A stretch of DNA of 64,000 nt from Ideonella paludis (GTDB taxonomy: Bacteria > Pseudomonadota > Gammaproteobacteria > Burkholderiales > Burkholderiaceae_C), in NCBI RefSeq assembly GCF_018069865.1, contig NZ_JAGQDG010000003.1:1-64000 (forward strand), in the 5' to 3' direction. Position 1 is the first letter of the stretch. Every line of letters starts with the position of its first letter. Under the pieces are notes generated by a model. It worked only from the letters and a program-made list of their open reading frames with translations, was not told the origin of the DNA and made no database searches. A program made the translations under genes and the position numbers. This document shows, in pieces, positions 1 through 64,000 of the stretch.

Positions 1-114
1 GTGCAGGAGGCCTTCAAGCTGGCAGTAGCTATCGCGAAGTCGCTGCGCCCACGTGACGAGGCTATTGATACTCGTCGGCCGGTGGTGGACTCCTTTGCTA
101 AGTTTCGCGAGTGA
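1..114 (+). CDS. 3' end of an unidentified gene (partial)
   Basis: Frame 1 is open from the first base and ends in TGA at 112-114, giving a 37-residue basic tail that ends SFAKFRE. The start lies outside the window, so no family can be assigned. It sits 60 bases before a Tli4-like lipoprotein gene on the same strand. If that neighbour is an immunity protein, this could be the end of its partner effector; that is inference from order alone. Confidence 0.45.
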   Translation: MQEAFKLAVAIAKSLRPRDEAIDTRRPVVDSFAKFRE

Positions 115-174
115 GCCGTTGTGGATGTTGTAACTGCATGGCGGGCGACGGTTCTCTAGCGCGCAGCCTTGAGC

Positions 175-1476
175 ATGGATGATCGAGCGTTTGCCCTTGC
201 CTGGACCGATGCTTCTTTAGCTCGCTGGCTCTGTGCGGGAGCCTTGGCTGGCCTGGCTGCTTGCAGCCCCAGTGAGGCTCAGCTTCAGCCGCGCGGCCCA
301 TCACCGCAAGACATTGCAGAGGCCTACCACCCCACCTATGTGCCTGCTGCAGATGTGCGCAGCGAGTGCTTGGGGCGTGTGGTGTTTGAGGTGGGCAGCA
401 AGGTTGAGCTGGCTTGGGGTCTTCCCAGGGGACGAAGCAACGAACAAATTTTGGGCTTTTCTCGCCTACTGCGTGGTGCGCATGACGGCATTCAAATAGG
501 CAATGTGGCCGTGGTGGTGATTGCGGGGGCCAATCAGAAAACCATCTTGGATATGCAGGGTTCCGTCGATGACGATAAGCACATCGCGCTGCAGGACTTT
601 GATGAAAACATCCGAGGCGACCTGTCGGTAGCTCAATCGCTTGAAAAAAGAACTACCGGCCCACAGGATATTTCGGATGCGGAGTGGCAGGCGTATCGTC
701 AGAAGAATATCGCTAAGTTCAGAGCCTCGGCGGAGGAGTACAAACTCCGCAAACAAAACCTCGACAAAGACTGGCACCCCACCGACTGGGGTTTGCCCGA
801 CAGCACGGGCTACATCGCAGGCCCCACGCTGTACGCGTTTCTGCTGCGCGGCGGCTATGCCTTTCAGTTCATGTCCACCGGTGGTGAAGGAGAGGCGCCG
901 TTTGAGCAACGGGTGGTCGCCTTCAAAGATTTGCTCAGTCGCTTTGAGCCCCGCTCGCTCTACCAAGTGCCCAACAAGGCGGGCGTTTGCATTCCGCATG
1001 GCTTTATTGCGGATGATGGCAAGGGGCCTTTCAATGCCGATGTGTCGTTCCGCTATGCCGACAGCCCTGGGGTGATCTACACCTTGAGCACAGGCATCGT
1101 AGGCGAGCGCAATGACGAGCCCAACGACCCGCTGATTGAAGCGACTGCGCGTGCCACGGTCTCGGCCGTGATCGGCAACAGCTACGGCCGAAAGCTCAAG
1201 GTGCTGGGGCCAAAGTCCGTCAAGATTGGTGCGCGAGGCGGCTTGTTGGGGGGCATCTCCACCGCAGAGGGTGCACCAGGCTACAGCGTCTATGCAGGCG
1301 TGGGTGGCGTGCCGGGCTCACAGGTCTTGCCCCACATCTCTCTGAACATGCGCAGCTTTGACAAGCAAACCGCGCCCGATGACGTCAAGGTCGACCCACC
1401 GCCGTTTGAGCAGAGCTTGCAGCGCTTTGAGCAGACCTTGAGCTCGGCGCGGACAAGGCGCACAGGCTCCTTGTAA
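175..1476 (+). CDS. Tli4-family-like lipoprotein (possible T6SS immunity protein)
   Basis: This encodes a 433-aa protein with a lipoprotein signal peptide. A hydrophobic stretch at about residues 17-29 ends in the lipobox LAAC, with Cys30 as the lipidated residue. The mature part begins with a segment around SECLGRVVFEVG and later has VCIPHGFIADDGKG, an arrangement that recalls the two-domain Tli4 immunity proteins that neutralise periplasmic T6SS lipases. The match is from memory of the family, not a search. ATG 175 is preferred, although a TTG lies two codons upstream; neither has a strong ribosome binding site. The C-terminus ends in a basic tail. The neighbouring truncated gene upstream could be its effector. 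Confidence 0.5.
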   Translation: MDDRAFALAWTDASLARWLCAGALAGLAACSPSEAQLQPRGPSPQDIAEAYHPTYVPAADVRSECLGRVVFEVGSKVELAWGLPRGRSNEQILGFSRLLRGAHDGIQIGNVAVVVIAGANQKTILDMQGSVDDDKHIALQDFDENIRGDLSVAQSLEKRTTGPQDISDAEWQAYRQKNIAKFRASAEEYKLRKQNLDKDWHPTDWGLPDSTGYIAGPTLYAFLLRGGYAFQFMSTGGEGEAPFEQRVVAFKDLLSRFEPRSLYQVPNKAGVCIPHGFIADDGKGPFNADVSFRYADSPGVIYTLSTGIVGERNDEPNDPLIEATARATVSAVIGNSYGRKLKVLGPKSVKIGARGGLLGGISTAEGAPGYSVYAGVGGVPGSQVLPHISLNMRSFDKQTAPDDVKVDPPPFEQSLQRFEQTLSSARTRRTGSL

Positions 1477-1501
1477 TCCGCCCGCCTGACTCGCAGGCCG
1501 C

Positions 1502-1993
1502 TCAATAGCAAAGATACGTCGTCTGCACCGTCATCGACGCGCCTTCCCAGGCGGTGGCGCCGCCCAGCGAGACGCCGAACTGCACGGTTTGGCCGGCGGT
1601 GATGGGCATCAGGGCGGTGCGGGTCACGGTGGGCTGGTAGCCGGAAATGCCGTGGCTGGTCAGGAAGTGGCGCAGGATGCCGTCGTCGCTGTCCACACCG
1701 CTGCGGTTAGCGGCCACGCGCATAAAGGCGGTGGTGGAGCCGGCCAGGGGCGGGGTGGTGTCCAGCACTTGCACGCTGCTGGTGACTTGGCACAGCGCGT
1801 CTTGCTTGGCCTTGAACGCGCGGGTGGCGTAGTAGTAGGTCTGCGCCGTGCTGATGGTGAACACCGCGCCCACGGAGCCGCTGTTCTTGATGGTGCCTGC
1901 GGTTTGGGCGCTGGCGGGGGCGCTGGCGGCCAGGCCGGCGCACAGGGCGGCGGCCAGCAGGGTCAGGCGGGTGGTGGTGTTGGTGGCGTTCAT
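1502..1993 (-). CDS. Secreted protein of unknown function
   Basis: This is a 163-aa protein with a clear Sec signal peptide: a hydrophobic core at about residues 9-24 and cleavage after ASA near residue 29. The mature part is rich in Thr, Ser, Ala and Gly and has two cysteines, one mid-chain and one at the penultimate residue, which could form a disulfide. I do not recognise the family. It lies 43 bases downstream of the Stf0 sulfotransferase gene on the same strand and could be the last gene of that transcription unit. A purine-rich stretch upstream gives a plausible ribosome binding site. Confidence 0.6.
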   Translation of the reverse strand: MNATNTTTRLTLLAAALCAGLAASAPASAQTAGTIKNSGSVGAVFTISTAQTYYYATRAFKAKQDALCQVTSSVQVLDTTPPLAGSTTAFMRVAANRSGVDSDDGILRHFLTSHGISGYQPTVTRTALMPITAGQTVQFGVSLGGATAWEGASMTVQTTYLCY

Positions 1994-2036
1994 GGTGCTC
2001 CTCAGTGTGGTGAATGTGGGGGTCGTGTTAGCAGGC

Positions 2037-3083
2037 CTAGATCTCTTCTCGCAGGCGCTGGGCCATGGCTTGCATGGATGGTGCCGCGGCCGACAGTCTG
2101 GCGGGTAGGGTGCTGAAGTCTACGCGGGCCAGCGCCGCGGTTCGGCCCAAGGTGCTGGCCGCTTGTTGCAGCGCGGCTAAGGGCTCGGTGGTGAAGTCTT
2201 CGTAGCGGGCGGCCAGCACGGCCGTGGCGGGCAAGCGGGACAGGGCCTCGTTCAGGGCATCGGTTTCAGCCTTGGCGCGGCGGTAGTGCTGGTGCAGTGC
2301 GGCTTGGTCGTAGGGCACTTGGGCGATGAGGGCTTGGTGCTGGCTGCGCACTTGGCCGTGGACATGCCACAGGTCGGTGTGGCCCGCCACATACTTGGAG
2401 ACGGCTTGCTCGGCCAGGTCGCGGCTGAGGTGGATGAATTGAAAGCCGCGCTCGTGCAGGCAGGCCAGGGTGTCGGCGGCTTTGGCTTGGCCCACCGCGT
2501 CGAACAAGAACTCCGAGATGATCTTGGTGCCAAACAGGCCACCCACATGGCCACAAGAGAGCACTTCGTCAAACACCTGTTCGCGCGACACGCCCGCCTG
2601 GCGCAGCACATGCACGAGCGGCGGGCGCAGGTGCTCGCGCGGTGCGCCCAGGCCACCGGCCTGCAGCAGCTCGCAGTAAAAGGTGCTGCCGGTGCGCGGC
2701 GTGCACACCACGGCAAAGTGCTGTTGGGGCGCGCCTTGGGGCTTGGCCGCCAGCTCGCCCTGCCGCCCCTTGGGGGAGCAGGCCAAGCGCGGGATGACAT
2801 GGTGCAGCACGCCCAGCACGTCCATCTGCGGGTAGCGCTGGCGCGCGGTGTTCAGCAGCGCGGCCTCGTCCTGGGGGTCGTAGAGGAAGAGGCGCTTTTT
2901 GCCTTTGGGGATGTCGTCCAGCGTGGTGGCGCTGCTCCAGCCGGCGTCTGCAGGCGCCTTGGCACGCAGGTGCTGCAGCACATCGGCAGGGGCCACGATG
3001 TGCGCGGCGCCCTTGCGGCTGGCCAGGAAGTGGTCCAGCCGATAGTCGGCAGCAGCGGCAAAGAGAGGGACGGACATCTTCAA
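2037..3083 (-). CDS. Stf0-type sulfotransferase
   Basis: This 348-aa protein probably transfers sulfate from PAPS to a carbohydrate or lipid hydroxyl. After an N-terminal region of about 125 residues, the PAPS-binding loop FAVVCTPRTGSTFYCELL matches the Stf0 family (trehalose 2-sulfotransferase type). It is followed by GAPREHLRPPLVHVLR and by the second phosphate-binding region FIHLSRDLAEQAVSKYVAG. The acceptor cannot be inferred. The gene lies 18 bases after the GSCFA gene. Two more predicted sulfotransferases are transcribed divergently a few kilobases away, which points to a local sulfation module. Confidence 0.8.
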   Translation of the reverse strand: MKMSVPLFAAAADYRLDHFLASRKGAAHIVAPADVLQHLRAKAPADAGWSSATTLDDIPKGKKRLFLYDPQDEAALLNTARQRYPQMDVLGVLHHVIPRLACSPKGRQGELAAKPQGAPQQHFAVVCTPRTGSTFYCELLQAGGLGAPREHLRPPLVHVLRQAGVSREQVFDEVLSCGHVGGLFGTKIISEFLFDAVGQAKAADTLACLHERGFQFIHLSRDLAEQAVSKYVAGHTDLWHVHGQVRSQHQALIAQVPYDQAALHQHYRRAKAETDALNEALSRLPATAVLAARYEDFTTEPLAALQQAASTLGRTAALARVDFSTLPARLSAAAPSMQAMAQRLREEI

Positions 3084-3101
3084 ACTACAAAGATCGGCGG
3101 T

Positions 3102-4187
3102 TCAGTCGGTGCCGTCGTCCAATGCGGTTTCGTCGCAGTTCACCTCGACCAAGTGCGCAGAGCGGGCCAGGTGGGCGTCGCTTTGGGCGGGGGCGGGGTT
3201 TTGGGCGGGCACGGGGGCTTGCTGTGCGGGGCGGTCAGTGGCGTGCTTCAAGAAGAGCTTCATCACGTGCGCTACACCGGGCTCGGTGACAGAGCGCAGA
3301 TCGTCCGCGTAATAGCTGCCGCGAGTGTAAGCGCCGGTGATGATCTCGTAGGAGGGGAAATACGCCACCTCTTCACGCGCTTTGATGATGCTGTCGCAAG
3401 CGACACGCAGCACGGCCTTGCTCAGTGTGGTGGAGACCAGCACATGCCGGTCTTCGGCGGTGGCCATCAGCGGCACGGGAGAGACCGTCAGGATCACGCG
3501 AGCACGTGGGTTGACGCTGCGCAGGGCGTCGATAAAGGCCAGCATGTCGGCCACCACTTCCTCGTGGGTGTAGTTGTGAAACTCATGCTGCTCGGCACTG
3601 AACACGCCGCCAGAGACACCGGGGCAGACCGGGTAGACGGTGCCGTCGCTTCGGGCGCGCCAGGTCTCGGTCAGGCCTAAGGTGAAGATGAACACATCCA
3701 GCTCAGCAAAGAGCTTGCGCACGGCGGCCAGGTGGGCGCGGCGGTCGGCTTGCAGCTCGCGCAGGGAGGCAAACCCGCCGGGCTGGATCTGCGGGCGCAG
3801 CGGGTCCAGCCAGGTGCCGTCGGCCTCTTGCCAGGCCTCATCAGCGGGGCTGAATTGGCCATGCGCGCGCTGGAAGAGCTGCAGCAGTTGGCGCGCGGTG
3901 TAGAGGTTGCCGTAGCGGGCGCTGAAGGTGCCGTAGTTGTACTGCTGGGCCTGCTCTGCACTGAGCATGGGGTGGGCCGCTTCGGTGCAGAAGTAGTTGT
4001 AGCCCCGGCGGCGCAGGTGGCGCGCAATGTGCTGGGCAAAGCAGCTTCCGGCGGTGGCAATGCGGTCGGTGGCGCTGAGCTTGAAGGGAAAGCTGACGAC
4101 CGGGTCTACGTCCGCGGGCGGCACGCCCACCAGGGCGCGGCGCCAGTTGGCATAGCGGGGCAGGCCGTCGTAGGGGTGGCGCTTCAT
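3102..4187 (-). CDS. GSCFA domain protein
   Basis: This is a 361-aa protein with the family signature AGSCFAQHIARHLRRRGYNY near residues 42-60 and a downstream segment FIFTLGLTETWRA typical of the GSCFA family. That family is related to SGNH/PC-esterase folds and is often found in polysaccharide clusters. The start is ATG 4185-4187, which overlaps the stop of the upstream SGNH gene as ATGA, so translation is probably coupled. A longer upstream open frame exists but its translation is Arg/Pro/Ala-rich shadow sequence. The last 40 residues are Ala/Pro/Gln-rich and probably disordered. Acting on a sulfated or acylated glycan is inference from the neighbours. Confidence 0.8.
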   Translation of the reverse strand: MKRHPYDGLPRYANWRRALVGVPPADVDPVVSFPFKLSATDRIATAGSCFAQHIARHLRRRGYNYFCTEAAHPMLSAEQAQQYNYGTFSARYGNLYTARQLLQLFQRAHGQFSPADEAWQEADGTWLDPLRPQIQPGGFASLRELQADRRAHLAAVRKLFAELDVFIFTLGLTETWRARSDGTVYPVCPGVSGGVFSAEQHEFHNYTHEEVVADMLAFIDALRSVNPRARVILTVSPVPLMATAEDRHVLVSTTLSKAVLRVACDSIIKAREEVAYFPSYEIITGAYTRGSYYADDLRSVTEPGVAHVMKLFLKHATDRPAQQAPVPAQNPAPAQSDAHLARSAHLVEVNCDETALDDGTD

Positions 4188-4960
4188 GTGGGGGCTCTTT
4201 GGGCGGCGGGGTTGGCCAAGGCGGCGGCGTGGGCTTCTAGCTGTTGCAAGACGCGCTCGCCATACCAGGCGTTGGCATGGGCGGGGTCGAGGTTCCAGCC
4301 CTCGGGGCGCAAAAAGCCGTGCTCGTCTTGCGTGCCCTCGGGCACCGGCAACTGGGCAAAGCCCAGCTCGCGGCAGTGCTCGGCCACGCGCTGTTCGTGC
4401 AGATGCCACAGCTTCAAGCGGATGGCGGCGGGGGTGACCTTGCCCTCGGCCAGCGCCTCGGCAAAGGCCTCGGGGTGAGTGCGGATGTGTGCCTCTGAGG
4501 GAATGGGCGGCGGCGCGGCCAAATGCACCACCGGCACCTTGGCCAGGTGGCTGAGCGCGCGCATCACGCGCAGGCCCATGCGCATTTGGCCTTCTAGCAG
4601 TGTGCGCACCAAAGAGAGCGGTAGCAGTTGCCGGCTCTCGTCCAGTGCCGCGTGCGGCTCCATCACAAAATCAAAAGGCACCGGGTGCTCGATCAGGCTC
4701 AGCACGGTGTGGGCATTGCCCGCCACCACCGAGACGATCAGCTCGGGCTGCAGCTTCTCCACCAGCTCGCGCACCGCGGGGCTGAAGGCCTCGGGTGAGG
4801 TGGGCGGCACATCGGGCGTCATGCGGTAGGCAGGCTTGCGCAACTGCACCACGGTGATCGGCAGGCTGGTGGCGCCACTGGCGCGGCGCTGCATCTGCGC
4901 GGTCTCAAGGGCGGCCAAGTGGCTATGGCCGATCATCAACATTTTGGGGAGTGTCATCAC
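4184..4960 (-). CDS. SGNH-like hydrolase
   Basis: This is a 258-aa protein with an N-terminal block MLMIGHSHLAAL, comparable to block I of SGNH/GDSL hydrolases with Ser in GHSH. Near the C-terminus DPAHANAWYGE carries the Asp-x-x-His pair expected of block V. The middle has VVAGNAHTV, a possible Gly/Asn block. Start is GTG 4960 or the next codon ATG 4957; a GAGGAGGGGG stretch lies about 10 bases upstream. It is the first gene of the leftward unit, and its start is only 40 bases from that of the divergent sulfotransferase gene. Esterase activity on a glycan substituent is likely but unproven. Confidence 0.65.
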   Translation of the reverse strand: MMTLPKMLMIGHSHLAALETAQMQRRASGATSLPITVVQLRKPAYRMTPDVPPTSPEAFSPAVRELVEKLQPELIVSVVAGNAHTVLSLIEHPVPFDFVMEPHAALDESRQLLPLSLVRTLLEGQMRMGLRVMRALSHLAKVPVVHLAAPPPIPSEAHIRTHPEAFAEALAEGKVTPAAIRLKLWHLHEQRVAEHCRELGFAQLPVPEGTQDEHGFLRPEGWNLDPAHANAWYGERVLQQLEAHAAALANPAAQRAPT

Positions 4961-5000
4961 AGGGATTGCCCCCTCCTCGGGGCACGGTATGCTGCCACAT

Positions 5001-6029
5001 ATGCGATTCGATGAACTGATGTCCTTCGTCTATGGACAGGGGGGGCAGGCTTTGGGCGAACACCAGCCCACTCACGCCGCCCGAGACGAAAAAATTGTGC
5101 GCGCCGCCATGGCCGCACTGCGCCAACAACTGGCCAGCCACGCGGGCGGGCCCACCGAGGTGCCGGGCCTGGGCCGCTTCAAGCCCCGGCCCACGCCGCC
5201 CGACGCCCCGGCGGATGCGCCGCTGCGCTGGATTTTTGAGCCCGAGGCGGCCGACCATGCGGCCAAGGCTTGGCGCAAAGCCCTGCGCACCGTAGAGCGG
5301 CCGCTGATCCACCCCGAGCGCAAATTTGTTGTGCTGTTCTCGGCCAAGTCGGCGTGCTCCACCGTGGTGATCTGGTTCTTGCACACCCTGGGCCTGGCCG
5401 CGCAGGCGCGGGAGTTTTCAGAGTGGCCGCACCACTACCGCATCAACAAATACTATGCCCGCGAAGATTACTTGCAGGCGCGTGAAGAGCTGGGCCCAGA
5501 CGACGTGACCCTGCTGCGCGTGGTGCGCGACCCGGTGGACCGCGCGGGCTCCAGCTTTCGCCATGCACTGGGCCTGAGCTATGCGCGCGACACCATCCGC
5601 GAGAAGCTCGGCATCGACACCGATGTGGACGGCTTGTCCTTCGAGCGCTTTATCGACTTTTTGGAGATGGAAGACCTGGACCGCTGCGACCCGCACCACA
5701 AGCGCCAGCGCCACCTGATTGAAGACCTGAAGCGGCCGGACTTCATCATCAATGCAAGCCGGAAAGATCTCTTCACAGAGCTGAATCATTTCGAGCGCAT
5801 GATGGGCATGCCTGAGACCGACTTCAAGGCGCTGTCCTGGGTGCATGAGCTACAAGCCACCCGTGTGCCGCACAGCGTGGCGCATGGCGGCGACTCCTAC
5901 CGCGCGGTGCTCACCCGCGAGCACGCCCAAAAAGGCCCCTGGCCCAAAGATTTGATCACCCCAGAAGCGCGTGCCCGCCTGGAGCGGCTCTACGCACAAG
6001 ACATTGCCAGCTACGCAGTAACACCATGA
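5001..6029 (+). CDS. Sulfotransferase with an HU-like N-terminal region
   Basis: This is a 342-aa protein. The C-terminal two thirds resemble Sulfotransfer_2-type enzymes: a 5'-phosphosulfate loop FSAKSACSTVVIWFLHTLG near residue 115 and a 3'-phosphate block LRVVRDPVDRAGSSF near residue 170. The first 95 residues look different. They contain VPGLGRFKPRP followed by LRWIFEPE, which mirrors VPSLGRFHARR and LRRVLFLTPK in the HU-like protein encoded immediately downstream. Start ATG 5001 is chosen; ATG 4989 is possible. The stop overlaps the next start as ATGA. It opens a five-gene unit running to about 10.4 kb. The acceptor is unknown. Confidence 0.7.
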   Translation: MRFDELMSFVYGQGGQALGEHQPTHAARDEKIVRAAMAALRQQLASHAGGPTEVPGLGRFKPRPTPPDAPADAPLRWIFEPEAADHAAKAWRKALRTVERPLIHPERKFVVLFSAKSACSTVVIWFLHTLGLAAQAREFSEWPHHYRINKYYAREDYLQAREELGPDDVTLLRVVRDPVDRAGSSFRHALGLSYARDTIREKLGIDTDVDGLSFERFIDFLEMEDLDRCDPHHKRQRHLIEDLKRPDFIINASRKDLFTELNHFERMMGMPETDFKALSWVHELQATRVPHSVAHGGDSYRAVLTREHAQKGPWPKDLITPEARARLERLYAQDIASYAVTP

Positions 6030-6595
6030 ACAACAACAACCCCCTCGACAACCACAAGCCCGGCGTCGCCAAAGCCACCTGGACGCCCGTAGACCTGGCT
6101 CAAGCCGTGGTTCAGGCGCACCCTGAGTGGGTCGGCCAGCCCTTGGATGCCCGTTTGCTGGGCCAAGCTCTGCGCGAAGCCTTCGGCATGCTGCGCGAAC
6201 AGGTGGACGCGGTGGATGTGGGCACGGTGGCCGTGCCCTCGCTGGGCCGCTTCCATGCGCGCCGCGCCCCCAACAAGCCCGACCTGCGCCGCGTGCTGTT
6301 TTTGACGCCCAAGGGCAATGAGACTGCCGCGAGCGCGGCGCCGGCAGCAGCGCCGGCGGCTACCCCCGTGGCTGAGCGTGTGGAAGTGCCGCTGGCTGTG
6401 CTGGCGGCCCAGCCTGCCGCCGAGCCTGAAGCAGCCCCGGCCGCTGAGCCCGTGCCGGCTGCGGCCGAGGCCGCCCCTGAGCCTGTGGCGGCAGAGCCCG
6501 AGGCTGCGGCCCCCGCACCGGCCGAGCCCGTGCCCGCCAAGACCTCCGCCAAGCCCAGCAGCAAAACTGCCAGCAAGAGCAAGCGCAAGCGATAA
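6026..6595 (+). CDS. HU-like DNA-binding protein with Ala/Pro-rich, Lys-rich tail
   Basis: This is a 189-aa protein. Residues 15-95 resemble an HU/IHF fold: two helices, then DVGTVAVPSLGRFHARRAPNK and RRVLFLTPKGNE, in the position of the HU beta-arm (canonical GFGTF and RNP motifs are only partly kept). Residues 100-170 are low complexity in Ala, Pro and Glu, and the last 18 residues are Lys/Ser-rich, like histone-type tails. The start ATG overlaps the stop of the preceding gene by four bases. A nucleoid-type protein between two sulfotransferase genes is unexpected. Confidence 0.65.
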   Translation: MNNNNPLDNHKPGVAKATWTPVDLAQAVVQAHPEWVGQPLDARLLGQALREAFGMLREQVDAVDVGTVAVPSLGRFHARRAPNKPDLRRVLFLTPKGNETAASAAPAAAPAATPVAERVEVPLAVLAAQPAAEPEAAPAAEPVPAAAEAAPEPVAAEPEAAAPAPAEPVPAKTSAKPSSKTASKSKRKR

Positions 6596-6604
6596 GGACA
6601 CCGC

Positions 6605-7597
6605 GTGGCACAGGTTTTTCTTCATGTCGGGCTGAACAAGACGGGCACCTCGTCGCTGCAAGACTTCATGGCCATGAACGCGGCGCTGCTGCTGGAGCGC
6701 GAGGGCGTGCTCTACCCCAGCGCGGGCCGCGTGGGCGCCGCCCACCATGGTGTGACCGAGCGGCTCAAAGGCAAGGCACCTGCCGGCCAGCCTGATGTCT
6801 TGCAGGCCTTGGCCGAGGAAATCCGCCACGCGGACAAGGTGGTCATCACCTCCGAGAGCCTGCATGGCATTGGCCCCAAGCCCCTGGCCTTGCTGGCCGA
6901 GACGCTGAAGGGCCACGAGGTGCAGGTGGTGTTCTACCTGCGCGAGCATGTGGCGTACCTCGCCAGTTGGTATCAACAGAATGTGCAGGCCTCGCAGTCG
7001 TCGATGGGCTTCGAGACCTTCTGCCACTACAACCACAAGCCCTTGCACAAAGTGGTGCAGCCCTGGGCGCAGCAGTTTGGGGCGGGCCAGGTCACGGTGC
7101 GGCTCTATGACCGCGAGGTGCTGGCTGGTGGCGACATCGTGCAAGACTTTGCGCAGGTCTTGGGCCTGAAGATCCCGCTCGCCGAGTGCCGCCGCAAAGG
7201 CTGGGAAAGCAACCCCAGCGTCTCGGGCAACCTGCTGTTCATCAAACGCTTGCTCAACAATTTCTACCGCCGTGAACAGGCCGCCAAGGTGGTGGACGAG
7301 TTGACCGAGCTGTCCAAGCTCAAGCCCAGCTTCAGAGGCCGCATGCAGGTGCCCGCGCACGTGGTGGCCAACTTGGTGAAAGGCTATGCCCAAGACCGCC
7401 AAGTGCTGGCCAGCCAGTGGGGCGTGCAGATCGCCCCGCTCAGCAGCGCGCTGGAAGGCCACTTAACGCCAGACCTCAGCACCTTGAAGCAAGACTGGGA
7501 GATGGTGATGGACGCAGCGGCCGCCAAAGGCATGGTCTTGGCCCGCGCTGCGCAAGCCTTGCGCTTGGGCGACGATTTGTCGGTGTTCAATGACTGA
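6605..7597 (+). CDS. P-loop sulfotransferase-like protein
   Basis: This is a 330-aa protein starting at GTG 6605, preceded by AAGGA at a normal distance. The N-terminus VFLHVGLNKTGTSSLQDFM is a sulfotransferase-type PAPS-binding loop, with Lys-Thr-Gly-Thr-Ser-Ser in place of a Walker A. VVFYLREHVAYLASWYQQNV near residue 115 corresponds to the 3'-phosphate-binding strand and helix. Proteins of this type occur in exopolysaccharide and capsule clusters. It follows the HU-like gene after nine bases and overlaps the DUF1800 gene by eight bases, so all belong to one probable operon. Confidence 0.75.
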   Translation: MAQVFLHVGLNKTGTSSLQDFMAMNAALLLEREGVLYPSAGRVGAAHHGVTERLKGKAPAGQPDVLQALAEEIRHADKVVITSESLHGIGPKPLALLAETLKGHEVQVVFYLREHVAYLASWYQQNVQASQSSMGFETFCHYNHKPLHKVVQPWAQQFGAGQVTVRLYDREVLAGGDIVQDFAQVLGLKIPLAECRRKGWESNPSVSGNLLFIKRLLNNFYRREQAAKVVDELTELSKLKPSFRGRMQVPAHVVANLVKGYAQDRQVLASQWGVQIAPLSSALEGHLTPDLSTLKQDWEMVMDAAAAKGMVLARAAQALRLGDDLSVFND

Positions 7598-9143
7598 TCG
7601 CTTGCGCTTCAGCCCAGGCCGCCGCGCCCTGTGCGCCGCACTGCCCAGCCTGTGGCTGGGTGGCCGGGCCTTGGCCCAAAGCCGTCTTCATTTGCCCAGC
7701 CCGCTGCTGCGCGCACGCTGGCTGGCGCGGCTGAGTTGGGGGCCGACGGCCGGCAGTGTGCAAGCGCTGGAGTCACTCGGCCCCGCCGCATGGCTGGCGC
7801 GAGAGTTAGCCCCCGCACCCTGGCCCCCGGCGCTGCCCAGCAGCTTGCCCGAGCGCACGCTGGCGCTGGGCACACCCGCGATGGCGGCGCTGCTGCAAAG
7901 CACCACCGCCCAGCAGCGCCTGGCCAACCAGCAATCCGACCCCGACGAAAAGAACAAGCAGAACCGCGCCTTTCAAGACCGCCTGACGGCCGAGAGTCGT
8001 CACGCGCAGTTTGAGCTGATTTGGCAAGGCTTGTATGGCGAGCGCCAGGTGCAGCAGCAGATGGGCTGGTTCTGGTTCAACCACTTCAGCGTCCACCGCT
8101 TCAAAAACCAGTTGCGGCCCATGATGGCCGACTACTCGCAGCAGTTGACCGCGCTGGCGCTGGGCCGCTTCAGAGACCTGCTGGGCTTTGCCGTCAAGCA
8201 CCCGGCCATGCTGCTCTACCTGGACAACCAGGCCAACGCTGTGGGCCGCATCAACGAGAACCTGGCGCGCGAGCTGCTGGAGCTGCACACCTTGGGTGTG
8301 GACGGCGGCTACACCCAGGCCGATGTGCAGGCCATGGCGCGGGTGCTGACGGGCTTTGGCGTGAACATGACGGGCGAGGTGCCCAAGCTCAAGCCCGAGC
8401 ATCAAGCTACGTATGCGCTGGATGGGCTGATGGAGTTCCACCCCGCGCGGCACGATGCTTCGCCGCAAACCTTGTTGGGCAAAGAGCTGCCGGGCAGTGG
8501 CCGGGAGCGCCTGGAGTGGGTGCTCGACCACCTGGCCGCTCACCCCGAGACCGCCCGCCATCTCTGCCAGCGCTTGGCGGTGTATTGGGTGGGCGACAAG
8601 CCTTCGCCGGCCTTGGTCGAGCGCCTGGTGCGCCGCTACATGCTGAGCCGTGGCCTGATCGCCGAGGTGATGCAGGAGCTGCTGGCCTCGGACGAGTTGA
8701 TTGCCAGCTTGGGCCAGCAGTTCAAGACGCCGCAGCAGTGGGTGATGTCGGCCATGCGCCTGCTGTACGAGGACGTGCCCATCATCAACCCCATGCCCGT
8801 GCTGCGCTGGATGGAACGCTTGGGCCAACAGCCCTTTGACCGCCAAACCCCGGACGGCTACCCGCTGGAGGGCAGCGCCTGGGAGGCGCCTGGCCAGATG
8901 GTGACGCGCTTTGAGCTGGCGCGGGTGTTGGCCGCGCCGCAGGCCAATTTGTTCCGGCCCGAGGGCAGCCCGGCCGACCCCGCCGCGCCGCGCCCGCCCG
9001 CCCCCCGCTGGCCCCACGACACGGTGCGCGAGCTGTGGCTGCCCGCAGCCTCCGAGGCCACGCGCCAAGCGGTGCTGAGCGCGGCCAACCCGCGCGATGC
9101 TGCTGCGCTGTGGCTGTCTTCGCCTGAATTCATGATGCGCTGA
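7590..9143 (+). CDS. DUF1800 family exported protein
   Basis: This is a 517-aa protein with an N-terminal export signal: basic start, hydrophobic stretch, ALAQ near residue 30. The body carries DUF1800 hallmarks: WFWFNHFSVHRFK, HPAMLLYLDNQANAVGRINENLARELLELHTLGVDGGYTQ (split here at residues 205-245), and VQAMARVLTGFGVN. Function is unknown in the family, but its gene is almost always paired with DUF1501, as here, one base apart. Its start overlaps the preceding sulfotransferase gene by eight bases, which indicates co-translation with that gene. Confidence 0.88.
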   Translation: MTDRLRFSPGRRALCAALPSLWLGGRALAQSRLHLPSPLLRARWLARLSWGPTAGSVQALESLGPAAWLARELAPAPWPPALPSSLPERTLALGTPAMAALLQSTTAQQRLANQQSDPDEKNKQNRAFQDRLTAESRHAQFELIWQGLYGERQVQQQMGWFWFNHFSVHRFKNQLRPMMADYSQQLTALALGRFRDLLGFAVKHPAMLLYLDNQANAVGRINENLARELLELHTLGVDGGYTQADVQAMARVLTGFGVNMTGEVPKLKPEHQATYALDGLMEFHPARHDASPQTLLGKELPGSGRERLEWVLDHLAAHPETARHLCQRLAVYWVGDKPSPALVERLVRRYMLSRGLIAEVMQELLASDELIASLGQQFKTPQQWVMSAMRLLYEDVPIINPMPVLRWMERLGQQPFDRQTPDGYPLEGSAWEAPGQMVTRFELARVLAAPQANLFRPEGSPADPAAPRPPAPRWPHDTVRELWLPAASEATRQAVLSAANPRDAAALWLSSPEFMMR

Positions 9144-9144
9144 G

Positions 9145-10389
9145 ATGAGCGATTCACCTTCTCTGCTTCAAGACCCTGCGCGCCGCTTGTGGCTGCGCCA
9201 AGCCGCAGCCTGGGGCGCGGCCTCAGCGCTGCCAGTGCTCTCCACCCGCTTGTGGGCGGCGCCCGCCAGCCTGCCCCGCTTCTTGCTGGTGTTTTTGCGC
9301 GGCGCTTATGACGCGCACGGCCTGCTGGCGCCCACCGGCAGCGAGCTGTACTACAGCAGCCGGCCCACCACGGCCCTGGCCAAGCCCGATGGCAGCGAGA
9401 CCGGCAGCCTAGCGCTGGACAGCGACTGGGCCTTGGCCCCGGCGGCGGTGCCTGCGCTGGCGCCGCTGTGGCAAGCCCGCCAACTGGCTTTTGTGCCCTT
9501 TGCGGGCAGTGCCGACCTGAGCCGCAGCCACTTTGAGACCCAAGACAGCTTTGAGCTGGGCCAGGGCGAGGGCCCTGGCCGCAACTATCGCAGTGGCTTC
9601 ATCAACCGGCTGGCGGCGGTGCTGGGCGCCAGCTCGCGTGAGCCGGCCGGCCGCGAGGTGCTGGCCTTCACCCCCGGCTTGCCTTTGTCGTTCCAGGGTG
9701 CGCAGCCCACGGCCAACCACCCACTGCGCAATCTGCAAGGCTTGGGCGTGAACGAAGCGCAGGCCCGGCTGATCGAGCAGATGTACGGCGGCACCCGCCT
9801 TGGGCCTGCGGTGACCGATGGCTTTGAGACGCGCCGCGAGGTGATGAAAGAGCTGGGCCAAGAGTCTGCCGCCAGCCGCGGCGCCATGCCTGCCGCGGGC
9901 TTTGAGGCCGAGGCCCACCGCATCGGCACCCTGATGCGCGAGCGCGTGGCCTTGGGCTTTGTGGACATCGGCGGCTGGGACACCCATGCCAACCAAGGCG
10001 GCGCCACTGGCACCTTGGCCACCAAGCTGGGCGAGCTCTCGCGCGGCATGGTGAGCTTGTCCAAAGCACTGGGCTCGCAGTGGGAGAACACGGTGGTGGT
10101 GGTGGCCAGCGAGTTCGGCCGCACCTTCCGCGAAAACGGCACGCGCGGCACCGACCACGGCCACGGCACGGTCTATTGGGTGCTGGGCGGCGGGCTCCAA
10201 GGCGGCAAGATGGCCGGTGAGCAAGTGGCCCTGACCCCCCAAACCTTGCACCAAGGCCGCGACATGCCGGTGCTGAGCAACTACCGCGCGATGTTGGCGG
10301 GGCTTTGGGCCCGCCAATACGGCCTGAGCCCCACTCAACTGGCCCGTGTTTTTGCGGACACGCCGGCCTTGGATCTGAAGCTGGTCTAA
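9145..10389 (+). CDS. DUF1501 family protein (alkaline phosphatase/sulfatase-like fold)
   Basis: This is a 414-aa protein with an N-terminal twin-arginine-like signal (PARRLWLRQAA, then a hydrophobic stretch to about residue 35). Conserved family segments are visible: FLRGAYDAHGLL with the metal-ligand Asp, SHFETQDSFELGQ, DIGGWDTHANQG, and ASEFGRTFRENGTRGTDHGHG with His and Glu ligands. DUF1501 belongs to the alkaline phosphatase/sulfatase superfamily, so a hydrolase acting on a sulfate or phosphate ester is plausible. It is the last gene of the five-gene unit, one base after the DUF1800 stop. Confidence 0.87.
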   Translation: MSDSPSLLQDPARRLWLRQAAAWGAASALPVLSTRLWAAPASLPRFLLVFLRGAYDAHGLLAPTGSELYYSSRPTTALAKPDGSETGSLALDSDWALAPAAVPALAPLWQARQLAFVPFAGSADLSRSHFETQDSFELGQGEGPGRNYRSGFINRLAAVLGASSREPAGREVLAFTPGLPLSFQGAQPTANHPLRNLQGLGVNEAQARLIEQMYGGTRLGPAVTDGFETRREVMKELGQESAASRGAMPAAGFEAEAHRIGTLMRERVALGFVDIGGWDTHANQGGATGTLATKLGELSRGMVSLSKALGSQWENTVVVVASEFGRTFRENGTRGTDHGHGTVYWVLGGGLQGGKMAGEQVALTPQTLHQGRDMPVLSNYRAMLAGLWARQYGLSPTQLARVFADTPALDLKLV

Positions 10390-10399
10390 GCCTTGTGTT

Positions 10400-10428
10400 C
10401 TAGGGCATACGTATAGGTCTTGCCCTAG
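10400..10428. promoter_or_regulatory. Inverted repeat upstream of the TonB receptor gene
   Basis: CTAGGGCA (10400-10407) and TGCCCTAG (10421-10428) are perfect 8-base arms separated by 13 bases that include TACGTATAGG. The repeat lies just after the DUF1501 stop and 76 bases before the receptor start. It may be an operator or a weak terminator; there is no T-run after it. Confidence 0.4.
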
Positions 10429-10503
10429 GCCAAGCCACGACACGCCGTCGATATAGTGCGCCCACCAGCCATAGATGCTGGGCTATATCGTTGGGAGCTG
10501 TTC

Positions 10504-12717
10504 ATGACAGGCTTAAGAGGAGGCGCTGCCCAGAAGGCCGCGCTGCTGATGGCTGCCGCCACCACACCCGCCGGCGGCTGGGCCCAAGAGGCCGCTGCAA
10601 ACCCTACGCAAACGGTGGAGGTGCGCAGTGACGCGCAACAGGCGCAGCGCGCGGACATCGCGGGCAAGCGGGTGGTCAGCCGCGAGGAGCTGCTGCGCCA
10701 TGGCGACACCCAATTGCTCGACGCCTTGCGGCGCGTGCCGGGCATCACCGTGCTGGGCTCTTCGGGCCGCGCCGAGCTGACGCTGGCAGGCTTGGGCGGG
10801 GGCTACACGCAGATCTTGCTCAATGGTGAGCCGGTGCCCAAAGGCTTTGCCGTGGAGCAGTTGTCGCCCGAGTTGATTGAGCGCGTGGAGATCCTGCGCG
10901 GCGGCAGTGCCGAGTGGAGCGCGCAAGGCGTGGCGGGCAGCATCAACATCGTGACTCGCCGAGCCCCACGCTGGGCTCAGCGCGAGCTGAAGCTGGGCAC
11001 AGGGGCCTATGAGGGCCGCGCGCGGGCCTCGGCCGACCTGAGCCTGGGCGACAAAGACGGCGACCTGAGCTGGGGCCTGAACCTGGGCTTGGCCCATGAG
11101 CCGCTGCGCTGGCCGGTCAGCATGGTGGTGCAAAGCCGCGATGCGCAGGGCCAACTGACCCAGTCCTATGTGACCGACAAGCAAGAGAGCGGCCGCGACC
11201 AGAGCCTGACGCTGGCCCCGCGCCTGGCCTGGCGTTTGGGCGAGGGCCAACAGCTCAGCACCGATCACCTGCTGCGCGTGTTTCAAACCCCTGGGGGTTC
11301 CATCGACCAGCGCTTTGCCGAGCAAGGACCGCCACCGCAACTGAGCCGAAACCAACTGGTGCTGGAGCCTCGCAGCGTGATGCTGCGCAGCCGCCTGAGC
11401 TGGCAGCTCAAGCAGGCCGACGGCAGCCTCTGGGACGCGAGCCTGCTCTACACCGGCGTGCGGCGCAATCAAGTGGCCGACTTTGTGGGCGACAACGCCG
11501 CCGGCCTGCGCGTGCGCGAGACGCATGTGGACTCTTTGGCGGTGGACCAATCTTGGAGTGCCTCGGCCAAGTGGCAGCAGCCGCTGGGCGAGGCGCACAC
11601 GCTGGCGCTGGGCGCCAACCTGGAGCGCGCCCAGCGCCAAGAAGACCGCATTCAGCGCGAGCAAGCCTTGCCCGGCGGCTGGCTGCCGGAAAACCTGGAT
11701 GAGATCTATGACGCCCGGGTGCAGCGCATCGCCCTTTTTGCTCAAGACGATTGGGTGTTGAGCCCCGCCTGGACGGCCTCGGTGGGCCTGCGCTGGGAGG
11801 GCTTGCGCACGGTCAGCCAGAGTGAGCAGCGCAACCTGAGCCTCGCGGACACGGCGGTGGCGTCGGTGCGCCAGTCGCACTCGGTCTGGAGCCCGGTGCT
11901 GCAGGCGGTGTGGGCCGTGCCGGACAGCAAAGACCAGTTCAAGCTGGGCGTGAGCCGCAGCTATCGCCTGCCCAATGCGCGTGAACTGACGCCGCGCCGC
12001 TACGTGGCCAATGAAAACAGTGCCGTCACCCCCACCAACCAGGGCAACCCGGCCTTGAAGCCGGAATTGGCCTGGAGCTTGGATGGGGCTTGGGAGCATC
12101 CACTCGGCCCCGGCGCCCAGCTCACGGTGAATGCGGGGGTGAAGCGCATCGACAACGTGGTGCTGGACGAGCTGCTGGCCGAGCCCTCCACCCAACTGCC
12201 GGGCACCACGACCTGGGTGCTGCGCCGCGCCAACTTTGGCCGCGCCGAGGTCTTCAGCCTGGGGCTGGAGGCCAATGGCCCGCTGCAGCGCTGGTGGCCT
12301 GACGGCCCGGCGCTGGAGCTGCGCGGTGGGCTGACGCTGAACCGCTCTCGCCTGCTGGATGTGGCGCTGGCTGGCGGGCGCCTGCCGGCCCAGCCCCCGT
12401 GGGCCGTGAACCTGGGGCTGGACTATCGGCCCAAGGATGGGGCGCTGAGCGGCGGGGTGAACGTGCAGGCCCAGGGCAGCAGCAGCGCTGCCCAACCCAG
12501 CGGCAGGGTGCTGGGCTTTGGGGCGCAGCGCTCGGTGGATGTGTTCGGGGCTTGGCGCCAGACCCCGCAGTCGACCTGGCGCATGGCCCTGTCGCAATGG
12601 CTGGCCCGCGACGAGCAGGAGCGCATCAGCGTGGCCCAGGCCACGGGCAGCACCCGCTTGGATCAGCGCACGCAAACCCGGCCCTCGCTGCGCTTGAGTT
12701 GGGAGCGGAAGATCTAA
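10504..12717 (+). CDS. TonB-dependent outer-membrane receptor
   Basis: This is a 737-aa receptor that would import a ligand across the outer membrane using TonB energy. A signal peptide ends at GWAQ near residue 28. The plug domain follows, with VVSREELLRHGDTQLLDALRR, LAGLGGGYTQILLNGEPVP and GVAGSINIVTRRAP. The barrel ends in a short aromatic-poor C-terminus (LSWERKI). Start ATG 10504 is preceded by GGGAG. It is a diverged paralogue of the receptor at 16.3 kb, with the same plug order and wording. The ligand is unknown; siderophore-type substrates are usual, but no iron-box or synthesis genes are seen here. Confidence 0.88.
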   Translation: MTGLRGGAAQKAALLMAAATTPAGGWAQEAAANPTQTVEVRSDAQQAQRADIAGKRVVSREELLRHGDTQLLDALRRVPGITVLGSSGRAELTLAGLGGGYTQILLNGEPVPKGFAVEQLSPELIERVEILRGGSAEWSAQGVAGSINIVTRRAPRWAQRELKLGTGAYEGRARASADLSLGDKDGDLSWGLNLGLAHEPLRWPVSMVVQSRDAQGQLTQSYVTDKQESGRDQSLTLAPRLAWRLGEGQQLSTDHLLRVFQTPGGSIDQRFAEQGPPPQLSRNQLVLEPRSVMLRSRLSWQLKQADGSLWDASLLYTGVRRNQVADFVGDNAAGLRVRETHVDSLAVDQSWSASAKWQQPLGEAHTLALGANLERAQRQEDRIQREQALPGGWLPENLDEIYDARVQRIALFAQDDWVLSPAWTASVGLRWEGLRTVSQSEQRNLSLADTAVASVRQSHSVWSPVLQAVWAVPDSKDQFKLGVSRSYRLPNARELTPRRYVANENSAVTPTNQGNPALKPELAWSLDGAWEHPLGPGAQLTVNAGVKRIDNVVLDELLAEPSTQLPGTTTWVLRRANFGRAEVFSLGLEANGPLQRWWPDGPALELRGGLTLNRSRLLDVALAGGRLPAQPPWAVNLGLDYRPKDGALSGGVNVQAQGSSSAAQPSGRVLGFGAQRSVDVFGAWRQTPQSTWRMALSQWLARDEQERISVAQATGSTRLDQRTQTRPSLRLSWERKI

Positions 12718-12853
12718 GTTCTGCTCGTAGGCCCTGGCCGCTACGTCGTCCGGGCGGCGGCAAAGTGTTGAAAAGTGCCAGCTTGACCGGAACGCAGCAG
12801 GGTATTGGGGGTGGGCGCTTTAAGTTGCGGCCCAATCCGCCGAAGGTCACTGC

Positions 12854-13408
12854 ATGTCTCCACGTCCGTCCTTGTCCAAGCTCGGCCGCGCCGGTGCCCT
12901 GCGCCAGCGTGGCTTCACCCTGATCGAACTGATCACCGTGGTGGTGATCCTGGGCTCTTTGTCGGCCGTGGCCTTGCCGCGATTCATCGACCTCAAGGGC
13001 AGTGCACAGGTGGCTGTTTTCCATGGCGGCTTGGCGGATGCGCGCTCCAAGATGTTTTTGGTCTATGGCATGGCCGCGCTCTTGGGGCCGGGAGGCACCA
13101 AGACGTCGCATGGCTGCACCTCCAGCCTGGACGCCAACGGCAACGGCACCATTTGCCTGCAAGACCTGGCCGTGCACACCGTGGCCTACAACATGAGCTG
13201 CCACACCGGCATGGGCCAAGCCACCATGTTCAAAGGCCCTTACACCGCAGGCCAGAACTCCACGGCCACCTATCACACCCAAGGCGATACGCCCGGGGGA
13301 TCGAACTACTGGACCCATACGGCCTCGGGCTGCACCTTCACCTGCACCGCGGGCAATGGCTTGAACCAGATGAGCAAGATCACCGTGACCTCCTCGTCCT
13401 GCCAGTGA
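12854..13408 (+). CDS. Type IV pilin-like protein (first tandem copy)
   Basis: This is a 184-aa prepilin. The prepilin peptidase site QRG/FTLIELITVVVIL lies near residue 20 and is followed by the N-terminal hydrophobic helix. The C-terminal domain has six cysteines and segments GTKTSHGCTSSLDANGNGTI and HTASGCTFTCTAG, a layout like MSHA/PilA-type or minor pilins. GAAGGT upstream is the probable ribosome binding site. The next gene is a clear paralogue of the same length, so this pair arose by tandem duplication. No assembly genes are nearby, so the machinery must be encoded elsewhere. Confidence 0.82.
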   Translation: MSPRPSLSKLGRAGALRQRGFTLIELITVVVILGSLSAVALPRFIDLKGSAQVAVFHGGLADARSKMFLVYGMAALLGPGGTKTSHGCTSSLDANGNGTICLQDLAVHTVAYNMSCHTGMGQATMFKGPYTAGQNSTATYHTQGDTPGGSNYWTHTASGCTFTCTAGNGLNQMSKITVTSSSCQ

Positions 13409-13465
13409 CCCCCTGGCCCTGACACCATCGCGACGGCCCTGCGACAGGGACGGCCCACCGACAAC

Positions 13466-14020
13466 ATGCATACCGGTCTTTCCACCTCCGCGCTTTGGCG
13501 GGCCAGCAGGCGCCACGGGCGGGGTTTTACCCTCATTGAGTTGATCACCGTGGTGGTGATCCTCGGCGTTTTGGCGGCGGTGGCCTTGCCCAAGTTCATG
13601 GACTTGCGCAGCAGCGCGCAGATTGCCGCGTTTCACGGCCATTTGGCCGACGCGCGCTCCAAGATTGCGATGGTGCACAGTGCGGCGGCCTTGTTGGGGC
13701 CTGGTGGCACCAAGACGGCCAACGGCTGCACATCGAGCTTGGATGCCAACGGCACCGGCACGATTTGCCTGCAAGACGTGCCGGTTCAGACCTTGGCGTA
13801 CAACCTCTCTTGCTTCGCGGGACTGAACCAATCGACCGCCTTCAAGGGCCAGGGCTATGCGAATCAAAACGCCCTGGTCTACTACAACATCTCGGGCAAC
13901 GTGCCGGGCGGCACGATGTACTGGGATCATTGGCCATCGGGCTGCAACTTCACCTGCACCACCGGCAACGGCTTTGGCCAAATGACAAAAATCACGGTGA
14001 ATACGGCGGCCTGTCAATAG
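13466..14020 (+). CDS. Type IV pilin-like protein (second tandem copy)
   Basis: This 184-aa prepilin is paralogous to the preceding gene. Cleavage is expected in GRG/FTLIELITVVVIL near residue 23. Key shared segments are ALLGPGGTKTANGCTSSLDAN and SGCNFTCTTGNGFGQMTKIT, and six cysteines match those of the first copy. The hydrophobic helix and the disulfide framework are conserved, while the central loop (residues 110-150) differs most. That pattern suits subunits that share a fold but expose different surfaces. The gene is 57 bases downstream of the first copy on the same strand. Confidence 0.82.
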   Translation: MHTGLSTSALWRASRRHGRGFTLIELITVVVILGVLAAVALPKFMDLRSSAQIAAFHGHLADARSKIAMVHSAAALLGPGGTKTANGCTSSLDANGTGTICLQDVPVQTLAYNLSCFAGLNQSTAFKGQGYANQNALVYYNISGNVPGGTMYWDHWPSGCNFTCTTGNGFGQMTKITVNTAACQ

Positions 14021-14113
14021 CCAGCCCATGCAGGGTTGCCGAGGAGCGGACACCCGAGATATTGCGCTTACAGTGAGGTGCCGTATCAGTGTCCCCAAGG
14101 AGCACCATCTGTC

Positions 14114-15001
14114 ATGTCAGGGTTTCAAGCCTTCATCGATGCCGCGTGGAGTGAGCACACGGTCGACCCCGAAGGTGTTGCGCAGCGCTTGAGCCTCAAG
14201 GGCGCTGCCTTGGCCACGCAGCCGGCCGATGTGCTGGCCTTGCTGCGCTTGACCGCCCACTTGTGGGGCGAGCATCTGGGCCGTTGGGCCGAGGGCGTGG
14301 CGCAGTTGCGCACCTGGGCGGCCTTGCCGGCCTGGGATGGTGGCCCCAGCTTGCAAGACGCGCTGGCCTGCCATGTGGCGGCGCTGCAATGGTGTGAAGG
14401 CCGCAGCGACGCGCTGAGGGGCCTCTCCAGCCCGCAAGTGGTCACCGCTTTGGCCTATGCCGCTGCAGCCATGACCGGCCGCAAAGAGCTGGCACGCGCT
14501 GTCACGGCCTACGGCATGGCGGTCGAAGAGGTGGAGGACGAAGACGGCCTGACGCAATGGCCGCATGAGGCGCCGGTGTGGCGCGCCTTGGCGGTGGCGG
14601 GCAACAACCTGGCCGCTGAACTCGAAGAGCTGCCCAGCCGCAGCCCTGCAGAGTCCGCGGCCATGGTGCAGGCGGCGCAAGGTGGCTTGATGGCGTGGCG
14701 CTTGGCGGGCACCTGGCTGCAAGAAGAGCGCGCCGAGTACCGGCTGTCCTGCAGCTTGCTCAAGGCGGGGCGGTCTCGCGACGCCTTGGTGGCTGCCCAA
14801 CGTTGCGCGGCGCTGTGCCAGGCCAATGACGCACCGCCGTTTGAGCGCTTCTTCGCCTTTGCCGCCCAAGCCCAGGCCTACCGCGCCGCGAGCGACACCG
14901 CCGGCTTTGAGAGCAGCCGCCAAGAGGCCCTGCGTTGGTATGCCCTGACTCCCGCCGACGAGCGGCAGTGGTGTGAGTCAGACCGGCAGGCGCTGGGCTG
15001 A
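14114..15001 (+). CDS. Helical protein of unknown function
   Basis: This is a 295-aa, Ala/Leu-rich protein without a signal peptide or clear membrane segment. Regular amphipathic helices and repeated ALA/AAQ patterns suggest a TPR-like or helical-repeat fold, but no consensus TPR can be assigned with confidence. Start ATG 14114 is chosen because AAGGAG lies about a dozen bases upstream; the open frame extends further but without a good start. It follows the pilin pair on the same strand and converges on the citrate-synthase-like gene, with its stop abutting that gene's stop. Confidence 0.6.
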   Translation: MSGFQAFIDAAWSEHTVDPEGVAQRLSLKGAALATQPADVLALLRLTAHLWGEHLGRWAEGVAQLRTWAALPAWDGGPSLQDALACHVAALQWCEGRSDALRGLSSPQVVTALAYAAAAMTGRKELARAVTAYGMAVEEVEDEDGLTQWPHEAPVWRALAVAGNNLAAELEELPSRSPAESAAMVQAAQGGLMAWRLAGTWLQEERAEYRLSCSLLKAGRSRDALVAAQRCAALCQANDAPPFERFFAFAAQAQAYRAASDTAGFESSRQEALRWYALTPADERQWCESDRQALG

Positions 15002-16225
15002 TCACGCTGCAGTGCTGCTGGGGAGCGGCCCCAAATAGCGAGACTGCACCCACATGCGTTGCCCCACACCTCGTTGCTCCAGTGCCTGCGCCAAAGAGCC
15101 GGCTGTGCGGCTCATGTGGCACAGGCTCAAGGCGCCGTCTCGGGGCGCTTTGAGGGCCCGGCGCAGCGCGACTGCGCCCCAGTCGAGCGAGGGCTGCATC
15201 GGGTGCTCGGCACTCATGTGCTGAGCCCAGGTTGCCGCCGGTGAGCCCGCGGCCGTGGCCAGGGCCAAGAGGCCGGCGCCACGCGGGTCCCCCGAGGCAA
15301 AGTATTCGTGGTTGAAACCCGGCAGCGTATCACCCCGAGCGCGCCGAGAGGCGGCCACCGCAGCGGCATGGCCACTGGCCACGATCTCATCGAACAGCGC
15401 TTCCACCGCCTCGAACTCACCACCGCTGAAGCGCACAAAGCCAAAGCTCATGGCCGTCAGCACGCAGGCCCCCAACGAGCCTTGCACCGAGGCCAACATG
15501 CGTGCCGACAAAGACATCAGGTTGGTCACGTTGTCGCACATCAGCACCATGGCTTGACGCAGTTTGTCGTGGTGGGCTTTGGGCACCTTCCAGGCCTGTG
15601 CCACTTGCAGGTGCAGGGGGGCCGAGGACGGCGCCTGGCCCAAAAAGCAGGCCACGCCCAGGCGCAGGTGCTCGCCCAAGGCTTTGGCCAGGGCCTCGCC
15701 CTGCAGCCAATGGCCGCCCTCCAACTGCGGCATGGCCAAGCTCCACAGCGTGGCCGCACGGTGTTGCGCGGGGCTGTGGCGCAGCTGCTCGGCCAAGCTC
15801 AGCCATTCCGCGCTGACGCGGGGCGCGGGCGGTGAAAACGCGGCCTCTAGTGGCACCTGCCACAGCAGGGCCGCGGTGTCTTCCAAGCTGGCGTGCTGCG
15901 ACCACTGCAGCAGATCATGGCCGCGCATCACCAGGCGGCCGTCCACGATGCCGGTGAGCTGGGTGTCGATCAAGGGCCAGCCGTCCAGCAGCGCGGCCTG
16001 CGGCTCCGGCGGCGGGCGCCGGCGCTCGGTGCGCTGGCGCAGCATCAGCTCGATCTCATAGGCCAGGTAGCGGCTTTGCTTGGGGTGGTCGGGGTCTGGC
16101 AGCGCCGTCAGCAGGCCTCGACTGACATAGGCGTAGAGCGTGGCCTTGCGCACGCCCAGCAAGGCACAGGCTTCGTCGGCCGTGTGCAGGCGGCCCGTGG
16201 AGCGAGGTGGGGGCGGTGGTGCCAT
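15002..16225 (-). CDS. HTH-fused citrate synthase-like protein with altered active site
   Basis: This is a 407-aa protein. Residues 10-40 form a MerR-like helix-turn-helix (TADEACALLGVRKATLYAYVSRGLL). The rest follows the citrate synthase fold, with LCHMSRTAGSLAQALEQRG matching the conserved C-terminal Arg-Thr-x-Gly block. Key catalytic motifs differ from the norm. The usual DHELN segment reads CDNVTN, the PLHGGA histidine segment reads RFSGGEF, and GFGHRVY reads GFNHEYF. Citrate formation is therefore doubtful; a CoA- or acyl-binding regulator is possible. Start ATG 16225 is divergent from a TonB receptor gene 80 bases away. Confidence 0.72.
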   Translation of the reverse strand: MAPPPPPRSTGRLHTADEACALLGVRKATLYAYVSRGLLTALPDPDHPKQSRYLAYEIELMLRQRTERRRPPPEPQAALLDGWPLIDTQLTGIVDGRLVMRGHDLLQWSQHASLEDTAALLWQVPLEAAFSPPAPRVSAEWLSLAEQLRHSPAQHRAATLWSLAMPQLEGGHWLQGEALAKALGEHLRLGVACFLGQAPSSAPLHLQVAQAWKVPKAHHDKLRQAMVLMCDNVTNLMSLSARMLASVQGSLGACVLTAMSFGFVRFSGGEFEAVEALFDEIVASGHAAAVAASRRARGDTLPGFNHEYFASGDPRGAGLLALATAAGSPAATWAQHMSAEHPMQPSLDWGAVALRRALKAPRDGALSLCHMSRTAGSLAQALEQRGVGQRMWVQSRYLGPLPSSTAA

Positions 16226-16251
16226 AGGTTGATTAGGTTGATCAAGATTGA
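16226..16251. promoter_or_regulatory. Repeated TTGAT sites between HTH-citrate synthase-like gene and TonB receptor
   Basis: AGGTTGAT occurs at 16226-16233 and again at 16235-16242 with a 9-base period. The second copy runs into the palindrome TTGATCAA (16238-16245), then ATTGA at 16247-16251. The cluster lies in the short divergent intergenic region, so it is a likely operator for the HTH protein. Confidence 0.5.
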
Positions 16252-16304
16252 CAGTGCGCCGCAGTGTGGATGAAATGGCCGGCCATGTCGAGGAGGACAA
16301 CACC

Positions 16305-18509
16305 ATGAAAAGAACACAGCGTGCGATCGTTTGGTCGCGACTTTGCGGCTGCGCCCTGCTGAGCCCGGGCCTGAGCGTGCTGGCGCAGACGCCGGCCACA
16401 GCGACCGCGCCCGCGGTGGAGCGGGTGGAGGTGCGCTCCAGCCCTGAGCAGCAGCGCCGCGCCGACATCGCTGGGCGCCAAGTGGTGGGGCGAGATGAAC
16501 TGCTGAGCCACGGCCAAAGCGGCCTGGCCGATGCCTTGCGCCGCGTGCCTGGCCTGACGGTGGAGGGCCGCGGCACGGGCCTGGAGGTCAAGCTCGGTGG
16601 CTTGGGCCAGGGCTATACCCAGCTCATGCTCAACGGCGACCCGGTGCCCCGCGGCTTTGCGCTGGAGAGCATTCCCCTGGACAGCATCGAGCGCATCGAG
16701 ATCGTGCGCGGCGGCTCGGTGCAGACGGCCCAGGCGATTGCGGGCAGCATCAACATCGTGACGCGCCGTGCGCCGGCGCTGGCCACCCGCGACGTCAAGC
16801 TCAACGCGGGCGCGCAGCAAGGGCGCCCGCTGCTGTCCGCGGGCCTGAACCTGGGCGACCGTTGGGGCACAGCGCAGTGGGGTTTGGGGTTGGTGTTGAG
16901 CCATGAAGATGGGGTCTGGCCCGCAACGTATCTGCAAGATCGGGCGGAAGGCGCGCAGAGCCTGGTGCAGCGGGTGCGCACCGACAAGCGGGAGACCTCG
17001 CTGGACCGCGCGGTGTCGCTGAACCCGCGCTGGAGCTGGAAGCAAGAAGAGGTGGATGGCAGCCAGTGGCAGCTCAGTACCGACCACAGCCTGCGTCACA
17101 GCCTGACCGATGATGAGGTGCACGACCGACGGCAGGCGGTGCTGGGCGCACCGCCGGCGCAGACGGTGAGTGACATGGACATGCACTTCAAGACCACGCT
17201 GTGGCGCGGCAAGCTGCAAGCCAAGCGGCGCGAGGCCGATGGCGCCAGCACCGAGGCGCGGCTCACCACCACCTGGTCGCGGCGCCTGCAACATGCGCAA
17301 TTGCTGGGTCGCGACATCACCCTGCGCCCGGTGCAAGACCAAGTGGTGGACGGGCAGGCGGATGATCAGTCCCTCATCTTGGCCGTGAATCATCAGCGCG
17401 ACCTCGGTGCTGCCCACCGCCTGGATGTGGGGGCGGAGTTGGAGCAAGCGCGCCGCCGTGAGAGCCGGGTGCAAGATGGGCGCGAGCTGCCGCTCGCACC
17501 GCCGCCTCAAGACCTGGACGAGCGCTATGACGCGGTGGTGCAGCGCCGTGCGCTCTACCTGCAAGACGACTGGACCGTATCGCCTGGGACGGCCGCGCAA
17601 TGGGGCCTGCGGCTGGAGCAGTTGAACACCGACAGCAGCGGCAACGTCTTTGAGACGGTGCGCCAAAGCCACCGCTTGGTCGGGCCGCTGGCCCGCGTGT
17701 CCATCAAACCTGAAGGCGGCTGGGGTGTTTTCAAACTGGGGCTGACGCGGGGCTTCAAGCTGCCCGAGCCACGCGAGGTCATGCCGCGGCGCTTCACGCC
17801 CATTGAGGTGTCGGCCACCGCGCCGGCCATGACCGGCAACCCGCTGCTGCGGCCCGAACGTGCGTTGAGCGTGGATGCCTCATGGCAAGGCGGCGAGGCT
17901 GCGAGCCACTGGGTGGTGGCCGGGGCGCTGCGCCGCATTGACGATGTGATCTTGGATCAACTCAGCTACCGCCCCAATGACCCCAACTACCCCTGGTTGC
18001 TGGAGCGCTTCAATGGCGGCCGGGCGTGGTCGGCCAGCGTAGAGGTGGAGTGGAGCGGCCAGCGCAAACAAGGGCTGATCGACGGCCAGCCGCTGCGCTG
18101 GAAGACCAGCTTGGCACTGTACGAATCGCGTCTGGAGGCCTTGGCCGACAAGCCCAACCCCAGCATCGCCGGCCAAGCGCCGTGGCAGTTCAAGCTCAAT
18201 GCCACCCAAACCTTGGCGCCCACGCTCACCACCACCTGGGGCCTGCAAGCCCGTGGTGCGGCGGTGGCCGATCAGTTCAGCGAGCGCAGCCTGGCCCTCA
18301 ATGCACGCTACGGCCTGGACCTGAGCCTGGCCTGGCAGCCCCGGCCGCGCCAGAACTGGACGCTTTCCGTGAGCCGCCTGGGCGCGCCGGACGATGTGGC
18401 CACCAAGACCACGCGAGTGACCTCGCCCACAGGCCCTGTGGATTACCGTACCCAAGAAACCTGGTCCCGGGCGCCGCGCTGGCGCCTCGGCTTTGAGTCG
18501 GATTTCTGA
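16305..18509 (+). CDS. TonB-dependent outer-membrane receptor (paralogue of the 10.5-kb one)
   Basis: This is a 734-aa receptor with a signal peptide ending in VLAQ near residue 30. Its plug closely follows the earlier receptor: QQRRADIAGRQVVGRDELLS, LGGLGQGYTQLMLNGDPVPRG and AIAGSINIVTRRAP. The barrel domain ends in WRLGFESDF, a C-terminal Phe as expected for outer-membrane insertion. AGGAGG at 16291-16296 supports start ATG 16305. It is divergent from the HTH citrate-synthase-like gene and may be controlled by it through the TTGAT sites. The ligand is unknown. Confidence 0.88.
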   Translation: MKRTQRAIVWSRLCGCALLSPGLSVLAQTPATATAPAVERVEVRSSPEQQRRADIAGRQVVGRDELLSHGQSGLADALRRVPGLTVEGRGTGLEVKLGGLGQGYTQLMLNGDPVPRGFALESIPLDSIERIEIVRGGSVQTAQAIAGSINIVTRRAPALATRDVKLNAGAQQGRPLLSAGLNLGDRWGTAQWGLGLVLSHEDGVWPATYLQDRAEGAQSLVQRVRTDKRETSLDRAVSLNPRWSWKQEEVDGSQWQLSTDHSLRHSLTDDEVHDRRQAVLGAPPAQTVSDMDMHFKTTLWRGKLQAKRREADGASTEARLTTTWSRRLQHAQLLGRDITLRPVQDQVVDGQADDQSLILAVNHQRDLGAAHRLDVGAELEQARRRESRVQDGRELPLAPPPQDLDERYDAVVQRRALYLQDDWTVSPGTAAQWGLRLEQLNTDSSGNVFETVRQSHRLVGPLARVSIKPEGGWGVFKLGLTRGFKLPEPREVMPRRFTPIEVSATAPAMTGNPLLRPERALSVDASWQGGEAASHWVVAGALRRIDDVILDQLSYRPNDPNYPWLLERFNGGRAWSASVEVEWSGQRKQGLIDGQPLRWKTSLALYESRLEALADKPNPSIAGQAPWQFKLNATQTLAPTLTTTWGLQARGAAVADQFSERSLALNARYGLDLSLAWQPRPRQNWTLSVSRLGAPDDVATKTTRVTSPTGPVDYRTQETWSRAPRWRLGFESDF

Positions 18510-18511
18510 GC

Positions 18512-18532
18512 ACCCCCAGGTTGGCTGGGGGT
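18512..18532. terminator. Hairpin between convergent receptor and cyanophycin synthetase genes
   Basis: ACCCCCAG (18512-18519) pairs with CTGGGGGT (18525-18532) around a 5-base loop. It sits between the receptor stop and the cphA stop, so it could end transcription from both sides. There is no T-run, so intrinsic termination is uncertain. Confidence 0.45.
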
Positions 18533-21117
18533 CAGGCTCCGCCGGCGTTGCCTTCCGCCACACGCTTGCTCAGGTGGGCCAGGGCTTCTTCGACCTGATC
18601 GACCAGCACCAGGCACAAGTCGCCGGCTTTGAGGCGTGCCAGCGCGGTGTCAATGGCAATGAACTCGCCGTTGATCTCTTGCACATGGCGGGTGCGGGCG
18701 GCGCCCTCTAGGCCTTGGCGCAGCAGGGCGATGACTTCGCCGTCTTCGCGGCCGCGCTGGCAGGCGTCTTGGTAGAGGATGACCTCGTCAAAGGCCTGGC
18801 CCAAGATCTGGGTTTGCTCGCGGATGTCTTCGTCGCGCCGATCGCCCGCGCCGCTGATGACCACGCTGCGGGTGTTGCCGGGCAAGGCCTGCACCGCCGC
18901 CACCAGAGCGCGCATCGCGTCCGGGTTGTGGCCGTAGTCGGCAATCACGGTGGCGCCCTTGTAGTCCATCAGGTTGAAGCGGCCCGGCGCATTGCTGGTG
19001 TCGGCCTGGAAGCTGGCCAGCCCCGAGCGGATGGCGTCCCACGACAAGCCCACGCCCCAAGCCGCCGCCATGGCCGCCATGGCGTTTTCAACCTGGAAGC
19101 CGATGGCGCCGTTGCGGGTCAGGGGGATGTCGCGCAGCGGCACCGACTCACGCCAGGTGCCTTCAGAGGCCACGAGTTGGCCCTCATCGACAAACACGCA
19201 GCGCAGGCCTTGGGCGCGGTGCGTGGCCAGCACGGGGTGGTGCTTGTCTTGGGCAAAGTAGATCACGCCGCCCACGCATTTGGCGGCCATGGCCACGCAG
19301 TGCGGGTCGGTGGCATTGAGCACGGCATAGCCGGTCTCGGCCACGTTCATCACGATCACGCGCTTCAAGACCGCCAGGTCTTCGACGGTGGTGATGTAGT
19401 TCAGGCCGAGGTGGTCGCCCGCACCGATGTTGGTGACGACGGCCACTTGGCAGCGGTCAAAGCCCAGACCTTCGCGCAGGATGCCGCCGCGTGCGGTTTC
19501 AAACACGGCCGCATCGACCTCGGGGTTCATCAGCACATTGCGCGCGCTCTTGGGGCCGGAGCAATCGCCGGAGTCGATCTGGCGGCCGTTCACATGCACG
19601 CCGTCGGTGTTGGTCATGCCCACGCGCAGGCCGCTGGCGGCAAACAAGTGCGCCATCAGGCGGGCGGTGGTGGTCTTGCCATTGGTGCCAGTGACAGCCA
19701 CCACCGGGATGCGGCCGTCGTCGCCGGGCGCATAGAGGTGGTTGATGATGGCCTCGCCCACCGCGCGGCCCTTGCCAAAGCTGGGGCTCAGGTGCATGCG
19801 CAGGCCGGGGGCGGCGTTCACCTCGACCACGCCACCACATTGCTCTTCCATGGGGCGGATGACGTTCTCGCACACTACATCGACGCCGCAGATGTCCAGG
19901 CCGATCATGCGGGCTGCCGCCACGGCGCGGGCGGCGACGTCGGGGTGGACGTCGTCCGTCACATCGGTGGCGGTGCCGCCGGTGGAGAGGTTGGCGTTGT
20001 TGCGCAGGATGACGCGCTGGCCCTTTTCGGGCACGGACTCCGGCGTCAGGCCTTGCTGCGAGAGGCGCTCGACGGCAATGTCGTCAAAGCGGATCTTGGT
20101 CAGCGAGGTGGCATGGCCGTCGCCGCGGCGCGGGTCGGCATTGACCTGATCGACCAGTTGCTTGACGGTGTGCGTGCCGTCGCCAATGACATGCGGCGGG
20201 TCGCGGCGGGCGGCGGCAATCAGCTTGTCGCCCACCACCAGCAGGCGGTAGTCGCTGCCGGGCAAAAACTTTTCGACCATGGGCTGGCCGATGACCTCGG
20301 CCGCTTTGTAGGCCAAATCAAGCTGCTCGCGCGTGGTGATGTTGACGGTGACGCCTTTGCCCTGGTTGCCGTCTTGCGGCTTGCAGACCACGGGCAGGCC
20401 GATCTCTTGCGCAGCCTCCCAGGCGTCGTCGGGGCTCTCGACAGGGCGGCCCAGCGGCACCGGCACACCGGCGGCGCGCAGCAGGTTTTTGCAAAGGTCT
20501 TTGTCTTGGGCGATGGACTCGGACACCGCGCTGGTGGAGTCCACCTCGGCGGCCCAGATGCGGCGCTGCTTGGAGCCCCAGCCGAACTGCACCAGTGAGC
20601 CGCTGGTCAGGCGGCGGTAGGGGATGCCGCGCGCCAAGCCGGCGTTGACGATGGAGCCGGTGGACGGCCCTAGGCGGATGTCTTCGTCCAGCTCGCGCAG
20701 CTCGGCCAGCACGGCATCGGCGTCAAAGGCCGGCGCGTCGGCTTCGCCCAGTGCGGCGCGGATCAGGGCCTCGGCGGCGGCCAAGGCCTTGCGGCCCACG
20801 TCTTCTTCGCTGTACTCGACCACCACCTGGAAGGTGCCACGCTCCACCGTCTCGGTGCTGCGCGAGAAGCTCACCGGGCAGCCGGCTTGGGCCTGCAAGG
20901 CCAAGGTGGCCGTCTCTAGGACATGGGCTAGAGAGGCTTGGTCGGGCTGGCGGCGCAGCGGCCCCATGCCGGGGAAGAGCGCGCGCAGGCGGTTCTCAAA
21001 CTCGGGCAGGTTGGCCAGCGAGCGCTCTTGCTCGGTGCAGGCCACGATGGCCTCGACAGAGGTGTGGCGGCTCCAGAGATTGGGGCCACGAAGCGCGCGA
21101 ATGCGGGAGATGTCCAT
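18532..21117 (-). CDS. cphA: Cyanophycin synthetase
   Basis: This 861-aa enzyme polymerises aspartate and arginine into cyanophycin, a cytoplasmic nitrogen store, using ATP. Domain order is an N-terminal region, then ATP-grasp (about residues 210-470, including VCKPQDGNQGKGVTVN and VEVNAAPGLRMHLSP), then a Mur ligase-like half with an intact P-loop VTGTNGKTTTARL near residue 490. YGHNPDAMRAL near residue 730 lies in the Mur C-terminal domain. The length is normal for CphA1. It lies 45 bases downstream of the second synthetase gene, with which it probably forms an operon. Confidence 0.95.
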   Translation of the reverse strand: MDISRIRALRGPNLWSRHTSVEAIVACTEQERSLANLPEFENRLRALFPGMGPLRRQPDQASLAHVLETATLALQAQAGCPVSFSRSTETVERGTFQVVVEYSEEDVGRKALAAAEALIRAALGEADAPAFDADAVLAELRELDEDIRLGPSTGSIVNAGLARGIPYRRLTSGSLVQFGWGSKQRRIWAAEVDSTSAVSESIAQDKDLCKNLLRAAGVPVPLGRPVESPDDAWEAAQEIGLPVVCKPQDGNQGKGVTVNITTREQLDLAYKAAEVIGQPMVEKFLPGSDYRLLVVGDKLIAAARRDPPHVIGDGTHTVKQLVDQVNADPRRGDGHATSLTKIRFDDIAVERLSQQGLTPESVPEKGQRVILRNNANLSTGGTATDVTDDVHPDVAARAVAAARMIGLDICGVDVVCENVIRPMEEQCGGVVEVNAAPGLRMHLSPSFGKGRAVGEAIINHLYAPGDDGRIPVVAVTGTNGKTTTARLMAHLFAASGLRVGMTNTDGVHVNGRQIDSGDCSGPKSARNVLMNPEVDAAVFETARGGILREGLGFDRCQVAVVTNIGAGDHLGLNYITTVEDLAVLKRVIVMNVAETGYAVLNATDPHCVAMAAKCVGGVIYFAQDKHHPVLATHRAQGLRCVFVDEGQLVASEGTWRESVPLRDIPLTRNGAIGFQVENAMAAMAAAWGVGLSWDAIRSGLASFQADTSNAPGRFNLMDYKGATVIADYGHNPDAMRALVAAVQALPGNTRSVVISGAGDRRDEDIREQTQILGQAFDEVILYQDACQRGREDGEVIALLRQGLEGAARTRHVQEINGEFIAIDTALARLKAGDLCLVLVDQVEEALAHLSKRVAEGNAGGA

Positions 21118-21162
21118 GAGGGTGTCCGATGCTCAGGGCGAGGGAAATACTTGAAGAGGTGC

Positions 21163-23370
21163 TCAGGCGGGAGCGCGCAGCGGGAAGGTCTCAATGCCGG
21201 CGGCAATCAGCTCGGGCGAAATGCCAAAGCCCCAGGCGCTGGCCACGGCGGCCAGCAGGGCGTGGGTCAGCGCGGTGTCGCCGCCCATGCCGTGCCGCTC
21301 CAGCAGGCCGGCGACGTCCAGCGTGGCCACGCTGCTGGCACCTTGCTGCAGACGCACCGTGCCTTGGCGCAGCACGGCGGCGCGGCCGCCTTGGGCCAGG
21401 TGGTCCACCAGGGCGGCGGGCAGTTGGCCGTCCACCTCATGGCCGTAGAACAGCACTTCGCCATCGCACAGCTCGGCCAGTGCCGCCACGCGGGCGTCGT
21501 TGGCATTGAGCACGCCGGCGCCGTCGCTGAACACCACGTCGATCTGGGTGCGCAGCACCTTGTGCAGGTGGTCGGCTTCGCGCACATCGTGGCGGGCCAG
21601 GTTTTGCCAGCCCTCAAAGTCGGTGACCACGCCGACATGGCAGCGGTCGTAGGGCAGGCCGTCGTCCAGGATCAGGCTGGCGGGGTTCTCGAACACGGCG
21701 GCGCGGGCGTCGCGGTTCATCAGCAGGCGGTGGCTTTGGTCCCAGTACTGCTTGCCCGCACGTTCAATGCGGCGGCTGCCGATGAAGAGGCCGTCTTGGC
21801 AGGCCAAGGCGGTGGGGCGGCCGGAGAGGTGCACCAGCCAGGCCACGGCGCGCGCAATGGTGGCCGTGCCTTGCGAGCCCGCCACGCCGACGATGGGAAT
21901 GCGCCCTGGGCGGTCGCCGTCGCTGTCCTGGTCGGAGGGGAAGAGGTGCTCGACGATGGCCTGGCCCACCGGACGGGGCTGGCCTTCGGCGGGCTTCAGG
22001 TGCATCAGCAAGCCAGGGCCGGCGTTGACTTCCACAATGGCGCCGCCTTGAGCTTGCAAGGGGCGACGGATGTCTTCGCAGACCAGGTCGATGCCGGCGA
22101 TGTCCAGGCCCACGGCCTTGGCGGCCAGGCAGACGCTGTGGGCGACCTCAGGGTGCACGTCGTCCGTGCAGTCAATGGCCACATTGCCGTTGCGCTGCAC
22201 CAGCAGGCGCTTGCCCACCGGGGGCACGTCATCCAGCCCAAAGCCTTGGCGCTGCAGGTCCAGCATGATCACCGGGTCTTCGCGCGGGTCCAAGCGGTTC
22301 AGCGGGTGGTCTTCGGTGGTGCCCCGGCGCGGGTCGGAGTTGATCTGGCTGTCGATCAACTGCGTCACGGTGTGCTGGCCATCCGCGGTGATCCAGGCTT
22401 CGTCGCCTCGGGCTGCCGCCACCAGTTGGCCGCCCACCACCAGCATGCGGTGTTCGTTGCCGCGAATGAACGTTTCGACGATGACTTCGGAGCCCTCTGC
22501 ATCGGCGACCTTGAAGGCGGCTTCGATGTCTTCGCGCTTGGAGAGGTCGAGCGTCACGCCTCGGCCATGGTTGGCATCGGTGGGCTTGACCACCACCGGC
22601 AGGCCGATGTCTTGTGCTGCCTCCCAGGCTTCTTCGGGGCTGGCCACCACCACGCCCTCCGGCACCGGCACGCCGCAGGCCTTGAGCAAGGTTTTGGTCA
22701 GGTCTTTGTCACCGGCAATGGTCTCGGCAATCGCGCCGGTCAGGTCGGTTTCGGCCGTCCAGATGCGGCGCTGGGCGGCGCCGTAGCCCAACTGCACCAA
22801 ATTGCCGTCGTTCAAGCGGATGTGCGGGATGCGGCGGTCGGTGGCAGCGCCCACGATGCAGGCGGTGGAGGGGCCTAAGTAGCAGTCGTCAATGGCTTCG
22901 CGCACCACATCGACGGCGGCTTTGACATCAAAGGGCTGGTCGTTGATGGCGGCCAGCAAGAGCGCGTGGCCCTGCATCAGCGCGGCGCGGCCAACTTGCT
23001 CATTGCGGGCCCTGAACACCATGCGATAGACGCCGGGCTGGGAGGTGGAGCGGGTTTGGCCAAAGCCGGTGGGCATGCCCGCCAGGTTCAGCAACTCGAT
23101 GACGCAGTGCTCCAGGATGTGGCCGGCCCAGGTGCCCTCACGCAGGCGCTGGATGAAACCGCCGCGCTCGCCCACGCCGCAGTGGTGTTCTTCAAGGGCC
23201 GGCAGCAGGGCCAGCAGGCGGTCGGTGAAGCCGGGCAGGGCATTGGACGGGCTTTGCTCCAGGGCGCCTAAGTCCAGCCAGACCTCCATCACGGGGCGGT
23301 AGGTCCAGATATTGGGCCCGCGCAGGTAGGTGATGCGTTGCAGTTGGAGGTCAAAGGGGGCTGCGGTCAT
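21163..23370 (-). CDS. Second cyanophycin synthetase, truncated and P-loop defective
   Basis: This 735-aa homologue of CphA retains the N-terminal region and the ATP-grasp half (VVVKPTDANHGRGVTLD, VEVNAGPGLLMHLKP). The Mur-type P-loop reads VAGSQGTATIAR, with the Gly-Lys-Thr core missing, and the C-terminal ligase domain present in CphA is absent. The second ATP site is therefore probably dead, as in the CphA2/CphA' class described next to CphA in betaproteobacteria. It may only add one amino acid type or join dipeptides. ATG 23370 is used; the longer upstream frame has no family similarity. Confidence 0.9.
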   Translation of the reverse strand: MTAAPFDLQLQRITYLRGPNIWTYRPVMEVWLDLGALEQSPSNALPGFTDRLLALLPALEEHHCGVGERGGFIQRLREGTWAGHILEHCVIELLNLAGMPTGFGQTRSTSQPGVYRMVFRARNEQVGRAALMQGHALLLAAINDQPFDVKAAVDVVREAIDDCYLGPSTACIVGAATDRRIPHIRLNDGNLVQLGYGAAQRRIWTAETDLTGAIAETIAGDKDLTKTLLKACGVPVPEGVVVASPEEAWEAAQDIGLPVVVKPTDANHGRGVTLDLSKREDIEAAFKVADAEGSEVIVETFIRGNEHRMLVVGGQLVAAARGDEAWITADGQHTVTQLIDSQINSDPRRGTTEDHPLNRLDPREDPVIMLDLQRQGFGLDDVPPVGKRLLVQRNGNVAIDCTDDVHPEVAHSVCLAAKAVGLDIAGIDLVCEDIRRPLQAQGGAIVEVNAGPGLLMHLKPAEGQPRPVGQAIVEHLFPSDQDSDGDRPGRIPIVGVAGSQGTATIARAVAWLVHLSGRPTALACQDGLFIGSRRIERAGKQYWDQSHRLLMNRDARAAVFENPASLILDDGLPYDRCHVGVVTDFEGWQNLARHDVREADHLHKVLRTQIDVVFSDGAGVLNANDARVAALAELCDGEVLFYGHEVDGQLPAALVDHLAQGGRAAVLRQGTVRLQQGASSVATLDVAGLLERHGMGGDTALTHALLAAVASAWGFGISPELIAAGIETFPLRAPA

Positions 23371-23506
23371 TGGCAATCGGGTCCAAAACGGGAGGAACGT
23401 GTCGAGGGTGTGATTTTGCGCCGGGAATGGGCGGTTCTGTGTTCGGGTCAACGCGCTGGCGCACTCGGCGTTGTGAGGCCTCGGCTTTGACCGAGAATCC
23501 CCCACC

Positions 23507-25846
23507 ATGCATGACCACGACCACTCTCCCTCGTTGAGCCTGACGGGCGCCGGACCATCCGGGGCCATTGAGGCGGCTTTGGGCGGCGCGATGCCGCCGC
23601 TCCATGCGGCGGAAAACGCACTGGCACACCTGCCGGTTGACCTGGACGAGGGCTTGAATTTCGGGGCTGGCCATGTGCTGCTGACCTCGCAGCGCTTGCT
23701 GGCCCGCTTGGCCGGCAGCAGCGAGTGGGTGGCCTACCCGCTGACGGCCGGCCACAGCCTGCACCACCATGACCATGCCGGGGTGGGCACTCTGGAATTG
23801 CACTCGCCCACGGAGCGCCTGGCGCGCTGGCGCTTCACGCTCGGGGTGAATGTGCAGGCGCTGCGCTTTGTCAAACGCTTTGAGCAAGTGCAGGCTGCCT
23901 TGCAAAGCGGCCACACGGCCGAGGGTGATGACCCGACCCGCTGCCCGTCTTGCCATGCGCCGCTGCCCGACGACAGCGATGACTGCGCGCTGTGCAGCCG
24001 CGAGCTGACCGAGGCGCCGTCCACCTGGGTGTTGCTGCGCCTCGGCCGCTTTGCCAAGCCCTACAAGTGGCAGCTGATTTTTGGCTTTGTGCTGACCCTG
24101 GCCTCCACGGCGGCCACGCTGGTGCCGCCTTACCTGACCATCCCGCTGATGGACGAGGTGCTGATCCCGTTTCAGAACGGCCAGAAGATCGATGCCGGCT
24201 ATGTGCTGCTGCTGCTCTCTGGCCTGCTGGGCTCGGGGCTGTTGGCCTGGGGCTTGGGCTGGGCGCGCACCTGGCTGCTGGCGTTGGTCTCTGAGCGCAT
24301 GGCCGCCGACCTGCGCACCACGGCGTTTGAGCATTTGCTGGAGTTGTCGCTGGACTACTTTGGTGCCAAGCGCACGGGTGACCTGATGGCCCGCATCGGC
24401 TCTGAGACCGACCGCATCTCGGTCTTTCTCTCCTTGCATGCCCTTGACTTTGCGACCGATGTGCTGATGTTGGGCATGACCTCGGTCATCCTCTTTTCCA
24501 TCAACCCTTGGCTGGCGCTGGTCACCTTGCTGCCCTTGCCCTTCATTGCCTGGATGATCCATCTGGTGCGCGACCGTCTGCGCACCGGTTTCGAGAAGAT
24601 CGACCGCGTCTGGGGCGAGGTCACCAATGTGCTGGCCGACACGATCCCCGGCATCCGGGTGGTCAAGGCCTTTGCGCAAGAGGGCCGCGAGGCCGGCCGC
24701 TTCCGCGAAGCCAATAAGCAAAACCTGGCGGTCAACGACAAGCTCAACAAGACCTGGAGCTTGTTCACGCCCACGGTGTCCTTGCTCACCGACATCGGCC
24801 TCTTGGTGGTCTGGGCCTTTGGCATCTGGCAGGTCAGCAAGGGCGACATCACCGTCGGTGTGCTCACCGCCTTCATTGCCTATATCGGTCGCTTTTATGG
24901 CCGGCTCGATTCCATGAGCCGCATTGTCTCGGTCACGCAAAAGGCTGCGGCCGGCGCCAAGCGCATCTTTGACATCTTGGACCATGTCTCCAACGTGCCC
25001 GAGCCCACCGACCCTGTCAAAGACCCTCAGGTCTTGGGTGGCGTGACCATGGAGAACATCGCGTTTCGCTATGGCAACCGCTCGGTGATCCGTGGCTTGA
25101 ACCTGGACATTCGTCCCGGCGAGATGATTGGCTTGGTGGGCCACAGCGGGTCGGGCAAGAGCACGCTGGTCAATTTGATCTGCCGCTTTTATGACGTGAC
25201 GGATGGCCGCATCTTGATCGACGGCACCGACATCCGCCGCTTCAAGGTGGCCGACTATCGCAAGCACATCGGCCTGGTGCTGCAAGAGCCCTTTTTGTTC
25301 TTTGGCACGATTGCCGAGAACATTGCCTACGGCAAGCCCGGCGCCACGCGCGAAGAGGTCATTGCCGCAGCGCGGGCGGCGCACGCGCATGACTTCATCT
25401 TGCGCTTGCCGCAGGGTTATGACTCCTTGGTGGGCGAGCGCGGCCAGGGCCTGTCGGGTGGTGAGCGCCAGCGCATCAGCATTGCCCGCGCGCTCTTGAT
25501 CGACCCGCGCTTGCTGATCTTGGACGAGGCCACCTCGGCGGTGGACACCGAAACCGAAAAAGAGATCCAAAAGGCGCTGGACAACCTGGTGCAAGGCCGC
25601 ACCACGATTGCCATTGCGCACCGCCTCTCGACCCTGCGCAAGGCAGACCGCCTGGTGGTGATGGACCGTGGTGAAGTGGTCGAGGTGGGGCCACATGATG
25701 AGCTGATGGCCAAGCAGGGCCACTATTGGCGGCTCTATGAAGCCCAGGCCCGCAAGGCCGAAGCCGATGAGGACGGCGAGTCCGACCACGACGCTGTGCT
25801 GCTGGCCCAGCAGTTGCCCCAGCCGTCGGCCCACTCTGCATCTTGA
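23507..25846 (+). CDS. ABC exporter-type transporter associated with cyanophycin metabolism
   Basis: This is a 779-aa fused membrane/ATPase half-transporter. An unusual N-terminal region of about 150 residues is His-rich (HDHDHS; HSLHHHDHAG) and ends in a zinc-ribbon-like CPSC...CALC pair near residues 144-162. Six membrane segments follow, then the ATPase with Walker A GHSGSGKST, signature LSGGERQR and Walker B LLILDEATS. The exporter domain resembles lipid- or peptide-exporting half-transporters. This fusion, next to DUF1854 and two cyanophycin synthetase genes, is a recognised betaproteobacterial arrangement. The substrate is unknown. It is divergent from the synthetases. Confidence 0.92.
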   Translation: MHDHDHSPSLSLTGAGPSGAIEAALGGAMPPLHAAENALAHLPVDLDEGLNFGAGHVLLTSQRLLARLAGSSEWVAYPLTAGHSLHHHDHAGVGTLELHSPTERLARWRFTLGVNVQALRFVKRFEQVQAALQSGHTAEGDDPTRCPSCHAPLPDDSDDCALCSRELTEAPSTWVLLRLGRFAKPYKWQLIFGFVLTLASTAATLVPPYLTIPLMDEVLIPFQNGQKIDAGYVLLLLSGLLGSGLLAWGLGWARTWLLALVSERMAADLRTTAFEHLLELSLDYFGAKRTGDLMARIGSETDRISVFLSLHALDFATDVLMLGMTSVILFSINPWLALVTLLPLPFIAWMIHLVRDRLRTGFEKIDRVWGEVTNVLADTIPGIRVVKAFAQEGREAGRFREANKQNLAVNDKLNKTWSLFTPTVSLLTDIGLLVVWAFGIWQVSKGDITVGVLTAFIAYIGRFYGRLDSMSRIVSVTQKAAAGAKRIFDILDHVSNVPEPTDPVKDPQVLGGVTMENIAFRYGNRSVIRGLNLDIRPGEMIGLVGHSGSGKSTLVNLICRFYDVTDGRILIDGTDIRRFKVADYRKHIGLVLQEPFLFFGTIAENIAYGKPGATREEVIAAARAAHAHDFILRLPQGYDSLVGERGQGLSGGERQRISIARALLIDPRLLILDEATSAVDTETEKEIQKALDNLVQGRTTIAIAHRLSTLRKADRLVVMDRGEVVEVGPHDELMAKQGHYWRLYEAQARKAEADEDGESDHDAVLLAQQLPQPSAHSAS

Positions 25847-25856
25847 GGCCCACGCC

Positions 25857-26348
25857 ATGAGTCATCCCATTGCTTCAACGACCGACGGCCTGAGCTTGTC
25901 CCGCGACCCGCATGGTCGCCTGGTCTGCACCACCCCGGATGGGCACCGCCACGAGGGCGTGGTGCCGGTCCGCGCTTTTCCCATCAGCGCGCCGCGCGAA
26001 CATATTTCGCTGGTCAGCGCCGAGGGCAAGGAGCTGGCCTTCATCGCCCGCGTCGATGCCCTGCCCGAGGCCAGCCGCAGCTTGCTGTTGGAAGAGTTGG
26101 CCGCACGCGAGTTCATGCCGCAGATCCAGCGCATTCGCAGCGTGTCCACCTTCTCCACGCCCAGCACCTGGGAGGTCGACACCGACCGCGGCCCCACTCA
26201 CCTGGTGTTGAAGGTGGAAGAAGACATCCGCCGCTTGCCCGAGCGTGGGCGCTTGCTGATCACCAGCGGCCACGGCATAGTGTTTGAGGTGCGCGACCTC
26301 ACCCAGCTCGACCGCCACTCCAAGCGGCTGCTCGAACGCTTTTTATGA
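25857..26348 (+). CDS. DUF1854 family protein associated with cyanophycin metabolism
   Basis: This 163-aa protein has the DUF1854 pattern: GVVPVRAFPISAPREHISLV, then a Leu/Glu-rich helix, then a basic STPSTWEVDTDRG segment and a C-terminal EVRDLTQLDRHSKRLLERFL. No membrane segment is present, so it should be cytoplasmic. The start is ATG 25857, ten bases after the ABC transporter stop, so the two are co-transcribed. DUF1854 genes regularly follow this type of transporter. The gene converges with the histidine kinase gene, overlapping its stop by six bases. Confidence 0.9.
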   Translation: MSHPIASTTDGLSLSRDPHGRLVCTTPDGHRHEGVVPVRAFPISAPREHISLVSAEGKELAFIARVDALPEASRSLLLEELAAREFMPQIQRIRSVSTFSTPSTWEVDTDRGPTHLVLKVEEDIRRLPERGRLLITSGHGIVFEVRDLTQLDRHSKRLLERFL

Positions 26349-28307
26349 GGTGACGGCGTCGGCGTCGGCCGTTGGTGCCGATGCCGGTGCGGGTGCCGGA
26401 GCGCTGCTGCCCGACAGTGCGGGCGGAGTCTCTTCGCGGGCCACAGGCAGCCAGATGCTGACGGTGGTGCCCTCGTTGAGCGCACTGTCCATCTGGATGG
26501 TGCCGCCATGCAACTGCACGATCTCTTTGACCAAAGACAGGCCCAGACCGGTGCCGGGGATGTGGCAGGCTTGGTCGGCGCGGAAGAAGCGCTCGAAGGC
26601 GCGCGCCAACTGCTGCGGTGACATGCCCATGCCGCCATCCCGCACGCTCATGCTCACGCCCGGCACGCCTTGGTGCGGGCAGGGCTTGGCGGCCACCACA
26701 ATCTCGCCGCCCTCGGGCCAGTACTTCACCGCGTTGGAGATCAGGTTGTTCAAGACTCGGCCCATTTGTTGGCCGTCCACCGAGACCATGGGCAGCTCCG
26801 GCGCCACCTCGATGCGCGCCGAGTGCTTGCCACCGGGCACGATGATGGCCTCAACGGCTTCCTTGATCATTGGCTGCACGGCCTGAACTTGACGCTTGAA
26901 GTCCGCGCCTTGGCGGGCCTCGATACGGGCCAGGTCGAGCAGGTCGTTGACCAGCTCAATCAGTCGTTGAGTTTGGCGGTGCACCACCTCCAGCATTTCC
27001 TTGCGCTGCTCTTCGCGCACCGGCCGCTTGATCATCAGCTCGGTGTAGCCAAAGATGCTGACCATGGGCGTGCGCAGCTCATGCGCGGCGGTGGCCAAGA
27101 ACTCGCTCTTCATGCGGTCGATGGCGGCCTCGCGGCTGACGTCGCGCACATACAAGAGCTGGCGGTATTGGCCCACGCCGGGGCGCACGGTGAGGTGCAG
27201 CACCATGTCGGTGGGGGTGCTGAAGGGCAGGGTGTACTCGTGGGGCTTGCCGTCCAGCCAGGCCTCGGCCTGCAGCACAGGCGCGGCGGGGGTCAGCCGC
27301 TCGCGGATGCCGTCGAGCAGGCCGCTGAGGGACTCGCCCTGGAAGGCGCAGCCCGTCATCAAGCGAAAGGCAGGGTTGGCATAGGCGAGTTGCCCGGTGT
27401 TGTCGATGACCGCAAAGCCGTCGGAGGACAGCTCGGTGATGGTATCGAGCTGGGCCACATGCTCGTGCTGGCGTTGGTATTGGTGGTGCAGGTGCACCGA
27501 CGCAAAGTTCAGGGCCTGGCGCAGCTCGCGGGTTTCTTGCGAGCCGCCTTCGTCGTCCAGCGTGGACCCCACAGCGCGTGGCAGGCGGGCTGCGAAGCGC
27601 GCCGCGCGGCGCAGCGGCGAGAGGCTGCGCCGCAGCAGGATGTTGAGCAAGAGCAAGGCGATAGCCATCACCAGCACAGACACCAAGGTGCCGTAGAACA
27701 GCGCCGAGCGTTGATCGGCCAGGATGCCCTCGGCCGAGAGTTCGACGCGGATCCAGCCAATGACTTGGGCACCCAAGATGGGCGTCCACACCACGACCGC
27801 ATCCGTGCGCTCTTCGATCAAGCCACCGTCAAAGGGGCTGCCGTGGACGGGGCGGCTGTCTCGCACCACACGGCCTTTGCGTGCGATGGCAGGGTCTGGG
27901 GCGGTGTCGATGCGTTTGCCGTATTGCGCTTTAGGCCGCTCGCTGGCACTGGCCACCACATCAGACAGCACCTTGCCTTCATGGGTGATGGTGAGGCGGC
28001 GGGCCTCCGGGAACTCGGCGATCTGCAGCAGCAGGCCTTCCAGTTGGGCCAGCTCGCCGGTCAGCACGGGCGTGGCGGCGGCGCCGCTGAGCGAGCGCGC
28101 CAATGCTTGAGCCTGGGCTTCAACGCGAGAGCGCTCATGCAGGCCTGCGTCGTGCACCGACCATGCGGTGAGGATGACGCAGACAGGCAGCATCAGCAGG
28201 CCCATGGTCCAGAGCAACTGGGCTTGCAAGCCCAGACGATGATGCCGGGCCATCAGGCGCCGCCACCAAGCAGGGGCAGAGGTGGTGGTCTTAGTTTCTT
28301 TGGACAT
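26343..28307 (-). CDS. Membrane sensor histidine kinase with PAS domain
   Basis: This is a 654-aa kinase. The first membrane helix is at about residues 32-50 and a periplasmic sensor region follows. The second helix, near residues 205-230, leads to a HAMP-like linker and a PAS domain (ITELSSDGFAVIDNTGQLAY). The kinase core has H-box ATAAHELRTPMVSIFGYTEL, N-box NLISNAVKYWPEGG and G-boxes DGGMGMSP and GTGLGLSLV. The C-terminus is Ala/Pro-rich. Start ATG 28307 overlaps the end of the PhnD-like gene by 17 bases, so the two proteins probably work together. No response regulator gene is adjacent. Confidence 0.9.
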   Translation of the reverse strand: MSKETKTTTSAPAWWRRLMARHHRLGLQAQLLWTMGLLMLPVCVILTAWSVHDAGLHERSRVEAQAQALARSLSGAAATPVLTGELAQLEGLLLQIAEFPEARRLTITHEGKVLSDVVASASERPKAQYGKRIDTAPDPAIARKGRVVRDSRPVHGSPFDGGLIEERTDAVVVWTPILGAQVIGWIRVELSAEGILADQRSALFYGTLVSVLVMAIALLLLNILLRRSLSPLRRAARFAARLPRAVGSTLDDEGGSQETRELRQALNFASVHLHHQYQRQHEHVAQLDTITELSSDGFAVIDNTGQLAYANPAFRLMTGCAFQGESLSGLLDGIRERLTPAAPVLQAEAWLDGKPHEYTLPFSTPTDMVLHLTVRPGVGQYRQLLYVRDVSREAAIDRMKSEFLATAAHELRTPMVSIFGYTELMIKRPVREEQRKEMLEVVHRQTQRLIELVNDLLDLARIEARQGADFKRQVQAVQPMIKEAVEAIIVPGGKHSARIEVAPELPMVSVDGQQMGRVLNNLISNAVKYWPEGGEIVVAAKPCPHQGVPGVSMSVRDGGMGMSPQQLARAFERFFRADQACHIPGTGLGLSLVKEIVQLHGGTIQMDSALNEGTTVSIWLPVAREETPPALSGSSAPAPAPASAPTADADAVTS

Positions 28308-29112
28308 ATTTGTCCAGACCCAGGCTTTCCAGTGGCGCGTAGTCACGTCGGTAATCGGCCGTGACGATGCGGTCGAGTTGGGTGGCCTGCAGCAGCTTGC
28401 GGCCGGCCTCTTGTTTGGTCAGGCCCAGCAGGGTTTGGGTGATGTGTTGCTGCTGCGCTTCAGGGAGGCGCGGGTGAGCGCACAACGGATGCGAGGGGGT
28501 GGCTGGGGTTTCGAACAGCACCCTCAACTGCGCCCGCAGCTCTGCGGGCTCGGCGTCAAAAGTGGCTTTGACGCCGCCGGCCGCAATCGCCGTGCCCGCC
28601 ACGACGGCGCGGTAGGCATTGCTGTGGGTCTTGAGGTATTGCGGGGTGAAGCGCAGGCCATGCTTTTCGGTCAGCAAGGCGCGCATATAGAGCGAGGCCC
28701 CAAAGGCATTCGGCGCGGGGAAGGCGATGCTGCGGTCCATCAACTCGGTGACTTGCCGCACCGTGCTGTCGGCTCGCACCACCAGCAGGCCAGAGAGGGA
28801 GTCGTCATCGCGCACCAGGGGCTTGTAGCCGTGGGCGCGATGGGCCATGACCGCGTGATACGGGTTCATGTAGGCCAGGTCCCACTGGCCTTGCATAAAG
28901 CCGGCTTCAAAGGCGGGGATGGAGCTGGGCAGCACCAGCTCCAGCTTCAGGCCGGTGCTGGCTTGCAGCGCCTCGACCAGGGGGCTCCAGGCTTTGTGAA
29001 GCTCCAGCGCGGGGAACTGCGGCACGATGGCCAGGCGCAGGGGGCCCGCTTGGGCACGGGAGGCGGTGGCCAGCGTGGCGCCAGCCAAGAGCAGTGAGCG
29101 ACGGGTCAGCAC
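28291..29112 (-). CDS. PhnD-like periplasmic substrate-binding protein
   Basis: This 273-aa protein of the phosphonate/phosphite binding-protein group starts at GTG 29112 (GGGGA upstream) and has a twin-arginine-like signal, TRRSLLLAGATLATASRAQA. The mature part begins LRLAIVPQFPALELHKAWSPL and contains DLAYMNPYHAVMAHRAHGY and AFPAPNAFGASLYMRALL, typical of this fold. There is no ABC transporter nearby. Instead the gene overlaps a sensor kinase gene, so I infer that it presents a ligand to the kinase's periplasmic domain. The ligand is unknown. Confidence 0.82.
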   Translation of the reverse strand: MLTRRSLLLAGATLATASRAQAGPLRLAIVPQFPALELHKAWSPLVEALQASTGLKLELVLPSSIPAFEAGFMQGQWDLAYMNPYHAVMAHRAHGYKPLVRDDDSLSGLLVVRADSTVRQVTELMDRSIAFPAPNAFGASLYMRALLTEKHGLRFTPQYLKTHSNAYRAVVAGTAIAAGGVKATFDAEPAELRAQLRVLFETPATPSHPLCAHPRLPEAQQQHITQTLLGLTKQEAGRKLLQATQLDRIVTADYRRDYAPLESLGLDKYVQRN

Positions 29113-29219
29113 GATGAAAGTCCCCGACAAGGCCCAAAGAGGCCTTTCAGTCAGGTCATCGGCGCTTCCGTGCCGAAGTTGAGACAGGAGCGCCCAGGGG
29201 CCCCTGTCTCAGTGAGCGC

Positions 29220-30407
29220 TTAGACGCGCTCGAAAATGGCGGCGATGCCTTGGCCGCCGCCGATGCACATGGTCACCAGCGCGTAGCGGCCACCAATGCG
29301 TTGCAGCTCATACAGCGCCTTGGTGGTGATGATGGCGCCGGTGGCCCCAATCGGGTGGCCCAGCGAAATGCCCGAGCCGTTGGGGTTGACCTTGGCCGGG
29401 TCCAGGCCCAGCTCTTTGACGACCGCGCAGGCTTGGGCGGCAAAGGCCTCGTTGGACTCGATCACGTCGAGATCATTCACGCTCAGGCCGGCACGCTCCA
29501 GGGCGATGCGGGTGGCGGGCACCGGGCCGATGCCCATGATGGTGGGCTCGACACCGGCGTGGGCATAGGTGACCAAGCGGGCCAGCGGGCGCAGATTGCC
29601 GCTCTTGACGGCGTCGTCACTGGCCAGCACCACGGCGCCTGCGCCATCGTTCAGGCCCGAGGCGTTGCCGGCGGTGACGCTGCCGTCCTTCTTGAAGGCA
29701 GCGCGCATCTTGGCCAGGGTTTCCAGGCTGGTGCCGGGCTTCACATGCTCGTCCGTGTCAAACACCACCGTGCCCTTGCGGCTGGCGATCTCAACGCCCA
29801 CGATTTGGTCTTTGAAGCGGCCGGCCTCGATGGCGGCCGCAGCACGGCGATGGCTCTCGACGGCCAGCGCGTCCATTTGCTCGCGGCTGATGCCGAACTG
29901 CTCGGCCACGTTCTCAGCGGTGATGCCCATGTGGATCTTGTGGAAGGGGTCGTGCAGCGCGCCGACCATCATGTCCAAGACTTGGGTGTCACCCATGCGC
30001 GCACCCCAGCGGGCATTGGGCATCAGGTAGGCGCCGCGGCTCATGGACTCTGCACCGGCGCCGATGGCCATGTCGCAGTCGCCCAGCATGATGGCTTGCG
30101 AAGCCGAGATGATGGCCTGCAGGCCCGAGCCGCACAGGCGGTTCACGTTAAAGGCCGGGGTTTCTTTGGGCAGGCCGGCTTGCACCGCGGCCACGCGGGA
30201 GAGGTAAGCGTCGCGCGGCTCGGTGGGGATGACCGTGCCCATGGCCAGGTGGCCAATGCGGGCGGCGTCGGCACCGCTGCGCGCAATGGCGGTCTTGACG
30301 GCCAAGGTGGCCAGCTCAGACAGCGGGGTGTCCTTCAAGGTGCCACCGTAGGTGCCAATGGCGGTGCGGGCAGCGCCCACGACGAAAACGTCTTTGGTCT
30401 GGCTCAT
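29220..30407 (-). CDS. bktB: Beta-ketothiolase (acetyl-CoA acetyltransferase)
   Basis: This 395-aa thiolase condenses two acyl-CoA units, or cleaves 3-ketoacyl-CoA. It feeds polyhydroxyalkanoate synthesis or fatty acid and amino acid breakdown. Active-site residues are visible: Cys in NRLCGSGLQAI near residue 90, His in GISLGHPIGATGA and Cys in VTMCIGGGQG. The sequence is closest in memory to Cupriavidus BktB, for example in YLSRVAAVQAG and GALHDPFHKIHMG. ATG 30407 with AGGAG upstream is the start. It stands alone on the minus strand. Confidence 0.92.
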   Translation of the reverse strand: MSQTKDVFVVGAARTAIGTYGGTLKDTPLSELATLAVKTAIARSGADAARIGHLAMGTVIPTEPRDAYLSRVAAVQAGLPKETPAFNVNRLCGSGLQAIISASQAIMLGDCDMAIGAGAESMSRGAYLMPNARWGARMGDTQVLDMMVGALHDPFHKIHMGITAENVAEQFGISREQMDALAVESHRRAAAAIEAGRFKDQIVGVEIASRKGTVVFDTDEHVKPGTSLETLAKMRAAFKKDGSVTAGNASGLNDGAGAVVLASDDAVKSGNLRPLARLVTYAHAGVEPTIMGIGPVPATRIALERAGLSVNDLDVIESNEAFAAQACAVVKELGLDPAKVNPNGSGISLGHPIGATGAIITTKALYELQRIGGRYALVTMCIGGGQGIAAIFERV

Positions 30408-30718
30408 GTCAGTCTCCTGAATCAATGGATTGGAATGAGAGGGGCGGGCCTGTCGCCGCGAAGCGCTGCCCGGGTGGGCGCCAAGAGGCCTCGGTCAGGG
30501 CACAGCCTACGCCTGCCGGATTGCGGTGGGCTGACAGTGCGGCGCGTGGGGTGGAGGCCGCATGTCACGGGGCTGTCGTTGGGATACATCATCGCAGCCG
30601 GGTCGGTGTGATTTATAGGGGCAGACCCTCATTCCTGTCGCTGCGGCGGTGACAAGTTGTCACCGCGGCTCGGCACACTCGCGCCGTTTTCAACCCCTTG
30701 CCCGGAGGAGTCCGATCC
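30408..30718. promoter_or_regulatory. Divergent intergenic region with palindrome
   Basis: These 311 bases separate the divergent bktB and mscS-like genes. The only distinct structure is a perfect palindrome at 30646-30666, GCGGTGACAA, one base, then TTGTCACCGC, about 50 bases before the channel start. It is a candidate operator; no coding sequence is supported here. Confidence 0.5.
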
Positions 30719-31531
30719 ATGGATACCGCATTTCTGCAGAACTTTCTGAGCACCACCGTCACCGAGCTGGCCATCAAGGTCTTGGCTTCGCTGGCGTTTT
30801 GGATTGTGGGCCGTTGGTTGATTGGCCGCGTGGTGGGCTTGGTACAAGCCGCCATGGGCCGCAACCATGTGGACCCGACGCTGACCAAGTACCTGGGCAA
30901 TATCGTGGGGGTGGCCCTGAACATCGCCTTGGTGATGGGCATCTTGGGCTATGCCGGCATCCAGACCACCTCGTTTGCCGCCCTGTTGGCCGGTGCGGGC
31001 GTGGCCATTGGCGCGGCCTGGAGCGGCATGCTGGGCAACTTTGCAGCCGGCGCCTTCATGCTGGTGTTGCGCCCCTTCAAGGTGGGCGACTTTGTCAGCG
31101 TGGGCGGCGTGGTCGGCACGGTGCGTGAGCTGGGCCTGTTTGCCACCACCATCGTGACACCGGACAACGTGATGACCATGGTCGGCAACGGCAAGATCTT
31201 TGGCGACACCATGCAGAACTTCTCGGTGCTGCCCGCGCGCCGCGTGGACCGCACGGCGCAGTTGGCCGGCAGCGTGGACCCGATTGATGCCATTCGCCGC
31301 TTGCGTGAAGCCGTCTCCAAGATCCCCAATGTGGTGGCCGACCCCGGTGTGGAAGTGGCCCTGCTGGACATGAACCTGAACGGCCCAGTGATTGCGGTGC
31401 GCCCCTACGCCAACAATCAGCACTACTGGCAGGTGTATTTCGATACCAATGAGGCGATTGTTCGCGTCTGCCAAGAAGCCGGCTGGCCCGCGCCCACGCC
31501 AACGCAGATCACCAAGATCCAGCAAGGCTAA
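30719..31531 (+). CDS. Small-conductance mechanosensitive channel (MscS family)
   Basis: This 270-aa inner-membrane channel opens under membrane tension to release solutes during osmotic downshock. Three membrane helices occupy about residues 10-110. The pore-lining third helix, GAGVAIGAAWSGMLGNFAAGAF, has the Gly/Ala packing of MscS, followed by the beta-domain segment RPFKVGDFVSVGGVVGTV. The length matches short MscS proteins (E. coli MscS is 286 aa). GGAGG lies upstream of ATG 30719. A strong intrinsic terminator follows the stop, so it is probably monocistronic. Confidence 0.92.
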   Translation: MDTAFLQNFLSTTVTELAIKVLASLAFWIVGRWLIGRVVGLVQAAMGRNHVDPTLTKYLGNIVGVALNIALVMGILGYAGIQTTSFAALLAGAGVAIGAAWSGMLGNFAAGAFMLVLRPFKVGDFVSVGGVVGTVRELGLFATTIVTPDNVMTMVGNGKIFGDTMQNFSVLPARRVDRTAQLAGSVDPIDAIRRLREAVSKIPNVVADPGVEVALLDMNLNGPVIAVRPYANNQHYWQVYFDTNEAIVRVCQEAGWPAPTPTQITKIQQG

Positions 31532-31560
31532 ACAAATCAAGGATTTGTCCGCCCTTCTTC

Positions 31561-31587
31561 AAGCCCGGTGCTGCACCGGGCTTTTTT
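31561..31587 (+). terminator. Intrinsic terminator after the MscS gene
   Basis: AAGCCCGGTG pairs with CACCGGGCTT through a short CTG loop and is followed by a run of T. The stem is GC-rich, and it lies 30 bases after the stop codon. Confidence 0.9.
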
Positions 31588-31732
31588 CTGGGTGGGCCTG
31601 CGGGTGGCGCGCGACATTTGTCACGCTTTATCGGCGGCTAGCAGAACGGTGACTGAGGTGTAAGCGATATCTGGGGCGAAACCGGCCTTGCTCCATCGAT
31701 TCGAAATCGGTGGTCTGCCTAACATCGTTCGC

Positions 31733-32650
31733 ATGATCTCGATGCAAGGTGTGCCGTCGGTTCTTATCGCCAAGAACCAATCCTGGGTCCGCAAACAGGC
31801 TCAGGCGTTGGTGCGCCATCTGCCTGCCAACGTAGAGCGTGCGGACCTGATTCAAGTGGGCCTGATCGCCGTGGCGCAGGCCGCGGTCAGCTTCGAATGG
31901 GAAGGGGACCGAGAGTCCGAAGAGGCGCAAGAAGCCTTTGTGCGCTATGCCCGTATGCGTGTCAAAGGCGCCATGCTCGATGAGCTGCGCCACATGGACT
32001 ATTTGACGCGCGGCGAGCGCCGCAAGATCAAGGTCTTGCAGATCGCCCGCGAACGCTATCGCTCCGAGCATGGCCGCGACCCCAGCCCCAACCAGTTGGC
32101 GGGCCTGACGGGCATGCCCTCTGAAGAAATCAGCTCGCTGCTGCAGGCCGACCAGTTAGGGCGCTATCAGCAAAGCGTCGATGACGAGGAAGACGAGCAA
32201 GCGCATCGCTTCCATCCCGCCACGCCGCAAGAAGAGGTGGAGGCCCGCGTGGACACCGCCATCGTGATGCGGCGCTTGGAAGCCTTCTTCGCCGAGCTGC
32301 CCGAGCGCGAGCGCATGGTCATCGACGCCTATCTGGGCGTGGGTCTGAGCCCGGTGGAAGTGGCACGCTCTTTGAACGTGACGCCGTCGCGCGTCTCGCA
32401 GATCTACCACTCGGTTGTCAAGCGCGTGGCCGCCCACTTTGGCAATGGCCCAGCCGCCCAACCCGGCCGCGCCACCGACCGCCTGCGTGGTGCCGAGCTG
32501 ACCGACCTGATGCGCGCCCGCGAAGACGAGCTCAAACGCACCGGCCAAGGCGCTTGGGGCGAGATGATGGAACAAGTGCTGCGCAACACCCGCCGCCAGC
32601 ACGCCGACCCCGACCATCTCGAAGTCACCGACACCACCAGGTGGGGCTGA
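31733..32650 (+). CDS. FliA/WhiG-type RNA polymerase sigma factor
   Basis: This is a 305-aa sigma-70 family protein. Region 2 is seen in ADLIQVGLIAVAQAAVSFE and RYARMRVKGAMLDELRHMDY, a FliA hallmark. Region 3 covers about residues 100-150. Region 4 has the helix-turn-helix LSPVEVARSLNVTPSRVSQI. About 60 residues follow region 4 (Ala/Arg-rich), longer than typical FliA at about 240 aa. No flagellar or chemotaxis genes are in the window, so control of flagellin genes is assumed from the family only. Start ATG 31733 is chosen over an upstream ATG without family similarity. Confidence 0.82.
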   Translation: MISMQGVPSVLIAKNQSWVRKQAQALVRHLPANVERADLIQVGLIAVAQAAVSFEWEGDRESEEAQEAFVRYARMRVKGAMLDELRHMDYLTRGERRKIKVLQIARERYRSEHGRDPSPNQLAGLTGMPSEEISSLLQADQLGRYQQSVDDEEDEQAHRFHPATPQEEVEARVDTAIVMRRLEAFFAELPERERMVIDAYLGVGLSPVEVARSLNVTPSRVSQIYHSVVKRVAAHFGNGPAAQPGRATDRLRGAELTDLMRAREDELKRTGQGAWGEMMEQVLRNTRRQHADPDHLEVTDTTRWG

Positions 32651-32813
32651 GGCCGGACGTGAGCCTCTGCCTGCGCAGAGGCGAACGCCTGCCGAAGCGG
32701 ACCGGCATGCAAAGCCGGGCCGTGGGGCACACGCCAGGCCGGACGTGAGCTTCTGCCTGCGCAGAGGCGAACGCCTGCCGAAGCGGACCGGCATGCAAAG
32801 CCGGGCCGTGGGG
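32651..32813. repeat. Tandem 77-bp two-hairpin repeat, 86-bp period
   Basis: Copies at 32651-32727 and 32737-32813 differ at one base. Each holds a hairpin GCCTCTGC-CTGC-GCAGAGGC (32663-32682; second copy 32749-32768) and a second stem pairing GGACCGGC with GCCGGGCC (one mismatch) around ATGCAAA. The one difference, C to T in the first stem, keeps a G-U pair. Copy one begins directly after the sigma factor stop. It looks like a REP-type extragenic element. Confidence 0.85.
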
Positions 32814-32836
32814 GGCTTGTTGGCACAATCCCGCCC

Positions 32837-34048
32837 ATGCACATGCCATCAATCCTCTGGGCGGCACTGGCCGCCGCCGGCCTTTTGGCCGCACCCAGCC
32901 TGCGCGCCCAAGGCGCGGACGAGTTTCAAACCTGCTTGAAGACGCTGAAGGACGACGCGCGCCGCGCGGGTGTCTCTGCGGCGGGCTATGACAAATTCAC
33001 CGACGGCCTGCAGGCCGACCTCTCGGTGGTCAAGCTGCTGGATGACCAGCCCGAGTTCAAAACCCCGATTTGGGACTACCTCGCCGCCTTGGTGGACGAG
33101 CAGCGCGTGGCCGATGGCCGGGCGCTGCTGAACCAGCACAAAGAGGTGCTGGACAAAGTCGCTCAGCGCTTTGGCGTGGACGCCGCCACCGTGGTGGCCG
33201 TCTGGGGCGTGGAGAGCGACTATGGCCGCTCCTTTGGCAAGCGCCCCTTGCTGCAATCCTTGGGCACCTTGGGCTGCTTTGGGCGGCGCCAGGCTTACTT
33301 CCGGGGTGAATGGTTTGCCTTGATGCGCTTGATCGACCAGGGCGATTTGCGCATTGATGGCCCCCAAGGCGCAGCCGGCTTGGTGGGCTCTTGGGCTGGG
33401 GCTTTTGGCCACACCCAGTTCATGCCCAGCACCTATCAGCGCTTGGCGGTGGACTTTGACGCGGATGGCCGGCGCGATCTGGTGGCCAGCATCCCGGATG
33501 CCTTGGCCTCTACTGCCAACTTCTTGGACAAAGCCGGTTGGCGCACCGGCGAGCCTTGGGGCTTTGAGGTCAAGCTGCCCGAAGGCTTGGACACCAAGGG
33601 CCAAGGCCGCAAAGCTAAAAAGCCTCTGGCCGAGTGGGCGCAGGCCGGCGTGAAGCGGGTGGACGGCAAGCCCTTGGGCGAGGGCGGCCCGGCCGGGCTG
33701 CTGCTGCCTGCCGGCCCCAAAGGCCCAGCCTTTTTGGTGTTCCGCAACTTTGACGCCATCTATGGCTACAACGCCGCCGAGAGCTATGCCTTGGCCATTG
33801 CCCACTTGGCCGACCGCCTGCGCGGCGGCAGCCCCTTTGCTACGGCCTGGCCCACCGACGACGCCGGCTTGAGCCGTGCCGAGCGCCGTGAGCTGCAAAC
33901 CCTGTTGGCCGCCAAGGGCCATGCCATTGGCGAGATCGACGGCATGCTGGGCGCGGCCACCCGCGCCGCCATCAAGGCTGAGCAGCAGCGCTTAGGCTTT
34001 GCCGCCGATGGCCGCGCCGGCCAAAAGCTGCTCAAGGCTTTGCGTTGA
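32837..34048 (+). CDS. MltB-type lytic murein transglycosylase
   Basis: This 403-aa exported enzyme cleaves peptidoglycan glycan strands to form 1,6-anhydro ends. A signal peptide ends at LRAQ near residue 25. The catalytic Glu is in AVWGVESDYGRSFGKRPLL, and GAFGHTQFMPSTYQRLAVDF and FNFDAIYGYN-like FRNFDAIYGYNAAESYALAI follow as in MltB/SLT_2. The last 65 residues form a peptidoglycan-binding domain (LLAAKGHAIGEIDGMLGAAT). It converges with the patatin gene, overlapping its end by 17 bases. Confidence 0.92.
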   Translation: MHMPSILWAALAAAGLLAAPSLRAQGADEFQTCLKTLKDDARRAGVSAAGYDKFTDGLQADLSVVKLLDDQPEFKTPIWDYLAALVDEQRVADGRALLNQHKEVLDKVAQRFGVDAATVVAVWGVESDYGRSFGKRPLLQSLGTLGCFGRRQAYFRGEWFALMRLIDQGDLRIDGPQGAAGLVGSWAGAFGHTQFMPSTYQRLAVDFDADGRRDLVASIPDALASTANFLDKAGWRTGEPWGFEVKLPEGLDTKGQGRKAKKPLAEWAQAGVKRVDGKPLGEGGPAGLLLPAGPKGPAFLVFRNFDAIYGYNAAESYALAIAHLADRLRGGSPFATAWPTDDAGLSRAERRELQTLLAAKGHAIGEIDGMLGAATRAAIKAEQQRLGFAADGRAGQKLLKALR

Positions 34049-35096
34049 GATAAACCTCGGCCACGTCCATGCTGCTGCGCTCGCCCACGTCGCCAGCATG
34101 GTCAGCCAGCCACGCACTGGCGGCGTTGCGGCCCAGCTCAAACAAGCTCAGCAAGAGCCGCAAGTCGGTGTTGAGCTTGCTGGAGGCATCAAAGGGCGCC
34201 AAGCCCGCCTCATCGGCAATGCGGTGCAGGCGCAAGCTCTTGTAGCGGGTCGGGTCTACGCGGTCTTCTTTGAGCAGCTTTTGCACAAAGGCAATGGCAC
34301 GCATCTCGGCCACCAAAGAGGCATTGAAGGTGATCTCGTTGACGCGGTCGGCAATGTCGGTGGCGGTGCGGGGAATGCCTTCGCGCACTCGGGGGTTGAT
34401 CTGCACCAAGAGCACATCGTCGGTTTGCGTGCCGTAGATCAGCGGCCACAGCGCCGGGTTGCCTGAGAAGCCACCGTCCCAATAGGGCTCGCCGTCAATC
34501 TCCACCGTCTGCGCAATCTGCGGCAAACAGGCCGAGGCCAACAGCGCCTCGATGGAGACCTCCTGCTGGTCAAACACCCGGGGCTGGCCGGTGCGCACCG
34601 AGGTGGCGGTGATGAACACCTTCAGCGGCCCTTGGCGAATGGCGTCAATGCTCACATGGGCCTGGATCAAGCTGCGCAGCGGGTCCACATTCAAGGGGTT
34701 GAGCTGGTAGGGGCTCCAAAGCTGCAGCCAACTGTTGAACAGCGCCATGCCTGGCCATTGGTCGCGGTTGAAGGCCCAGGCCGGCAAGGTGGTGCTGGGC
34801 AAGTGCGCACCGCCCCAGCAGCCTGCGCTGCCCCCCACCGCATGCCAAAAGTCGTGCAAGGCTTGGCGCGCGCCCTCGCGGCCACCTTGGGCCCAGCCCG
34901 TGGCCAGCACGGCGGCATTCATGGCGCCCGCGCTGGTGCCTGAGACGCCGTCGGGTGTTAAGCGGCCATCTTCCAGCAGCGTGTCCAGCACGCCCCAGGT
35001 GAAGGCGCCATGCGAGCCGCCGCCTTGCAGGGCCAGGTCGATGGCGCCAGCTTGGCTGGAGGTGCGGCGGCGTGGGCGTGTGGAGGCTTTGGTCAT
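34032..35096 (-). CDS. Patatin-like phospholipase
   Basis: This is a 354-aa hydrolase with a Ser-Asp dyad. The oxyanion loop LALQGGGSHGAFTWGVL is near residue 22, the nucleophile elbow GTSAGAMNA is near residue 55, and the catalytic Asp is in YWDGGFSGNPAL near residue 205. No signal peptide is present; a basic N-terminal segment (RPRRRT) precedes the domain. It probably hydrolyses phospholipid or neutral acyl esters, and a role in PHA or membrane lipid turnover is possible. It overlaps the 3' end of the convergent transglycosylase gene. Confidence 0.9.
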   Translation of the reverse strand: MTKASTRPRRRTSSQAGAIDLALQGGGSHGAFTWGVLDTLLEDGRLTPDGVSGTSAGAMNAAVLATGWAQGGREGARQALHDFWHAVGGSAGCWGGAHLPSTTLPAWAFNRDQWPGMALFNSWLQLWSPYQLNPLNVDPLRSLIQAHVSIDAIRQGPLKVFITATSVRTGQPRVFDQQEVSIEALLASACLPQIAQTVEIDGEPYWDGGFSGNPALWPLIYGTQTDDVLLVQINPRVREGIPRTATDIADRVNEITFNASLVAEMRAIAFVQKLLKEDRVDPTRYKSLRLHRIADEAGLAPFDASSKLNTDLRLLLSLFELGRNAASAWLADHAGDVGERSSMDVAEVYLNAKP

Positions 35097-35335
35097 GGTG
35101 TGGGCGCGGCAGATGAAGGCGTGATCGTAGGCCCAATGTGAGGACGTGGCCTGGAATGCGATGTGTGTGGCACCCAGCGTCGCATCCGCGCCGCAGTGTT
35201 GTGATGCCCTTGGGCGCAGGCCGCTTGTAAATCTATGTGGCTCAAAGGCCGCTTCCAGAATGAATGCATTGAACCCGCCCCCGTACCTGGGGCAGGCGCT
35301 TGTTTCCTCATCAACCTCTGTGGAGTTTTTTGCTC

Positions 35336-36070
35336 ATGACCTCGATCCGTTTCTTGTCTGCTGTTGCTGTGGCCTCGGCCGCACTGTTTGGCGCTTCTGC
35401 CGTCTCCGCTCAAGCGGTCAATGACGGCCAATGGCACGGCAGCCTCAGCGCTGGCGGCGCCTTTGCGTCGGGCAACACCAGCTCGCGCGTGCTGACGGCC
35501 GGTGCCGACGCGACCCGCGCCACCGCTGCCGACAAGATCAGCCTCTATGCCAACGGCAACTACGCCCGCGCCAACGGCGTCACCACTGCCAACCTCGGCC
35601 GCCTGGGTGGCCGCTATGACTACAACCTGAGCGACGCGCTGTTCGCCTTTGGTGGCGGCGAATATGAAACCAACAAAGCCGGTGGCTTGAAATCGCGTTA
35701 CGGCGTGAACGCCGGCCTGGGCTACCGCTGGGTGCGCAGCAAAGACGCGCAAGTCGATGTGTTTGGCGGCGTGGGCTACTCGGACAGCAGCTACACCAAC
35801 AACACCAGCGCCGACGGCGCCGAGCTGATCTTGGGCGAAGAAGGCAGCTACAAGCTCAGCGCCTCCACCACCATCAAGCAACGCTTGGTGTTCTACCCCG
35901 GCCTCGGCGACCTGGGCAACCGCGCCACCTTCGACGCCGGTGTCGCCACCGCCATCTCCGGCGGCTGGACCCTGAACACCGGCCTGGCCTGGCGCTACAA
36001 CAGCGAACCAGCGGCAGGCTTGAAGAAGACCGACACGCTGTTGACCGTCGGGTTTGGTTATAAGTACTGA
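35336..36070 (+). CDS. DUF481-type outer-membrane beta-barrel protein
   Basis: This is a 244-aa outer-membrane protein. A signal peptide ends at VSAQ near residue 23, and alternating hydrophobic and polar beta strands follow. The first mature strand, WHGSLSAGGAFASGNTSS, matches the DUF481 (YdiY-like salt-induced) pattern of W.G...G...G. The last residues, LLTVGFGYKY, form a terminal strand with an aromatic end. TGGAG precedes ATG 35336. Function in the family is unknown. A strong nested hairpin begins at its stop codon. Confidence 0.85.
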   Translation: MTSIRFLSAVAVASAALFGASAVSAQAVNDGQWHGSLSAGGAFASGNTSSRVLTAGADATRATAADKISLYANGNYARANGVTTANLGRLGGRYDYNLSDALFAFGGGEYETNKAGGLKSRYGVNAGLGYRWVRSKDAQVDVFGGVGYSDSSYTNNTSADGAELILGEEGSYKLSASTTIKQRLVFYPGLGDLGNRATFDAGVATAISGGWTLNTGLAWRYNSEPAAGLKKTDTLLTVGFGYKY

Positions 36071-36112
36071 CACGGAAGAAGCATGTCCCCAGTGGGGACA
36101 TGCCCGTGTCAG
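36067..36112. terminator. Nested perfect hairpin at the end of the DUF481 gene
   Basis: Outer arms CTGACACGG (36067-36075) and CCGTGTCAG (36104-36112) enclose inner arms GCATGTCCCC (36081-36090) and GGGGACATGC (36094-36103). A five-base bulge lies on the left side. The outer stem includes the TGA stop. With no T-run it may act as a 3' stabiliser rather than an intrinsic terminator. Confidence 0.7.
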
Positions 36113-36476
36113 CGCGGTGGCGGCGTGAGCCGACACCGACAGGTGCTTCAGGCCCCTCAATGGGGCTTGAAGTGCCCGCGTGATCTGTTCGCGTGTTGGA
36201 GCGGGCTGGTGCTTTGCGAGCCCTGTCGCGGGGCAGTCCCCTGGGCTCATGGAGAGGCGGTCGGCTCAAGCCGACTGCCTTGCGGTGCTCGGGCTGGACT
36301 GGGCGCTGCAGAACTCGCTGCACTCACTGCGTTCGTTACGCTCAACCATCTGCTGCGAGTCAGAGATTGATGCGCGCTGCGCGCGCCCCAGCCCAGCCCT
36401 GCGCTCCTCAGCGCCTCTCAAATCGCCCTGGGGACTACCCCGCGCCAGGGCGGGTGGAGCGGTGGCGCGGCGCTGC
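36113..36476. other. Non-coding stretch holding hairpins and element A
   Basis: I see no gene here. A hairpin at 36146-36172 pairs CTTCA and GCCCC with GGGGC and TGAAG. The rest is mostly repeat element A, listed separately. Confidence 0.6.
36230..36441 (-). repeat. Structured element A (212 bp) with terminal inverted repeats
   Basis: The ends GGGGCAGTCCCCTGGGC (36230-36246) and GCCCTGGGGACTACCCC (36425-36441) are inverted repeats matching at 15 of 17 positions. Read on the minus strand, it aligns along its length with element B at 39704-39917, sharing for example GGGCGATTT, GCGCAGGGC, CTGACTCGC, GCCGACCGCC and CATGAGCCC. An internal hairpin GTCGGCT-TG-AGCCGAC is present. It flanks the small-gene island on its left side. 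Confidence 0.7.
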
Positions 36477-36806
36477 CTATTCGCCAATCGCGGCCCGCTG
36501 CTGCTTCAGCAGCGGGAGCACAGCATGAAAGTTGCGAATCAAGTCTTGCTCTGACATGACTTGAAAGGGGAAGCGAACTTGGTAGACCCCCCAGCGCCCC
36601 GGCGAGGGCGTCGAGATGGTTTCAATGTCTGGCCCACTAACCTCCCACGAGATCCCTGCCTGCCTTCCGTCGGGGTCGACGACAAACAGATCACCTGACA
36701 ACTTCGGCCACGGGCCGGGCCGTGGGATACCGATGTACCCCAGCATCCAGCCTTCTGACTCCGATGCGGCGATGAGCTTACTGTTGTCGTAAGGGGCGTC
36801 GTCCAT
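36477..36806 (-). CDS. Small protein of unknown function, cassette island
   Basis: This 109-aa soluble protein starts at ATG 36806 behind GGAG. It has a Trp-Met-Leu-Gly-Tyr-Ile-Gly core followed by a Pro/Gly-rich turn and LSGDLFVVDPDG, then GVYQVRFPFQVMSEQDLIRN. I do not recognise the family. It has no signal peptide or membrane segment. It is the promoter-distal gene of a row of seven minus-strand small genes with lower GC than the surrounding chromosome, and its stop lies 36 bases from element A. Confidence 0.6.
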   Translation of the reverse strand: MDDAPYDNSKLIAASESEGWMLGYIGIPRPGPWPKLSGDLFVVDPDGRQAGISWEVSGPDIETISTPSPGRWGVYQVRFPFQVMSEQDLIRNFHAVLPLLKQQRAAIGE

Positions 36807-36913
36807 GATTGACTCCAATGCCTGACGCCGCACCCCGCTCACACTTGAACCAGACGTGATGGGGGCTTGTCGTCACGGGCATCGCTTCAGACGAGAGTTG
36901 GTTCATCGTTGTC

Positions 36914-37363
36914 TCAAATGCACCGCATCTCGATGACGATGCTCGGGAGGTTGCTCTGAGCTTCCTCGCGCCGTGCTGCTAGCGCTGCCTGGCCCGGTAT
37001 CCGTTTGATGGCCCAGACCGACAAGTAGCGGGCAACCAGAACGACGGCAGCGGCGAGGAAGTTCTGGCGTATGGCGAACACGAAGGCGAGGCCAAGAGAC
37101 GCTAGCGTGACGATGAGCGGGGCTCGATCCAGCCAACGCTCACGGCATGTACTCGCTACTTCGATGGCCTGGGTGACGACCTCGTCCGGGATGTCGGTGC
37201 GATACGCCACCAAAGCATAACTGCCGGGACGGATGACGGCATCCGAACGAATGAGCCTGTTTGGCTTGAAATTTTGATGGGCCGATTCGACCCCGCCAAA
37301 TGCGATGCGACCCGCGGTAGAAAACCTGCCGACCAGTTTGTCTTCTACAACACAGAAACGCAT
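36914..37363 (-). CDS. Small membrane protein of unknown function, cassette island
   Basis: This is a 149-aa protein starting at ATG 37363. An in-frame TTG at 37390 sits directly after the stop of the upstream small gene, so a 158-aa form is possible. The N-terminal half is soluble (CVVEDKLVGRF; RPGSYALVAYRTDIPDEVVT). Two adjacent hydrophobic segments, APLIVTLASLGLAFVFAI and NFLAAAVVLVARYLSVWAI, at about residues 82-120 are probable membrane helices. A basic C-terminus follows. No family was recognised. Confidence 0.6.
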   Translation of the reverse strand: MRFCVVEDKLVGRFSTAGRIAFGGVESAHQNFKPNRLIRSDAVIRPGSYALVAYRTDIPDEVVTQAIEVASTCRERWLDRAPLIVTLASLGLAFVFAIRQNFLAAAVVLVARYLSVWAIKRIPGQAALAARREEAQSNLPSIVIEMRCI

Positions 37364-37390
37364 GATTTGCGCAGGTGGCGGCTCGTCCAA

Positions 37391-37567
37391 TTACAGATGC
37401 AACAAGTAGCCACCATCGCCATCCGTCGGCAATCGGATCAGATGCTCCCTTGCGACAAGCGCATCGAGCCCTTCGCTGTCTAGCGAGCCGGAGGGTGGGA
37501 GAGACTCGACGTCAAATAGTGCCATCTCTGCAACGTCGGTTCCGGCAGGTAGGCGGTGGAGAGCCAT
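37391..37567 (-). CDS. 58-residue protein, cassette island
   Basis: This short open frame runs from ATG 37567 to TAA 37391. AAGGTG lies nine bases before the start, a good ribosome binding site. The acidic protein begins MALHRLPAGTDVAEMALF and ends DGDGGYLLHL. It has a charged helix (DSEGLDALVAREHLIRL) and no cysteine, signal or membrane segment. It lies between two other minus-strand small genes with normal spacing, and its stop abuts a TTG that could start the next gene. Function unknown. Confidence 0.6.
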   Translation of the reverse strand: MALHRLPAGTDVAEMALFDVESLPPSGSLDSEGLDALVAREHLIRLPTDGDGGYLLHL

Positions 37568-37644
37568 GAGTGACTACACCTTAGTTCAAGCGACCAAGCC
37601 AGCGACGCTGGCTCGAGGGCTGCAGAGCGGGGTTCGGCGGCACA

Positions 37645-38022
37645 TCATGGCACGGGGCCTTTGCCGTGAAATGCCTCATGGAATTGTCTGAGTCGCTTTG
37701 GCGTTACCTCCCAGTATGGTCGCGCCTTAACGCAGGCAACCTGCCAAAAGAGATTCTCCATAAAGCTGACATCCAAACAGTCGCGCAGTTCCGACGACCC
37801 ACTAGCGAGCGCCTCGTCCAGAAACTTCAATAGCGCCTTGTAGTCGGCCGGATCGACTTCAGCAGCCATTTCGAGATTGATAGCGTTCGCCAGGCTCTCG
37901 AACCAAACGAAGGCGCCGCCTGCCTCTGGAGGGCCCCACCGCCGAATGTGCAACCCATCTGCCGTTTGGCTGATGAGAGGGAATCGCTCTCGAACGGAGT
38001 TGTACAACTCAGGCAAAGTCAT
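37645..38022 (-). CDS. DUF7674-like small protein, cassette island
   Basis: This 125-aa soluble protein starts at ATG 38022, which overlaps the previous gene's stop as ATGA, so both are translated together. It runs MTLPELYNSVRERFP, then VWFESLANAINLEMAAEVD, then LDEALASGSSELRDCLDVSF and MENLFWQV. This helix order recalls small proteins of the DUF7674/immunity type that protect against polymorphic toxins, but the match is from memory. A longer frame upstream is non-homologous and overlaps the neighbour. Confidence 0.6.
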   Translation of the reverse strand: MTLPELYNSVRERFPLISQTADGLHIRRWGPPEAGGAFVWFESLANAINLEMAAEVDPADYKALLKFLDEALASGSSELRDCLDVSFMENLFWQVACVKARPYWEVTPKRLRQFHEAFHGKGPVP

Positions 38023-38501
38023 CTTGTGCTGCTGACCGTTGAAGTTGAGCCGACGCGAGTCGGCTTGAGGGTTTGGCTTGAGCGCAATTGCCGCCACCGT
38101 TCCAGTGATAACGCCCATTGAGCGTACCGCCTGACGTGTGGCTTCGCACTCCCAGCACATTTGGCGCATACAGCATGAGTCCTCATTGCATCAATTTGCA
38201 GCGCCAAGCGAAGTTGATCCTTGAATTGCTCCGAAAAGGTTCCAGCGGCAAGACGTTCCGTGATGCAGCCTACAAGCGCCTCACGATGGGTCCGCCCAAG
38301 CTCGCAGTGCTTAAGGCGACGGCACATCATTGCCCTTGCTCGGCCGTGCCAAAGCCCTTGGGTTTCCGCCAATATGAACTCCACACATCGCTCCACGATC
38401 CAAGGCTCGGGCGCAAGCAATCCATCCGCCATGGCATGGAGATCAAGCTTTGAAAGGGCGGCGAAGTCCGTGTGAGCTGACGGGAGCTGCGGATTTCGCA
38501 T
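38019..38501 (-). CDS. Helical protein of unknown function, cassette island
   Basis: This is a 160-aa protein from ATG 38501, without a strong ribosome binding site. It is largely helical: FAALSKLDLHAMADGLL, EFILAETQGLW, REALVGCITERLAAGTFSEQ, with a CAKCAG motif near residue 118. The last residues (SQTLKPTRVGSTSTVSSTR) are encoded by a palindromic stretch that resembles an attC site, which is usual when a cassette gene reads into its recombination site. It is translationally coupled to the DUF7674-like gene. Function unknown. Confidence 0.55.
   Translation of the reverse strand: MRNPQLPSAHTDFAALSKLDLHAMADGLLAPEPWIVERCVEFILAETQGLWHGRARAMMCRRLKHCELGRTHREALVGCITERLAAGTFSEQFKDQLRLALQIDAMRTHAVCAKCAGSAKPHVRRYAQWALSLERWRQLRSSQTLKPTRVGSTSTVSSTR
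38031..38077 (-). other. Degenerate attC-like site (candidate)
   Basis: On the minus strand it reads GCCAAAC, five bases, AGCCGAC, four bases, GTCGGCT, then CAACTTCAAC and GGTCAGC. The L-type boxes (38048-38054 and 38059-38065) are perfectly complementary. The outer R boxes no longer match each other, so it may be inactive. Confidence 0.4.
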
Positions 38502-38553
38502 AGGCGCTTTGATGTTTGAGTTCAATTGACCCAGGTTAGCGGAGTTGGCGCGG

Positions 38554-38577
38554 GTCGGCTGCCGCGAAGGGTTGAGC
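38554..38577 (-). other. Half attC-like site (candidate)
   Basis: On the minus strand GCTCAAC (38577-38571), ten bases, then AGCCGAC (38560-38554) repeats the R-spacer-L layout of the intact attC at 39044-39100. It begins one base after a cassette gene stop codon. The partner half is not recognisable. Confidence 0.4.
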
Positions 38578-38578
38578 C

Positions 38579-39040
38579 TCAGCGCCCTGGACATGCTGCG
38601 GTGTACTCTGGATTCGGGCCAACCCGCTCAGCCAGCTTGCCACACAGCAAACGGTGCTTTGGAGAGCAGGCCCGGAGCCGAATGAGCAAGCGGCATGCGC
38701 TGTTCACGCCGTTCACCGAGGTTTCCTCTGGGTTGTAGAACACGCCCTGCAGGACCCATTTCAGGTAGTCGGGATCTTGCTCCGCCAAGCCTGCCAGTCT
38801 CTCAACTCCACGCTGATCTTGTAGTAGCAACTGAGTATGAATGGAGCTGATCGCCTCAGCCAGTGCGCCATCTGAACAGTGTCCGCGGTACTCCTTGAAA
38901 TAAGAGTGGGACGCCTCCCAATTGCTGAATCGCTTGTGCCAAAGCTCGCGCTCTGCGGCGGCGCAGTCCTGGGCTGCTGCAGGAGCAGCCAATCCCAGCC
39001 CAAGCCACAGTAGTGCAATCGATAGAAGAATCTTGCGCAT
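38579..39040 (-). CDS. Secreted small protein, cassette island
   Basis: This 153-aa protein starts at ATG 39040 with a Sec signal peptide (MRKILLSIALLWLGLGLAAP, cleavage after AAAQ near residue 24). The mature part is helical with five cysteines, in ECAAAERELWHKRF-like QDCAAAERELWHKRFSNWE, RGHCSDGALAEAI, SACRLLIRLRACS and LLCGKL, so disulfides are likely in the periplasm. The family was not recognised. The start codon lies four bases from the intact attC site, typical of a cassette gene placed just after the recombination point. Confidence 0.65.
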   Translation of the reverse strand: MRKILLSIALLWLGLGLAAPAAAQDCAAAERELWHKRFSNWEASHSYFKEYRGHCSDGALAEAISSIHTQLLLQDQRGVERLAGLAEQDPDYLKWVLQGVFYNPEETSVNGVNSACRLLIRLRACSPKHRLLCGKLAERVGPNPEYTAACPGR

Positions 39041-39043
39041 GAT

Positions 39044-39100
39044 GCCCAACGGTCAAATTCAGCGGGCGGCTGCTGCGTCCGCTGCAATGCAGGGTTGGGC
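39044..39100 (-). other. attC recombination site of an integron cassette
   Basis: This 57-bp site has perfect outer boxes GCCCAAC (39044-39050) and GTTGGGC (39094-39100), fitting RYYYAAC/GTTRRRY. Read on the minus strand, R''-10 bases-AGCGGAC-9 bases-GCCCGCT-10 bases-R' has the spacing of class 1 and chromosomal attC sites. The gene on its upstream side reads into it, ending QPCIAADAAAAR, a typical cassette tail. Confidence 0.8.
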
Positions 39101-39382
39101 AGAAACGATTAACACCGACGATCCCGTTCCTGCCACCGACGATATTGCTTGATGAATCTGCTTGAGCGAACCTTCCGCAATTAGGGCTTCAGGGGAGGGT
39201 TGATTTCCGTGACCCGGATCGTGATACGCCATGAACTCACCCTCGACATCGCGCATAGCGAGAAATGACGTAGCAACGATGCCTTCTCCGCATTGAGCGC
39301 ATCGCAGTACATACGATCCGTACTCAACGATCGCCTCGCTCTGCTTTGAATCACACTCCGAGCAGGTTGCTGAATCGCTCAT
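39059..39382 (-). CDS. Zinc-ribbon-like small protein, cassette island
   Basis: This is a 107-aa protein from ATG 39382. Two CxxC pairs, CSECDSK near residue 7 and CAQCGEG near residue 29, separated by YGSYVLR, suggest a small zinc ribbon. A segment FLAMRDVEGEFMAYHDPGHG follows. The C-terminal dozen residues are encoded by the attC site. The frame is open for another 48 codons upstream, so a longer 155-aa form starting at 39526 cannot be excluded. Function unknown. Confidence 0.6.
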   Translation of the reverse strand: MSDSATCSECDSKQSEAIVEYGSYVLRCAQCGEGIVATSFLAMRDVEGEFMAYHDPGHGNQPSPEALIAEGSLKQIHQAISSVAGTGSSVLIVSAQPCIAADAAAAR

Positions 39383-40041
39383 TTCTCTGATGCACAACCG
39401 GGATTCTGGGCGATAGAGCTGCTGAGTAACAACAAAGCCTGTCCACGCAATGCCATGGGAATCGCAGTCAAAAAAGCCTGCCGTGGCAAAAGCTTGCAGC
39501 TTGTCCGATGTCCTTCCATTCAGCATATTCGGCCGTCAAAAGCGGCACCCTCCCTTGAAGACATTTTGTCTGCGAGTTCTGCCTGCAGCAAGCCTCGCTT
39601 GCACGAACTGATCACTGACAGACACGGCCTGTTTGGACGCAATGCCCGAGGCACAAAGGAGCGATTCGCCGCAGGCCGATGACGCCGGAATTGCGTTGGC
39701 GCAGGCCATAGCCCGGGGCGATTTCTGAGGCGCCGAGGCGCGCAGGGCAAGGGCGTGGCGCGTGTACTCACGCGCTTCAAGAACTGACTCGCCGTCATTG
39801 TTTGACCACAGCGAGCCAAAGGCGAGCGGAGGGAGTTTGACGGCGCACGCGCTTGACCGAGTACCGAGGGAAGTCGGCCTTGGCCGACCGCCGATGCATG
39901 AGCCCCGGGCTATGGCCTGTGGCAGCGCATGCTCAACCGTTGCAAGCCCAGCAACTGCAGCATGCCAAGACACCGCAGCAAGCCAAGAAACCGCCGATCA
40001 AGCGCCAAGCTCAACGCACGCAGGCACGCCAAGCAAACAAG
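39383..40041. other. Non-coding stretch with element B
   Basis: From 39383 to 39526 the frame of the zinc-ribbon gene stays open but looks non-conserved. From 39527 to 39703 I see nothing. Element B occupies 39704-39917. From 39918 to the FAD gene stop I see nothing convincing. Confidence 0.55.
39704..39917 (+). repeat. Structured element B (214 bp) with perfect terminal inverted repeats
   Basis: GGCCATAGCCCGGGGC (39704-39719) is exactly complementary to GCCCCGGGCTATGGCC (39902-39917). Inside are hairpins GCGCGTG-TACT-CACGCGC and GTCGGCC-TT-GGCCGAC. It is a diverged homologue of element A in the opposite orientation and almost the same length. It lies on the right side of the cassette island. 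Confidence 0.75.
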
Positions 40042-41736
40042 TCAAGCCCGCGAAGAAACCCCCAACATCGCCGCCCCCAGCGCCTCGGCCACTTCAATGC
40101 CATCCACACCGGCCGACATGATGCCGCCCGCGTAGCCCGCGCCTTCGCCGGCAGGGTAGAGACCAACTGTGTTGAGGCTTTGGTAGTCGCGGCCGCGGTT
40201 GATGCGCAAGGGGGAGGAGGTGCGGGTCTCGACGCCAGTCAACACCGCATCGGCCATGTCAAAGCCGCGGATCTGGCGGCCGAAGGCGGGGAGGGCTTCG
40301 CGGATGGTTTGCAGCACATAGGGCGGCAGGCTCTCGCGGCCGGGTTCTGACAGGTCGGTCAGATGCACGCCGGGCTTGTAAGAGGGCATCACGCTGCCAA
40401 AGGCTTGGCCGGAGCGCGGGCCGCGTTGGTTCTTGAGGAAGTCGCCCACCAACTGGCCGGGGGCCACATAGCCGCCACCGCCCAGCTCATAGGCACGAGA
40501 TTCCCAAATGCGTTGGAAGGCCATGCCGTCCAGCGGGTTCACCGGGCCGCTGCCGCCGGGGTCGCGGCGGTAGTCTTGGGGCGAAATGCCCACCACGATG
40601 CCGGCGTTGGCGTTGCGCTCATTGCGCGAGTACTGGCTCATGCCGTTGGTGACCACGCGCATTGGCTCGGACGTGGCCGCCACCACCGTGCCACCGGGGC
40701 ACATGCAAAAGCTGTAGGCGGCGCGGCCGGTGCTGGCGTGGTGCACCAGCTTGTAATCGGCCGCCCCCAAGAGGGGGTGGCCGGCGTTGGGACCGAAGCG
40801 GGCCTTGTCGATCACGCTTTGCGGGTGCTCGATGCGGTAGCCGATGGAGAAAGGCTTGGCCTCCATCTGCACGCCGCGCTCGTGCAGCATGGTGAAGGTG
40901 TCGCGGGCGCTGTGGCCCAGGGCCAGCACGACATGGTCGCATCGAAGCTCTTCGCCGCTGGCCAATGTCAGGCCACGCACATGGCGTCGTCCCGAGCGGT
41001 CTTTCTCAACGCGCAGATCAACCACCTGTTGCCCAAAGCGGATCTCGCCGCCCAGGGCTTCGATGTCGGCGCGCATTTTCTCGACCATGCTCACCAGGCG
41101 GAAGGTGCCGATGTGTGGCTTGCTGACGAAGAGGATTTCTTCAGGGGCGCCGGCCTTCACAAACTCCGTTAAGACTTTGCGGGTCAGGTGGCGCGGGTCG
41201 GAGATCTGGCTCCACAGCTTGCCATCAGAGAACGTGCCGGCGCCGCCTTCGCCAAACTGCACATTGGAGCCGGGGTCCAGCACGCCCTGGCGCCACAGGC
41301 CCCAGGTGTCTTTGGTGCGTTCCCGCACGGCTTTGCCGCGCTCCAGCACGATGGGCTTCAAGCCCATCTGGGCCAGGATCAAGGCCGCAAAAATGCCGCA
41401 GGGGCCAAAGCCGATGACCACCGGCCGCAGGCGCTCGCCCGGCGTGTAGAAGTCGGCTGGCGCATGGCCCACAAATTGGTAGCGCGTGTCGGGGCTGGGG
41501 CGCACATGGGCGTCGCCCTGGTGGCGCGCCAGCACCGCGGCTTCATCGGCCAGCTCGCAGTCCACGGTGTAGATCAGCACCATGGCGGTCTTTTTGCGGG
41601 CGTCATAGGCGCGCTTGAAGACCGTGAAGCTCAGCAAGTCCGCATCGCGGGCCAGCCCGAGGCGGGCCACCACGGCGGGGCGCAGCGCGTCCTCGGCGTG
41701 GTTCAGGGGCAAACGCAGTTCGGTGATGCGAAGCAT
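40042..41736 (-). CDS. FAD-dependent oxidoreductase-like protein (COG2509 type)
   Basis: This is a 564-aa flavoprotein. The FAD-binding Rossmann motif VIGFGPCGIFAALILAQMG lies near residue 100, preceded by an N-terminal domain found in this family (MLRITELRLPLNH). FGEGGAGTFSDGKLWSQI, MCPGGTVVAA and the C-terminal YPAGEGAGYAGGIMSAGVDG are shared with the uncharacterised HI0933/COG2509-like flavoproteins. The reaction is unknown. Start ATG 41736 is chosen because the family begins there. It marks the return to normal chromosomal composition after the cassette island. Confidence 0.87.
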   Translation of the reverse strand: MLRITELRLPLNHAEDALRPAVVARLGLARDADLLSFTVFKRAYDARKKTAMVLIYTVDCELADEAAVLARHQGDAHVRPSPDTRYQFVGHAPADFYTPGERLRPVVIGFGPCGIFAALILAQMGLKPIVLERGKAVRERTKDTWGLWRQGVLDPGSNVQFGEGGAGTFSDGKLWSQISDPRHLTRKVLTEFVKAGAPEEILFVSKPHIGTFRLVSMVEKMRADIEALGGEIRFGQQVVDLRVEKDRSGRRHVRGLTLASGEELRCDHVVLALGHSARDTFTMLHERGVQMEAKPFSIGYRIEHPQSVIDKARFGPNAGHPLLGAADYKLVHHASTGRAAYSFCMCPGGTVVAATSEPMRVVTNGMSQYSRNERNANAGIVVGISPQDYRRDPGGSGPVNPLDGMAFQRIWESRAYELGGGGYVAPGQLVGDFLKNQRGPRSGQAFGSVMPSYKPGVHLTDLSEPGRESLPPYVLQTIREALPAFGRQIRGFDMADAVLTGVETRTSSPLRINRGRDYQSLNTVGLYPAGEGAGYAGGIMSAGVDGIEVAEALGAAMLGVSSRA

Positions 41737-41922
41737 GATGGATGAAGGGTGTCGGCGGGTGGCTGATGGCGCAGGAAAGACGGTGGCCCGAAAACGGCAA
41801 AGCGGCCTTGTCGGTGGCACCACCTCGTCAGGTGGCTTCACACGGCAGGGCCGCTGGCGGGGGGCGGAGGTTGAACCGCCCGAAGGCGCTGTGTGAGCAG
41901 CACCCTGAGCCGATGAAGCGGA

Positions 41923-42090
41923 TTAACCGCCCTTCTTGGCCCGCTTGCCAGGGTTCTTCTTGCTGCGGGTGTGCGAGCCGCGCTCCAGGCTCACCTTTTG
42001 GCCGTGGCCAGCAGTGAAAGCGACGCCAGTGGGGGCAGCAGGACGGGGAGTGGCTTTGCGGTCAGCTTCGGTAACGATCTTGTTGCCCAT
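41923..42090 (-). CDS. Small basic conserved protein
   Basis: This is a 55-aa protein from ATG 42090 to TAA 41923, with GGAG about seven bases before the start. It begins MGNKIVTEADRKATPRP and ends SKKNPGKRAKKGG, so the C-terminus is strongly basic and probably binds nucleic acid. I believe similar short proteins occur across Burkholderiales, but no function is known to me. It stands alone between the FAD protein and DUF2917 genes. Confidence 0.7.
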   Translation of the reverse strand: MGNKIVTEADRKATPRPAAPTGVAFTAGHGQKVSLERGSHTRSKKNPGKRAKKGG

Positions 42091-42191
42091 GAATGGCTCC
42101 GTTGAACGAGAAAATCAGGCGGAATGCGCCCCAGTGGCGTCATCCAGAACCCTCAATTAGGCCACAAAACTCAAACGGAGGTCCAAAACCG

Positions 42192-42494
42192 CTAGGTCAA
42201 CTGATAGCGCACCTCACACGGGCCGTCGTTTTCAATCACCACCGGCCCGTCGCTGAAGAGCACGCGCGTGTGCCCCGCCGCCACAAAGTGGTCATCCGCA
42301 TCGCCCGGCTCGGTCAGCCACAGCCGGCCTTGCAGCACGGTGACTTGGCGGCCTGCACAGCCGCGCAGTCGCCGCAAGGCGCCGGGGGCCAGTGTGTGCA
42401 CTGGAGTGCTGGGCTGAGCGGCCTTGGGCACGGCGGTGGGGGCCATGGCTGCGGTGGCTGCGGGCGCCGCAAGCGGGGGGAGGGCGGTGTTCAT
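42192..42494 (-). CDS. DUF2917 family protein
   Basis: This is a 100-aa protein starting at ATG 42494. After an Ala/Pro-rich N-terminus it has CAGRQVTVLQGRLWLTEPGDADDHFVAAG and VLFSDGPVVIENDGPCEVRY, the cupin-like DUF2917 pattern of a short beta-barrel. It is divergent from a MocR-type regulator, with palindromic operators between them. That arrangement is common in Burkholderiales and suggests that the regulator controls this gene. Confidence 0.85.
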   Translation of the reverse strand: MNTALPPLAAPAATAAMAPTAVPKAAQPSTPVHTLAPGALRRLRGCAGRQVTVLQGRLWLTEPGDADDHFVAAGHTRVLFSDGPVVIENDGPCEVRYQLT

Positions 42495-42553
42495 GGCCCT
42501 GACGATAGGCAGGCACTGTGCGCCCTGCCAGCCACAGCAGGTGGCCAACTGGC

Positions 42554-42637
42554 CCCATACAGCGCTCGGTTTGCTGGGCCTGTATGGGTCGCTTTGGGCG
42601 TCATCTGTGTTGGTCGGGTTGACGGTGAGCCATACAG
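42554..42637. promoter_or_regulatory. MocR operator sites
   Basis: CCCATACAG (42554-42562) and CTGTATGGG (42580-42588) are perfect inverted 9-base arms with 17 bases between. A third copy, CCATACAG, lies at 42630-42637, ten bases before the regulator start. They sit between the divergent DUF2917 and MocR genes and are the likely autoregulatory sites. Confidence 0.75.
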
Positions 42638-42646
42638 AATCGAGCC

Positions 42647-44104
42647 ATGACCACGCACGACCCGCTTTACCTGCAAATTGCTGAATCGATTGCCGACTCC
42701 ATCCGCGCCGGGGCCTTGGTGCGCGGCGAGCGCCTGCATTCGGTGCGGGACGTGGCGCGCACCCGGGGTGTGTCTATGGCCACGGTGGTGCAGGCCTATC
42801 GCAGCTTGGAAGATGCGCGGCTGATCGAGGCGCGGCCGCGTTCGGGCTACTTTGTGGCGGCCCGGCCCGCGGCCCTGCCCGAGCCCGAGACCTCGCGCCC
42901 GCCCGCCCAGTCGCAGCGGGTGGATGTGGGGGCGCTGGCCGCCACGGTGATGCGCATGGCCCGTGAGCCGGGTGTGGTCTCGTTTGGGGCGGCCTGCCCA
43001 GAGTCGGCCTTGTTTGATGTGGAGCGCGTGCGCCGGGCCATGAACCGTGCGGTCACGCGCCACCGCACCACGCTGTGCCAGTACCCGCATGGCCCGGGGG
43101 ATGAACAACTGCGCCGCGCCATCGCCCGCCATGCCGTGACGCTGGGCTGCGCCGTGGACCCGAGCGATGTGCTGATCACCAGCAGTTGCCTGGAGGCCAT
43201 TTCGCTGTGCCTGCGTGCGGTGTGCGAGCCGGGCGATGTGGTGGCGCTGGAGTCGCCCTGCTACTTTGGTTTTCTGGAGATTCTGGAGAACCTGCACCTG
43301 CGCGCGCTGGAGATCCCCACGCATCCGCGCACCGGCATTTCTTTGGATGCGCTGCAACTGGCCTTTGACACCCAGCCCGTCAAGGCGGTGTTGACGGTGC
43401 CCACGCTGTCCAACCCAGTCGGGGCCTGCATGCCGCTGGCCGACCGCCAACGCTTGGCGCGCATGGTGGCCGAGCGTGGCGTGCCGCTGATCGAGGACGT
43501 GATCTACAACGGCCTGGCCGAGCAAGAAGAGCGCCGCCGCGCCGTGCGCTCTTATGACAGCAGTGGCTTGGTGATGATGTGCGGCTCCTTCAGCAAGACC
43601 ATTGCGCCGGGCCTGCGCCTGGGCTGGCTGGACGCCGGGCGCTGGCGCGACAAGCTGGAGCGGCTCAAGGCGGCCACCGCTGGCGGGCAAGCCACTTTCA
43701 TGGAGCGCGCCATGGCCGACCTGCTGACCCAAACCGGCAATGAGGCCAGCCTGCGCCGCCTGCGCAGCACCATTGCGGCGCGCATGGACGAGGCGCGCGG
43801 CTTGATTGCGCAGCACTTTCCGGCGGGCACACGCGTGACCGACCCGCCGGGCGGCTTCATCCTCTGGCTGGAGCTGCCCAAAGGGCTGGACTCTGTGCTG
43901 CTCTATCAGGCCTGCTTGGCCGAGGGCATTTGCATTGCACCCGGCACCATGTTCAGTGCCACGGATCGCTTTCGGCATTGTGTGCGATTGGGCTTGGGCG
44001 GCCTGTGGGACGACGCGCACCGCCAAGGGCTGCGTCGCGTGGGCCAACTGGCCTGCGCCATGCTGGCGGCAAAGAAGGGCAAAGCGCTGCCGCTGGTGGC
44101 TTGA
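42647..44104 (+). CDS. MocR-type GntR regulator/aminotransferase-like protein
   Basis: This 485-aa transcription factor has an N-terminal GntR winged helix (residues 5-75: YLQIAESIADSIRAGALVRGERL, TRGVSMATVVQAYRSLE) and a type I PLP aminotransferase-like domain. The PLP-binding lysine is in GSFSKTIAPGLRLGW near residue 310, and SNPVGACMPLADRQ precedes it. Such regulators sense PLP or amine ligands. Inverted CCCATACAG sites lie directly upstream. The neighbouring divergent DUF2917 gene is its probable target. Confidence 0.92.
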   Translation: MTTHDPLYLQIAESIADSIRAGALVRGERLHSVRDVARTRGVSMATVVQAYRSLEDARLIEARPRSGYFVAARPAALPEPETSRPPAQSQRVDVGALAATVMRMAREPGVVSFGAACPESALFDVERVRRAMNRAVTRHRTTLCQYPHGPGDEQLRRAIARHAVTLGCAVDPSDVLITSSCLEAISLCLRAVCEPGDVVALESPCYFGFLEILENLHLRALEIPTHPRTGISLDALQLAFDTQPVKAVLTVPTLSNPVGACMPLADRQRLARMVAERGVPLIEDVIYNGLAEQEERRRAVRSYDSSGLVMMCGSFSKTIAPGLRLGWLDAGRWRDKLERLKAATAGGQATFMERAMADLLTQTGNEASLRRLRSTIAARMDEARGLIAQHFPAGTRVTDPPGGFILWLELPKGLDSVLLYQACLAEGICIAPGTMFSATDRFRHCVRLGLGGLWDDAHRQGLRRVGQLACAMLAAKKGKALPLVA

Positions 44105-44159
44105 GCACAGCCTGCGGCTGACACAATGCCGGGCTATGAGTGCCCACGCCGAGATCAAG

Positions 44160-45149
44160 ATGACCAAACCTCTGAGCACGCTTGCCCTGATGTTGACGGC
44201 GCTGTGCGCGGCATCCGCCGTGCAGGCCCAAGTCTTCAAAGAGCCGGCGCTAGAGGCCCTGCTGCTGAACGACAACTACACCGAGCTGGCGCGCGTGGGC
44301 AGCGCTCGGGCGGCCGCCGACCCGAGCGATGAGCAGGCCGTGCTGGCGATGGCCTTGGCGTCCTTGCGCAGCGACGCACCGGCGCAGCGGCAACAAGCGC
44401 TGGCCCGGGCGCAGCAGTGTGTGGAGCGCGCGTCCAAGTCGGCGGCCTGCCATTACGCCTGGGGTGCTGTTTTGGGCGTGCAAGCCATGTCCGAAGGCCT
44501 GATGAAGATGGCAGGCAGCGTGGGCCGCATCAAGGAGGAGCTGCGCACGGCTTCTGCCCTGGAGCCCGCGTGGTTCCCGGCGCGTGGGGCGGTGGTGGAG
44601 TTTTATCTGCAAGCCCCGGGTTTGGTGGGCGGCAGCGTCAGCACCGCCAAAGAGATCGCCCAGGCCGCCCCCAAGCCTGAGCAGGTGACGGCGCTGCAAG
44701 GCCGTTTGGCCCTGCATGACAAGCAGTTCGACCAAGCGCTCAAGGTGCTGGGAACTTTGCAGTTGGACCCCAACACCAGCTTGGCCCGCGACGTGCGCCA
44801 ATGGCAGCTGTCGGCCGCCATGTCTTTGCTGAACGACGGGCACACCGAGCGCGTGCGCCCCACGCTGGAGCGCCTGATGCGCGAGCGCGCCGATGCCCTG
44901 GGCCTGTGGGGCATGGCGCGCTTGCACGCCGTCAGCGGCGCGCATGAGCAAGCCCTGCAATTGCTCGACAAGCTCGCCCCCTTGCCCGGCGCAGACCGCC
45001 TGCCGGTGGACTACCGCCGCGGTGTCTCGCAACAAGCCCTCGGCCAGTTAGAGGCCGCCAAGGCGGCATTCCAGCGCTTTGTGGCCAAGGGCTCATCCGC
45101 CAAGAACTTGGTGGAGGACGCCAAGCAGCGCTTGGACACGCTGCGCTGA
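44160..45149 (+). CDS. Exported TPR-like repeat protein
   Basis: This is a 329-aa protein with a signal peptide ending in VQAQ near residue 24 (start ATG 44160; ATG 44136 is also possible). Repeated helical pairs follow, such as PSDEQAVLAMALASLR, AACHYAWGAVLG, TALQGRLALHDKQFDQAL, GLWGMARLHAVSGAHEQAL and YRRGVSQQALGQLEAAKAAF, spaced like TPR units. It should be periplasmic. Partner proteins are unknown. It converges with a TonB receptor gene and is separated from it by a hairpin. Confidence 0.72.
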   Translation: MTKPLSTLALMLTALCAASAVQAQVFKEPALEALLLNDNYTELARVGSARAAADPSDEQAVLAMALASLRSDAPAQRQQALARAQQCVERASKSAACHYAWGAVLGVQAMSEGLMKMAGSVGRIKEELRTASALEPAWFPARGAVVEFYLQAPGLVGGSVSTAKEIAQAAPKPEQVTALQGRLALHDKQFDQALKVLGTLQLDPNTSLARDVRQWQLSAAMSLLNDGHTERVRPTLERLMRERADALGLWGMARLHAVSGAHEQALQLLDKLAPLPGADRLPVDYRRGVSQQALGQLEAAKAAFQRFVAKGSSAKNLVEDAKQRLDTLR

Positions 45150-45154
45150 GCGCA

Positions 45155-45184
45155 GCCAAGAAAAAGCCGCCCCGAGGGGCGGCT
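45155..45184 (-). terminator. Intrinsic terminator of the large TonB receptor gene
   Basis: On the minus strand AGCCGCCCC and GGGGCGGCT form a 9-bp stem with a two-base loop (45165-45184), followed by CTTTTTCTT. It lies 21 bases after the receptor stop. On the plus strand it lacks a T-run. Confidence 0.82.
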
Positions 45185-45205
45185 GGTGCTGTCGGCCAAT
45201 GGCGC

Positions 45206-47956
45206 TTACTTGAACTGATAGGCCGCAGAGGCGTACCAGAAGCGACCACGCGGGTCGGCGAAGGAGCCCGCAAAGCCTGCTGCATGGGAGCCATAGCTGG
45301 ACGAGGCCACAAACGGCGGCTCGGTGTCCAGCAGGTTGCGCACACCCAGTGTCAGCTTCAGGTTCTTGAAGCCGCTGTAGCCCACCGCCAGGTTCCAGCG
45401 GCTGGTGTCTTTGACGTTGTAGGGCTCACTCACACCCAGGTTCGAATCCACCACTGCGGCGGTTTCGGTCCAGCCGCTGGTGAAGACGTTTTCCAGTGAG
45501 GTGTTCCACGCGCCCCAAGACCAATCAAAGCCCAAGGTGTGCTGCCAGCGTGGCACCGGCGCGTTGACGCCGGTAGACAGTCCAACATAGTCGGCATAGG
45601 GCTGATCTTTGCCGTCTTGTTGCGACCACTTGATGACATACGTGCCGTTCAGGCTCACCCCCACTTTGCCCAGGTCGCCCAGGCCAAAGCCGGTGCGCAC
45701 GTCCAGATCCAGCCCAGACGTCTTCAAGCCGCCGAGGTTTTCAACTGGCGTTTCGATGTAGGAGATGAAGCCTTCGCTGGTGCGCTTAACGCGGTCTTTG
45801 TACCTGGCATAGAGCTCAGGCTTTGACATGATGCCGTCGCCAGAGATCACGCCAATCTGATCCTTCTTCTGGATGTTCCAGTAGTCCAGCGCCACGCTCA
45901 CATTGCGCACCGGCTCCAAGACCATGCCAATCGCGAACTGGCGGCTGGTCTCGGGCTTCAGGTTTTTGTCGCTGGAGAAGCGGACGTTGAACTGCGTCTC
46001 GCACCGAGGATCGTCCTCTTTGCCGACCGGGCATTCAGGGTCGGTGCGCGCGTCGGCCGTGTTGGAGTTGGAGACGGGGCTGTTCACGTCCCACAAGGTC
46101 GGTGCGCGAAAACCGGTGCCCACGCTGGCGCGCAGCAGCAGGTCTTTGCTGGGCTGTACGCGCAAGGCCAAGCGGGGGTTGAAGCTGCCGCCAAAGTCGC
46201 TGTATTTGTCATAGCGCGCGGCTGCGGTCAGCTCCACGCCCTTGGCAAAGGGCATGGACAACTCTGAGTACACCGCATAGATGTTGCGGCTGGCCGTAGT
46301 GGTGGGCACCGAGCCCTCACCACCAATGTGTGAGCCCTTGGAGTACTCGGCGTTCACCGGCCGGTCATTGGCCTTTTCTTGGCGCAGGTCGGTGCCAATC
46401 GCAATGGCCATCGCGCCTCCGTCCATCTTGCCCAGCTCGCGGCTGGCCTTGGCATCAAATGCCAAGGTGGTGCCGGTGGACTTGCGCACGGTGCCGCTCA
46501 GGCCAGCCGCCGCCAGCAAGTCTTTGCCCGCTTGGTCGTTCGGCCCAAAGGGATTGACGTTGCCGGTGCGCAGCGCAGCGAGATAAGGCTCTTCGAGCAG
46601 ATAGCCGCTATAGACCAAAGTGCCACGAGACTGCGCGTAGTTGAGGCCCGCGTCATAGTCCCAGCCTGACAGCACCCCGGTGGCACCCACCACCACGCGG
46701 TACTGCTCGTTCGTGTTGTCGCTCACGCGGTTGCCCACGTCCAGGGAGCGGGTCGCGATCTCGGCAAAGCCGTCGCCGTCCGGGTCCCAGTCGGCGGCGG
46801 TATAGCCCAAGCGGGTCAACAACGCGATCGGAAAGTACTGGCTGGTGGTGGGCATCACCACGTTCGGGTAATTGCCGTCGGCGCGCACCTTCATGGCCGA
46901 GCCGTCAATCGGGGTGGGGGCCACCCGGCCAATGGTGGCATTGCGAGCCATTGAGGCTTCGACAAAGACTTGGTGATCGGCACTGAGGTTGAAGGTGGCT
47001 CGGCCAAACAGGTCCGACTTGGTGCTGTCGGGCAGGTTGTCCAGGAGTGCGGCGTAGATCGCGCGACAACGCAAGACAGGGTCTCCGCTGGGCGTGGTGC
47101 CCGCGCCGGTTTGAACCACGCTGTTCACCGGATCACAGGCCGCCATATTGGCGCCGGGGTTGGTGTAAGCGCCAGGGGTAATGCCCAGGTCCATCAAACG
47201 GCCCGGAAAGGCTCGGAAGGAGGTGGGAGGGAGCGAGCCGGGCACTTCGCTGGCGTGGCGCAAATACAGCCCTTGGTCGACGGCCTGGATACGGGTCTGC
47301 TTTTTGACGTTGCCCGTGACCAAGAAGTTGTAGCCATCTTTGCTCAAGTCGCCTGTACCAAAGGCGAGAGAGGCGCCGGTTTCTTTGCCGCCCACACCAG
47401 CTTCGGTGTCACCGTAGCGCAGCTTGATCTCACCGTTGGTGTAGTCCTTGCGGGTGATGAAGTTGATCACGCCGCCCACGGCATCGGTGCCGTAAATGGC
47501 GGAGGCGCCATCGCGCAGCACTTCAATGCGGTCAATGGCCGCAAAGGGAATGCTGTTCAAGTCCACCGCCACCGAGCCTCCAATCGAGCCAAAGGGGTGA
47601 CCCGCCAAGCGCCGGCCATTCAGCAGCACCAAGGTGGAGTTGGGACCCAGGCCTCGCATATTGGCGTTAGAGGTGGCATAGCCCACGCCTTGGGTGCTGT
47701 CGGAGAGCATGCCGGAGCTCGCTGAGACGCGGCGCAGCACGTCTTCGACATTGGTGGCCCCACTCTTCTCGATCTGCTCACGGTTGATCACCGTCACCGG
47801 CAGGGCGGTTTCAGAAGCCAGTCGCTTGATCGACGAGCCGGTGACCTCAACCCGCTGGGTTTCTGCGGTGGCTTGGGCTTGCGCGCTGCTGCTGAAGGCC
47901 AAGCTGCCGCTGAAGGCCAGCATCAGGCTGGCACAGAGTCGTGTGCGTTGGAACAT
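45206..47956 (-). CDS. Large TonB-dependent receptor
   Basis: This is a 916-aa outer-membrane receptor. A signal peptide ends in AQAQ near residue 29. A TonB-box-like QRVEVTGSSIKRLASE follows, then the plug (LPVTVINREQIEKSGATNVEDVL; LVLLNGRRLAGHPFG; GASAIYGTDAVGGVINFIT), and a long barrel ending WYASAAYQFK. The GSSIKR element and length place it with the large CirA/BtuB-like receptors common in oligotrophic bacteria, which import peptides, glycans or siderophores. The ligand is unknown. A penicillin-acylase-type gene lies upstream on the same strand, with 146 bases between. Confidence 0.92.
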   Translation of the reverse strand: MFQRTRLCASLMLAFSGSLAFSSSAQAQATAETQRVEVTGSSIKRLASETALPVTVINREQIEKSGATNVEDVLRRVSASSGMLSDSTQGVGYATSNANMRGLGPNSTLVLLNGRRLAGHPFGSIGGSVAVDLNSIPFAAIDRIEVLRDGASAIYGTDAVGGVINFITRKDYTNGEIKLRYGDTEAGVGGKETGASLAFGTGDLSKDGYNFLVTGNVKKQTRIQAVDQGLYLRHASEVPGSLPPTSFRAFPGRLMDLGITPGAYTNPGANMAACDPVNSVVQTGAGTTPSGDPVLRCRAIYAALLDNLPDSTKSDLFGRATFNLSADHQVFVEASMARNATIGRVAPTPIDGSAMKVRADGNYPNVVMPTTSQYFPIALLTRLGYTAADWDPDGDGFAEIATRSLDVGNRVSDNTNEQYRVVVGATGVLSGWDYDAGLNYAQSRGTLVYSGYLLEEPYLAALRTGNVNPFGPNDQAGKDLLAAAGLSGTVRKSTGTTLAFDAKASRELGKMDGGAMAIAIGTDLRQEKANDRPVNAEYSKGSHIGGEGSVPTTTASRNIYAVYSELSMPFAKGVELTAAARYDKYSDFGGSFNPRLALRVQPSKDLLLRASVGTGFRAPTLWDVNSPVSNSNTADARTDPECPVGKEDDPRCETQFNVRFSSDKNLKPETSRQFAIGMVLEPVRNVSVALDYWNIQKKDQIGVISGDGIMSKPELYARYKDRVKRTSEGFISYIETPVENLGGLKTSGLDLDVRTGFGLGDLGKVGVSLNGTYVIKWSQQDGKDQPYADYVGLSTGVNAPVPRWQHTLGFDWSWGAWNTSLENVFTSGWTETAAVVDSNLGVSEPYNVKDTSRWNLAVGYSGFKNLKLTLGVRNLLDTEPPFVASSSYGSHAAGFAGSFADPRGRFWYASAAYQFK

Positions 47957-48102
47957 GGGCGTCCTCTCCAGGAAGATTTGATGTACACGCAGGCCTGAGC
48001 GAGAGGCTGGCCTGCATGAAGTGGAAACCCATTCTGGCGCTGGGGGTGATCCGCGCCCTCCGTTTCAACCCTATGTGTTGCGTCAGCGTGTATCGCCGTG
48101 TG

Positions 48103-50460
48103 TCAAGGCCTTTTGAGCGTGAGCGGCGGCGCGATGCGCGCTTGCTCAATGTCTGCACGGTGGAAGGGCAGCACCGGCCATTGCTTGGCCACGTAACGCT
48201 GAAGTTGATCTGTGGCATGCACGGAACCCGGCTCGCTGCTTTGGCCGTAGGTCAGGAGGGCTTGGGCCAGCGGGCCACGTTCGTCAAAAGTGACGGTCTG
48301 CACATAGCTGGTGCCATAGTCGATGCGCAGGCCCTTGGGGCCGATGCCCGGTGCGGCGCGGTCGCCCAGGTTGTTGAGCACGCCTTCGATCTCGTCGCCG
48401 CCATGCAGGCCAATGGGCTGGTCGGTGATGACGGGGCGCTGAACGCTGGCCAGTGGCGCATCCAGGGCAAAGCCGGCATCTTTGACCTTCTTGGCCGCAC
48501 CCGCCAAGGCCTCCCACACCTTGCTGGCCACGGCGTCGTCAGCCATCCTCAAGCCCGTGGGCGTGGCCACAGGCTGGGCGGCGTCAAAAGGAATACGGTG
48601 GACTTGAGGAATGCTGCGCGCGGTGCGCCAAAACTCTCTGAAGAGATGGGCGCCGCGGGCGTCCCCATTGCTGGTCAGGTTCCAGCCCTTCAGCGCCGCG
48701 CAGCCCTCTCTGGCGTCTGCGCTCGCCGGCGGGCTGGCTTGGCAAGCCGCCAGCAGGTCGGGCACCACTTGGGCGCCGATGAAGTTCTGGTTGGCAAAAA
48801 GCTGCTGCTGCACGCTGGCCGGGCTGGCCTTGCCGCGGGCCAGCATCTGCGGTATCTCGCTCAAGCCTGCGCGGGTGCGTGGCCGGTTGACGCTGGCGTC
48901 GCCCACCAAGGGCGAGATGCCCTCAAACTTTTGGGCGGGGTGGCTGTAGAAAAAGCTGTCATTGCTGTTGTGGACCCAGTCGGTGCGCACCGCCAGAGGC
49001 AGGCGGCTGATGGGCGTCAGGCCCGGCACGGCAGAGGTGCTGTCGCGGCGCCAGTCGCAATCGCTGCGGCTGCCATTGAGCACCACCAAGCCAGCGGCCT
49101 TGAACAGCGCGGCTGCCCCTGCGCTGGGCGCGCAGCGCTGGAGTTGGGCGGCGTCGACATCGGGCACCACGCTGGCGTCCGCATACAGGGCTTGGCCATG
49201 GCGGTCGGCGGCAATGGTGTTGACCCAGGGCGTGCCCAAATTGGCCAAGCCTTGGCGCATGTCGGCCACGCTGCTCGCACGGTTCAGCGCCAGCCAGGTG
49301 TCGACCGAGCGGGCGTTGCCGCTGTTGGCATCTTGCAAGGCATAGGCGGTTTGCGCCGTCCAGCCCAGCCGAGCATTGGGCACCACCACCACCGGGCCCC
49401 AGCGGGTGGCCCAGACGGTGTGGGTCTTGGTGGCGAGGCTGCCATCGGCCTGCTTGACCTGAATGCTCAGGCTGCGCGAGCGCATGGCTTCAGGCTTGCC
49501 GTCCACCAGGTATTGCGTGGGCTGGCCCTCGACCAAACTCAGCTCATGCAAGGTAAAGCGCTTGCCGGTGGAGACCGTGTGCGACCAGGCCACATCTTTG
49601 TTGAAGCCGATCTGCACCACCGCGCCGTGGCCGATGGCCGCGCCCATCACATCCAACTGGCCGGGGATGGTCAGGTGCATCTGCCAAAAGCGGTTCACAC
49701 CCACCCAAGGGAAGTGCGGGTTGCCCAGCAGCAAGCCCCGGCCATTGGCGCTGCTGTCTTTGCCAAAGGCCCAGGCGTTGGAGCCGTAAGGCGAGTCGAG
49801 CAGGCCCCGCTCGCGCATTTCAGCGGCGGCCAGCGCCAGCGGCGGCAGGCTTGCGGCCTGGGCTGCTTTGGCTGCTGGGGGCTGCGCCCCCAACATGCCA
49901 TCGGCCAGGGCTGCAATGCCGGCCTGCACACTGCTGATCTCACTGAGGCGACGCATGTCGGCTTCGGTCATCGGCCGCACCCAAGCCTGGCCGGCGCAAG
50001 ACGCCGGCAGCTTCTGGGCATGGTCGGCCAGATAGCGGTTGAAGCCCGCCACATAGCCGCGCACCATGGCTTGGGCTTCAGTGCTGCTGCGGGCCCAGGC
50101 GCGCTCTAGCGCGGCATCGTCCATGTGGGCCGCAATGAAAAAGTCGATTTGTTCATTGGGCAATGCCCGCAAGCCCAGCAGGCCGCGGGCGCTGCCGCCC
50201 AAGAACTTGGAGCGCTCCCCGCGCACCGTCAGCAACTGCTGCGCGGTTTGGCAGACGTTGTCTTGCGCATGGGCATAGGCCACCCCGTAGGCCAAGGTCT
50301 CCATGTCCGGTGCCGTGATGTGGGCCACGCCGTGGGTGGTGCGCTCGATCTGGGCGGTGCGGGCGGCCAAGATGTCGGGAGTGGAGCCGGTGCTGGTGCA
50401 GGCACCCAGCAAGGCGGTGATGCTGCAAAGCAGGGCGGCGGAAGGGGGGAAGCGTGACAT
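48103..50460 (-). CDS. Penicillin acylase-family N-terminal nucleophile hydrolase (lipoprotein)
   Basis: This 785-aa precursor belongs to the Ntn-hydrolase family that includes penicillin G acylase and AHL acylases such as PvdQ. A lipobox LLGAC gives a lipidated Cys near residue 20. The spacer precedes the autocleavage site in LDSPYGSNAWAFG, where the Ser after Gly becomes the N-terminal nucleophile near residue 221. LLLGNPHFPWVGVNRFWQMHL is the conserved start of the beta chain. The substrate could be acyl-homoserine lactones or other amides. It lies upstream of the large TonB receptor on the same strand. Confidence 0.88.
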   Translation of the reverse strand: MSRFPPSAALLCSITALLGACTSTGSTPDILAARTAQIERTTHGVAHITAPDMETLAYGVAYAHAQDNVCQTAQQLLTVRGERSKFLGGSARGLLGLRALPNEQIDFFIAAHMDDAALERAWARSSTEAQAMVRGYVAGFNRYLADHAQKLPASCAGQAWVRPMTEADMRRLSEISSVQAGIAALADGMLGAQPPAAKAAQAASLPPLALAAAEMRERGLLDSPYGSNAWAFGKDSSANGRGLLLGNPHFPWVGVNRFWQMHLTIPGQLDVMGAAIGHGAVVQIGFNKDVAWSHTVSTGKRFTLHELSLVEGQPTQYLVDGKPEAMRSRSLSIQVKQADGSLATKTHTVWATRWGPVVVVPNARLGWTAQTAYALQDANSGNARSVDTWLALNRASSVADMRQGLANLGTPWVNTIAADRHGQALYADASVVPDVDAAQLQRCAPSAGAAALFKAAGLVVLNGSRSDCDWRRDSTSAVPGLTPISRLPLAVRTDWVHNSNDSFFYSHPAQKFEGISPLVGDASVNRPRTRAGLSEIPQMLARGKASPASVQQQLFANQNFIGAQVVPDLLAACQASPPASADAREGCAALKGWNLTSNGDARGAHLFREFWRTARSIPQVHRIPFDAAQPVATPTGLRMADDAVASKVWEALAGAAKKVKDAGFALDAPLASVQRPVITDQPIGLHGGDEIEGVLNNLGDRAAPGIGPKGLRIDYGTSYVQTVTFDERGPLAQALLTYGQSSEPGSVHATDQLQRYVAKQWPVLPFHRADIEQARIAPPLTLKRP

Positions 50461-50591
50461 GCAGGCTCCTGGGTTTGAAGTGATGGCCCCATGTTGCGAC
50501 TTTGGCCACGCTCCCGCCACCGCATCTACCCCAAGCGCTCAAGCCCCTGTGGCGCCGGACGATAAGCCGATGTCCTCTGACATGCCCACTC

Positions 50592-51722
50592 ATGCCCACC
50601 TACGTCTCCCCCTTGCTGTCTGGCGTTGGCGCACCCCGCGCATTGCAATGGGTGTGGGCCGGGGCACGCACTGATGACACCGCGACCCAGCGCCGCAAGC
50701 TGATGCAGACCAATGTGGCCGCCGGCATGATGATGGCCATCATCCTGGCCTTCAACGGCATCTACACCGCCATTGGCAATCCGGGTTTGATGCAGTCTGG
50801 CTGGGCGCAGCTGCCCTTTGCCATGTTGAGCCCGTTGATTTGGCGCTTCAATGCGCAAGGCCGGCGAGATTGGGCGCGTTGGCTGCTCTTTGCCCTGGCC
50901 ATGGGCGGCTGCGTGGCCGTCATCACGGGCGGCCAAGGCACCGAGGGCATGGCCCACAGCTACTTTTTGCTCTATGCGGTGATGGCAGCCTGCTTTTTCC
51001 CTATGCAAGAGTGGCGCTCCGCCTTGGTGTTCTCCGCGCTGAATCTGCAGATTTTTGCGGCCTTGCACGTCTATGGCTGGCCGGCCCATCACACGGTCTA
51101 TGCCCTTGACCCCCATGTGCTGACGGGGCTGAAAGTGGCCCTGCAAGGGGGCTGTGTGCTGGTGGTGGTGGGCGTGGTGCTGCTCAGCGAGACCGTGGCC
51201 GAGCGCAATGAGCATCAACTAAGGCAGTTGGCCATGACCGACCTGCTGACCGCCTTGCCCAACCGCCGCGCCTTCAGCCAGGCCTTGGTCAATGAGTTGG
51301 CTCGCAGCCTGCGCCATGGCCACCCCTTGTCGCTGGCGGTGATGGACCTGGACCACTTCAAGCGCATCAATGACAACCACGGCCATTCGGCCGGCGACGA
51401 AGCCCTGCAGCACACCGCCAAAATCTTGCGCAGCCAAGCCCGCTGCGAAGACATGGTGGCCCGTATCGGCGGCGAGGAGTTTGCGCTGCTGATGCCCGAG
51501 ACCGCCGCCGAGCAAGCCCTGGAAGTGGCCGAGCGCATGCGCAAAGCCGTGATGGCCCAGCCCTTGAGCGCCCGTGCCGGCGGCGAGCCTGTTACGACCA
51601 GCGTAGGCGTGGCCACCGTGCCGCCCGGCATGGACGGCGAACAAGCCCTGCACGCCGCCGACCGCGCCCTTTACGAAGCCAAGCGGCGCGGGCGCAATTG
51701 CGTGGTGGCGGCCGCGGCGTAG
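50592..51722 (+). CDS. Membrane diguanylate cyclase (GGDEF)
   Basis: This is a 376-aa protein with about five or six N-terminal membrane helices (residues 40-205), then a GGDEF domain. The active loop reads RIGGEEF, and the metal-binding Asp lies in LAVMDLDHFKRINDNHGH. It should make c-di-GMP. The RxxD inhibitory site upstream of GGEEF is not obvious. The membrane region is paralogous to that of the cyclase at 57.9 kb (shared DTATQ, AHSYFLLYAVM/VHVYFLLFAVM, GWPAH/HWPAH). Start ATG 50592 is chosen; a longer frame is Pro/Arg-rich. Confidence 0.9.
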   Translation: MPTYVSPLLSGVGAPRALQWVWAGARTDDTATQRRKLMQTNVAAGMMMAIILAFNGIYTAIGNPGLMQSGWAQLPFAMLSPLIWRFNAQGRRDWARWLLFALAMGGCVAVITGGQGTEGMAHSYFLLYAVMAACFFPMQEWRSALVFSALNLQIFAALHVYGWPAHHTVYALDPHVLTGLKVALQGGCVLVVVGVVLLSETVAERNEHQLRQLAMTDLLTALPNRRAFSQALVNELARSLRHGHPLSLAVMDLDHFKRINDNHGHSAGDEALQHTAKILRSQARCEDMVARIGGEEFALLMPETAAEQALEVAERMRKAVMAQPLSARAGGEPVTTSVGVATVPPGMDGEQALHAADRALYEAKRRGRNCVVAAAA

Positions 51723-51743
51723 CGTGGGTGGACACGTCGGCAT

Positions 51744-51776
51744 TTTGGATATACATTGACAATTTGTATATCCAAA
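51744..51776. promoter_or_regulatory. Operator/promoter of the VapBC pair
   Basis: TTTGGATATACA (51744-51755) and TGTATATCCAAA (51765-51776) are perfect 12-base arms around TTGACAATT. The centre holds a TTGACA -35-like hexamer, and the right arm runs into AAAGGAG (51775-51780), the ribosome binding site. VapB-VapC binding here would block both transcription and translation start. Confidence 0.8.
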
Positions 51777-51786
51777 GGAGCCAGCC

Positions 51787-52020
51787 ATGCAAGTCGCCAA
51801 ATGGGGCAATTCACTCGCCGTGCGCTTTCCGTCCAGTTTGGTTGCCGCGCTGGATCTCAAAGAAGGCGAAGAGGTGGAGTTGCACTTGGTCGGTGAGCGC
51901 AGTTTTGAGGTGCGCAAAAAGGCTAGCGCTGCTGAACTACTGAGCCGACTGCGGCAGATGCGGGGCCGCCTGCCTGCTGATTTTCACTTCGACCGACTCG
52001 AAGCCAACGAGGCACCATGA
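51787..52020 (+). CDS. vapB: AbrB/MazE-type antitoxin
   Basis: This 77-aa antitoxin starts MQVAKWGNSLAVRFPSSLV, the SpoVT-AbrB swapped-hairpin DNA-binding domain. The C-terminal part (SAAELLSRLRQMRGRLPADFHFDRL) should wrap the toxin. It overlaps the toxin gene by four bases. AAAGGAG precedes the start, and a perfect inverted repeat upstream is its probable autoregulatory operator. Confidence 0.9.
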   Translation: MQVAKWGNSLAVRFPSSLVAALDLKEGEEVELHLVGERSFEVRKKASAAELLSRLRQMRGRLPADFHFDRLEANEAP

Positions 52021-52421
52021 GCGGCGTTTTTCTCGACAGCAACATCATCTTGTATGTGCTGTCGGCAGACGCCAAGAAAGCCGACCGGGCCGAAGCGCTA
52101 CTAGGGCAGCAACCCACGATCAGCGTGCAGGTGCTCAACGAAGTCACCTCGGTTTGCCGGCGCAAGCTCCAGATGAGTTGGGACGAAACCCATGCGCTCT
52201 TGGCTGCCGTCAAAGCCTGTTGCCAAGTGCAACCCCTGACGATAGAGACCCACGCTGCGGCCTGCCGACTGGCTGAGCAACATCAGCTTTCGTTTTACGA
52301 CGCCAACATCGTGGCGGCTGCGCTGCAAAGCGCCTGCCAAACGCTGATGAGCGAGGACATGCACCACGGCGCCAAGATTCAAGGATTGGAGATCTGCAAT
52401 CCCTTTGTGGCTGCTGCTTGA
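52017..52421 (+). CDS. vapC: PIN-domain toxin
   Basis: This is a 134-aa ribonuclease of the VapC group. The four acidic active-site residues can be assigned: Asp in VFLDSNIILY near residue 7, Glu in VQVLNEVTS, Asp in SFYDANIVAAA, and Asp in MSEDMHHG. It would cleave tRNA or other RNA when freed from the antitoxin. Its ATG overlaps the antitoxin stop (ATGA). It ends before a small convergent membrane protein gene. Confidence 0.92.
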   Translation: MSGVFLDSNIILYVLSADAKKADRAEALLGQQPTISVQVLNEVTSVCRRKLQMSWDETHALLAAVKACCQVQPLTIETHAAACRLAEQHQLSFYDANIVAAALQSACQTLMSEDMHHGAKIQGLEICNPFVAAA

Positions 52422-52464
52422 TCGTCGGGTGGGAAGTCGCTATCGAGCACAGACACTTCACCCA

Positions 52465-52692
52465 TCACCGACACTCGCACTCCAACAAGGGGTCATGAAG
52501 TGGATGCTGCTTTGGTGTTTGAGGCCCTCGCTGGAGGAGAGCCCCTTGCTTACCGGCGGTCGCGCATTGGCGCTGACAGGCTTCGGCCTGCGTAGGGCGC
52601 AGACTGATCAAGTAGGCCACCAAGAGCGACACCACCACCAACACCAGAAGAGCAAGACCGACCGACAGGCGGCGCTCAAGGTGCTTGAGCAT
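52465..52692 (-). CDS. Small single-pass membrane protein
   Basis: This 75-aa protein starts at ATG 52692 behind GAGGTAAAT. An N-terminal basic segment (MLKHLERRL) precedes one membrane helix, VGLALLVLVVVSLLVAYLIS, at about residues 11-30, then a Cys/Gln-rich tail. Function is unknown. Its start lies 18 bases after the icmF stop on the same strand, so it may be co-transcribed with icmF. Composition is compatible with coding, but confidence is limited by length. Confidence 0.5.
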   Translation of the reverse strand: MLKHLERRLSVGLALLVLVVVSLLVAYLISLRPTQAEACQRQCATAGKQGALLQRGPQTPKQHPLHDPLLECECR

Positions 52693-52709
52693 ATTTACCT
52701 CGATGTGTA

Positions 52710-55700
52710 TTACATACTCCGCCGATACTGCCCACCCACCTCAAACAGCGCCGAGGTGATCTGGCCCATGGAGCAGACGCGCACGGCGTCGACAAGCACC
52801 TCAAACACGTTTTGGTTGGCGATCACGGCCTGCTTCAGGCGCTCCAGCATGGCGGGGGCCTGGGCGGCATGGCGGCTGTGGAAGTCGGCCAGGCGCTTGA
52901 GCTGGGATTGCTTTTCGTCTTCGGTCGAGCGGGCCAGCTCGATGGGGCCCTGGGCGGCGTCGCCCTTGGGGTTGCGGAAGGTGTTCACACCGATGATGGG
53001 GTACTCGCCGGTGTGCTTGAGCATCTCGTAGTGCATGCTCTCTTCCTGGATCTTGCTGCGCTGGTAGCCGGTTTCCATGGCCCCCAGCACGCCGCCGCGC
53101 TCGGCAATCTTTTCAAACTCGGCCAGTACGGCTTCTTCGACCAACTCGGTCAGTTCGTCGATGATGAACGCACCCTGGTTGGGGTTTTCGTTTTTGGCCA
53201 GGCCCCACTCGCGGTTGATGATCAGCTGGATGGCCATCGCGCGGCGCACGCTGTCTTCGGTGGGCGTGGTGATGGCCTCGTCAAAGGCGTTGGTGTGCAG
53301 GCTGTTGCAGTTGTCGTAGATCGCGATCAGGGCCTGCAAGGTGGTGCGAATGTCGTTGAACTGGATCTCCTGCGCGTGCAGGCTGCGGCCTGAGGTCTGG
53401 ATGTGGTACTTGAGCTTTTGGCTTCGCTCATTCGCACCGTATTTTTCCTTCATGGCCACGGCCCAGATGCGGCGTGCGACGCGGCCCATGACGGTGTACT
53501 CCGGGTCCATGCCGTTGCTGAAGAAGTAGCTCAGGTTGGGCGCGAAGTCGTCGATGTGCATGCCGCGGGCCAGGTAGGCCTCGACAAAAGTAAAGCCATT
53601 GCTGAGGGTGAAAGCCAACTGGCTGATAGGGTTGGCCCCGGCTTCGGCAATGTGATAGCCCGAGATGGACACCGAGTAGAAATTGCGCACGTCATGGTGC
53701 ACAAAGTACTCGGCGATGTCGCCCATGACCTTGAGGCTGAACTCGGTCGAGAAGATGCAGGTGTTTTGACCCTGGTCTTCTTTGAGGATGTCGGCCTGGA
53801 TGGTGCCGCGCACATTGGCCAGCACCCATTCTTTGATCTTGGCCGCTTCGGTGTCGGTGGGCTCGCGGCCGTTGTCGGCCTTGAACTTGTCAAGTTGCTG
53901 GTCGATGGCCACATTCATGAACATGGCCAGCATGGTGGGGGCCGGGCCATTGATGGTCATGGAGACCGAGGTGGTGGGGTTGCACAGGTCGAACCCCGAG
54001 TACAACACCTTGAGGTCGTCCAACGTAGCGATGCTCACGCCGGAGTTACCCACCTTGCCGTAGATGTCCGGGCGCGGGTCGGGGTCGTTGCCGTAGAGCG
54101 TGACCGAGTCAAAGGCGGTGGACAGGCGCTTGGCCGGCATGCCCTCGCTGACGAGCTTGAAGCGGCGGTTGGTGCGGAAGGCATCGCCCTCACCGGCGAA
54201 CATGCGGGTCGGGTCTTCGCCCTCGCGCTTGAAGGCAAAGGTGCCGGCGGTGTAGGGGTAGCTGCCGGGCACGTTGTCCAGCATCAGCCACTTCAGGATT
54301 TCGCCGTGGTCTTCATACTGCGGCAAGGCCACTTTGCGGATGGTGTTGCCCGACAGCGTGGTGTGGGTCAGCTTGGTGCGAATCTCTTTGTCGCGGATCT
54401 TCACCACATACTCATCGCCCGCATAGGCCTGCTGCATTTGCGGCCACATGGCCAAGAGCTTTTTGGCGTCGGCGTCCAAGCGGGCTTCGCGTTGCACGGC
54501 CAGGTCTTCCACGGCCTCGGCGGCACGGCTGCGCTCGGGCTTGTCCACCTTGAGCATTTGGGCGCTGGCGCGCAACTGTTGCACCTCGCGCGCCAGGCGG
54601 GCTTGGGCACGGGCGCGGGCTTTGTAGCCGCGCACGGTGTCGGCGATCTCCGCCAAGTAGCGCACGCGGGCGGGTGGCACGATGGGCGTTTGGTGGGTGC
54701 TGTGGCGGGTGTTGACGCGCGGCAGCTTGCCTTCGGTCATCTGGAGGCCCAGCTCGACGAGGCGCGCCTTGAGCGCTTGATAGAGCGCAGTCACGCCGTC
54801 ATCGTTGAAGCGGCTGGCCATGGTGCCAAACACGGGCATGGCATCGGGCATCACGGTGAAGGCCTCGCGGTTGCGCTGCACCTGCTTGGCCACGTCACGC
54901 AGCGCATCGGCTGCGCCCTTGCGGTCGAACTTGTTGATGGCCACAAACTCGGCAAAGTCCAGCATGTCGATTTTTTCGAGCTGGCTGGCGGCACCGAACT
55001 CGGGCGTCATCACATACATGGGGATGTGGACCAGCGGCACGATGGCCGCATCGCCTTGGCCAATGCCCGAGGTCTCGACGATGATCAAGTCGAACCCTGC
55101 GGCCTTGGTGGCGGCCAGCACATCGGGCAGGGCGGCGGAGATTTCGCTGCCCGTGTCGCGGGTGGCCAAAGAGCGCATGAAGACACGCGGGCCGTTTTGC
55201 CACGGCCCTGTGGCGTTCATGCGGATGCGGTCGCCCAGCAAAGCGCCACCACTCTTGCGGCGGCTGGGGTCGATGCTGATGACGGCGATGCGCAGCGCAT
55301 CGTCTTGGTCGAGGCGGATGCGGCGGATCAGCTCGTCGGTCAGGCTGGACTTGCCCGCACCGCCGGTGCCGGTGATGCCAATGACCGGCGTGCTGCTGCT
55401 GGCCGCGGCGGCCTGCACTTGTGCCACCAAGGCGCCATCGGCTTTGCCGTTCTCCAGCGCCGTGATCAGCTGGGCCAAGGCGCGCCAGGCTTCGGGCGTC
55501 TGGCCTTGGATGGCGTCGACCGTCTTCGGGGCGTAGGGGGAGAGGTCCTTGTCGGCGCGCATCACCATCTCGCCGATCATTCCTTGCAGGCCCATGCGTT
55601 GCCCGTCTTCGGGGCTGTAGATGCGCACGCTATGGCCGGCCAGCATGCTGATCTCCTCGGGCACGATCACACCGCCGCCGCCGCCAAAGACCTGGATGTG

Positions 55701-56000
55701 CTCGCCGCCTCGGGCCTTGAGCAGCTCGACCATATAGGTGAAGTACTCGTTGTGGCCGCCTTGATAGCTGCTGACCGCAATGCCCTGCACGTCTTCTTGC
55801 AGCGCAGCCGTCACCACCTCGTCCACCGAGCGGTTGTGGCCCAGGTGGATGACCTCCGCGCCCATGCCCTGCAGGATGCGCCGCATGATGTTGATGGCCG
55901 CGTCATGGCCGTCGAACAGGCTGGCGGCGGTGACAAAGCGCACCTTGTTCGTCGGGCGGTAGTTGGCCAGGGCTTTGAATTCGGCGGAGAGGTCGGTCAT
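52710..56000 (-). CDS. icmF: Fused isobutyryl-CoA mutase with G-protein chaperone
   Basis: This 1096-aa adenosylcobalamin enzyme interconverts isobutyryl-CoA and n-butyryl-CoA. The N-terminal B12 domain has [17 protein letters not shown] (His ligand) and VFGGGGGVI. The MeaI-type GTPase follows with P-loop [12 protein letters not shown] near residue 200. The mutase barrel occupies the C-terminal half. Two substrate-site residues that are Tyr and Arg in methylmalonyl-CoA mutase are Phe ([10 protein letters not shown]) and Gln ([10 protein letters not shown]) here, which supports isobutyryl rather than methylmalonyl specificity. A palindromic operator lies 30 bases upstream. Confidence 0.95.
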
Positions 56001-56207
56001 GGCACGGCTCGATCAGTCAAAAGGAATGATTGACGTTAACGTAAACGTCAACTCGGAATGATGCCATCAAGCGCTTGGCCTTGCCTGACGCTCTAGGGCT
56101 TGGAGCGTGGGTGTTTTCCCCTAAGCCCTCGGAAAAGCCATTTGCGCTGGTAGGCTGTGCGCCCAAGAGCCTTGGGTGGCGCCTGTGTGCGCTACCCCTG
56201 AGGAAGA
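56001..56207. promoter_or_regulatory. icmF-coaX divergent intergenic region with operator
   Basis: TTGACGTT (56030-56037) and AACGTCAA (56044-56051) are perfect arms with AACGTA between them. ACGT occurs three times in register. This resembles LiuR/LiuQ-type acyl-CoA catabolic operators. The remaining bases to 56207 hold no recognised feature. Confidence 0.65.
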
Positions 56208-57017
56208 ATGCCGCGTTGGGGGCGTGCTGAGCCTGTTGAAGGTGAACGTTTGAGTTTTCTGGCCATCGATATTGGGAACACCCGCCTGAAGTGGGCGCTG
56301 TATGACTCGCCCCGCCCTGGGGCGGTGATTCAGGCCCAGGGGGCCGTGTTTCTGGAAACCATTGACGAGTTGGCCGAAAAGGCCTGGAAGCATTTGCCTG
56401 CGCCGACCAGCATGTTGGGCTGCGTGGTGGCGGGCGAGGCCGTGCGCCGCCGGGTCGAAGAGCAACTGGAGCTGTGGGATTTGCAGCCGCGCTGGGTGGT
56501 GCCTGCGGCCCAAGAGGCGGGCGTCAGCAACGGCTACGACCACCCCATGCGCCTGGGCGCAGACCGTTGGGTGGCGCTGATCGGCGCCCGCGGCCATGTG
56601 TTGGCCGGTGGCCCACCGCGCCCGGCCTTGGTGGTGATGATCGGCACCGCGGTGACCGTGGATGCGATAGACCGTGACGGCAAGTTTGTGGGCGGCTTGA
56701 TCCTACCCGGCCACGGCATCATGCTGCGCGCGCTGGAGAGCGGCACCGCTGGCTTGCGCGTGCCCACCGGCGAGGTGGTGCGTTTTCCGTCCAACACCTC
56801 AGACGCCCTGACCAGCGGCGGCACCTATGCCATCACCGGCGCGATTGAGCGCATGGGCCGGCATTTGGCCGAGCTGAGCGGCGGGGAGGTGCCCCGCGTC
56901 ATCATGACGGGCGGCGCGGGCTGGAAAGTGGCGCCCTACCTGGACATGCCGCACGAACTGATTGAATCACTGATCTTTGACGGGCTGATCCACATCCAGG
57001 CCTACCGAGGCCGCTGA
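56208..57017 (+). CDS. coaX: Type III pantothenate kinase
   Basis: This kinase phosphorylates pantothenate, the first step of coenzyme A synthesis. It is 269 aa from ATG 56208 (GAGGAAG just upstream), or about 255 aa from TTG 56250 behind GAAGGTG; the family usually starts at the latter. Motifs are [15 protein letters not shown] (phosphate loop), [13 protein letters not shown], and [12 protein letters not shown] with GGLILPG. ASKHA-fold domain order is normal. The usual Burkholderiales partner birA is not adjacent. Its 3' end overlaps the convergent channel gene by 51 bases. Confidence 0.92.
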
Positions 57018-57839
57018 CCCAGAGGGGGGATGGCGCAGTGCCGCCACCTCGCTGCGCAACTGCGACAGCTCGGCGCTGACCCGGCCGAGTTCCCGGTGCA
57101 GGTCTCTCAAGATGTCGTGTTCAATGCGCCGCTCCTCCGTCTCGACCCAGCGGGTGGCGATGGCGGCCGTGACCAAGGTGAGCACGCCATAACCCAGCAG
57201 CACCACAAACACCGAGAACACTTTGGCCGTGGGTGTGGTGGGCACCACATCGCCATAGCCCACGGTGGCCGCCGTGGTGAAGGCCAGCCACATGCCTTCG
57301 CCAAAGCTGTGAATGCTGGGGTCTATCCACCAGTAGCCCAGGCCACAGCCCGCCAGCACCACCACCGACACCAGTAGCAAATAGGTGACACTGCCGCGGG
57401 AGATCAAGTGCTGCACCGACCACACCATGCGCGCCAGGCTGACGAGGGCCACCATCAGGCGCACGCCGAGTGCGACGGCCGAGGTGTTGCTGGGGGGCAG
57501 CCCCGCGGCCAGCAACAGCCCGACGATCAAGGCCACGTCGGTCACATTGGTGGCGATGTGCCGCCAGGGGTGTGGGCAGCGCAGGCTGACATGACCCAAG
57601 GCACACGCCAAGATCACGGCGGCCACGCCGTAAAGGGCCGTATCGATCCACCCCCAGCGGGCCGGCAACAAGTCGGCATAAAAGGCAGGGATGGTCGCCA
57701 GCAGTGCCACCATCACGGGGACCCGCCAGAGCCGTTGCGCCTGCAAGGCGCGCACCTCCCCCGGGCGTGGCGACGACAAACCCCAGCGCTTGGCGCTCTT
57801 GGCCGAGTGAGAGGGAGGGGCAGCACGCATGGTTGACAT
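56967..57839 (-). CDS. Potassium channel-like protein
   Basis: This is a 290-aa membrane protein with about six helices. The selectivity filter is [11 protein letters not shown] near residue 200, between a pore helix ([10 protein letters not shown]) and the last helix [38 protein letters not shown] near residue 125 has spaced Arg residues like a partial voltage-sensor S4. A coiled-coil-like C-terminus ([21 protein letters not shown]) follows. Start ATG 57839 or 57830. It should conduct K+; gating is unknown. Confidence 0.87.
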
Positions 57840-57943
57840 CAGGAGCCGGGGTAAACCACAGTTTGGCACGTGACTGACCAGTACTTTGGGGCTGCCTCTG
57901 TCAGTGAGCGGGCGTATGCTTGAAACCCACTTCTTTTGATGGC

Positions 57944-59062
57944 ATGACGAAGGCGCCGCACCGCACTGCTCAGCTCACCGCTCGTTGGCGGTGGTTATCC
58001 TTTGGCGTGCGTGCCGAAGACACGGCCACGCAGGTGCGCAAGATTGTGCAAGTCAATGCAGGGGTGTGGCTGCTGATCGGCACCGTGCTGATCTTCAATG
58101 CGCTGTTCTGGTTGATTGGCAATGAGGCTTTGATCCAGTCCGGCCTGTGGCAGTGGCCCGTGATGCTGGCTGCCCCCACGGTGTGGTGGCTGAACGCGCG
58201 CCGCCATCTGCACGCCGCCCGCTGGCTGATGATTTTGCTGGCCATGGTGGACTGCCTGTTGGCGGTGGCCGGAGGTCAGGGCACCGCGTCCACGGTCCAT
58301 GTCTACTTTCTGCTGTTTGCCGTGATGACCCCGACCTTGTTTGCCGTCGAGGAATGGCCTGCCACGCTGATTTTGGTGGTGACGAATCTGGGCATGTTCT
58401 TGGCGCTGCAGTTTGGCCATTGGCCTGCCCACCCGGCATTTGCGCTGCTGGACGCCCACACCCAAGCCATGATGATTCAGTCGATGGTGGTCTCCTGCGT
58501 GCTGATCTTGATCTTGATGACCATGCTCACCGAGATCGCCGCCGCTGATAACGAAAACCGCCTCATCCGTTTGGCAGAAACCGACCCCCTCACAGGCTTG
58601 CCCAATCGCCGCCAGTTCCGCCAGGCCCTAGAGGCCGAGGGCAGCCGCATGGCGCGTGAGGGGGGCAGCTTTGTGCTGGGGGTGTTCGACCTGGACCACT
58701 TCAAGCGCGTGAACGACGAATGGGGCCACGACGCGGGCGACCAGGCCTTGGTGCACATCGGCCACGTGGTGCAAGGCCAGTTGCGGGCCTACGATTTGGT
58801 GGCGCGCACCGGCGGTGAAGAGTTCGTGCTGCTGCTGCCGCACACCGACCTGGCCGAGGCTCGTTTGGTGGTCGAGCGCATTCGCCAGGCCTTGGAGAAG
58901 GACCCCTTCACCTATTCCGGGCAGGCGCGCGTGATCACCGTCAGCATCGGCCTGGCCTTGGTGAGCGATGCCGCCACCATGGACCAGCGTCTGCGCCAAG
59001 CTGACGAGGCCATGTATCAGGCCAAGCACGAGGGCCGCAACCGCGTCTGCTGCGCGCCCTGA
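57944..59062 (+). CDS. Membrane diguanylate cyclase (GGDEF), paralogue of the 50.6-kb gene
   Basis: This is a 372-aa protein with N-terminal membrane helices (about residues 35-200) and a GGDEF domain with RTGGEEF and LGVFDLDHFKRVNDEWGHDAG. The N-terminal region matches the other cyclase in order and wording (DTATQVRK, LFWLIGNEALIQSG), so both derive from one ancestor and may sense similar cues. Start ATG 57944 is chosen; an in-frame TTG lies 24 bases earlier. It converges with hslU, seven bases apart. Confidence 0.9.
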   Translation: MTKAPHRTAQLTARWRWLSFGVRAEDTATQVRKIVQVNAGVWLLIGTVLIFNALFWLIGNEALIQSGLWQWPVMLAAPTVWWLNARRHLHAARWLMILLAMVDCLLAVAGGQGTASTVHVYFLLFAVMTPTLFAVEEWPATLILVVTNLGMFLALQFGHWPAHPAFALLDAHTQAMMIQSMVVSCVLILILMTMLTEIAAADNENRLIRLAETDPLTGLPNRRQFRQALEAEGSRMAREGGSFVLGVFDLDHFKRVNDEWGHDAGDQALVHIGHVVQGQLRAYDLVARTGGEEFVLLLPHTDLAEARLVVERIRQALEKDPFTYSGQARVITVSIGLALVSDAATMDQRLRQADEAMYQAKHEGRNRVCCAP

Positions 59063-59068
59063 TCGCGC

Positions 59069-60382
59069 TTAGAGGATGTAGCGCGACAGGTCTTCGTTGC
59101 GGGCCAATTCGCCCAGGCGCTCGCTCACCGCGGCCGCATCCAGCGTGATGGTTTGGCCCGAGTACTTCGGGGCATCAAAGCTGATCTCTTCGAGCAAGCG
59201 CTCCATCACGGTGGACAGCCGCCGCGCGCCGATGTTCTCGGTGCGCTCGTTGACCTCACAGGCAATCTCGGCCAAGCGGCGGATGGCGTCCGGCGCGATC
59301 ACCAGCGTCACGCCTTCGGTGGCCAGCAGGGCTTGGTACTGCCGGATCAGGTTGGCATGGGTGCTGCTGAGAATGGCTTCAAAGTCATCCACGCTCAGCG
59401 CCTGCAGCTCCACGCGAATGGGGAAGCGGCCTTGCAGCTCAGGGATCAGGTCGCTGGGCTTGGCCAGATGGAAGGCGCCTGAAGCGATGAACAGCACATG
59501 GTCGGTGCGCACCATGCCGTACTTGGTCTGCACCGTCGTCCCCTCCACCAGCGGCAGCAGGTCGCGCTGCACGCCTTGGCGCGAGACCTCGGCGCTTTGG
59601 GTGTTACTGCGCGCGGCGACCTTGTCGATCTCGTCGATGAAGACAATGCCGTTTTGCTCAGCGTTGTGCACCGCCCGGGTCTTGATCTCTTCTTCATTGA
59701 CCAGCTTGGCGGCTTCTTCGTCGGTCAATTGGCGCAAGGCTTGGTCAATGCGCAGCTTGCGGGTGGTGGTTTTGCCGCTGCCCATTTGGCTGAACAAGCC
59801 CTTGAGCTGCTCGGCCATCTCTTCCATGCCCGGCGGCGTCATGATGTCCACATTGGCGCGCGGCTCGGCCAGCTCCAGCTCGATCTCGCGGTCGTTCAAG
59901 CTGCCCTCACGCAAGCGCTTGCGCATCACTTGGCGGGCGGTGTTGTCGGCGTCGGCCGCCCCGTGGCGCGGCGGGGGCACCAGGATGTCCAGAACGCGGT
60001 CTTCAGCGGCGTCTTCGGCTTTGAGGCGGGCGCGCTTCAAGGCGGCTTCGCGCTCTTGCTTGACCGAGACCTCAATGAGGTCGCGCACGATGGTGTCCAC
60101 ATCCTTGCCCACATAGCCCACCTCGGTGAACTTGGTGGCCTCGACCTTGATGAAGGGCGCATCGGCCAGCTTGGCCAGGCGGCGGGCGATCTCGGTCTTG
60201 CCCACGCCCGTCGGGCCAATCATCAAAATGTTCTTGGGGGTGATTTCGGGGCGCAGCTTGTCGTCCACCTGCTGGCGGCGCCAGCGGTTGCGCAAGGCAA
60301 TCGCCACCGCGCGCTTGGCGGCCTTTTGGCCGACGATATGGCTGTCCAGCTCGGAGACGATCTCCTGCGGTGTCATGCTCAT
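59069..60382 (-). CDS. hslU: ATP-dependent protease ATPase subunit HslU
   Basis: This is the 437-aa AAA+ unfoldase of the HslVU protease. Walker A is [15 protein letters not shown] near residue 60, Walker B is IVFIDEID near residue 245, and the C-terminal EDLSRYIL tail docks into HslV. The I-domain lies between (about residues 110-240). Start ATG 60382 overlaps the hslV stop as ATGA, so synthesis of both subunits is coupled. Confidence 0.97.
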
Positions 60383-60930
60383 GATTCCAACACCTCGATC
60401 GTGTGGGTCTGGTTGGTGTAGATGCACAGCTCGCCCGCAATCTCCAGTGAGCGCTTGACGATGTCCTGGGCCGGCATCTCGGTATGGGCCAGCAAGGCGC
60501 GTGCGGCAGCTTGCGCATAGGCGCCGCCCGAGCCGATGGCCACTAGGCCGTGCTCGGGCTCCAGCACATCGCCATTGCCGGTGATGACCAAGGAGTTTTC
60601 CAAGTCGGCCACCGCCAGCATGGCTTCCAGATTGCGCAAGACCTTGTCGGTGCGCCAATCGCGGGTCAGCTCAATGGCGGCGCGCACCAAGTGGCCTTGG
60701 TGCTTGTCCAGTTTGGCCTCGAAGCGCTCGAACAAGGTGAAGGCATCGGCCGTGGCGCCGGCAAAACCGGCCAGCACCTTGTCGTGGTGCAGGCGGCGAA
60801 CCTTGCGGGCGCTGGCCTTGATGACGATATGACCCAGCGTGACTTGCCCGTCGCCGCCCAGGGCGACTTGCCAGCCCGTAGGGGTGCGACGACGCACGCT
60901 GAGAATAGTGGTGCCGTGATAGGGTTCCAT
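60379..60930 (-). CDS. hslV: ATP-dependent protease proteolytic subunit HslV
   Basis: This is a 183-aa threonine peptidase. ATG 60930 gives [12 protein letters not shown]; removal of six residues exposes the catalytic Thr. Conserved segments include [33 protein letters not shown] and [17 protein letters not shown]. It is the first gene of the hslVU unit and follows the STAS-like gene by 82 bases. Confidence 0.97.
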
Positions 60931-61012
60931 GACGGATCCATCTGGGGCCAAACGGCCCGGGTTCAAGGACAGAGAGTGGCAGCGCAGGGCCGCGCTGCCC
61001 AAGTGGCTTTAG

Positions 61013-62704
61013 TCAGGCGTGGCGCAGTTGGACTTGCGCATGCTCGCCCACACCCATGGCGCTGAACATCAAGGCCACCAAACGGTGCACATCGATGAAG
61101 CTGATTTGGCGGCCTTCCGCTCGCTTGGCCACGACCCAGTTCAGCAGGTCGCCCGCCGCCACAAAGTCGACGCGGATCAGCAGCGCGCAGGAAATCCGCA
61201 CAATCTCTGAGGCGCCCAGCTTGGCGTTGAGGCTTTCCAGGGTGGGGTTGATGTCGCCAGAGAGTTGGCCCACCAGCTCCAGGGTGGTGACGGGCTGCGA
61301 GCGGCCCCCTGACTGTTCATCCAGCAAAGTGGTGACGGGCTCGCCCACCAGGGACATGGAGGCCGAGCGGGTGCTGACAGCGCCCGTGGCGCTGCCGCTC
61401 AAGCGCGCCACGCACTCGGCCGGCTCCCAGCTCGGCGGCGAGACCTCGTAGGTCACGCAATAGTCGATGGCGACGTCGTCGAACTGGTCGGGCCGGTTGA
61501 CCAAGCGCATGGCCTCCAAGCGGGCCAGCCAGATGGCGGGGTCGGCGTCACGCACGCCCACCGGGGCGGAGTCTTGCAGGATGGCAAAGAGGTGGTCACC
61601 GCCAATCCAGCGCATTTCCACATCCATGCTGGCCCATTGGCGGAACAGGGCGCGCAGGCGCGAGGCGCCATCGGCATCAATCACCTGCAGCACCGACCAA
61701 TCCAGCACCCAGGGCTTGGGCAATTGCATGGTCTGCGAGCTGAGCTGCACCACGGCCTCGGCATCCAAGGTGTTGGGGCAGACCCAGCCTACGGCCACCG
61801 GGCCACCATCGCGCTGACGCGACGCGGTGGAGGTGGTGGCATCAGCCACCAGGCGCGGCAGGGAGAACCACTGCGGCGCCGAGCGTTGGAAGTGCTGGGA
61901 GAAATCCAGGGACAGGTTATCGAAGGGATTGTGCTGGCCGGTGGCGCGGAACAGGTCGAACACGGTCAGCCATGTGTCCAAGTGCGTGCGCCGGCTGCCT
62001 TTGTGGCTGATCAGGTTGAGCAGCAGTTTCTCGGCATGGGCAAAGTCGGCATTGGCAAAGGCGATGACGGCTTCGTCCAACTCGGGGTCGTGCGCAATGT
62101 CGCTGACTTCAAGGTCGTGCAGCGCCCGTTGGGCCAAGAGCAAGCCGCCTGCAGGGGCTTGCGGGGCCTTGGGCGCGGCAGCGACCGGCGCGGACAGAGC
62201 GCCCAAGGGGTTGGCCGCAATCGCGTTGGGCTCAGCCGCAGCGGCCGACGGTGCCGAGCCCAGCGTCATGGGCTCGGTGGGCGTGTCAAAGCCGGAGGCC
62301 ACCAAGCCCATGGGCACGGTGGGCTCGGCATCAATCTGGGCCGTTAAGGTGGGCAAGTTGCTGATCGGTGGACGCACGCCGGGCCGTGGGGCCACGGCTG
62401 TGCGTGTCAGCGACGAGGCGCTGCCGACCATCTGCTTTTCGATGGCGTCAATCTTGTCCTTGACGGCCGTGCTGCCGGGCGGCTGGGTGTGCCGGACCTC
62501 GGACTCGTCAATGCGCGAGGTGGCGTCCAAGGCCGCCGCTTGCTCGGGGGAGAGGCCTTCTCGGCGGATGCGGCGCAGCATGTCGAGCTCGCGTTTGCGC
62601 ACGAAGTCGTTACGCCGCTTGCGCTCGATCATGGCCTTGAGTTCGGCCTTCTCGGCCTCGGCCGCCGCGTCGCGCGCTGAGGATTCGCCGCTGAATTTCA
62701 TCAT
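61013..62704 (-). CDS. STAS-like domain protein
   Basis: This is a 563-aa cytoplasmic protein. The N-terminal 75 residues are charged and coiled-coil-like (AEKAELKAMIERKRRNDFVR), followed by a disordered Pro/Ala region to about residue 190. A helical segment (ALHDLEVSDIAHDPELDE) leads to two STAS-like modules. One is around AVVQLSSQTMQL / VLDWSVLQVIDADGASRLRALF and the other is near the C-terminus, IVRISCALLIRVDFVAAGDLLNWV. STAS domains often bind nucleotides or partner switches. It is upstream of hslVU, as in related Burkholderiales; the role is unknown. Confidence 0.7.
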   Translation of the reverse strand: MMKFSGESSARDAAAEAEKAELKAMIERKRRNDFVRKRELDMLRRIRREGLSPEQAAALDATSRIDESEVRHTQPPGSTAVKDKIDAIEKQMVGSASSLTRTAVAPRPGVRPPISNLPTLTAQIDAEPTVPMGLVASGFDTPTEPMTLGSAPSAAAAEPNAIAANPLGALSAPVAAAPKAPQAPAGGLLLAQRALHDLEVSDIAHDPELDEAVIAFANADFAHAEKLLLNLISHKGSRRTHLDTWLTVFDLFRATGQHNPFDNLSLDFSQHFQRSAPQWFSLPRLVADATTSTASRQRDGGPVAVGWVCPNTLDAEAVVQLSSQTMQLPKPWVLDWSVLQVIDADGASRLRALFRQWASMDVEMRWIGGDHLFAILQDSAPVGVRDADPAIWLARLEAMRLVNRPDQFDDVAIDYCVTYEVSPPSWEPAECVARLSGSATGAVSTRSASMSLVGEPVTTLLDEQSGGRSQPVTTLELVGQLSGDINPTLESLNAKLGASEIVRISCALLIRVDFVAAGDLLNWVVAKRAEGRQISFIDVHRLVALMFSAMGVGEHAQVQLRHA

Positions 62705-62809
62705 GTCTCGCGCAGGAGTGGTGGCGCCCCTTCTCTCGTCACTGAGCCAGGTGCTCAGGCAAGGGCATGGGTCATGCAGGGGTCACAGCCCCTGAGTGAA
62801 ACGCTGAGA

Positions 62810-63601
62810 TCAGTCCCCAAACATTTTTTGCTTCATCTCGCGGCGCTGTTGCGCTTCGAGCGAGAGCGAGGCGGTGGGGCGGGCCAGCAAGCGGCGCAGG
62901 CCGATGGGCTCGCCCGTTTCATCGCAGTAGCCATAGTCGCCCGAGTCGATGCTGGCAATGGCTTGTGAGATCTTTTTCAGCAGCTTACGTTCACGGTCGC
63001 GGGTGCGCAGCTCCAGCGCGTGCTCTTCCTCAATCGTGGCCCGGTCTGCCGGGTCCGGCACGATGGAGGTGTCTTCGCGCAGATGTTCCGTGGTCTCACC
63101 CGCATTGGAGAGCAGGGCGTCCTTTTGCGACTGCAATTCGTGGCGGAAGTACTCCAACTGCTTGTCGTTCATGTACTCCGACTCAGGCATGGCTAACAGC
63201 TCTTCCTGGGTCAAATCTTTGCCAGCCTTGGTTTTCCAGGCATTGGCCAACTTGGGGTCCACCTTGGCGGCGGGCTTAACTGCTGTCATGGGTTCCGGAT
63301 AGGTCTTGGTCTGAGGCTTAGCGGGCGAGAATCGGTCATTGAAACTCGACGTTGAGCCAGTGGGGGCTGCTGCGCGAGCAGGCTCGGCAGCCACAGGGGA
63401 AGGTTTGGGGGCCGCCTTGGGCGCAGCCGCGGTTTTGGCTTTGGCAGCCGCAGCAGCCGGGGCTTTGGCTGCAGCAGGTGCTGCAGCCGATGTCTTGCTG
63501 GCTGCCGAGGCAGCACTTTTGGCGGGCGTCTTCGCCGCAGCGGCAGGCTTTTTCTCAGCACCTTTTGCCGTGGCGTCAGCTTTAGCCGGGGTCTTGCTCA
63601 C
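62810..63601 (-). CDS. dksA: DksA-type RNA polymerase regulator with long Ala/Lys-rich N-terminus
   Basis: This is a 263-aa protein starting at GTG 63601 behind GAGGAG. Residues 1-95 are low complexity in Ala, Lys and Pro. The DksA coiled coil follows (YFRHELQSQKDALLSN; ALELRTRDRERKLLKKIS), then the C-terminal domain GDYGYCDETGEPIGLRRLLARPT. Of the four zinc-binding Cys in classical DksA only the first remains; the others are Thr, Ser and Ala. It should modulate RNA polymerase with ppGpp, probably without zinc. The neighbouring CobW-family gene is a common partner. Confidence 0.88.
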   Translation of the reverse strand: MSKTPAKADATAKGAEKKPAAAAKTPAKSAASAASKTSAAAPAAAKAPAAAAAKAKTAAAPKAAPKPSPVAAEPARAAAPTGSTSSFNDRFSPAKPQTKTYPEPMTAVKPAAKVDPKLANAWKTKAGKDLTQEELLAMPESEYMNDKQLEYFRHELQSQKDALLSNAGETTEHLREDTSIVPDPADRATIEEEHALELRTRDRERKLLKKISQAIASIDSGDYGYCDETGEPIGLRRLLARPTASLSLEAQQRREMKQKMFGD

Positions 63602-63785
63602 AGTCCGTCTCCTCACCCAGGTCGCACGTGAAGCGGTGGTTATACCCCCGCACCCCCGGGTGACTGTGGTTAAGACACCACGATGGGCGCGCGGATTGTA
63701 GCCACCACGCTGCTGCTGTGGGCGACCAATTTCCCCATCAGCACCAGCTGGGAGCGGACATTCTGCGCACAGACCCTGGCATTTG

Positions 63786-64000
63786 TCATGCCAAACAACC
63801 CTCCAGGCCCTGCAAAAGAATATCTTTGGGCAAATCGATGCCAATAAACACCATCTTGCTCACTTTGGCCTCGCCGGGCGCCCACTTGGGGCCCAAGTCG
63901 CTGCCCATGAGCTGGTGCACACCTTGGAAGATGACCTTGCGCTCGGAGCCTTTGAGCCACAACACGCCCTTGTAGCGCAGCATCTTGGGGCCGTAGACCT
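63786..64000 (-). CDS. CobW-family GTP-binding protein, C-terminal part
   Basis: Only the last 71 codons are in the window; the gene starts beyond it. The visible tail reads MLRYKGVLWLKGSERKVIFQ, then HQLMGSDLGPKWAP and KMVFIGIDLPKDILLQGL, which matches the C-terminal domain of CobW/YjiA-like metal-chaperone GTPases. Such genes commonly lie next to dksA in betaproteobacteria. Confidence 0.82.
   Translation of the reverse strand, partial: VYGPKMLRYKGVLWLKGSERKVIFQGVHQLMGSDLGPKWAPGEAKVSKMVFIGIDLPKDILLQGLEGCLA

Follow-up and report, generated by a model that had tools for sequence, protein, structure and literature searches.

Inverted, self-folding repeat arms bracket an integrase-less integron cassette array in Ideonella paludis

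We analysed a stretch of 64,000 nucleotides of Ideonella paludis DNA (contig NZ_JAGQDG010000003.1, assembly GCF_018069865.1), referred to here as the window. Features are listed in Table 1, and other loci and genomes are given by our labels (L and G, respectively). A series of small ORFs is enclosed by two homologous repeats in opposite orientation, arm A and arm B. An earlier note on this DNA had described such an inverted pair, which we recovered. Its lengths of 212 and 214 bp hold for the inner part of each arm only, since the full arms with their whole terminal stems measure 232 and 238 nt, and the true ends lie 10 nt and 12 nt beyond its outer coordinates (36230-39917), at 36220 and 39929. 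The arms have a mean column identity of 81% over 278 alignment columns, flanks included. Their terminal stems are unlike in sequence and are each self-complementary at 20 of 22 positions, as that note had claimed, and the inner hairpin has changed between GTCGGCT/AGCCGAC in arm A and GTCGGCC/GGCCGAC in arm B with its pairing kept, a further observation of the note that the sequence confirms. Arms A and B are the two arms of one inverted unit. Their chance origin is excluded by the presence of 15 arms in the genome and by a within-arm complementarity far above both cross controls described below.

Table 1. Positions of the bracket arms, platform and cassette features in the window.
Feature	Position	Strand	Remarks
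Arm A, self-folding repeat of about 232 nt	36220..36451	+	Runs from 36220 (outer end) to 36451 (inner end); terminal stem of A type
Cassette-like ORF nearest arm A, 109 aa	36477..36806	-	No Pfam match; no attC behind found by model
Cassette-like ORF, 149 aa	36914..37363	-	No Pfam match; no attC behind found by model
Cassette 4 ORF	37645..38022	-	DUF7674 domain (E 7.7e-15); ATG 8 nt past second attC end
Cassette 3 ORF frame, 191 aa as listed	38019..38594	-	No Pfam match; 3' end overlaps second attC
Second, weaker attC	38031..38083	-	16.5 bits; E 0.19 in 175,519 bases; E 0.0044 in 4,001 bases
Cassette 2 ORF, 153 aa	38579..39040	-	No Pfam match; ATG 3 nt past attC 1 end
attC of cassette 1	39044..39100	-	R'' GCCCAAC / R' GTTGGGC; top strand = gene strand
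Cassette 1 ORF, 107 aa	39059..39382	-	No Pfam match; ATG 13 nt past GTT
Putative GTT crossover	AAC on + at 39396-39398	-	Seen at related islands L072/L258, not at window
Platform region adjoining arm B	39396..39640	-	attI-like site at inner end
Arm B, self-folding repeat of about 238 nt	39692..39929	-	Inverted relative to A; B-type terminal stem

The small-gene island between the arms is an integron cassette array. Two attC sites, one strong and one weak, lie on the gene strand behind cassette ORFs of one direction. The strong site, at 39044-39100, scores 40.9 bits (E 1.3e-7 in 175,519 bases; E 3e-9 in 4,001 bases), and 13.2 bits when read on the plus strand. Both were found with a covariance model built from 16 sites of intI-bearing loci, which superseded simpler attC scans; they are the only attC sites of the array that pass it, and any others must be degenerate or absent. 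Two attC sites are the threshold for a CALIN, and the bracketed unit of the window, with its attC cluster and no intI, belongs to that class. The search set consisted of 20 sources (175,519 bases, L094 lying inside L258), and each of the seven attC matches at E<=1 is either enclosed by a bracket or lies inward of an unpaired B arm. Among the five paired units of the same genome, attC is present in three, attI homology in three and either in four, with neither in L071. Loaded units outside Ideonella gave only weak signals (L172, attC E 0.79), and no attC was found in L170 at E<=2 or in L097 at E<=5. Domains encoded across the islands are RelE-like, ParE, GFA, DUF2750 and DUF7674. The attC- and attI-like sites between the arms had been overlooked in the earlier, sequence-only note.

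The region adjoining arm B is an integron platform, the interval normally found between intI and the first cassette. An attI1-like core, GTTACTCAGCAG, at 39419-39430 has one mismatch to what we take to be the 12-nt attI1 core. Platforms of this type (type I) occur in the window and at L072, L258, L089 and L090. Type II platforms (L068, L093, L069 and L096) share homology with the stretch that precedes intI in L112 (best E 4e-31) and, except for L069, also with that of L110 (best E 7e-28). Searches of the brackets with tblastn gave no convincing intI, only two short weak pieces in L090 (E 0.25), and the bracketed unit thus lacks the functional intI beside attI that marks an integron. Matches to intI elsewhere in the I. 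paludis genome are truncated or in two frames (frameshifted), with none above the cut-off. Eleven intI loci contained no arms at E<=0.1, and three of these loci, from the I. paludis genome, yielded weak arm pieces only when searched at E<=1, in L109 (0.34) and L111 (0.51). Integrase-less platforms without arms are also present in this genome (L268, L269 and L270). Since these platforms and the 11 intI loci are arm-less, arms are not needed for platform dispersal. Nine unit centres from other genera gave no match to any attI interval; some of these centres contain small repeats of other kinds. We are highly confident of the cassette and attI reading of the island.

Comparison of orthologous brackets shows that their contents differ. 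L072 and its ortholog in G004 agree through CCAGATCACGGTT and then diverge; the break falls at the GTT crossover, and the BLAST block starts at AAC (L072:3575). The window ortholog in the sister species keeps its bracket and holds different genes inside, its content comprising a nucleotidyltransferase gene, an extra A arm and a RelE-like/HTH pair. The inner flanks of the brackets are conserved. From these alignments, cassette exchange at attI/attC-type sites is well supported, and the best-documented change is in the content of the unit, a possibility that the earlier note had not raised.

The arms belong to a dispersed family. An arm-pattern scan of genomes returned at least 118 stretches, and of the 80 loci examined an arm was present in 72, among the matches listed, with the eight lacking an arm dropped. 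The I. paludis genome has 15 arms, 10 of them in five pairs, all in plus-then-minus order, and further copies occur across Burkholderiales. The copies are multi-copy, non-coding, inverted and intergenic, which gives them the MITE-like look that the earlier note had proposed. Related units are found in many Burkholderiales, and the sampled loci are mostly empty, with two arms in 0.5-0.8 kb. All 24 complete units taken from other loci (plus-then-minus pairs with nearly full arms, n=24) are empty, so the element is more general than a cassette flank. The paired units of I. paludis all enclose small genes with lower third-position GC (5/5), which bears out the proposed positional link to small-gene islands. 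No result that the earlier note had named as a refutation of its reading came about. A plasmid collection gave no match to arm A or to one whole unit (blastn 'distant'), and scanning viral contigs with the arm pattern gave 0 stretches. We found no prior description of the family in the literature searched, at title and abstract level and mostly outside subscription journals.

The geometry of the units is regular. In all 28 Ideonella arms with both ends, the two stems agree in type (A or B). An A end is accompanied by a B end in 10 of the 11 Ideonella loci with at least two arm matches; these 10 include L090, where the A arm is a 68-nt remnant, and L092, a doubtful scaffold, and the sole exception, L096, has two B pieces and no A end. 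Gene direction runs from arm B to arm A in all eight units with one clear direction, as called from a Pfam-matched gene or attC in the window, L068, L070, L072, L089, L090 and L091 and from ORF length alone in L071; the ORFs of L091 and L093 were read in part. Direction is mixed in L093, and L092 was left out of this count. The genes flanking 37 units are divergent in 2 cases, convergent in 13, tandem in 19 and undetermined in 3. The window unit was scored tandem in that count, yet the Pfam-matched genes beside it, DUF481 (+) and FAD-dependent (-), point towards each other.

The earlier note had assigned the arms a role in moving the island. The positional link stands, but the movement does not follow from it: the sister-species site keeps its bracket, and no target-site duplication was found among 33 units (mean direct-repeat score 6.03 versus 5.96 +/- 0.19 for shuffled partners, which leaves room for duplications of 2-5 bp). 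Its proposed check for empty sites yielded common two-arm empty units and no clean empty site at nucleotide resolution; the candidate at L071 in the sister species was rejected, being a deletion scar in which some of the outer B stem remains. Units differ in presence between genomes at two loosely aligned sites (L151/L189 versus L188, and L139 versus L121). A similar comparison of L160 with L187 was rejected, L160 being without an arm by profile. No helper protein was found with the one family tested, the Y1 transposase PF01797. A Y1/RAYT helper was rejected, as PF01797 is present in 9 of 13 genomes without tracking the arms: it is absent in arm-rich G004 and present in G001, G005, G006 and G013, which gave no arm match. 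Match lists of the same genome contained no further, autonomous element with these ends. Two copies of one element do flank the integron, and their stem sequence differs between A, B and genera, so they are not the fixed shared terminal repeats of a MITE. Mobility of the bracket is an inference.

It is possible, although we think it rather unlikely, that the bracket is static, the arms being ancient structured insulators or REP/BIME-like 3'-end elements that do not move, with platforms having settled beside them by chance and only the cassettes moving. Units at the same places in two species (the window and L072, with L070 on one side), the absence of target duplication and the rarity of divergent flanking genes (2/37) all suit such an arrangement. 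It does not readily explain why every paired unit of the genome encloses foreign small genes, why each arm type has so strict a place with respect to gene direction, or how arms 94% identical come to lie at unrelated sites.

The fold of the arms is kept while their sequence changes. Within an arm, the two terminal-stem halves agree at 20.9 of 22 positions, compared with 14.8 against arms of other units and 14.4 against the partner arm. Double changes occur at 62 of 74 consensus pairs in alignment A3, which took 30 of 60 arms, with 526 double-changed cells and 7 one-side changes (standard pairs departing from the commonest). Complementarity guided the choice of ends for A3, and its consensus structure was drawn from the same alignment, so the terminal-stem matching with cross controls serves as the independent test. 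Helix 3 is invariant in A3 partly because the pattern used to fetch the loci already contains the GTCGGC hairpin. The covariation of the arms is real and persists in the added copies, and the selection on a folded form that the earlier note had read from compensatory change is supported by both the stem matching and the double-changed pairs. With its 526 double-changed cells, the family provides a strong example of a structure that is conserved while its sequence is not. A likeness of the stem ends to attC/attG through a conserved GTT was rejected, as GTT beside them is not enriched (outer 15/60 versus 22/60 in a control stretch; inner 12 versus 11). A mild excess, 15 versus 6 in the control, is seen for AAC at the inner side, where it reads as GTT on the arm strand directly past the arm.

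Stems could also be maintained by templated copying, through hairpin-primed repair or rolling-hairpin replication as at parvovirus-like ends, instead of by selection acting on each pair. The ratio of double to one-side changes and the matching type of inner and outer stems (28/28 arms) would be expected from such copying, which we nevertheless consider unlikely: it would have erased the asymmetric unpaired loops of the stem (TCATG/GATTT and CTTCGG/GCGCCT), which are conserved across genera, and the short inner helices covary too. A structured RNA, with each arm transcribed outward from the centre and the pair consisting of two genes or of one gene with a copy of it, seems a poor prospect. Extensive covariation with conserved unpaired stretches is in keeping with an RNA, and wobble-type cells favour the inner-to-outer strand over the other (55 versus 15, bootstrap 0.69-0.86), but a strand-biased mutation pattern would yield the same asymmetry. 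Wobble-type cells are few (70/2205), a scarcity unusual for RNA, and strict inverted pairing is unexpected for an RNA gene. In the window region, Rfam returned nothing at E values up to 1, and in five other unit-bearing loci the sole match was a sub-threshold asX3 outside the unit. An ordinary CALIN, an old array that lost intI and by chance received repeats on both sides, agrees with the definition of the class and with the unbracketed integrase-less platforms of this genome but is improbable, given that A/B bracketing is regular and gene direction fixed at many loci and that the inner flanks are conserved.

Known systems resemble parts of this unit. As outlined in PMC3934969, a 439-bp MITE of Acinetobacter flanks a class 1 integron in identical, AT-rich copies of the same direction with 5-bp direct repeats and encloses intI1; with this and the integron mobilization unit (Poirel 2009, as cited in PMC5444012), the bracket shares a non-coding repeat on each side and a supposed mobilisation with a helper in trans. 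Unlike those of the Acinetobacter MITE, the Ideonella arms are inverted, GC-rich and non-identical, lack target repeats and enclose no intI, and other genera have the two-arm unit in empty form. The CALIN, as presented in PMC8618304, likewise has attC cassettes without intI, whereas the window unit retains an attI-type site and two folded arms bracket its array. Chromosomal integrons have the attI-type site, attC cassettes and foreign small genes, and differ in their integrase gene, which the window unit lacks. BIMEs and REPINs, the inverted REP doublets outlined in PMC2817692, are also intergenic, inverted palindromic pairs of many copies, but the arms are about 230 nt long, multi-branched and not tracked by the Y1 transposase. 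Like attC sites, recognised by structure according to the outline in PMC8618304, the arms conserve a fold while stem sequence is free; they have no conserved AAC/GTT boxes at the stem ends and are several times larger.

Overall, we regard it as probable that the locus is a structured, MITE-like unit that is non-autonomous and carries an integrase-less integron. Such a unit would run from arm B through the platform, with its attI-like site and no intI, and a decaying cassette array to arm A. The arms would form the two ends, in opposite orientation, of a repeat unit that occurs widely in Burkholderiales, frequently without cargo, and whose centre would carry the integrase-less integron in the Ideonella lineage. 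An integron integrase acting in trans, while still intact, may have exchanged the cassettes, and the unit may have spread as a MITE-like element, its ends recognised by fold rather than sequence, with a helper protein. The bracket may serve to move or to shelter cassettes. For the bracket itself as a mobile carrier of this kind, we incline only slightly towards acceptance. A more speculative extension, which we think less likely than not, is that the arms are the ends of an undescribed mobile DNA family, recognised by three-dimensional fold like attC and moved by a helper, with the integrase-less attI platform as its cargo in Ideonella.

Mobile class 1 integrons are believed to stem from a Burkholderiales chromosome, as outlined in PMC8618304. 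If the speculative extension is true, the unit would be a docking station for cassettes inside a second, structure-specific mobile element. The bracketed unit bears on how sedentary chromosomal integrons became mobile and on how cassette clusters end up far from an integrase. A bracket that occurs both empty and loaded in Burkholderiales, with an attI-type site, no integrase and cassette change at that site, would offer a testable intermediate.

The two inverted, homologous elements that the earlier note had placed around the small-gene island are upheld by the sequence, an inverted-repeat search and alignment. Their terminal repeats differ between copies and are self-complementary within each, as claimed, at 20/22 positions in arm A and in arm B, and the internal hairpin does read GTCGGCT/AGCCGAC in one copy and GTCGGCC/GGCCGAC in the other. 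Coordinates are listed in the table.

Coordinates of arms, attC sites, integrases and platforms
Feature	Position	Strand or order	Basis
Arm A, full terminal stem included	36220-36451	+	ends set by stem complementarity
Arm B, full terminal stem included	39692-39929	-	ends set by stem complementarity
attC site, window	39044-39100	gene strand	attC covariance model, 40.9 bits
attC site, window	38031-38083	gene strand	attC covariance model, 16.5 bits
Own-genome arm pair	C16, window	+...-	arm search
Own-genome arm pair	C20:259504/262007	+...-	arm search
Own-genome arm pair	C11:805818/807580	+...-	arm search
Own-genome arm pair	C17:232668/233921	+...-	arm search
Own-genome arm pair	C19:344896/346573	+...-	arm search
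Truncated or frameshifted integron integrase, own attC array (L109)	G000:C18:86214-87157		
Truncated or frameshifted integron integrase, own attC array (L110)	G000:C17:201385-201870		
Truncated or frameshifted integron integrase, own attC array (L111)	G000:C18:181200-181571		
Arm-less, integrase-less attI-type platform, attC matches present (L268)	G000:C21:6144		
Arm-less, integrase-less attI-type platform, attC matches present (L270)	G000:C11:852198		
Arm-less, integrase-less attI-type platform, attC not found (L269)	G000:C11:696009		

Stem matching was assessed in 60 arms, comprising both arms of 24 complete units and six Ideonella units. Within a single arm the outer and inner stems agree at a mean of 20.87/22 positions (at least 19 in 55/60 arms), compared with 14.79/22 for stems from different units (at least 19 in 6/180) and 14.38/22 for the partner arm within one unit (at least 19 in 0/60). 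With 30 of the arms aligned, RNAalifold gives a branched fold of 74 pairs, 62 with at least one double change. In this alignment paired cells reach 93.2% versus 67.5% in shuffles, falling to 37-45% once the partner is offset by 1-3 columns, and double-change cells number 526 versus 152 in shuffles. Helix 3 is nearly invariant, partly because the pattern used to fetch loci contained it. The earlier proposal of selection on a folded RNA or single-stranded DNA is supported as to the fold by the stem match and double changes, and we read the covariation as selection on the fold. Wobble-type cells are scarce (70/2205) and favour the inner-to-outer strand (55 versus 15), as do those in the terminal stems of the 60 arms (66 versus 13). 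The form under selection is more likely to be DNA; that the folded arms act as RNA is the less probable reading. Both flanks of the 60 arms are G/T-rich on the arm strand, and AAC (GTT on the arm strand) lies no more than 12 nt from the inner stem end in 15/60 arms and in 6/60 of a control stretch.

Searches with A and B, and a profile over fetched regions, found 15 arms in the window's own genome (G000), as five pairs, all +...-, and five single arms. Arms match in 10/60 genomes, own included (partially in 7 of these 10), with many matches in the same-genus genome G004 and in Methylibium sp. NZG (G020). A pattern scan of genome contigs gave at least 118 stretches. Among the matches listed (80 loci), 72 carry an arm, with titles mostly of Burkholderiales taxa; named genera include Rubrivivax, Rhodoferax, Variovorax, Xenophilus, Pseudacidovorax, Albitalea, Methylibium, Ideonella and Rhizobacter. 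The pattern loci listed include 24 complete "empty" units, + then - in order and 508-792 bp long. By a loose letter rule, 16/24 pair one X arm (TCATG-like/GATTT loop) with one Y arm (CTTCGG/GCGCCT), 1/24 has two Y arms, and 7/24 have an arm untypable by the rule. Across 37 units a gene end often lies about 20-50 bp away, and divergent neighbouring genes are seldom seen (2 of the 34 units with determined orientation). GGCTTC runs occupy the centre of unit L162 and 26-27-bp repeats that of L176; small repeats in the centres of these and L188 also occur at unrelated loci.

Ideonella brackets follow rules. Every arm with both ends (28/28) has a single stem type, inner and outer alike, and an A arm at one end faces a B arm at the other in 10/11 loci with at least two arm matches, a count that takes in L090 (A arm a remnant) and L092 (a doubtful scaffold); the exception, L096, has two B pieces. 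Genes run from B to A in 8/8 units with one clear direction, seven by Pfam match or attC and L071 by ORF length alone, leaving out L093 (mixed) and L092. At about 5000-8500 of L092 (G004:C5:133500-145000), six-frame text shows unknown residues and repeated peptides, VSYTHLDVYKRQ and LSLIHI, which we take to be adapter-like. Over that part the MAG scaffold is probably a chimera, and its bracket was therefore left out of judgement.

The window's enclosed ORFs are small, on one strand, with third-position GC of 0.53-0.73 versus about 0.82 in host flanks. A tandem repeat (32650-32813; period 86, 1.9 copies, 98% match) lies just upstream of an ORF at 32837. An attC covariance model built from 16 sites at intI-bearing loci gave the window's two sites, and ORF starts at 39040 and 38022 fall 3 and 8 nt past their ends, as would be expected of cassettes. 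We take the array to be decaying, since its roughly six ORFs have only two attC that the model accepts. Across 20 sources (175,519 bases, two overlapping), all 7 matches with E<=1 are either enclosed by a bracket or next to an unpaired B arm, on its inner side. In other genera, 38 loci (288,409 bases) gave only 3 matches at E<=2; the strongest, with E 0.79, lies behind the gene of L172, a loaded Methylibium unit. Other islands carry GFA, DUF2971, NTP_transf_2, DUF2750, ParE and EthD genes, as well as a RelE-like protein, its match just under cut-off, with an HTH partner.

A conserved stretch adjoins arm B in the window, L072, L258, L089 and L090, ending in an attI1-like site, so called for its likeness to the attI1 core. 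A second platform type (L068, L093, L069, L096) is homologous in 4/4 cases to the intI-upstream interval at L112 (G004 C2:1289k), and in all except L069 to that at L110 (G000 C17:201k). This homology indicates that the brackets hold an integron platform minus its integrase. L071, one of the five own-genome pairs, showed neither attI homology nor attC by the model. The own genome gave no intI match over cut-off, its pieces being truncated or in two frames, and no arms near the integrases of L109-L111; it also has three integrase-less platforms without arms. The G004 intI match lacks model positions 182-269, and intI is uninterrupted in six same-genus relatives, whose arm matches are at most partial.

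Orthologous brackets differ in content. L258, the G004 ortholog of L072, shares about 89% identity with it over matching blocks; towards arm B, in a block starting at AAC, the two agree through CCAGATCACGGTT, with unlike cassettes beyond. L089, the window's ortholog, shares its flanks and B arm but instead carries a nucleotidyltransferase gene and a RelE-like/HTH pair, together with one more A arm. Of the two A arms in L089, the inner matches that of the window at 92% and the outer at 80%. Both comparisons thus show content changing within a kept bracket.

We found no target-site duplication at units, no helper for the arms in the one family tested, and no exact empty site in genome comparisons. 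The conserved fold, the number of copies and their dispersal suggest, as the most likely reading, that the arms terminate a MITE-like unit and are recognised by their folding. In MITE-flanked integrons of Acinetobacter the MITEs are identical and in the same direction, with 5-bp repeats and intI1 enclosed (PMC3934969); compared with these, the window's bracket is at most a distant variant. The sites and the turnover argue for cassette uptake by the platform, most likely through integrase whose supply in trans we infer, an action that is probably now dead in the window's own genome.
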